The notes under the pieces: generated by a model
Database searches by the model: none
The model's input: only the letters and a program-made list of their open reading frames with translations
Told to the model about the DNA's origin: nothing
Shown here: piece by piece, positions 1 through 22,463 of the stretch
How the letters are laid out: the number at the start of each line of letters is the position of its first letter
Numbering within the stretch: position 1 is the stretch's first letter
Translations under genes and position numbers: made by a program
Virus record (IMG/VR): IMGVR_UViG_3300013285_000085
Location: 1-22,463 of that record
Length of the DNA stretch: 22,463 nt
Source of the DNA: a virus
Direction: 5' to 3' (one strand)

Positions 1-76
1 TAACGCATACAAGACAAGATTTGGATACTAAATAATAACGTGCAGGGACAACACAGGCCCGCCATAAGGAAAAACA

Positions 77-130
77 ATGTTAACAAAACCCACAGGTTCA
101 GTTACAACTTCAGCAAGTAAACCATTCTAA
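77..130 (+). CDS. Possible 17-aa peptide ORF
   Basis: A short ORF encodes MLTKPTGSVTTSASKPF. An AAGGA Shine-Dalgarno at 66-70 lies six bases before the ATG, better than the site of the 206-aa gene that follows. The peptide is rich in Thr and Ser and has no recognisable domain. It could be a real micro-protein, a leader peptide for the downstream gene, or the remnant of a lost gene. The good ribosome-binding site is seen; everything else is inference. Confidence 0.3.
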   Translation: MLTKPTGSVTTSASKPF

Positions 131-158
131 GAGATTAAACTAGCACATAATGAAAACA

Positions 159-166
159 GCTAAATA
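159..166 (+). promoter_or_regulatory. Weak T4-type late promoter box
   Basis: GCTAAATA matches the T4 late consensus TATAAATA at six of eight positions. It ends 20 bases before the ATG at 187, the same spacing as the better box at 4358-4365 before the gene at 4386. Alone it would not be convincing; the shared spacing is the main support. Confidence 0.25.
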
Positions 167-186
167 CAAGATAAAGAGAGATTGAT

Positions 187-807
187 ATGCAGACTAAAGA
201 CGCAACAGGAATTCATATTGAGGGACATATTAAGATATTTGACCCTGAATCTAAAGAAATCTACATTAATAAACGTAACGCTATCCATTATGAAAACATG
301 AGTATTGCCCTGGCAAATACTATGGCTAACACTGGACAAGGTACTGTTTATCAAATGGCGTTTGGTAACGGCGGCACAGCAGTTGATCCGACTGGTATTA
401 TTACATATCTAACTCCGAATAGTTCAGGAAGCAATGCTAGTTTATATAACCAACAATATGCCAAAGTAGTTGATGCTAGCAATAGCAACAATACAGATCC
501 TACAAGAAATTATATTCAAGTTCGCCATGTAACAGGCACAAATTATACAGATATTTTTGTAACTTGCTTACTAGATTATGGTGATGGTAATGGAATTCAG
601 CAGGCATTTGACAATGCCACTAGTACAAATAGTAGTTTTGTATTTGACGAACTAGGCCTAGTTGGTTACCCAGGGGCAGATGCTACATCAACCGGACTAT
701 TACTAACTCATGTTATTTTTAACCCAGTACAAAAATCGTTGAATAGATTAATCCAAATTGATTATACAGTTCGAATTCAAAGTTTAACTGGCTTGGCAGG
801 AGTTTAA
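187..807 (+). CDS. Putative phage structural protein (206 aa)
   Basis: The protein has no catalytic motif, signal peptide or membrane segment. Its N-terminus reads like a short beta-rich domain (HIKIFDP...NAIHYEN), followed by a Gly/Asn/Ser/Thr-rich middle and a beta-rich end, as in phage virion proteins. The ATG has only a weak AGAGAG upstream. The gene ends three bases before the next start, whose ribosome-binding site lies inside this gene, so both are probably on one late transcript with the fibre genes. From position and composition I infer a baseplate or tail accessory protein. I recall similar proteins next to fibre genes in marine T4-like phages but cannot confirm it here. The exact role is unknown. 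Confidence 0.6.
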   Translation: MQTKDATGIHIEGHIKIFDPESKEIYINKRNAIHYENMSIALANTMANTGQGTVYQMAFGNGGTAVDPTGIITYLTPNSSGSNASLYNQQYAKVVDASNSNNTDPTRNYIQVRHVTGTNYTDIFVTCLLDYGDGNGIQQAFDNATSTNSSFVFDELGLVGYPGADATSTGLLLTHVIFNPVQKSLNRLIQIDYTVRIQSLTGLAGV

Positions 808-810
808 TCG

Positions 811-3012
811 ATGTCATATACCGTTAAATTTACAGAAACAAACAACTCGGCCAAAGCACCAATTACTGTTGCTGATCAAACAATTAATACACAAACTGAT
901 GTAACTTTCGTAGGCAAGAACTATGCAGGCTACGGTCCGTTAATTGCAGAAAATTTCCTACACTTGTTAGAAAATTATGCCAGCCCAAGTGCCCCGGCTA
1001 CTCCAGTACAAGGTCAATTATGGTTTGACAACACAAGCGGAATTAGTCAGTTAAAAGTTAACATTGATGGTACTGCAAATGGTTGGCAGGCCGCCGGTAA
1101 CGTTCGTAAAGCGGCTGCGGCTCCTGATCTTACCAACAGTATCCAAGGCGATTTGTGGGTTGATACAGTTAATCAACAATTAAATTTATACACAGGTAGT
1201 CAATGGTTGCTTGTAGGTCCAACATATAGTGCCGGAGCACAAACTGGTCCTAAATTAGAAAGTTTTGCAGACGTCAATAATATAACTCACGTGGTACAAA
1301 GTATTTTTGTAAACAATAACCGTGCAATGGTTATTAGCGACAATACATTTATTCCTAAAACAACTATTTTAGGATTTAACGTAATCAATAAAGGTGTAAA
1401 CGTATACACTGACACTAATAATATCAGTAATTCTTATAAGTTTTCTGGTATCATTAGCCAAGCAGATAAATTAACAGATCCTGCCAATGCAGCCGCTCCG
1501 TTAAGCCTAACAAGTTTATTGCGCAGTGATCAACCCAGTACAACAAATTATAGTTTAACTATTAAAAACGCCGGCGGCCTAACACTTGGCAGTGATACTG
1601 GAAGTTTAAGTATTTTTACAGATACAAATAATACTGCGGCATTTTATGCCAAAACAGGCAATAGTATTGAGTTTAGGGTTAATTACAGTAATAGTGGCCC
1701 AGCTACAGTTTTACATATTGACTCTAACAGATTTGTTGGCGTTAATAAATCAAACCCGACACAAAGTCTTGATGTATCGGGTGTTATACAAACTGATAGC
1801 AAAATTAAAATCAACGGAACGGATGATGATAGCCTTGCGACATCAGGCGGATTCCAAGTTGCTGGCCCAGCAACGTTTGCTGGCATAGTAAATTTGTCAG
1901 GCGGCGCTAATTCAAAATTAGTTAATTTAAGTTCAAATATTCAACCCACTGCAAATGAAATATGGAATATTGGCGCCGACCCGGCACTAGGCGGAACAAA
2001 TTATAGATTAAATTCAGTTTATGCCAAGAATTTTTACGGAACATTTAACGGAACATTTGCAAGCGGTGCAACAGCAAGTGTAAGTATTAGTGGATCTGCG
2101 ACCAGACTAGCACAAGCAATCAATTTTGTATTAGCAGGAGATGTTAACAGTAACGTTATTGTTACAGACGGTTCTAATATCAGTTCTTTCCCTACATTAG
2201 GATCTACTGGTAATACTAATTCAACTATTACATTTAACACAGCACTTGCAACAAGTTCATTCACAGATTCTACAAAACCAATTGGCGCTCCACAGTCTAC
2301 CGATATATTTTTGTTTTATCGTCCGGGCAATGCTGGATTAAACACAATTACAAGAAGCAATCTTGTTAGCGGATTACAAGTTCCAATCGGAACAATATTA
2401 CCTTATAGTGGAAAAACTCTTCCAGCTGGTTTTTTATGGTGTGACGGCAGTGAAGTTTCTATTAAAGATTACGGTGCATTAAACAATATTATCGGAGCAC
2501 CTGCAGGATATGTTTATAAACCTGCCGCACAATTAGTTGGATATCCAACTGGTAGTACATTTGCATTACCCGACCTTCGTGGACGTTTCCCGTTAGGCCT
2601 AGATAATATGAATAACGGTTTAAGCGTAGTCATTGATTCCGCTAAAGATACTCAAAGCGCAGGCGGCGGCCCAGCTGGCCGCCTTGGAGGTGCAGTTACA
2701 AGTCAGACAGTAGGCGGCGCATCTGGAACTTTCCAAATTAAATTAGCTAAGGGAAATTTACCGGCCCATACGCACACATTAAAAGGCGCGGCTGGTACTC
2801 AGTATTATGCAATACGACCCATTGCAGGTGCACCGCAAGACGGCGATGCTATTGCAGGACAGGGCCCTGGAACTATTGCCGCTAATCAAGCACAGTATTT
2901 GTCAAACTCTGGAGCTATATCTTTAGATTCAGGCGAAACTATCGGTAACCCAGTGACTATTATGAATCCATATTTGACTATTAACTATATTATCTTTACC
3001 GGAGCCGTTTAA
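811..3012 (+). CDS. Tail fibre / short-fibre-like protein with C-terminal collar domain
   Basis: This 733-aa modular fibre protein opens with the module shared with the genes at 3012 and 4386: MSYT start, VGKNYAGYG near residues 34-42, LLENYA, GQLWFD near 68-73, then a second QGDLWVD...NQQLN repeat. The middle is a Ser/Thr/Asn/Gly-rich beta region with a 'NIG...Y..NSVYAKNFYGT' segment. From about residue 524 to the end it matches the phage tail collar domain: GTILPYSG, GFLWCDG, LPDLRGRFPLG and PAHTHTL. The HTH histidines (653 and 655) correspond to the Zn-binding His-x-His of T4 gp12. Expected role: trimeric receptor-binding fibre on the baseplate. A strong AGGAG (798-802) precedes the ATG. 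The stop overlaps the next ATG (TAATG). Confidence 0.88.
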   Translation: MSYTVKFTETNNSAKAPITVADQTINTQTDVTFVGKNYAGYGPLIAENFLHLLENYASPSAPATPVQGQLWFDNTSGISQLKVNIDGTANGWQAAGNVRKAAAAPDLTNSIQGDLWVDTVNQQLNLYTGSQWLLVGPTYSAGAQTGPKLESFADVNNITHVVQSIFVNNNRAMVISDNTFIPKTTILGFNVINKGVNVYTDTNNISNSYKFSGIISQADKLTDPANAAAPLSLTSLLRSDQPSTTNYSLTIKNAGGLTLGSDTGSLSIFTDTNNTAAFYAKTGNSIEFRVNYSNSGPATVLHIDSNRFVGVNKSNPTQSLDVSGVIQTDSKIKINGTDDDSLATSGGFQVAGPATFAGIVNLSGGANSKLVNLSSNIQPTANEIWNIGADPALGGTNYRLNSVYAKNFYGTFNGTFASGATASVSISGSATRLAQAINFVLAGDVNSNVIVTDGSNISSFPTLGSTGNTNSTITFNTALATSSFTDSTKPIGAPQSTDIFLFYRPGNAGLNTITRSNLVSGLQVPIGTILPYSGKTLPAGFLWCDGSEVSIKDYGALNNIIGAPAGYVYKPAAQLVGYPTGSTFALPDLRGRFPLGLDNMNNGLSVVIDSAKDTQSAGGGPAGRLGGAVTSQTVGGASGTFQIKLAKGNLPAHTHTLKGAAGTQYYAIRPIAGAPQDGDAIAGQGPGTIAANQAQYLSNSGAISLDSGETIGNPVTIMNPYLTINYIIFTGAV

Positions 3013-4349
3013 TGAGTTACACAGTATATACAACCGACGGAACACAACTAACTCAGGTGTTGGACGGCCAGTTTGATCAAATTACTACTAGTTTAACTTT
3101 AGTTGGAAAAAATTCAAGTAGCTATGGTAATTATTTTAATGAGAATTTTGTTTACTTATTAGAAAATTTTGCCGGAACATCTGCACCAACTAAGCCAATT
3201 ACAGGTCAAGTATGGTTTGACAAATCGTCGGGCCGCTTGAAAGTATACGATGGAAACTTATTTAAAGTAACAGGAGGAGCGTTAGTGAGTGCTACTCCTC
3301 CAGCCCAACTTGCCGCTGGTGATATTTGGATAGATAGTACTAATCAACAAATGTATTTTAATGATGGCAATGCAACAGTACTAGCCGCTCCGATATATAC
3401 AAAAAATCAAGGCCAATCGGGATTTAAAACAGTAACAATTTTAGATCAGTACAGCAGTCCGCATACTGTTTTATATTTTTATCTTGCAAATAACCTAGTT
3501 GGAATTTATAGTTTAGATACATTTACACCTTTAACTGCAATTAGTGGTTATACATTTGGTAGCTTTTTAGGATTTCAAACTGGTACTACATTAACTATCA
3601 CTGGAGTAACGACCGGACAAATTAGTGTAGGACAAATTTTATCAGGAACCGGCATTGCATCTAGTACGGTAGTTACTGCTTTTAAAACAGGAACCGGCGG
3701 AGTCGGAACATACAGTGTTAGTACAAGTCAAACAGTTGCTAGTACAACAATAAGTGCTAGTAATAAAGTTATCAAAGCTGGATTTAATATCAGTAGCTAT
3801 CCCGGATTAACTTTTAATGTGCAGGCCAGTACAGCATCGGGCATTATAGACACTGACGGTACTATCAAAGCTGTTTCAAACTTTATGAGTACTGGGGATT
3901 TACAAGCTAACGGTAGTTACGGACAAAGCCTTACATTAAACCAAGTAGTTATTGCAAATGATAATGCATTACAATTAGGTAGTAATCAAAGTGGAAAAAT
4001 TTATTCAGGTACAGATACTTTAAAAGTTGAATCAGTTGTACCGGGCGGAAATTTTCAAGTAAACGTAGTCCCAGTAGGCGGCAGTTCAACCAGTGCTATT
4101 TTTGTAAATTCAAATGTTGGACAGATTGGAGTTTATACTTCTACTCCACAAGCTACAATAGATGTTAACGGAAGTGCAATTATCCGAGGAACGTTAAGTT
4201 TAACAGGATCGAGTCTAACAATAGGGTTAAGTGCTACTAAAACTGGAACTAGTACAGGCACACTGGGACAATTTGCTTGGGATACGAGTTATTTGTACAT
4301 TTGTACAGCCGAAAATACGTGGAAACGTGTGGCCTTGAATAGCTTTTAA
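3012..4349 (+). CDS. Modular tail fibre protein, paralogue 2
   Basis: This 445-aa protein starts on the last base of the previous stop (TAATG), implying translational coupling. The N-terminal module is shared with the flanking fibre genes (VGKNSSSYG 31-39, LLENFA, GQVWFD 65-70, then a GDIWID...NQQMY repeat). Residues about 189-251 are a separate beta-rich module (GTTLTITGV...GQILSGTGIA...GTGGVGTYSVS) of a kind that occurs as mobile units in phage and bacterial surface proteins; it looks inserted relative to the paralogues. The end (about 412-445) has LGQFAWD...YICT..NTWKRVAL, a terminal domain I recall from many phage virion proteins. It has no collar or chaperone domain. Probably a fibre or baseplate-attached adhesin; the ligand is unknown. 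Confidence 0.82.
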   Translation: MSYTVYTTDGTQLTQVLDGQFDQITTSLTLVGKNSSSYGNYFNENFVYLLENFAGTSAPTKPITGQVWFDKSSGRLKVYDGNLFKVTGGALVSATPPAQLAAGDIWIDSTNQQMYFNDGNATVLAAPIYTKNQGQSGFKTVTILDQYSSPHTVLYFYLANNLVGIYSLDTFTPLTAISGYTFGSFLGFQTGTTLTITGVTTGQISVGQILSGTGIASSTVVTAFKTGTGGVGTYSVSTSQTVASTTISASNKVIKAGFNISSYPGLTFNVQASTASGIIDTDGTIKAVSNFMSTGDLQANGSYGQSLTLNQVVIANDNALQLGSNQSGKIYSGTDTLKVESVVPGGNFQVNVVPVGGSSTSAIFVNSNVGQIGVYTSTPQATIDVNGSAIIRGTLSLTGSSLTIGLSATKTGTSTGTLGQFAWDTSYLYICTAENTWKRVALNSF

Positions 4350-4357
4350 TTGGTAGC

Positions 4358-4365
4358 GATAAATA
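4358..4365 (+). promoter_or_regulatory. T4-type late promoter box (GATAAATA)
   Basis: GATAAATA matches TATAAATA at seven of eight positions in the 36-bp gap between two fibre genes. It ends 20 bases before the ATG at 4386 and is followed by an ACGAGGAAT ribosome-binding site. The same octamer occurs in two minus-strand intergenic gaps (20046-20053 and 19209-19216), which suggests it is this phage's usual late box. Confidence 0.5.
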
Positions 4366-4385
4366 TAAAAAACGAGGAATAACTG

Positions 4386-5879
4386 ATGTCATACACGATT
4401 CTTAATTCTAGAGGAACCCAGCTAACAGTAGTAGCGGACGGAACTGTAGATAACACACTACCGATTAAATTAATTGGTAAAAATTATGCTGGATACGGCG
4501 AAATTCAAAGCGAAAACCTGGTGTATATGCTAGAACATTTTGCTAATGCCAATGGTCCAAATAATCCGCTTACTGGACAATTATGGTACGATACAGCTAA
4601 TTCAAAATTACGTTTTTGGGACGGTAGTCGTTATCGTGTAACTAGCGGTTGCGAAGTTACTGTAACAAATTTACAGCCAAGCGGCGCAAAACAAGGCGAA
4701 TTTTGGTTTGATTCTGTTAATCAGCAGGTATACGTTAATAACGGCGCTGGTTATGTTTTAGTTGGGCCGCAAAGTGTTGCAGGCGCTGGAACTACGCAAA
4801 TGCGAAGTGCAAGCGTAACGGATGTCAACGGTGGATCGCACTCGATTATTTTAGCTTACGTTGGTGGTCAGGTAATGTATGTTATTAGTCAACAGGCATT
4901 TACATTAAATCCAAACATTGCAAGCAATCCAACAAATGGTTTTAGTGATATCAGAAAAGGTATTACCTTATCAAGTAGCTCATTAAATGCACAAAGCAAA
5001 TTTACAACATCAGATTCGGCCATGCGCTTTTGGGGAACTGCCAGTGATTCCGATAGTTTAGGTGGATATGCGGCTAGTGACTATCTACGTAGCGGTAATG
5101 CTGGCTTTACTAATCGTGTATCATTTGGAGATGCTGGCTTTTTCTTAGGCGCTAGTAATCCAATTTTGTTTAATATTGCTAGTGGCATACCAACTTTAGC
5201 AAATCAACAGGGAAATACATTAGTATTCCAAGTTACTGTTAACAGTGCTCAAGTAAGTCCGTTAACAATATCTGGCACTGCAATTATCCCTGACATCAAC
5301 ATGGCAAACATTGCTACTATTGGTAGTTCAACACGCCAGTATAATACAATTTATGCTACTAACTTTTCTGGTACCGCTAGTCAGGCCAGCAGTTTATTAG
5401 AAAGTGTTAGTAACGGGTATCGCACAGGTAATACCGGCACTGTTCCAAACACAGTTGCAGTCCGTGATAACAATGCCGATATATTTGCAAACATATTCCA
5501 AGGTATTGCAAGTTCAGCAGACTATGCTGACTTAGCAGAAAAATATCTAGCTGATGCCGAATACGAAGTAGGTACAGTTTTAATGATCGGCGGTGATAAA
5601 GAAGTAACAGCTTGTGAAGTTGGATGTTGTGCAGTTGGGCCAGTGTCTGGAAATCCAGCATACATGATGAACAGTGGTCTTGAAGGCGGCGTTTATGTTG
5701 CACTAAAAGGTCGTGTTCCTGTAAAAGTCACAGGTCAAGTAAAGAAAGGTCAAAAATTAGTTGCCGGCCCTAACGGAACAGCCCAAGCATCTTATGGAAC
5801 TAACAGTGATTATTTTGCCATTGCGTTAGAAACAACTGAAAATGTTGGCGTAGTAGTCATTGAAGCACTGGTCTTATAA
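4386..5879 (+). CDS. Modular tail fibre protein, paralogue 3, with YADLAEKY C-terminal domain
   Basis: This 497-aa protein is the third copy of the MSYT N-terminal module (IGKNYAGYG 30-38, ENLVYMLEHFA, GQLWYD 64-69, then GEFWFD...NQQVYVNNG). The shaft is beta-rich, with LRSGNAGFTNRVSFGDAGF and a 'TIGSSTRQYNTIYATNFSGTA' type repeat, then residues about 378-497 form a separate domain: DYADLAEKYLADAEYEVGTV, then VALKGRVPVKVTGQVKKGQKLV. I recall this C-terminal domain from many aquatic phage fibres, but I do not know a proven function; trimerisation or receptor contact is plausible. The ribosome-binding site is GAGGA at 4374-4378. The stop is separated from the next ATG by nine bases carrying AAGGA. 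Confidence 0.82.
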   Translation: MSYTILNSRGTQLTVVADGTVDNTLPIKLIGKNYAGYGEIQSENLVYMLEHFANANGPNNPLTGQLWYDTANSKLRFWDGSRYRVTSGCEVTVTNLQPSGAKQGEFWFDSVNQQVYVNNGAGYVLVGPQSVAGAGTTQMRSASVTDVNGGSHSIILAYVGGQVMYVISQQAFTLNPNIASNPTNGFSDIRKGITLSSSSLNAQSKFTTSDSAMRFWGTASDSDSLGGYAASDYLRSGNAGFTNRVSFGDAGFFLGASNPILFNIASGIPTLANQQGNTLVFQVTVNSAQVSPLTISGTAIIPDINMANIATIGSSTRQYNTIYATNFSGTASQASSLLESVSNGYRTGNTGTVPNTVAVRDNNADIFANIFQGIASSADYADLAEKYLADAEYEVGTVLMIGGDKEVTACEVGCCAVGPVSGNPAYMMNSGLEGGVYVALKGRVPVKVTGQVKKGQKLVAGPNGTAQASYGTNSDYFAIALETTENVGVVVIEALVL

Positions 5880-5888
5880 GGATAAAAC

Positions 5889-7307
5889 ATGGCAGGCGCA
5901 GGCTCAAAAATATTAGCATCCGATTACAATGTTATTTGGAATTTAGTTAATACTATACTAGGTCCAGGTATTGGACAATACGGATATAACCAAACTATTA
6001 CTAGTAATCAGGTTGCAGTTAAAGCCAAGGTTAAATTACTTGACTGGGTTAATTTAAGGACAGATTTAGCCAAGATAGGAACGCATCAAACTGGTACAGC
6101 TCCTACAACTGTTACTTTACCAGTTCCTGGAAATTTAAATCCTATAACAGTCAGTAGTACTACAGCGCCTACATTGAGTGCTGGTTTATATCTAGTAACA
6201 TTTAACATACCCATTCAAGACATAGCACCAAGTATTGGCGCAAGTTACAAAATTACTGGTAGTGCAAATACAAGTTATAATGGTACATTTATATCCACAG
6301 CAAGTACAACTACTAGTGTAACATTGGGTTATGTTAGTAATCCTGGAACATATGATCCAATCAATGGAAAAACTCACATAGCTAGTGTACTAACATATAA
6401 TTTAATGTCAAGATATTTGTCTTATGCTCAAGGACTGTACATAACTGCATACAATCCTACGATTTCAGCAGTAACAGCTTCTGTGACTTCTCTTAGTACT
6501 CCTCGAGTAGTAACTTGCTATACTGCGGCAGTTATAATGGTAGGCGGAACTATAACAGGGCCAGGAATTGCTGGAGCAACTATTGTAAGCGTTGTGCAAG
6601 GAGTAAGCATAACTCTTGGGCAAGATGCAACACAAGTAACATCTAGTGCAAGTTATACTATTAGTCTTGCTACTGGTATAAAAACGGTTGCGGCTAGCCA
6701 GTTAGCTACTCAGTCGTTAACAACTGTAACTAGAAACACTAATTGGAATGGTGATATTCAGACTACTGCTACTTTTACATTTAAAGATTCTAACAGCGTA
6801 GCAACAACGGATGCGGCCCGTGCATTTTTTAACGCAGGTAGTCAGATTGAAATTGCTCCAACATTAACGGGAACATTTAGTGCAGGGTCTACTATTAAAG
6901 ATCAAACATGGCAAACAATGTTTCAACAAATTGGTAAAATTATTTTTAGAGCTAACGATACTACTCAAGATAACACTAGTGTAGGCGGTTCTGGTTTTGA
7001 TAGTTCTTCTAGCAACCCGAGTATAGTAAGTACAGTTGGTTGGTTTGAACTAACTACTGCACCTCGCCTAATCTTTCAAAAAAATGCACCTAGCGGAGCA
7101 TACAGTTCAAATGCATTGACTGTGTATGCTAGTACAGATATATCGGCTACACAATTATTGATTACTGTTCGCTTCCAAGATGATGCGGCTGGAAATGTTG
7201 ACGAAAACGTAGATGGATCTTTGGCAGTAGCATTTTCAACAACTTATGCTAGCGGAAGTAACGTTTCAACACCTATTCCGCTCGTTAGCACAACATTAAT
7301 TCAATAA
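5889..7307 (+). CDS. Tail/virion adhesin-like protein, paralogue of the next gene
   Basis: This 472-aa protein begins a second fibre family. Residues about 12-68 (DYNVIWNLVN...YGYNQ...HQTG) and a later block (NWNGDIQTTATFTF...ARAFFNAGSQIEI...TWQTMFQQIGKIIF...PSGAYSSNALTVYAS) align clearly with the 763-aa gene that follows. Inserted between them are Ser/Thr-rich beta modules, including PRVVTCYTAA...GTITGPGIAGATIVS, which resembles the mobile unit in the gene at 3012. No enzymatic motif is visible. The likely role is a virion-surface or fibre protein. Translation starts at an ATG with AAGGA four bases after the previous stop. Confidence 0.75.
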   Translation: MAGAGSKILASDYNVIWNLVNTILGPGIGQYGYNQTITSNQVAVKAKVKLLDWVNLRTDLAKIGTHQTGTAPTTVTLPVPGNLNPITVSSTTAPTLSAGLYLVTFNIPIQDIAPSIGASYKITGSANTSYNGTFISTASTTTSVTLGYVSNPGTYDPINGKTHIASVLTYNLMSRYLSYAQGLYITAYNPTISAVTASVTSLSTPRVVTCYTAAVIMVGGTITGPGIAGATIVSVVQGVSITLGQDATQVTSSASYTISLATGIKTVAASQLATQSLTTVTRNTNWNGDIQTTATFTFKDSNSVATTDAARAFFNAGSQIEIAPTLTGTFSAGSTIKDQTWQTMFQQIGKIIFRANDTTQDNTSVGGSGFDSSSSNPSIVSTVGWFELTTAPRLIFQKNAPSGAYSSNALTVYASTDISATQLLITVRFQDDAAGNVDENVDGSLAVAFSTTYASGSNVSTPIPLVSTTLIQ

Positions 7308-7361
7308 TTATCTTAGTAAACTAAATCTAAGCTAACTATATTATAGGTATAAGGAATAAGC

Positions 7362-9653
7362 GTGGCAATAGCTAGTGCAATTACAACAGGCGGAATAGTT
7401 ACAGTAGATTCAACTACTGGCTTTGCTGTGACTGAATCTGTAAGATTTACAGGCACAACGTTTGGAGGACTCCAAACTGGAACTACATATTGGATCATTG
7501 CATTAACTCCTACCACAATAACTTTAAGTGCTAGCATATACGGGACAGCGCAAGGTTTTTCTGGCGGCACTGGAACTGCGACGTTAGTCGGATATGGACA
7601 AAGTGGCCCAGGAGTAGGCAATATAATTACTGCCAACACAGCCGGCGACTTTAATACAATACAAACCATTGCATCAAAAGTACTAGGAGCACCGACAGAT
7701 GCCGCTCCAACTTTTGGATATAACCAAGCAGTTGCAAGCGTACAAGTTCCATTATCCGGAAGTGGTGATGCACGAATTTATCAAAACAATTGGTCTAATT
7801 TAGCTTCGGATTTGATTAAAGCACGAGTTCATCAAACAGGCGATGTTAATGCTGGAAATTCTTTATTAATTCCTACTACATCTAATATTATTTCAGAAGC
7901 ATTTAGAAAAAATTATTACGATTTTGCACAATTAGTATTAGCCAACGCTAATTCAGTTGGTGCAAATCAAACAGCAACAGCCAACATAGGAACTACTGCT
8001 CGAGCAACAGTTTGGAACGGAAATATACAAAGTACTGCAACTATAGATTTTGGAAGCCCGTCCGGCGCTCGCGCATTTTTTAATGCTGGTGGATATCTTA
8101 CAGTTGCTTGTACATTAACAGGATCGTTTGGTTCAAAAAGTTCTACAAAAGATAATACATGGAGTGGAATGTTTGGGGCAATGGGAACTATTATTATCGG
8201 TTCCAATACAACTACCACTAGCGGTGGTTTAGTTTCTTCAGGATATACCAGTACTCCTACTAATATAGGATTTTTCCAACTTACAACTAGTGCTCAGACA
8301 CTTTTTACAGAAACACCCCCAAGCGGTGCGTATGCATCAAACAGTTTTAAAGTTCGTGCATATTTAGATGGCTCTGGCCGTTATATGTACTTACAATGTC
8401 AATACAACGACGATGCAGGAGTTAGTAGCGGAACACCTGTTTTTTATGCAGGTGATGAATATATTGATGGAATTTTAACACAATATATTGGCATGCGCCG
8501 TGCGAGTGGTAGTTATGTCAGCCTTAATCCTCCGGGTATTACCTTTGCAGGAGATTTACAAACTATGTCGGGCGCACCTGCACTATACGGATTAAGTTCT
8601 AGTTCGTATTATGTAAGTGAGGGCGATACGTTTACAGTTCTATTACAAACACAGAATGTCAACGAAGGAGCAGTTTTATATTATACAGTTTCTGGTTTTG
8701 GAGCTACCCCAGACGGCGTAACCAGATATACTTCTACTGCTAGTTATTTTACAGTTTCAGGCGGCGCTGCCTCTTTAGGTTTTACCATAATTAACGATTT
8801 ATATACTGACGGCCAAACAACTATGACCATCACATTAAATAATGGTTTAGCCGCGGTTAGTATTAATGTTAACGACACATCTATTACTCCAGCAGGAGAA
8901 GTATTAATTACTGGACAAAATAGTAGCTATGGTTCCGGTACAGCTCAATACAGTAATGGAATTTTTACTGTTCCTACAGGTATATATACATTAGGTATCT
9001 ATATGGTTGGTGGCGGCGGTGGTGGCGGCAACCGTGCTGGCGGCGGCGGCGGCGGCGCCCAAGTTCGAAGTTCACTGATACAATCAGTCAGCCCGGGTCA
9101 ACGTATCAGTGTTGCTCTAGGCAATGGCGGCGCACAAGGTGCTACCGGCGGAACAACACAATTTGGTAGTTTCCAAGCAGTTGGCGGTAATCCTGGCACT
9201 AATGGTAGCGGTTTGTCGGGTGGTACTGGAGGTGGTTCAGGATCTGGTAATCCTGGCAGCGCCGGAACTACTGGTACAGCAGGCACAATATGGGGGTTTT
9301 ATGGTGGCGGCGGCGGAGGTGCAGGCGGAGCTGTTTCAACTAGTGAATCGGGCGGTTTATCTAGTAATCTTTCTTTATCTGGAAGATATGATAATTGGAA
9401 TGTACAATGGGGCGGCGGCGGCTATGGCGGCACAACAACAGGCGGTGCCGCTGGCTATGGCCGTGGCGCCGGTACAGCAAATCCTTGGCCAGGAAATGGG
9501 TTAAATGGCTCTCCAAATACAGGTTCTGGTGGCGGCGGTGGCGATGCTAGTCCAGCCACTCCTCATGGAACTACTAGTACTGACGCAGCCATAACTGGTT
9601 ATACAGGCGGCAGCGGTGGATCTGGTATGGTTATTGTTGTCTGGGGGCCATAA
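7362..9653 (+). CDS. Large adhesin-like tail protein with Calx-beta-like and glycine-rich domains
   Basis: This 763-aa protein has a GTG start: an in-frame TAA at 7350-7352 and an AAGGA at 7351-7355 rule out an earlier start. It opens with a Thr/Gly-rich beta module (TTGGIVTVDSTTGF...LQTGTTYWI), then the core shared with the preceding gene (DFNTIQTIASKVL from residue 96, HQTG 157-160, WNGNIQSTATIDF, ARAFFNAGG, PSGAYASNSFKV). A Calx-beta-like segment follows from about 416 (YYVSEGDTFTVLLQT...YYTVSGFG). From about residue 550 the protein is extremely Gly-rich and ends in GGSGGSGMVIVVWGP. Such Gly-rich ends are known in phage adhesins, where they can pack as polyglycine-II bundles. I infer the distal receptor-binding tip. 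Confidence 0.8.
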   Translation: MAIASAITTGGIVTVDSTTGFAVTESVRFTGTTFGGLQTGTTYWIIALTPTTITLSASIYGTAQGFSGGTGTATLVGYGQSGPGVGNIITANTAGDFNTIQTIASKVLGAPTDAAPTFGYNQAVASVQVPLSGSGDARIYQNNWSNLASDLIKARVHQTGDVNAGNSLLIPTTSNIISEAFRKNYYDFAQLVLANANSVGANQTATANIGTTARATVWNGNIQSTATIDFGSPSGARAFFNAGGYLTVACTLTGSFGSKSSTKDNTWSGMFGAMGTIIIGSNTTTTSGGLVSSGYTSTPTNIGFFQLTTSAQTLFTETPPSGAYASNSFKVRAYLDGSGRYMYLQCQYNDDAGVSSGTPVFYAGDEYIDGILTQYIGMRRASGSYVSLNPPGITFAGDLQTMSGAPALYGLSSSSYYVSEGDTFTVLLQTQNVNEGAVLYYTVSGFGATPDGVTRYTSTASYFTVSGGAASLGFTIINDLYTDGQTTMTITLNNGLAAVSINVNDTSITPAGEVLITGQNSSYGSGTAQYSNGIFTVPTGIYTLGIYMVGGGGGGGNRAGGGGGGAQVRSSLIQSVSPGQRISVALGNGGAQGATGGTTQFGSFQAVGGNPGTNGSGLSGGTGGGSGSGNPGSAGTTGTAGTIWGFYGGGGGGAGGAVSTSESGGLSSNLSLSGRYDNWNVQWGGGGYGGTTTGGAAGYGRGAGTANPWPGNGLNGSPNTGSGGGGGDASPATPHGTTSTDAAITGYTGGSGGSGMVIVVWGP
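9039..9056 (+). repeat. (GGC)6 triplet run in the adhesin tip
   Basis: Six consecutive GGC triplets encode a glycine run in the adhesin gene, within a wider region (about 9008-9560) of repeated GGC/GGT codons. The local base composition is far more GC-rich than the rest of the window. Slippage here would change the glycine count without breaking the frame. Confidence 0.7.
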
Positions 9654-9656
9654 ATA
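9649..9656 (+). promoter_or_regulatory. T4-type late promoter box (CATAAATA)
   Basis: CATAAATA matches TATAAATA at seven of eight positions and includes the TAA stop of the adhesin gene. It lies 64 bases before the ATG at 9721, so the leader would overlap the sigma-70-type promoter at 9671-9699. It may be chance, because the TAA stop supplies part of the match. Confidence 0.3.
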
Positions 9657-9670
9657 ATTTTTCTAATCGA

Positions 9671-9699
9671 TTGACTTGATAACTATAAGAGTATATTAT
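9671..9699 (+). promoter_or_regulatory. Sigma-70-type promoter for the glycosyltransferase cassette
   Basis: TTGACT at 9671-9676 and TATTAT at 9694-9699 are separated by exactly 17 bp; each hexamer differs from consensus at one position. Transcription would start near 9706, giving a leader of about 15 bases before the ATG at 9721, with GAGG just upstream of that start. It lies in the 67-bp gap that separates the fibre block from the downstream cassette, so the cassette may be expressed independently of the late programme. Confidence 0.55.
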
Positions 9700-9720
9700 A
9701 AGCATTCAGCTGAGGTTATT

Positions 9721-10071
9721 ATGGACGAGAAAATTGAAAAAGCATTTGCAGTAGCCAATTACATGGCTACCTTATCAAATCAACGTAGAATCATTTTAGA
9801 AGAGTATACTCAAAAATTAGTATACTATATCAACGGTGCAACATTTAATGTTGATTACAACCTAATCAATTTTGCTAAAAATTTAACAGATTTAGGACAT
9901 ACAGAAGACATTGTATTTGTTGATTCAAACAATCAACCTGTAATTATTAAAGATGTTCAGGATTTTTTAGATAATATTGTCAGCGTATATTTTGAAGCAG
10001 TAAACGAATATCATACTAAATTTGCAGAAATAAAACGTAAACGTAATGTAAAAGACCTAGTGGATCTATGA
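9721..10071 (+). CDS. Small hypothetical protein (116 aa) heading the cassette
   Basis: I do not recognise the family. The ATG at 9721 is preferred over an upstream in-frame TTG (9676) because it has TGAGG six bases upstream and because the TTG lies inside the promoter's -35. The protein (MDEKIEKAFAVANYMATLSNQ...) is predicted largely helical, charged and soluble, and ends in a basic KRKRNVKDLVDL tail. Its stop overlaps the start of the first glycosyltransferase-like gene (ATGA), so translation is likely coupled. Position suggests an accessory or virion protein working with the cassette; no specific function can be assigned. Confidence 0.65.
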   Translation: MDEKIEKAFAVANYMATLSNQRRIILEEYTQKLVYYINGATFNVDYNLINFAKNLTDLGHTEDIVFVDSNNQPVIIKDVQDFLDNIVSVYFEAVNEYHTKFAEIKRKRNVKDLVDL

Positions 10072-10913
10072 CAATAGGTTGCATAATATTTGCTCAAAAT
10101 ACTATTGGTGTAGACTATGTAAAATTAGCATTGTTTGCCGCCAAACGTGTTAAACAATTTTTAAATATTCCAGTTAGTCTTGCTACCGATAGTATAGATT
10201 ATCTAAGTTTTTATCCCGAGCATAATGAAGTTTTTGACCAAATAATTCCTATATCTGGTAATAATAATCAACAGAAAAAATTCTACGACGGTACACTGGC
10301 ATTCAGTACGGCCGAGTGGAAAAACTTAACTAGGAATCACGTGTATGCAATTACTCCATACGATCGTACATTAGTTATTGACAGTGATTTTATTATCAAC
10401 TCCAATACACTGGCCAAAGCTCTTAAAAACGATTATGAATTTCAAATATACCGTAAAAACTTTGATTTATCAGGATGGCGCTCAAATGCCTATGATCGTA
10501 TAAATCAGCACAGTATTCCTTTTTATTGGGGTACTGTTTTTATTTTTGAAAAGACGGCAAGTACCGAATCGTTTTTTAATTTGATAGAATATATTAAAAC
10601 AAATTGGGAATATTTTAGGGTTGTTTATAAAATAGATAGCCCGTTATTTAGAAACGATTTTGCATTTAGTATTGCTATACACGTCATGAATGGTTTAACT
10701 GAAGGAGATTTTGGGTGGGAGCTTCCTGGTAAAATGAACTTTGTGTTAGACAGAGACATATTTGTTAGTATGAAGGATAGCGTTATGAAATTCTTAGTAG
10801 AAAAACAATATTATCCAGGCGAATACACACTAGTATCTACAAACAATTTAGACGTACATGTTATGAACAAGCAAAGCCTTACACGATTTATCGATGGGGG
10901 TTATGGTGTCTAA
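10068..10913 (+). CDS. Glycosyltransferase-like protein, family 1, copy A (GT-A type)
   Basis: This 281-aa protein starts with a Rossmann-like beta strand (CIIFAQN) and carries EVFDQIIPI and TPYDRTLVIDSDF. The D105-S-D107 is a DxD motif, which in GT-A glycosyltransferases binds the divalent cation and nucleotide-sugar. There is no membrane segment, so it is probably cytosolic. It is a diverged tandem copy of the next gene: VFDQIIPI and TPYD-T-V-DxD are shared and the lengths are nearly equal. ATGA overlap with the preceding gene and a 3' overlap with the next suggest coupled translation. Donor and acceptor are unknown; candidates are virion protein, host surface glycan or modified DNA. Confidence 0.68.
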   Translation: MTIGCIIFAQNTIGVDYVKLALFAAKRVKQFLNIPVSLATDSIDYLSFYPEHNEVFDQIIPISGNNNQQKKFYDGTLAFSTAEWKNLTRNHVYAITPYDRTLVIDSDFIINSNTLAKALKNDYEFQIYRKNFDLSGWRSNAYDRINQHSIPFYWGTVFIFEKTASTESFFNLIEYIKTNWEYFRVVYKIDSPLFRNDFAFSIAIHVMNGLTEGDFGWELPGKMNFVLDRDIFVSMKDSVMKFLVEKQYYPGEYTLVSTNNLDVHVMNKQSLTRFIDGGYGV

Positions 10914-11745
10914 AGGATTTTTATTATTTGCAGAAAATAAAAACAATATCGATTATGTAAAACAAGCATACGCTCTTGCTCTGAGTATTAAGGCTACACA
11001 GTCAGAAGTTACTGATATCTCTATAGTTACTAATGATCTATTAAATGATGAATATAAACAAGTATTTGATCAAATTATTCCAATCCCGTGGTATAAAGTT
11101 GCGGGGGGAGACTTGTCAGCCGAGCACCGTTGGAAACTTTATCACGTTACTCCGTACGATGAAACAATAGTGCTAGATGCAGATATGCTAATGTTAAAAG
11201 ACATCGGAGACTGGTGGTGGTATGCACAAGATCATGATTTATTATTTTGTTCAAAAACACTAAATTATAAAGGTGATATTATTAATGATAGTGTGTATAG
11301 AAAAACCTTTACAGTTAATCAATTGCCTAACACACACCATGCTTTACACTATTTTAGAAAAAGTGAAACAGCAGAATATTTTTATAAAACATTAGAATTT
11401 GTAGTTAATAACTGGGCATGGTGTTATGGAAAATTTGCACCAGAACATTATCAAGATTGGCTCAGTATGGATTTAGCCAGTGCTATTGCATTGGAAATGA
11501 CTGGATATAATTCGTCAGCTGATAATTGTAGCCCGTTAAGGTTTGTACATATGAAACCAGGAGTACAAGATTGGAATCCAATACCAATCAAATGGACAGA
11601 AACCATTCCTCATATCTATACAAAGCACGGTGAACTAATGGTTGGTAATATTAAACAATATCATCTGTTTCATTATGTAGAAAAAGATTTTGTTTCCGAT
11701 AATCATATCATATCTAAATTAAAGGCAATTATCAATGAAAGATGA
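10903..11745 (+). CDS. Glycosyltransferase-like protein, family 1, copy B (GT-A type)
   Basis: This 280-aa protein is the paralogue of the preceding gene. The ATG at 10903 is chosen over the in-frame ATG at 10894 because GGGGG precedes it and the N-terminus (MVSKGFLLFAEN) then aligns with copy A (MTIGCIIFAQN). The motif TPYDETIVLDADM holds the DxD (D92, D94). Further features are a QVFDQIIPI block and a Trp-rich segment (DWWWYAQDHD) just after the DxD that copy A lacks. The gene overlaps the previous stop by 11 bases and runs 11 bases into the next gene. It probably transfers a sugar from a nucleotide-sugar; the substrate cannot be read from the sequence. Confidence 0.7.
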   Translation: MVSKGFLLFAENKNNIDYVKQAYALALSIKATQSEVTDISIVTNDLLNDEYKQVFDQIIPIPWYKVAGGDLSAEHRWKLYHVTPYDETIVLDADMLMLKDIGDWWWYAQDHDLLFCSKTLNYKGDIINDSVYRKTFTVNQLPNTHHALHYFRKSETAEYFYKTLEFVVNNWAWCYGKFAPEHYQDWLSMDLASAIALEMTGYNSSADNCSPLRFVHMKPGVQDWNPIPIKWTETIPHIYTKHGELMVGNIKQYHLFHYVEKDFVSDNHIISKLKAIINER

Positions 11746-12349
11746 ATACATGCCAAATGATGAATATGCTAAATTCTATAATCGTAGTTTTATTGATCAA
11801 TATAGAATTTATTACGATAAGGATACCGGTGATATTGTTTCAATAACCAATGAACTGTCAAGCCTGCCATACGAAACAGTTGAAGTTGACTTTAGCACAG
11901 TTGAAAGGTTTTTAATAGGTAAAGATAATTTTATATTTTTTAGATTAGAATTTGATGAAGAAGATGCTATAAAATTCGTAAACAAAAAAGAAAGTCCTGT
12001 GGTGTTTAAAAGCAACATCGTAGAGTATATAAGGATAGTTGAAGATAATACTGCAATACTACAAGTTACTTGGCATACTAACAAATGGGTGTTTACAATT
12101 AATAAAGATTTTTTAAATAATCCTCGTAGTAAAAGCCTAAATAGTAAAATAAACTTTTTTGTAATTAAAGAAAATAATATTAATTTTTTAATTCGTAGTA
12201 TTGAAATAAAAATTAAAGATTTAGTAACTACTGAATCAGTTGTTGTAGAATTTACTACACTTGAGGAAAGCAACATAACTGAAATTGCAATGTTTACATT
12301 GCCGTTTTTCGAATCGTACGGAATGACAATCAATTATGGAAAAAATTAA
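11735..12349 (+). CDS. Hypothetical AT-rich protein between two glycosyltransferase pairs (204 aa)
   Basis: I do not recognise the family. The protein is beta-rich (alternating hydrophobic and polar residues such as RIYYDKDTGDIVSI and TAILQVTWHTNKWVFTI), rich in Asn, Ile, Lys, Phe and Glu, with no signal peptide or catalytic motif. Its DNA looks noticeably more AT-rich than its neighbours, with long A and T runs, which may indicate recent acquisition. It overlaps the genes on both sides (11 bases upstream, 14 bases downstream), so it belongs to the cassette's transcript. It could be a virion or carbohydrate-binding partner of the transferases; that is inference from position only. Confidence 0.62.
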   Translation: MKDEYMPNDEYAKFYNRSFIDQYRIYYDKDTGDIVSITNELSSLPYETVEVDFSTVERFLIGKDNFIFFRLEFDEEDAIKFVNKKESPVVFKSNIVEYIRIVEDNTAILQVTWHTNKWVFTINKDFLNNPRSKSLNSKINFFVIKENNINFLIRSIEIKIKDLVTTESVVVEFTTLEESNITEIAMFTLPFFESYGMTINYGKN

Positions 12350-13232
12350 AATTATAGAACAGGACATTATTTTTCTCAGCTATGATGAACCAAATGCTGA
12401 AAAGAATTATGCCGATTTATTAAGCAAAGCCCCGTGGGCCAAACGTGTGCATGGAGTTAAAGGCAGCGACGCCGCGCATAAAGCCTGTGCCGCATTAAGT
12501 GAAACGGAATACTTTGTTACTGTGGATGCAGACAATATTATTGATCCAAAATTCCTCGAAGTTGATGTGGATATAGATGCATTGGGTCTAACATCCGAGC
12601 ATGTATTTTCCTGGTGCGGAAAAGTTCATGTAAACAACTTAGAGTATGGTAATGGCGGTTTAAAAATGTGGACACGGAAATTTGTTAATGAAATGCGCAC
12701 ACATGAAAATAGTGATCCGGAAGATAAAAAAGGTCTAGTTGAGTTTTGTTTTGATAATAAGTATTATCAATTTAATGAAAACTACAGTGAAAGCTTCACT
12801 AACGAAACTCCTTTCCAAGCATGGAGAGCGGGTTTTCGCGAAGGCGTAAAAATGTCACTGGATCAAGGCACCAAAGCTGAAAGCCTACGCACTATATGGT
12901 GGCAAAATTATCATAGATTATTGATATGGTCTAGTGTAGGGGCCGATGTTAAAAATGGTATATGGAGTATATTAGGCGCAAGAGAAGGTTGCTGGAAAAC
13001 TAATTGTACAGACTGGGACTATGCAAATGTACGTGATTTTGATTATCTTACTACTATGTGGGAAACTACCCATGCATTGGCAGAACCTGATGAAGTAACA
13101 AAATACATAAATTTCTTAGGACAAGAGCTTAAAGAAAAATGTAAATTGGAAATAGCCAATTTAGATCAAGCAGGTAGTCAATTTTTTAAAACTGTATACG
13201 CAAATACTCCCCGGATTATTAGGAAACGATAA
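12336..13232 (+). CDS. Glycosyltransferase-like protein, family 2, long copy
   Basis: This 298-aa protein has an N-terminal IIFLSYDEPNAEKNY motif, then WAKRVHGVKG and YFVTVDADNII with a DxD (D64, D66) typical of the metal/nucleotide-sugar site of GT-A enzymes. It shares with the next gene the blocks NDLEYG/NNLEYG-GG, FQAWRAGFREGVK/FTTWRSAFRECVK, and a W-S-x-G-x-D-x-x-x-GI segment near the end, so the two are paralogues. This copy has an extra C-terminal helical region of about 60 residues. I recall similar proteins in aquatic T4-like phages near fibre genes. Reaction inferred as sugar transfer; acceptor unknown. The start overlaps the previous gene by 14 bases. Confidence 0.68.
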   Translation: MEKIKIIEQDIIFLSYDEPNAEKNYADLLSKAPWAKRVHGVKGSDAAHKACAALSETEYFVTVDADNIIDPKFLEVDVDIDALGLTSEHVFSWCGKVHVNNLEYGNGGLKMWTRKFVNEMRTHENSDPEDKKGLVEFCFDNKYYQFNENYSESFTNETPFQAWRAGFREGVKMSLDQGTKAESLRTIWWQNYHRLLIWSSVGADVKNGIWSILGAREGCWKTNCTDWDYANVRDFDYLTTMWETTHALAEPDEVTKYINFLGQELKEKCKLEIANLDQAGSQFFKTVYANTPRIIRKR

Positions 13233-13942
13233 TGTACGATATAATTTTTATTAGCTATAATGAACCAAATGCAGATGCAAATTTTGCTAGATTACAAGCT
13301 AGATTTAGCAATCCTACATTAAAACGTGTACATGGTATAGATGGTATACATAATGCACATATAGCGGCCGCTAAAAAAGCAATGACTAAAATGTTTTGGG
13401 TAGTAGACGGGGATGCCGAAGTATTAGATTCGTTTGATTTTAGTTATCAAGTTCCTAATAATGAAGTAGATCATGTCCATGTTTGGCGTAGTATTAATCC
13501 TATAAACGATTTAGAATATGGCTACGGCGGAGTTAAACTATTACCAAAAAAATTAACAATGAACATGATGACTGCAAACGTTGATATGACAACCAGCATC
13601 AGTAATTTGTTTAAAGCTATGCCAGAGGTAAGTAATATTACACGGTTTAATACCGATCCATTTACTACTTGGCGTAGTGCTTTTAGAGAGTGTGTTAAAC
13701 TATCTAGTAACGCTATTGATCGTCAGGACGATGTAGAAACTTTACAAAGATTAATTACATGGTGTAGTTCGGGTGACGATAGAGAATACGGTATTTTTGC
13801 CATTGCCGGGGCACTTGCTGGTAAAAGTTACGGGGAAAAAAATGCCTCTAACTTAGAGGCACTTGAGAAAATCAATGATTTTGATTGGTTGTTAAAACAA
13901 TTTACCCTGCAACAAGTTGATCGGCAAGCGGAAAGATCTTAG
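13232..13942 (+). CDS. Glycosyltransferase-like protein, family 2, short copy
   Basis: This 236-aa paralogue of the previous gene is coupled to it by a TAATG overlap. The N-terminus IIFISYNEPNADANF, then KRVHGIDGIHNAHIAAAKKA and FWVVDGDAEV give a D59-G-D61 DxD-type motif; NDLEYGYGGVKL and FTTWRSAFRECVK follow. It lacks the C-terminal extension of the long copy. The 3' end is unusual in two ways: the last 41 bp overlap the 3' end of thyX on the other strand, and bases 13836-13861 within the coding sequence form the intrinsic terminator of the minus-strand operon, so these codons (ASNLEAL) serve two purposes. No plus-strand terminator is visible after the stop. Confidence 0.68.
   Translation: MYDIIFISYNEPNADANFARLQARFSNPTLKRVHGIDGIHNAHIAAAKKAMTKMFWVVDGDAEVLDSFDFSYQVPNNEVDHVHVWRSINPINDLEYGYGGVKLLPKKLTMNMMTANVDMTTSISNLFKAMPEVSNITRFNTDPFTTWRSAFRECVKLSSNAIDRQDDVETLQRLITWCSSGDDREYGIFAIAGALAGKSYGEKNASNLEALEKINDFDWLLKQFTLQQVDRQAERS
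13836..13861 (-). terminator. Intrinsic terminator of the minus-strand operon
   Basis: Read on the minus strand, TGCCTCTAAGTTAGAGGCA (13861-13843) folds into an 8-bp perfect stem with a 3-nt loop (7 bp plus a 5-nt loop is the likelier form) and is followed directly by seven T residues (13842-13836). It begins about 40 bases after the thyX stop codon, a textbook Rho-independent terminator. It lies wholly inside the coding sequence of the convergent glycosyltransferase gene. On the plus strand the hairpin has no downstream T tract, so it is one-directional. Confidence 0.85.
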
Positions 13943-14570
13943 CAATAACTTTTGCACATTCAATAGCAACTAATTGGTGTTCTTTCTGAGTACCATTAGC
14001 ACTACGCAATTCGATAAAATGAATCCAGCTACGTAGTGTACCATTCATATATAAACGACTTTCGATAAGCCCTTCCGGTAATACAGCACGAGCTTGCTCT
14101 TTAGCTATACCATTAGCGATAGCCCACTCGTATTCTCTTTGTGCGGCGTATATAACTCTTTTCTGAGCACGTTCCCATTCGATTGATAGCATTTTATCAT
14201 CTGTTGTGATACTGTTTTGTCTGTTAGTTGTATCTTGGAGTCGTGCTTCTCGCAGTACAAACGACAGGTCTTTAGTAGGGTCAGCATATCGCTGACTGAA
14301 TTCTTGAAAGCTGAAGCTACGATGTCTAAGGATCTGTCGTGCAATATCTCTTGTTGTGGTAATTTCGATACAGGCGGAGACCATTTCAAGTGGGCTCCAG
14401 TGTTGGTGTTTGACCAAGTATTGGATGAGTTTTTCTGATGTGTCTGTGTTGAGTTGATTGGAGGGATTGCTGACACGGGCGCAATACGCAATGAGTTCCT
14501 GTGCATTTTGGATGCCAAGATCTGCGAATTCTTGTGTGGGTTGACTATAACTGAGTAATCGAACATGCAT
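13902..14570 (-). CDS. thyX: Flavin-dependent thymidylate synthase ThyX
   Basis: ThyX methylates dUMP to dTMP using methylene-tetrahydrofolate, FAD and NADPH, supplying thymidine for phage DNA synthesis. The 222-aa length is typical for the family. The signature RHRX7S is complete: R82-H83-R84 to S92 in RHRSFSFQEFS, followed by QRY. Other family landmarks are CARVSNP (30-36), HWSPLEM, ARAVLPEGL (160-168) and SRLYMNGTLRSWIHFIELR (171-189), the substrate-binding region. The ATG directly abuts TATAAATA, which contains the stop of the upstream gene; the ribosome-binding site is weak (AGAAAG). It is last in the minus-strand operon, followed by a clear terminator, and overlaps the convergent gene by 41 bp. 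Confidence 0.95.
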   Translation of the reverse strand: MHVRLLSYSQPTQEFADLGIQNAQELIAYCARVSNPSNQLNTDTSEKLIQYLVKHQHWSPLEMVSACIEITTTRDIARQILRHRSFSFQEFSQRYADPTKDLSFVLREARLQDTTNRQNSITTDDKMLSIEWERAQKRVIYAAQREYEWAIANGIAKEQARAVLPEGLIESRLYMNGTLRSWIHFIELRSANGTQKEHQLVAIECAKVIAKIFPLADQLVAG

Positions 14571-14573
14571 TAT

Positions 14574-14894
14574 TTATAACTTCTTTCTTTTTAAAAATTG
14601 GCTACTAGCTTTTTCAATATCTTTGCGTACACGAGTAGTATCTAACTTGAAGTCCACATTGTCGATAGAATCTTCGTAGTTTTTTACAAGCTCGCTAAGT
14701 TGTTTTTCAAAGACAGTCCATCCATCTTTTTTAGCTTCGGCAGTAATTTTAACTTCCCATGTTTTGCCGTCTTTAAAATTAATCAAGACTGTATTTAGGT
14801 ATTTTAACGGCAACACATTTAATTGTATTTCCGAAAATACTTCGGGCCAGCAATCGATAACTTCTTTGGGAAGAGGTTTTCCCGTGGATGTCAC
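14574..14894 (-). CDS. Hypothetical protein (106 aa)
   Basis: The start is GTG: it overlaps the upstream stop as GTGA and the frame has no other Met. The N-terminal half contains a beta-rich part (NTVLINFKDGKTWEVKI) and the C-terminal half is helical and basic (VDFKLDTTRVRKDIEKAS...KRKKL), which suggests nucleic-acid or acidic-partner contact, though that is only inference. I recall this type of protein as a conserved unknown in marine T4-like phages. It is translationally coupled to the 199-aa gene upstream and ends three bases before the thyX start. No function can be assigned. Confidence 0.72.
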   Translation of the reverse strand: MTSTGKPLPKEVIDCWPEVFSEIQLNVLPLKYLNTVLINFKDGKTWEVKITAEAKKDGWTVFEKQLSELVKNYEDSIDNVDFKLDTTRVRKDIEKASSQFLKRKKL

Positions 14895-15490
14895 TTTAAT
14901 TTTTTGGTCGGCGATATAGTTTCTGCTTTACGGCGCATTTCGGCAGCTTCTTTGCTTAACTTATCGGCTTGGCTACGATAAAACTTAGCTTCGGCTTCTG
15001 GACTATCAAATGAAGTTGGAGTTGATGCAGGAACTTCTGCAACAGTCGCAATTTCTTGAATAGTAGTATTTGGATTAGCTGGTTTTGGATCTTGTGCAAT
15101 GGCAGATTTTAATGCTAACGCATCTACAGTAGTTCCCATTTGTTCTGCAATAATTTGATTAAGTTCAGACAATGGTAAATTCATAACGCCGTTCGGTGTT
15201 ACTACAATTTGATCTGTTGAAACTTTAATCAAACGTTGTTGTGTATGCAACGCGGCTAGCATAACACTTCCGTCTGGGAATTGACTGCGAGCCATTATTT
15301 CACCAAACTCACTGGCATTTTGACCACTAGGACTCTCAACTAAATTAATTAACGCATCGTGATATGAATCTGGTAAATTCTCGGTAGGTGCAATTAAACA
15401 ATTAAATGCATCACCGGGTAATGTACGAAATACTATAATACATTTCTTGTTGGTAGCTTTAACTCTACCAATATGTTTTAGATCGGCCAT
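14891..15490 (-). CDS. Hypothetical protein (199 aa)
   Basis: A compact N-terminal domain (MADLKHIGRVKATNKKCIIVFRTLPGD...NCLIAPTENLPDSYHDALINLVES) is followed by SQFPDGSVMLAALHTQ...KVSTDQIVVTPNG, then a Pro/Thr/Ala linker and a C-terminal charged helix that looks like a coiled coil (PEAEAKFYRSQADKLSKEAAEMRRKAE). The layout suggests a small folded domain plus a helical tail that could oligomerise. I recall the N-terminal sequence as conserved among marine T4-like phages with no known function. It starts one base after the upstream stop, with AGGAG ahead of the ATG. A structural or assembly role is possible, but unproven. Confidence 0.72.
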   Translation of the reverse strand: MADLKHIGRVKATNKKCIIVFRTLPGDAFNCLIAPTENLPDSYHDALINLVESPSGQNASEFGEIMARSQFPDGSVMLAALHTQQRLIKVSTDQIVVTPNGVMNLPLSELNQIIAEQMGTTVDALALKSAIAQDPKPANPNTTIQEIATVAEVPASTPTSFDSPEAEAKFYRSQADKLSKEAAEMRRKAETISPTKKLK

Positions 15491-15491
15491 A

Positions 15492-15743
15492 TTAGGCTCC
15501 TTGGTTCGTTTGTGTTTCTGATGTTTTCTGTGCTTCTGCTTGCTTAGTTACTGCATCTAGAAACGCACTTAGTTTATTATAAACTTGTCCAACCATCATC
15601 ATTTCAGCTGGCTTAAAAGCACCACGGGCGCTTACAACATCGATAATAGACTTCATAGCACTCAAATCTTGAATACTTAAATCTGCACCTTGCTGTTCGG
15701 TTTGTGGTTGTTGTTCTTCTACTTGTGTTGTTGTATCAGTCAT
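15492..15743 (-). CDS. Small hypothetical protein (83 aa)
   Basis: The N-terminus is Gln/Glu/Thr-rich and likely disordered. The core (LSIQDLSAMKSIIDVVSARGAFKPAEMMMVGQVYNKLSAFLDAV) is probably two or three helices, and the tail is again polar. A strong AAGGAGAT ribosome-binding site precedes the ATG. A 38-bp gap separates it from the 92-aa gene upstream; the gap holds only this ribosome-binding site and no clear promoter. I recall the core as conserved in marine T4-like phages, but no function is known to me. Confidence 0.72.
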   Translation of the reverse strand: MTDTTTQVEEQQPQTEQQGADLSIQDLSAMKSIIDVVSARGAFKPAEMMMVGQVYNKLSAFLDAVTKQAEAQKTSETQTNQGA

Positions 15744-15781
15744 GATATCTCCTTATTAAACTACACACTTAATTATCTCAA

Positions 15782-16060
15782 TTATTTTTGTGGATAGGCA
15801 ATCTTGAAGAAACTGAGTTCTTTTTCTTGCTCGAATCCTATGCGTGTTATGTATATAATGCTATTGTTATGATCTAGTGTTAGATCCTGGCCAATGTAGT
15901 AACGGCCGTTTAGATTGTCTCTGATCCAGAGATCTAAATTACGTGCTATATTTGGTTTAAAATCATTGATGCTATCATACTTAAAATGCGGCGCGGCAAA
16001 CTCAACCCTCCGTAAGTTGAAATAATTTAAAGGATTGGGCTTGCCGTTTTTAATCGCCAT
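15782..16060 (-). CDS. Hypothetical protein coupled to the VWA gene (92 aa)
   Basis: The start codon shares one base with the stop of the VWA/metallopeptidase gene (TAATG), so its translation is likely tied to that gene. The sequence (MAIKNGKPNPLNYFNLRRVEF...LDLWIRDNLNGRYYIGQDLTLD...ITRIGFEQEKELSFFKIA) looks like a small alpha/beta domain with no catalytic motif, signal peptide or membrane segment. Coupling suggests, but does not prove, that it works with the MoxR/VWA pair, for instance as an adaptor. The family is not recognised beyond a vague memory of similar unknowns in T4-like phages. Confidence 0.7.
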   Translation of the reverse strand: MAIKNGKPNPLNYFNLRRVEFAAPHFKYDSINDFKPNIARNLDLWIRDNLNGRYYIGQDLTLDHNNSIIYITRIGFEQEKELSFFKIAYPQK

Positions 16061-17244
16061 TATGCAGTTTCTTTCAATGCTTCGTAGTAAGCTACCTCAC
16101 CAAAAGGTGGAACAATTTTATCATTGCCGTGGATTACGAATACTGTATCGCAGTAGTCTGGATCCCCCCAGCTATCCCAAGGATAACCGTCTGTAAACAT
16201 AATAAACTTTTTAGGAACAATATCATGTTCTTTCATGTAGTTCCAATTGGCATCGAAGTCAGTACCGCCACCGCCCATCGGTTCATATTCATCAAATTCT
16301 TCAATATTATAACCATCAAACGATTGTTCATTGTATACCTTAGTATCAAAACACCAAATTTTAATATTGAATTCTCGGTATTCTTCCATAATGCCTTTGA
16401 TTTCACTTAGGAAGTCTTTTGCTTGTGCATCGCTAATACTACCAGACATGTCAATACTAACACATATATCAATTGTTTCCTCGACATTAGTACCTGGCAA
16501 GATAGCACTCATGTGCCAGCCTTTACGATTAGGACGCATAAATGTAAAATCGCTACGGATCACACTTTGAATTTGTTGACGCAAAATTTCACGCCAATTC
16601 ATTTTAGGTTCTGTAAATTCTTTAATCATCCGTTGTACACTTGCAGGGGTATTACCTGTACCTGCGGCATTAGCGGCTTGAATAGTTGCTTCACGGATTT
16701 CATCTCGAATCTTTTTCAATTCGTCTTTGCTGTACTGTGGACGACCATCTTTACCTTCTTTACCCCAATCGATGTGATCATCCAATAACTGCCCCAACTG
16801 ATTAAGTTGTTGCTCATCCATTTCGTCAAAGATTTTATCGTAAATTTCTTCTGCACCCATGCCGTAGTATTTGGCATCATGGAAAATCTTAATACCGTTA
16901 ATATTGTGATCACCGATACCATCACGTACAATTTGTCCGTTTACTGTATAATCACATGCAATATTAAAAATTGCAGGGTCACGACCTTCTCGACGTGTCA
17001 TGTGATCAAACACATTGTGCAGGATTTCGTGTGCAATAACAAATTCAATTTGTTTAGTGCTAAGTGGTTCAAAAAATTTGCGGTTAAAATAGATTGAACG
17101 GCCGTCGGTAGCCGCAGTATTACACCATTCTTCTGCTTCTTGAATTTTTAAACGTGTTGCCATGTTGCCAAAAAACGGATGGCGCAACAATAGTCCTACA
17201 CGGGCTACAATAATTTTATCGATAATCGGATCTACTTGTGACAT
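16060..17244 (-). CDS. Metallopeptidase-like/VWA protein (DUF2201 type), MoxR partner
   Basis: This is a 394-aa protein. The start at 17244 (MSQVDP) has AGGAG at 17251-17255 and is preferred over an upstream in-frame start that would extend into the promoter. The N-terminal half has a zinc-metallopeptidase motif HEILH (72-76, HExxH) followed by ACDYTVN (97-102), the pattern of the DUF2201 N-terminal domain. The C-terminal half is a VWA fold with the MIDAS residues D265-x-S267-x-S269, GGGTDFD (325-331) and FTDG (350-353). Proteins of this type pair with MoxR AAA+ ATPases, here the next gene upstream. The known theme is ATP-driven remodelling or metal insertion; the phage target is unknown. It has its own sigma-70-type promoter. 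Confidence 0.85.
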   Translation of the reverse strand: MSQVDPIIDKIIVARVGLLLRHPFFGNMATRLKIQEAEEWCNTAATDGRSIYFNRKFFEPLSTKQIEFVIAHEILHNVFDHMTRREGRDPAIFNIACDYTVNGQIVRDGIGDHNINGIKIFHDAKYYGMGAEEIYDKIFDEMDEQQLNQLGQLLDDHIDWGKEGKDGRPQYSKDELKKIRDEIREATIQAANAAGTGNTPASVQRMIKEFTEPKMNWREILRQQIQSVIRSDFTFMRPNRKGWHMSAILPGTNVEETIDICVSIDMSGSISDAQAKDFLSEIKGIMEEYREFNIKIWCFDTKVYNEQSFDGYNIEEFDEYEPMGGGGTDFDANWNYMKEHDIVPKKFIMFTDGYPWDSWGDPDYCDTVFVIHGNDKIVPPFGEVAYYEALKETA

Positions 17245-17273
17245 TCTTGCTCCTGAATTGTTACTATGTATAT

Positions 17274-17302
17274 AGTATAACACCTCCCGAAGGAGGTGTC
17301 AA
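17274..17302 (-). promoter_or_regulatory. Sigma-70-type promoter of the VWA gene
   Basis: On the minus strand, TTGACA (17302-17297), a 17-bp spacer and TATACT (17279-17274) form a near-perfect promoter, giving a start about 22 bases before the ATG. Blocks TTGACAC, GGTGTTATACTAT and AGTAACA are shared, at identical spacing (11 and 6 bases between them), with the promoter of moxR at 18477-18505. The spacer contains a perfect inverted repeat. Confidence 0.75.
17280..17299 (-). repeat. Inverted repeat with TTCG loop inside the VWA promoter spacer
   Basis: Minus-strand ACACCTCC-TTCG-GGAGGTGT is an 8-bp perfect dyad with a C(UUCG)G tetraloop. It is located between -35 and -10 and overlaps the last bases of the -35 hexamer. 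It can act as DNA dyad (operator) or, on a transcript reading through from moxR, as a very stable RNA hairpin. There is no T tract after it, so it is not a typical terminator. Confidence 0.8.
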
Positions 17303-17318
17303 ATGGTGCTAAACCGAA

Positions 17319-18422
17319 TTATTTACGACGATCGTCTTTTTCGGTAGCGGCGCTAATGTACTTGCCAAATTTAGCGTGGAACGCATCAAAACATTTGATT
17401 TCGTCCGGATCCAACGGCAATTTGTAACTAGACAATGCCAATTTAGTACCCATAATAACCAATTCTGTTTCGAAGTTATTCATCATAAATTCGAAAAAGT
17501 TGTTTACTTGATCATTCCAATTTTTAGCATTCTTTTCGCTTGCATCTTTCAATTCATAGCACAAAGAGATAGTCAAAGAATACATTGCTGAAATTTCTTT
17601 GGAATCCATCTTTTTAACTTTGCCGCTCAAAATGTCTGTAGGATTAGGCATCTTGCTGGCAATTTTACGGTGAGCCATAAACTTAATAGCAAGACCTTCA
17701 CCAATCGAACCACAAGTCAAATCAGTCAGGGTATTTTCGTCTGTGTCGTCGTCTGTAAGCAATTCGCTAACAAAAGACCAGCTACGTGGAGTAGCAAACG
17801 CACGTGAACTAGACTTTGGATCAAAATCGTAAAGTTCTTTCTTGGCAAAAGTAAGGAAACCAACAACATCCTTATGGATCTTGTTTTCAGTAGCCCAGTC
17901 AAACCAGTCTTCCCAATCAACTTTCATTTCCAAGTGAACGAAACGATTTGCCAGCGGACTAGGCATACGGAATGTAACACCCTTGTCTGTTTCACGATTA
18001 CCAGCGGCAACCATTACTACGTTATCTGGAAGTTGGTAAGTACCAACCTTACGATTCAAAATCAACTGATAAGCCGCGGCTTGTACGCTAGGTGCGGCAC
18101 TGTTCAATTCATCCATAAACAGGATAATAGTCTTATGCTGTTTTGCCAATTCGGCATCTGGCAATTCGCTTGGAGGAGCCCAAACCATTTTACCAGTGTT
18201 ACTGTCAAAATATGGAATACCTTTAATGTCGGTAGGTTCCCACAAACTCAAACGGACGTCAATGACATGGGCATCAAGCTCAGTGCCCAGTTGTTTGATA
18301 ATGTCTGATTTACCAATACCTGGGGGACCCCAGATAAAGATTGGGCGTTTGCTGTTAAATGCTTTGCGCAAAGATTTTTTAGCACCTTTAGGGCCAACTG
18401 TGCGACTATTAATTTCTGCCAT
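17319..18422 (-). CDS. MoxR-type AAA+ ATPase
   Basis: This 367-aa ATPase has a complete core: Walker A GPPGIGKS (32-39), Walker B IILFMDE (99-105), sensor 1 AAGN (139-142), and the arginine finger in PSPLANRF (R160). LSLWEPTDIKGIP (59-70) is a MoxR-type insert after beta 2. The C-terminal part (about 190-367) is helical and probably holds the lid and partner contacts. MoxR ATPases form hexamers that remodel targets presented by a VWA-domain partner, encoded directly downstream. The start at 18422 has AAGGA upstream; the gene follows a strong promoter (18477-18505) with a leader of about 48 bases. It is separated from the VWA gene by 74 bp containing a second promoter. Confidence 0.9.
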   Translation of the reverse strand: MAEINSRTVGPKGAKKSLRKAFNSKRPIFIWGPPGIGKSDIIKQLGTELDAHVIDVRLSLWEPTDIKGIPYFDSNTGKMVWAPPSELPDAELAKQHKTIILFMDELNSAAPSVQAAAYQLILNRKVGTYQLPDNVVMVAAGNRETDKGVTFRMPSPLANRFVHLEMKVDWEDWFDWATENKIHKDVVGFLTFAKKELYDFDPKSSSRAFATPRSWSFVSELLTDDDTDENTLTDLTCGSIGEGLAIKFMAHRKIASKMPNPTDILSGKVKKMDSKEISAMYSLTISLCYELKDASEKNAKNWNDQVNNFFEFMMNNFETELVIMGTKLALSSYKLPLDPDEIKCFDAFHAKFGKYISAATEKDDRRK

Positions 18423-18476
18423 TTCCGTTCCTTACTGTTAAAAAATTAAGTGGTTCAGTGCTGTTACTGTTTTAAT

Positions 18477-18505
18477 AGTATAACACCAAGTCGCAGTAGT
18501 GTCAA
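18477..18505 (-). promoter_or_regulatory. Sigma-70-type promoter of moxR
   Basis: Minus-strand TTGACA (18505-18500), 17-bp spacer, TATACT (18482-18477): consensus -35 and a one-mismatch -10. It begins five bases after the stop of the upstream 129-aa gene, so it re-initiates transcription inside the gene cluster. It is closely similar in sequence and spacing to the VWA promoter at 17274-17302, including flanking blocks. The dyad TGACAC...GTGTTA straddling the spacer is kept, but the inner hairpin is not. Confidence 0.75.
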
Positions 18506-18510
18506 CGGGT

Positions 18511-18900
18511 TTAGTCGGTATTCTGTCTATTTTTCATGGCTTTAATCAGCCCAAATTTGCGGATGTCGTCCGAAAACAAGTACAGCTCAAAACTTTTCTT
18601 TTCCGAAAATACAGTAATACTTTGGTTAGTAAGGTAATATGGGCAGTCAATATACCTGTCCAAAAATATAATAGTTTGTGGACTTAGTTCGATGTCGGCT
18701 GTGAATGGAATTTCATACTCTCTCAAATCCAATTCGCTGGTTAAAAACATGTAACCATCGTCGGTAAGTCTGAGCCCACCGCCTTCTTTGGTTCTATTAT
18801 TAGTAAACCATTTACGTTGATATAACTTTATGTTAATATCGTCCGCACTCTTCTCCCATTGTTGGAGAAATATTTTGGTATATGATTCTTTTGAGATCAT
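18511..18900 (-). CDS. Hypothetical protein (129 aa)
   Basis: An N-terminal helical segment is followed by a mixed alpha/beta domain with a GGLRLTDDGYMFLTSELDL motif (around residues 41-59) that recalls winged-helix-like 'LT..G..FL' patterns, then IIFLDRYIDCPYYLTNQSITVFSEKKSFELYLFSDDIRKFG. A DNA-binding role is conceivable but not shown. I recall the same blocks in conserved unknown proteins of T4-like cyanophages. It overlaps the upstream gene by four bases (ATGA) and is followed at once by the moxR promoter, so it probably ends one transcription unit. Confidence 0.72.
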   Translation of the reverse strand: MISKESYTKIFLQQWEKSADDINIKLYQRKWFTNNRTKEGGGLRLTDDGYMFLTSELDLREYEIPFTADIELSPQTIIFLDRYIDCPYYLTNQSITVFSEKKSFELYLFSDDIRKFGLIKAMKNRQNTD

Positions 18901-19181
18901 TTAACTACAGTACCGGTGGTAAGTTTGTAAACTTCAAACTCCGAGGTACCAAAAGTTAAATTTAATTTTTTTGCTAGATTTAATGCGTGACCAGGATTGC
19001 TAAAGCTAGTTTTTTTATACTTTGGTCCGGGGTAGCTAGTTACACTACTGAAACTTTTTAGGTTAAAAGGCTCGGCTTTATAGAAGACAGCCCAGATGGC
19101 TTCAGACTCTAAAACCTGCTCAGATTTGTAAGTTTTCTTATTTGTGTGTTCTAATAACACTTTAGGTTTTGGTCTTGACAT
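18897..19181 (-). CDS. Hypothetical basic protein (94 aa)
   Basis: A small Lys-rich protein (MSRPKPKVLLEHTNKKTYKSEQVL...AIWAVFYKAEPFNLKS...YPGPKYKKTSFSNPGHALNLAKKLN...FEVYKL). The alternating pattern suggests a compact alpha/beta fold; no catalytic residues stand out. Similar proteins are, from memory, conserved unknowns in marine T4-like phages. A late-type box (19209-19216) lies 27 bases upstream of the ATG; the ribosome-binding site is weak (GTGAG). The 3' end overlaps the 129-aa gene by four bases, so the two are probably co-translated. Confidence 0.72.
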   Translation of the reverse strand: MSRPKPKVLLEHTNKKTYKSEQVLESEAIWAVFYKAEPFNLKSFSSVTSYPGPKYKKTSFSNPGHALNLAKKLNLTFGTSEFEVYKLTTGTVVK

Positions 19182-19208
19182 ATATGCATCTCACGATAAG
19201 TACGCATA

Positions 19209-19216
19209 TATTTATC
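19209..19216 (-). promoter_or_regulatory. T4-type late promoter box (GATAAATA)
   Basis: Minus-strand GATAAATA (19216-19209) lies just after the stop of the 81-aa gene and 27 bases before the ATG of the 94-aa gene, at a spacing suited to a late promoter with start near 19203. It is the same octamer as at 20046-20053 (minus) and 4358-4365 (plus). Confidence 0.5.
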
Positions 19217-19218
19217 AA

Positions 19219-19464
19219 TTATTTGTCAGAAAACCCACCGCCGTCTACTGAGATCTGGACAACTTCTGAATTGCTGGCTTGTTTAAGAGCATTGAACATG
19301 CTCTCGTAATCTTGATTTAATTTGCCTAGCATGTCATTAAGAGCCAAACTAAGCAGTCTGGCCTGTTGAATAGGCATCTTAAGCTCAGTTTGGCGAGATA
19401 ACTCAGCCGCTTTTAACAGTTGGGTAAATTGTGTTACTGGTAATGTGTTAATTTGATTTTGCAT
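19219..19464 (-). CDS. Small hypothetical helical protein (81 aa)
   Basis: The start is taken at the ATG at 19464 (MQNQINTLPVTQF) rather than the in-frame TTG two codons earlier. The protein is mostly helical (VTQFTQLLKAAELSRQTE..., IQQARLLSLALNDMLGKLNQDYESMFNALK) with an acidic/Gly C-terminus (VVQISVDGGGFSDK). The start lies 16 bases inside the 3' end of the upstream 182-aa gene; the ribosome-binding site is weak, so coupling to that gene is likely. The family is not recognised. Confidence 0.7.
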   Translation of the reverse strand: MQNQINTLPVTQFTQLLKAAELSRQTELKMPIQQARLLSLALNDMLGKLNQDYESMFNALKQASNSEVVQISVDGGGFSDK

Positions 19465-19996
19465 TAGCAAGTACCTGTTTCATCTCAAACTCTGTTTTAA
19501 ATGGACCTTTACTTTCGTAACGTTCGATAGTAATCAATTTAGGACAAAATGACTTAACCCAGCCTTTATCAAATTTAATCGTATAATATCCTGCACAGTA
19601 TAGACTCTTACTCTGATTACTTTTTGTAAACAATGGCAATTTACGTCTTACATCATACATACTGTTATAAGGCTTACACATTGCTGGAAAACCGTGTACT
19701 TCATCAGGTTCCGCTTGGGTAACTTTAACTTTGGTGCTGGTTAAAAAGAAATCGTTGCCAAATTCTTTAGTTAAGTCTTGTTTTTTATTAAACATAACTT
19801 CGCCATTAGTACTACTAAGTACAAATTTGTTATTTTCTTTTTTGTGTAGTGTGGCGATTTTATTGCCGTCTTTTTCCACAATCCAAAATTTGCCATCGAC
19901 GATGGGCTTTGCGTGTATTTCTGTCATAGTTTTTTCCTTACATCCCTTAGTTTTGTTTGGGCATGTTGTTTCGTATATACAAACTGTATCATACAT
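19448..19996 (-). CDS. Hypothetical protein with optional Cys-containing N-terminus (182 aa)
   Basis: Two in-frame starts have good ribosome-binding sites: ATG 19996 with AGGAG six bases upstream, and ATG 19927 with AGGA seven bases upstream. The core from the second start (MTEIHAKPIVDGKFWIVEKDGNKIATLHKKENNKF) looks like a small beta domain and, from memory, begins the family in other marine phages. The first start adds 23 residues with three Cys (C6, C12, C19). The C-terminal part (GYYTIKFDKGWVKSFCPKLITIERYE) is also beta-rich. A late-type promoter and hairpin leader precede it. The function is unknown. Confidence 0.7.
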   Translation of the reverse strand: MYDTVCIYETTCPNKTKGCKEKTMTEIHAKPIVDGKFWIVEKDGNKIATLHKKENNKFVLSSTNGEVMFNKKQDLTKEFGNDFFLTSTKVKVTQAEPDEVHGFPAMCKPYNSMYDVRRKLPLFTKSNQSKSLYCAGYYTIKFDKGWVKSFCPKLITIERYESKGPFKTEFEMKQVLANAKSN

Positions 19997-20010
19997 ATAT
20001 TTCTCCTAGT

Positions 20011-20040
20011 ATTACTCTTCCCCGAAGGCGTTGGAGTAAT
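20011..20040 (-). other. mRNA leader hairpin with UUCG loop
   Basis: Minus-strand sequence from ATTACTC (20040-20034) to GAGTAAT (20017-20011) is a 7-bp stem enclosing a CC-TTCG-GG inner hairpin with internal mismatches. If the GATAAATA box at 20053-20046 is a late promoter, transcription would start near 20040, making this the 5'-terminal hairpin of the mRNA, directly before the AGGAG of the 182-aa gene. C(UUCG)G hairpins are known as stable elements in T4 mRNAs. Confidence 0.55.
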
Positions 20041-20045
20041 ATACG

Positions 20046-20053
20046 TATTTATC
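20046..20053 (-). promoter_or_regulatory. T4-type late promoter box (GATAAATA)
   Basis: Minus-strand GATAAATA (20053-20046) matches TATAAATA at seven of eight positions in the 64-bp gap after the 172-aa gene. It would drive the 182-aa and 81-aa genes. The predicted start, six to seven bases downstream, coincides with the first base of the leader hairpin. Confidence 0.55.
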
Positions 20054-20060
20054 TCTTGTA

Positions 20061-20579
20061 TTAATCGTTTTCTCCGCCTTCGCTATCGGGTTTAGGAAAT
20101 TCCGGGCTGAAAGGCCAACTTGTAGTAGGATTGGGCCTATCTTTAAGTTTAACGTTTTCTTCGATAATTGTGCCGTCATCTTCGACTAAACTAACTTGAA
20201 AAGGTGCTAATACATGAATAGCCGAATGTTCTTCCTGCCAATCATGTTCACCGTCAAATAACCAAGCCGCACCGCCTTCGTGATAAGATGATTCAAATGC
20301 TTCTTTTTGTTCGTCTGTAAAATCATCACTGTATTCGAACCAGCAAGCACAGCTATCGTCTAGTTCTGCACCCCAACCTGCATGAGGATCGCAGTAGGCA
20401 AGATCGCTGTCCTTATAAGGAAGATTGCAATCCATATCCAATTCAATAAAACCTTGTCCCCATCGATAAGTTTCATCGATATTGACCCAGCTAATAGAAC
20501 CATCCGCATTTTCGCGGAACATTTCTACGTGGTAAACAACACTTTTCTTTTCGAGAGGTTTGATTAGATATACACTCAT
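20061..20579 (-). CDS. Acidic hypothetical protein (172 aa)
   Basis: The start at 20579 (MSVYLIKPLEKK) has AAGGA upstream and follows the rnh stop by one base; an upstream in-frame ATG lies inside rnh and is not needed. The protein is very acidic, with aromatic and Cys-containing segments (DLAYCDPHAGWGAELDDSCACWFEYSDD) and a GGAAWLFDGEHDWQEEH block, then a Pro/Glu-rich tail ending in GGEND. Acidic phage proteins of this kind sometimes mimic DNA or bind basic partners, but nothing specific supports that here. I recall the GEHDWQ block in T4-like phage unknowns. Confidence 0.72.
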   Translation of the reverse strand: MSVYLIKPLEKKSVVYHVEMFRENADGSISWVNIDETYRWGQGFIELDMDCNLPYKDSDLAYCDPHAGWGAELDDSCACWFEYSDDFTDEQKEAFESSYHEGGAAWLFDGEHDWQEEHSAIHVLAPFQVSLVEDDGTIIEENVKLKDRPNPTTSWPFSPEFPKPDSEGGEND

Positions 20580-20580
20580 A

Positions 20581-21567
20581 TCAATTTCCTTTATATTTTG
20601 CTTGGAAGGGTTCTGCGTAAGACTGAATGTTATCTGCAATCTTTTTCATATCCCAAGTATTGCAGAATTTAAGCATACGAATACCAACTTGATCTACCGA
20701 TTTTGATACAGCATGTGTTTTGATAGTTTCTTTAATGATAGTTTTAATGTCATCTGGTTGTGCGGTAAGATCACATAGTTGTACATTACGTTGATAATCT
20801 TCCATTACACGATGTTCGGCACCGTTATGGTCTACCCAACGTTGGAGCATGAGATTGTTCCAAGAATATCCTTTAGAGTTACGATCTTGAAACGCCTCCA
20901 TGAGACCAACTTTATTCTTTGTCCCTTTTGTTCGTACTCCCGGATAAGCTGAAAATACATTATCTGATGTGTCGCCTCGCATACATTTTTCGAACAGCAT
21001 CCATTCAGGGTCTTGTGCAGGCTTAGGCTCGCCCGTCTTTTTGTCTTTAACAGGTTTACCTTTAGCATCAAAGATTCCTTCGTGTGTAATATGTAAATCG
21101 CCTACGCCATTATATTGGCTAACAGTAGGACTTACCAATTGTGCAAAATCTCCGTCTGTCGAGATAATAACGTGTTTTGCATCTGGGTGTGATTGTATCC
21201 AACCTGCAATTAAATCATCTGCTTCTAGTTGCGGATGTTGCATTACTGTACAATTAGTCTTTTCGGAAATAAAATCTTTAAATTGATCAAATGCTTCCCA
21301 GAACAATTTATCTTCTTCTTGTTCTTTAACAGTCATTGCGCTACGAGTTTCTTGTCTATTGCGTTTATAAGGAGCATAAAAGTCCTTACGCCAAGATCTA
21401 CCCTCGAGACAGAACACTACATGACTACCGCCAAAGTCGTTCCATGCCTTTTTGATACTGTTAAGTGTAATATGAAAAGCCATGCCAAGTTTAATTTCGG
21501 CACTGCCTTGCACTACATGCCTTGCACGAAAGAACGTGTTAGCAGTATCGACTATAATATAGGTCAT
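20581..21567 (-). CDS. rnh: RNase H / 5'-3' exonuclease (T4 rnh, FEN family)
   Basis: This 328-aa enzyme belongs to the FEN/5' nuclease superfamily. In T4 it removes RNA primers and flaps from lagging strands. Metal-binding acidic motifs are in order: VDTAN (D7), EADD (E115, D117, D118), STDGD (D138, D140) and RGDTSDN (D199, D202). The helical-arch region reads EGRSWRKDFYAPYKRNR, matching the R-x-x-YK-x-x-R pattern; at the position where T4 RNase H has an Asp this protein has Glu (E55). A Lys/Gly segment (VRTKGTKNKVGL, from about 211) may be the helix-hairpin-helix-like DNA-binding element. The start overlaps the upstream stop (ATGA), and the next gene begins one base after this stop. Confidence 0.9.
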   Translation of the reverse strand: MTYIIVDTANTFFRARHVVQGSAEIKLGMAFHITLNSIKKAWNDFGGSHVVFCLEGRSWRKDFYAPYKRNRQETRSAMTVKEQEEDKLFWEAFDQFKDFISEKTNCTVMQHPQLEADDLIAGWIQSHPDAKHVIISTDGDFAQLVSPTVSQYNGVGDLHITHEGIFDAKGKPVKDKKTGEPKPAQDPEWMLFEKCMRGDTSDNVFSAYPGVRTKGTKNKVGLMEAFQDRNSKGYSWNNLMLQRWVDHNGAEHRVMEDYQRNVQLCDLTAQPDDIKTIIKETIKTHAVSKSVDQVGIRMLKFCNTWDMKKIADNIQSYAEPFQAKYKGN

Positions 21568-22013
21568 CCAATTTCCGATCTAGTTGCGTCCAATTTCTGA
21601 ACATTAATAAAACCTTGACTACGATTATTTTCCATGCCTTCTTCACTAAGCATATTACGTGCTAGTGTCTTGAACCACTGGTCAACAACGACCTCGTCTG
21701 TATCTCCATCGAAGCCAAAGCCTGCTTCTCTTAATTGTACAACAAAATACTCGTTCCAGTCAAGTTCAAAAAATCCATTTGCAGGATTATCTCTATTAAC
21801 GTGTGTGTCTAGAACTGCTACCCACGGTTCTTTCTTTTTAGTAGCACGTTCTTTTGGTGTTAGTTTAGCAAGATCCTCTGCTTCTTTAGCACGAGTCGCC
21901 GCATCAGTAGCTTGCTTGGCCGCCTCTGTTGCAGCCTCGGCTATTGCCATTGAACGTTCTGCTTGTGCTTCGATTTTATCGATGCCAAATATTTTTTTAA
22001 TCCATTTATTCAT
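21564..22013 (-). CDS. Hypothetical protein with N-terminal coiled coil (149 aa)
   Basis: Residues about 10-50 are an Ala/Glu/Lys-rich helix (IEAQAERSMAIAEAATEAAKQATDAA...), probably a coiled coil. A compact domain follows: EPWVAVLDTHVNRDNPANGFFELDWNEYFVVQLREAGF...DEVVVDQWFKTLARN. I recall the second domain as conserved in T4-like marine phages, function unknown. The ATG at 22013 shares a base with the queE stop (TAATG); a GTG four codons earlier is a possible alternative. The stop overlaps the rnh start. Being sandwiched between queE and rnh puts it in the DNA-metabolism operon. Confidence 0.72.
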   Translation of the reverse strand: MNKWIKKIFGIDKIEAQAERSMAIAEAATEAAKQATDAATRAKEAEDLAKLTPKERATKKKEPWVAVLDTHVNRDNPANGFFELDWNEYFVVQLREAGFGFDGDTDEVVVDQWFKTLARNMLSEEGMENNRSQGFINVQKLDATRSEIG

Positions 22014-22463
22014 TAGGTTCCCCACTCATTTTTAAATAGTGGCACTTGCAAACGATCGCTGTAGCGCAATCCGTGTTTCATTGCAATTAATGCCACGTTT
22101 TTATTGTTTAATGCGTAGACACTTTCAATACCGCCTACTGGCATTAAATATACATGTCCTTTAAATCCTTGTTTGCGATAAGCCGCAATAGCACACTCAG
22201 CATCGGCAAAATCTTGTTCTGTAGCAATAACAAATTTCAAATATGCTGTACCACGTTTTTCATACTCGCATACTACTTCCGGAAGGATAGCTTCTTCCCA
22301 CTTCTCACCACTGCATGGAAGTTTAGCACTTACACTAAATGTAATTTCTCTATCCCATTGTTCAGCAGTCCATTCGCCAAGATAATGTTTAAACTCTTCT
22401 GTTAGCTTTTGAGTACCGTTAGTTTCAAAAGTAATTTCTTTAAGACCAGCCATCTTAGGATGA
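22013..22463 (-). CDS. queE: QueE, 7-carboxy-7-deazaguanine synthase (C-terminal part, cut by window edge)
   Basis: QueE is the radical-SAM enzyme that converts carboxy-tetrahydropterin to 7-carboxy-7-deazaguanine, the precursor of queuosine and of deazaguanine bases in phage DNA. The frame stays open past the first visible Met to the window edge (HPKMAGLKE...), matching the end of the family's GGEP-L-x-HP region, so this Met is internal and the gene continues outside. Visible landmarks: FETNGT, FSVSAKLPCSGEKW, YLKFVIAT, LMPVGG and the terminal GLRYSDRLQVPLFKNEWGT. The radical-SAM CX3CX2C-type cysteines would lie off the window. The stop is coupled to the next gene by TAATG. Confidence 0.85.
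   Translation of the reverse strand, partial: HPKMAGLKEITFETNGTQKLTEEFKHYLGEWTAEQWDREITFSVSAKLPCSGEKWEEAILPEVVCEYEKRGTAYLKFVIATEQDFADAECAIAAYRKQGFKGHVYLMPVGGIESVYALNNKNVALIAMKHGLRYSDRLQVPLFKNEWGT

Follow-up and report, generated by a model that had tools for sequence, protein, structure and literature searches.

The moxR/VWA locus and its two promoters

The window, by which we mean the whole stretch of DNA analyzed (22,463 nucleotides, IMG/VR virus record IMGVR_UViG_3300013285_000085), carries on its minus strand a MoxR-type ATPase gene and a VWA partner gene, with a Thy1-type thymidylate synthase downstream of the latter. The gaps in front of the two genes, 88 bp ahead of moxR and 71 bp between moxR and VWA, hold the two promoter blocks considered here. 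The main features, all on the minus strand, are as follows.

18500 to 18505, minus strand: -35 hexamer TTGACA of the moxR promoter
18477 to 18482, minus strand: -10 hexamer TATACT of the moxR promoter (spacer 18483-18499 unconserved, relatives without a hairpin)
17319 to 18422, minus strand: MoxR-type AAA ATPase gene (Pfam AAA and AAA_3; phrog_1297 ATPase), upstream of the putative composite element
17297 to 17302, minus strand: -35 hexamer TTGACA of the VWA promoter, its ACA forming the base of the hairpin
17280 to 17299, minus strand: hairpin ACACCTCC-TTCG-GGAGGTGT (arms 17292-17299 and 17280-17287, loop 17288-17291), supported by folding and compensatory changes
17274 to 17279, minus strand: -10 hexamer TATACT of the VWA promoter, also serving the hairpin as an imperfect, T-rich tail
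17265 to 17279, minus strand: shared -10-to-start box TATACTATATACATA, present in exact form in relatives at the promoters of moxR and VWA alone
16060 to 17247, minus strand: VWA partner gene, with a DUF2201_N putative metallopeptidase and a DUF2201 VWA-like domain (Pfam E = 7.3e-39 and 3.6e-16)
13836 to 13864, minus strand: ordinary intrinsic terminator (hairpin and T-run) after thy1, the likely end of the minus-strand unit

For the VWA gene, the ATG at 17247 is a better start than the mechanically listed GTG at 17283; most relatives keep an MSH.. start preceded by an AGGAGC-like site. The VWA/DUF2201 family carries the name “HNH endonuclease” in many phage records as well as in PHROGs (phrog_1314), probably a propagated misannotation, as a Pfam search of the VWA protein found no HNH domain and instead returned the metallopeptidase and the VWA-like domain. 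Relatives with ca. 86% identical MoxR come from records of up to 356 kb, and the phage group carrying the VWA hairpin promoter consists of large freshwater phages. Farther removed are jumbo phages, among them PA5oct, 121Q, and GAP32; in the last two, the ATPase and VWA genes are adjacent, with thymidylate synthase downstream, comparable to the window. Elsewhere in the window, three successive genes at 811-5879 (plus strand) have N-terminal matches to structural or tail-fiber families (phrog_15511 and phrog_14394), suggesting related tail-fiber genes, and an intergenic hairpin at 19997-20060 (minus strand; TATTACTC...GCCTTCGGG...GAGTAATACTAGGAG) ends near a ribosome-binding site and has no consensus promoter.

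A sequence-only reading had described the two promoters as a duplicated, regulated block, TTGACAC-N11-GGTGTTATACTAT-N6-AGTAACA. Both copies are present with no mismatches, at 17259-17302 and 18462-18505 (both minus strand); the range first given for the pair, 17274-18505, leaves out the downstream AGTAACA, which extends to 17259. Allowing up to three mismatches gave no further match within the window, and none is expected in shuffles. The two blocks are the best sigma-70 promoters of the minus-strand operon and, as had been claimed, nearly ideal ones (TTGACA-N17-TATACT, 11/12 consensus positions, and TG ahead of the -10); both are conserved in relatives, giving each gene its own strong sigma-70-type promoter.

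Conservation past the -10 was also borne out. The box TATAMTAYATACATA is exact at both promoters in 6 of 11 records and at one of the two in most others, with no exact copy elsewhere in the 11 records searched; sites with one mismatch are few, and several of them are other strong promoters. In a 356-kb relative (G002), 39 strong promoters have C, A, and T at 69 to 76% around the start, a pattern that is weak in another large relative (G004). The box is an elaboration of the looser start-region consensus of the strong promoters of G002, which would be compatible with an early-promoter class. Taken together, the shared box and this looser consensus point to the moxR and VWA promoters as members of one phage promoter class, of which they would be the closest pair.

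The start region of these other strong promoters in one relative would fit the proposed promoter class, but the shared operator of that proposal, a dyad TGACAC...GTGTTA, was not supported. Its letters are present in both blocks, yet only at 17302 do they belong to a perfect hairpin, of which they make up the outer portion. The region at 18505 folds no better than shuffles (z = -0.83, 41/200 as good). All that relatives conserve of the moxR promoter is TTGAC-N18-TATAAT; its GGTGTTATACTAT variant is limited to the nearest relatives of the window, and dyad pairing (39.6%) is at shuffle level; in L123-L125, with 93% MoxR identity, the left arm TGACAC already reads TGACTA. The window's dyad at moxR is thus incidental, its pairing in relatives equaling that of shuffles and being lost even at 93% identity; it is favored by the ACA of the -35, which complements the TGT adjoining the -10 in any such extended consensus promoter. 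A recent duplication of one promoter block was ruled out, the spacers being unrelated across the clade. The two promoters are not copies of one regulated switch, since the start signal of moxR, though similar, lacks the hairpin. In the moxR leader (18425-18470, minus strand), a T run, TTAATTTTTTAA, lies 20 to 30 nt upstream of the start codon, and relatives have similar T-rich tracts.

A hairpin in the spacer of the VWA promoter

A perfect tetraloop hairpin exactly fills the 17 bp between the VWA -35 and -10: 5 bp, the tetraloop, 5 bp, and TGT add up to the optimal spacer length, and this TGT, adjoining the -10, is base-paired to the ACA of the -35. The region at 17302 has a minimum free energy of -20.9 kcal/mol (z = -4.55; 0/200 shuffles equal). 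The hairpin sits 3' of the moxR stop codon, in the moxR/VWA gap, and its tail has 4 T in 8 without a true U-run. It was absent from the list given by a simple terminator scan of the window, and an Rfam search of the window matched no known RNA family.

We compared relatives collected by MoxR protein similarity rather than by motif, so that the set was not selected for the promoter. All 78 relatives whose sequence spans the gap keep the -35, the 17-nt hairpin spacer, and the -10 between moxR and VWA (the promoter locator misplaced the element in L153 and L154, but the raw sequence of both carries it). The gene order moxR, hairpin promoter, VWA is conserved among them with no sign of shuffling. 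Stems vary among CCTCC/GGAGG, CCACC/GGTGG, CCGCC/GGCGG, and GGACC/GGTCC, and in one relative the exchange reaches into the -35 (TTGACG...CGTTATACT). Across 23 representative distinct sequences, compared with 500 shuffles, the stem was paired in 99.5% of cells versus 83.8% in shuffles, double-sided changes numbered 25 versus 5.8 and involved four stem pairs, and the covariation score was 0.382 versus 0.087, a value that none of the shuffles reached; sliding the stem partner abolished the signal. These compensatory changes coexist with consensus -35 and -10 hexamers. Anatomy, conservation, covariation, and placement after the stop codon are direct observations for this element. It would be a compact example, backed by covariation, of a single sequence that evolves under two codes simultaneously, as promoter in DNA and as putative terminator in RNA.

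The free change of stem sequence with pairing kept points to a hairpin formed in RNA and not to a binding site for a protein. We therefore consider very unlikely a dedicated operator through which a single regulator, from phage or host, would put both promoters under one signal, even if the restriction of the exact box to these two promoters in the 11 relatives would fit such an arrangement: the dyad is missing at moxR in relatives, the VWA stem drifts in a way an operator would not, and the box itself elaborates a looser start consensus found at other strong G002 promoters. The dyad as a shared operator was rejected on the first two of these grounds. The loops on the sense strand are mostly UNCG (12 of 21, counting the distinct promoters of the MoxR-found set that were placed correctly), a class of stable RNA tetraloops.

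Hairpin promoters in other phages and related elements

When 12 relatives were searched for perfect TTGACA-N17-TATAMT sites, each record had a single hairpin form, always at the moxR/VWA boundary, and consensus promoters without a spacer hairpin were common in the same records. The two large relatives (G002 and G004) have a few weaker or otherwise placed promoter hairpins, for example at G002:3980 and within a dense promoter array at G004 1750-2844. The 356-kb relative has long promoter hairpins at L440:15291 and 15607 whose loop contains the -10 (GTTCATGTGCT-ataata-AGCACATGAAC), a register that matches several promoters of phage RB49.

A scan for promoters with a TNCG-centered spacer recovered a complete 5-bp inner stem in 71 of 100 viral matches, a figure inflated by the many matches that are relatives of the same moxR/VWA locus, versus 1 of 116 bacterial matches. 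With a single bacterial promoter pairing at all five inner positions, there is no sign of a bacterial class, and a general bacterial architecture was rejected. Twenty-six distinct viral hairpin promoters precede other genes, clamp-loader-like, MoxR, and lipoprotein genes among them, and a few of these are probably due to chance. At L221:3747, the MoxR gene of a more distant phage lies directly behind a hairpin-spacer promoter (GTAAA-TACG-TTTAC), so the form is not restricted to VWA genes. Most of the hairpin promoters of other genes start within ca. 25 nt of a same-strand stop codon; apparent exceptions at divergent promoters (L112, L217, L220, and L288) proved to be an antisense-ORF artifact, with a same-strand gene ending 8 to 20 nt upstream.

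This placement just 3' of same-strand stop codons also bears on whether the dyad acts as DNA, for instance as a supercoiling-sensing cruciform. The palindrome does lie between the -35 and the -10, and compensatory changes preserve a DNA palindrome as well as an RNA stem. However, UNCG loops are favored on the transcribed-sense strand only, a preference that speaks of RNA stability, and arms of 8 to 10 bp are short for cruciforms; with the position after stop codons, this makes a DNA role scarcely credible.

The closest known counterparts are the promoter early stem-loops (PeSLs) of T4-like phages, reportedly treated by Arbiol et al. in 2010 and Comeau et al. in 2014. PeSLs, which are cited in PMC4503421 and PMC3950731, are described as strong sigma-70-like promoters fused to stem-loop terminators between phage genes, scattered in numerous copies through hyperplastic regions, where they drive the shuffling of genes. 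Like a PeSL, the VWA element has a strong sigma-70-like promoter whose consensus is kept in relatives and joins it to a stem-loop, here in the spacer and with covariation, and by analogy its architecture would work like the PeSL cassettes. Unlike PeSLs, it is single copy, orthologous, and fixed at the moxR/VWA boundary, with the hairpin always in the spacer register and the tetraloop mostly UNCG. We do not class it as a PeSL because dispersed copies, when looked for in the 12 records, were not found, each relative having one hairpin-spacer consensus promoter. In RB49 (bases 1-90,000), among 21 strong promoter matches, some had stem-loops, located upstream of the -35 (5), in the spacer (1: TTGACAGGGGATCGGTGATCCCCTATACT), or across the -10 (6). 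The haloarchaeal virus HGTV-1 has a promoter motif with an inverted repeat before many genes, which its authors liken to PeSLs (PMC3950731); the VWA element likewise combines a promoter with an inverted repeat, but that of HGTV-1 is of the archaeal TATA type, multicopy, and from an unrelated virus.

A candidate promoter-terminator between moxR and VWA

We consider it likely, from anatomy and comparative data, that the VWA element is a composite promoter-terminator in which the 3' hairpin of the moxR transcript is built into the VWA promoter spacer. Polymerase arriving from moxR would transcribe this spacer, whose RNA would fold into an 8- to 10-bp hairpin of the UNCG type, with the U/A-rich -10 region (in the window, UUAUACUAUA) directly behind it; as RNA, the hairpin probably ends the moxR message. 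Termination would be at least partial, and fresh polymerases would initiate VWA transcription from the same DNA, likely making VWA independent of moxR in level or timing within the 71-bp gap. We infer termination, initiation, and physiological purpose alike from the features of the element.

Like ordinary intrinsic terminators, the element is a GC-rich hairpin just past a stop codon with a core common to these genomes; in contrast to them, -35 and -10 hexamers replace the A-tract and the U-tract. The ordinary terminators of relatives show identical cores (AAAAAAGGACC-TTCG-GGTCCTTTTTT versus TTGACAGGACC-TTCG-GGTCCTGTTATAAT), and a hairpin terminator directly follows the same ATPase gene in the distant jumbo phages PA5oct, 121Q, GAP32, Vibrio 2.275, and Phosso. 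The same orientation of the two genes is weak evidence by itself, because tandem gene order is common in phages. The main weakness of the terminator reading is the only partly U-rich tail; with 4 T in 8, intrinsic termination could be weak.

A stable UNCG hairpin with a poor U-tract and an AU-rich tail could instead be an mRNA 3'-end protector or processing site, the moxR-VWA transcript being cut in that tail, the hairpin shielding the moxR mRNA from 3' exonucleases, and VWA being expressed mostly from its own promoter. The positional evidence for this is identical to that for a terminator. We nevertheless regard it as unlikely, given the ordinary T-run terminators at the same boundary in distant jumbo phages and a stem core equal to that of terminators in the same genomes.

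As a composite promoter-terminator, the VWA element would mark the transcription-unit borders of the poorly studied phage MoxR-VWA pair, and the motif TTGACA-N5-TNCG-N5-TGTTATAMT with a paired stem is a finder for composite boundaries in uncultured phages. We tentatively propose, at somewhat less than even confidence, a phage-specific architecture in which a terminator hairpin, usually UNCG, is fitted into a 17-bp spacer, so that one 29-bp sequence would both end and start transcripts in diverse phages and at various boundaries (clamp loader, MoxR, lipoprotein, and others). Promoter occupancy may then modulate termination, because an initiating polymerase sits on the terminator; if termination is true, the question is whether the upstream gene has its termination tuned by polymerases that initiate there.
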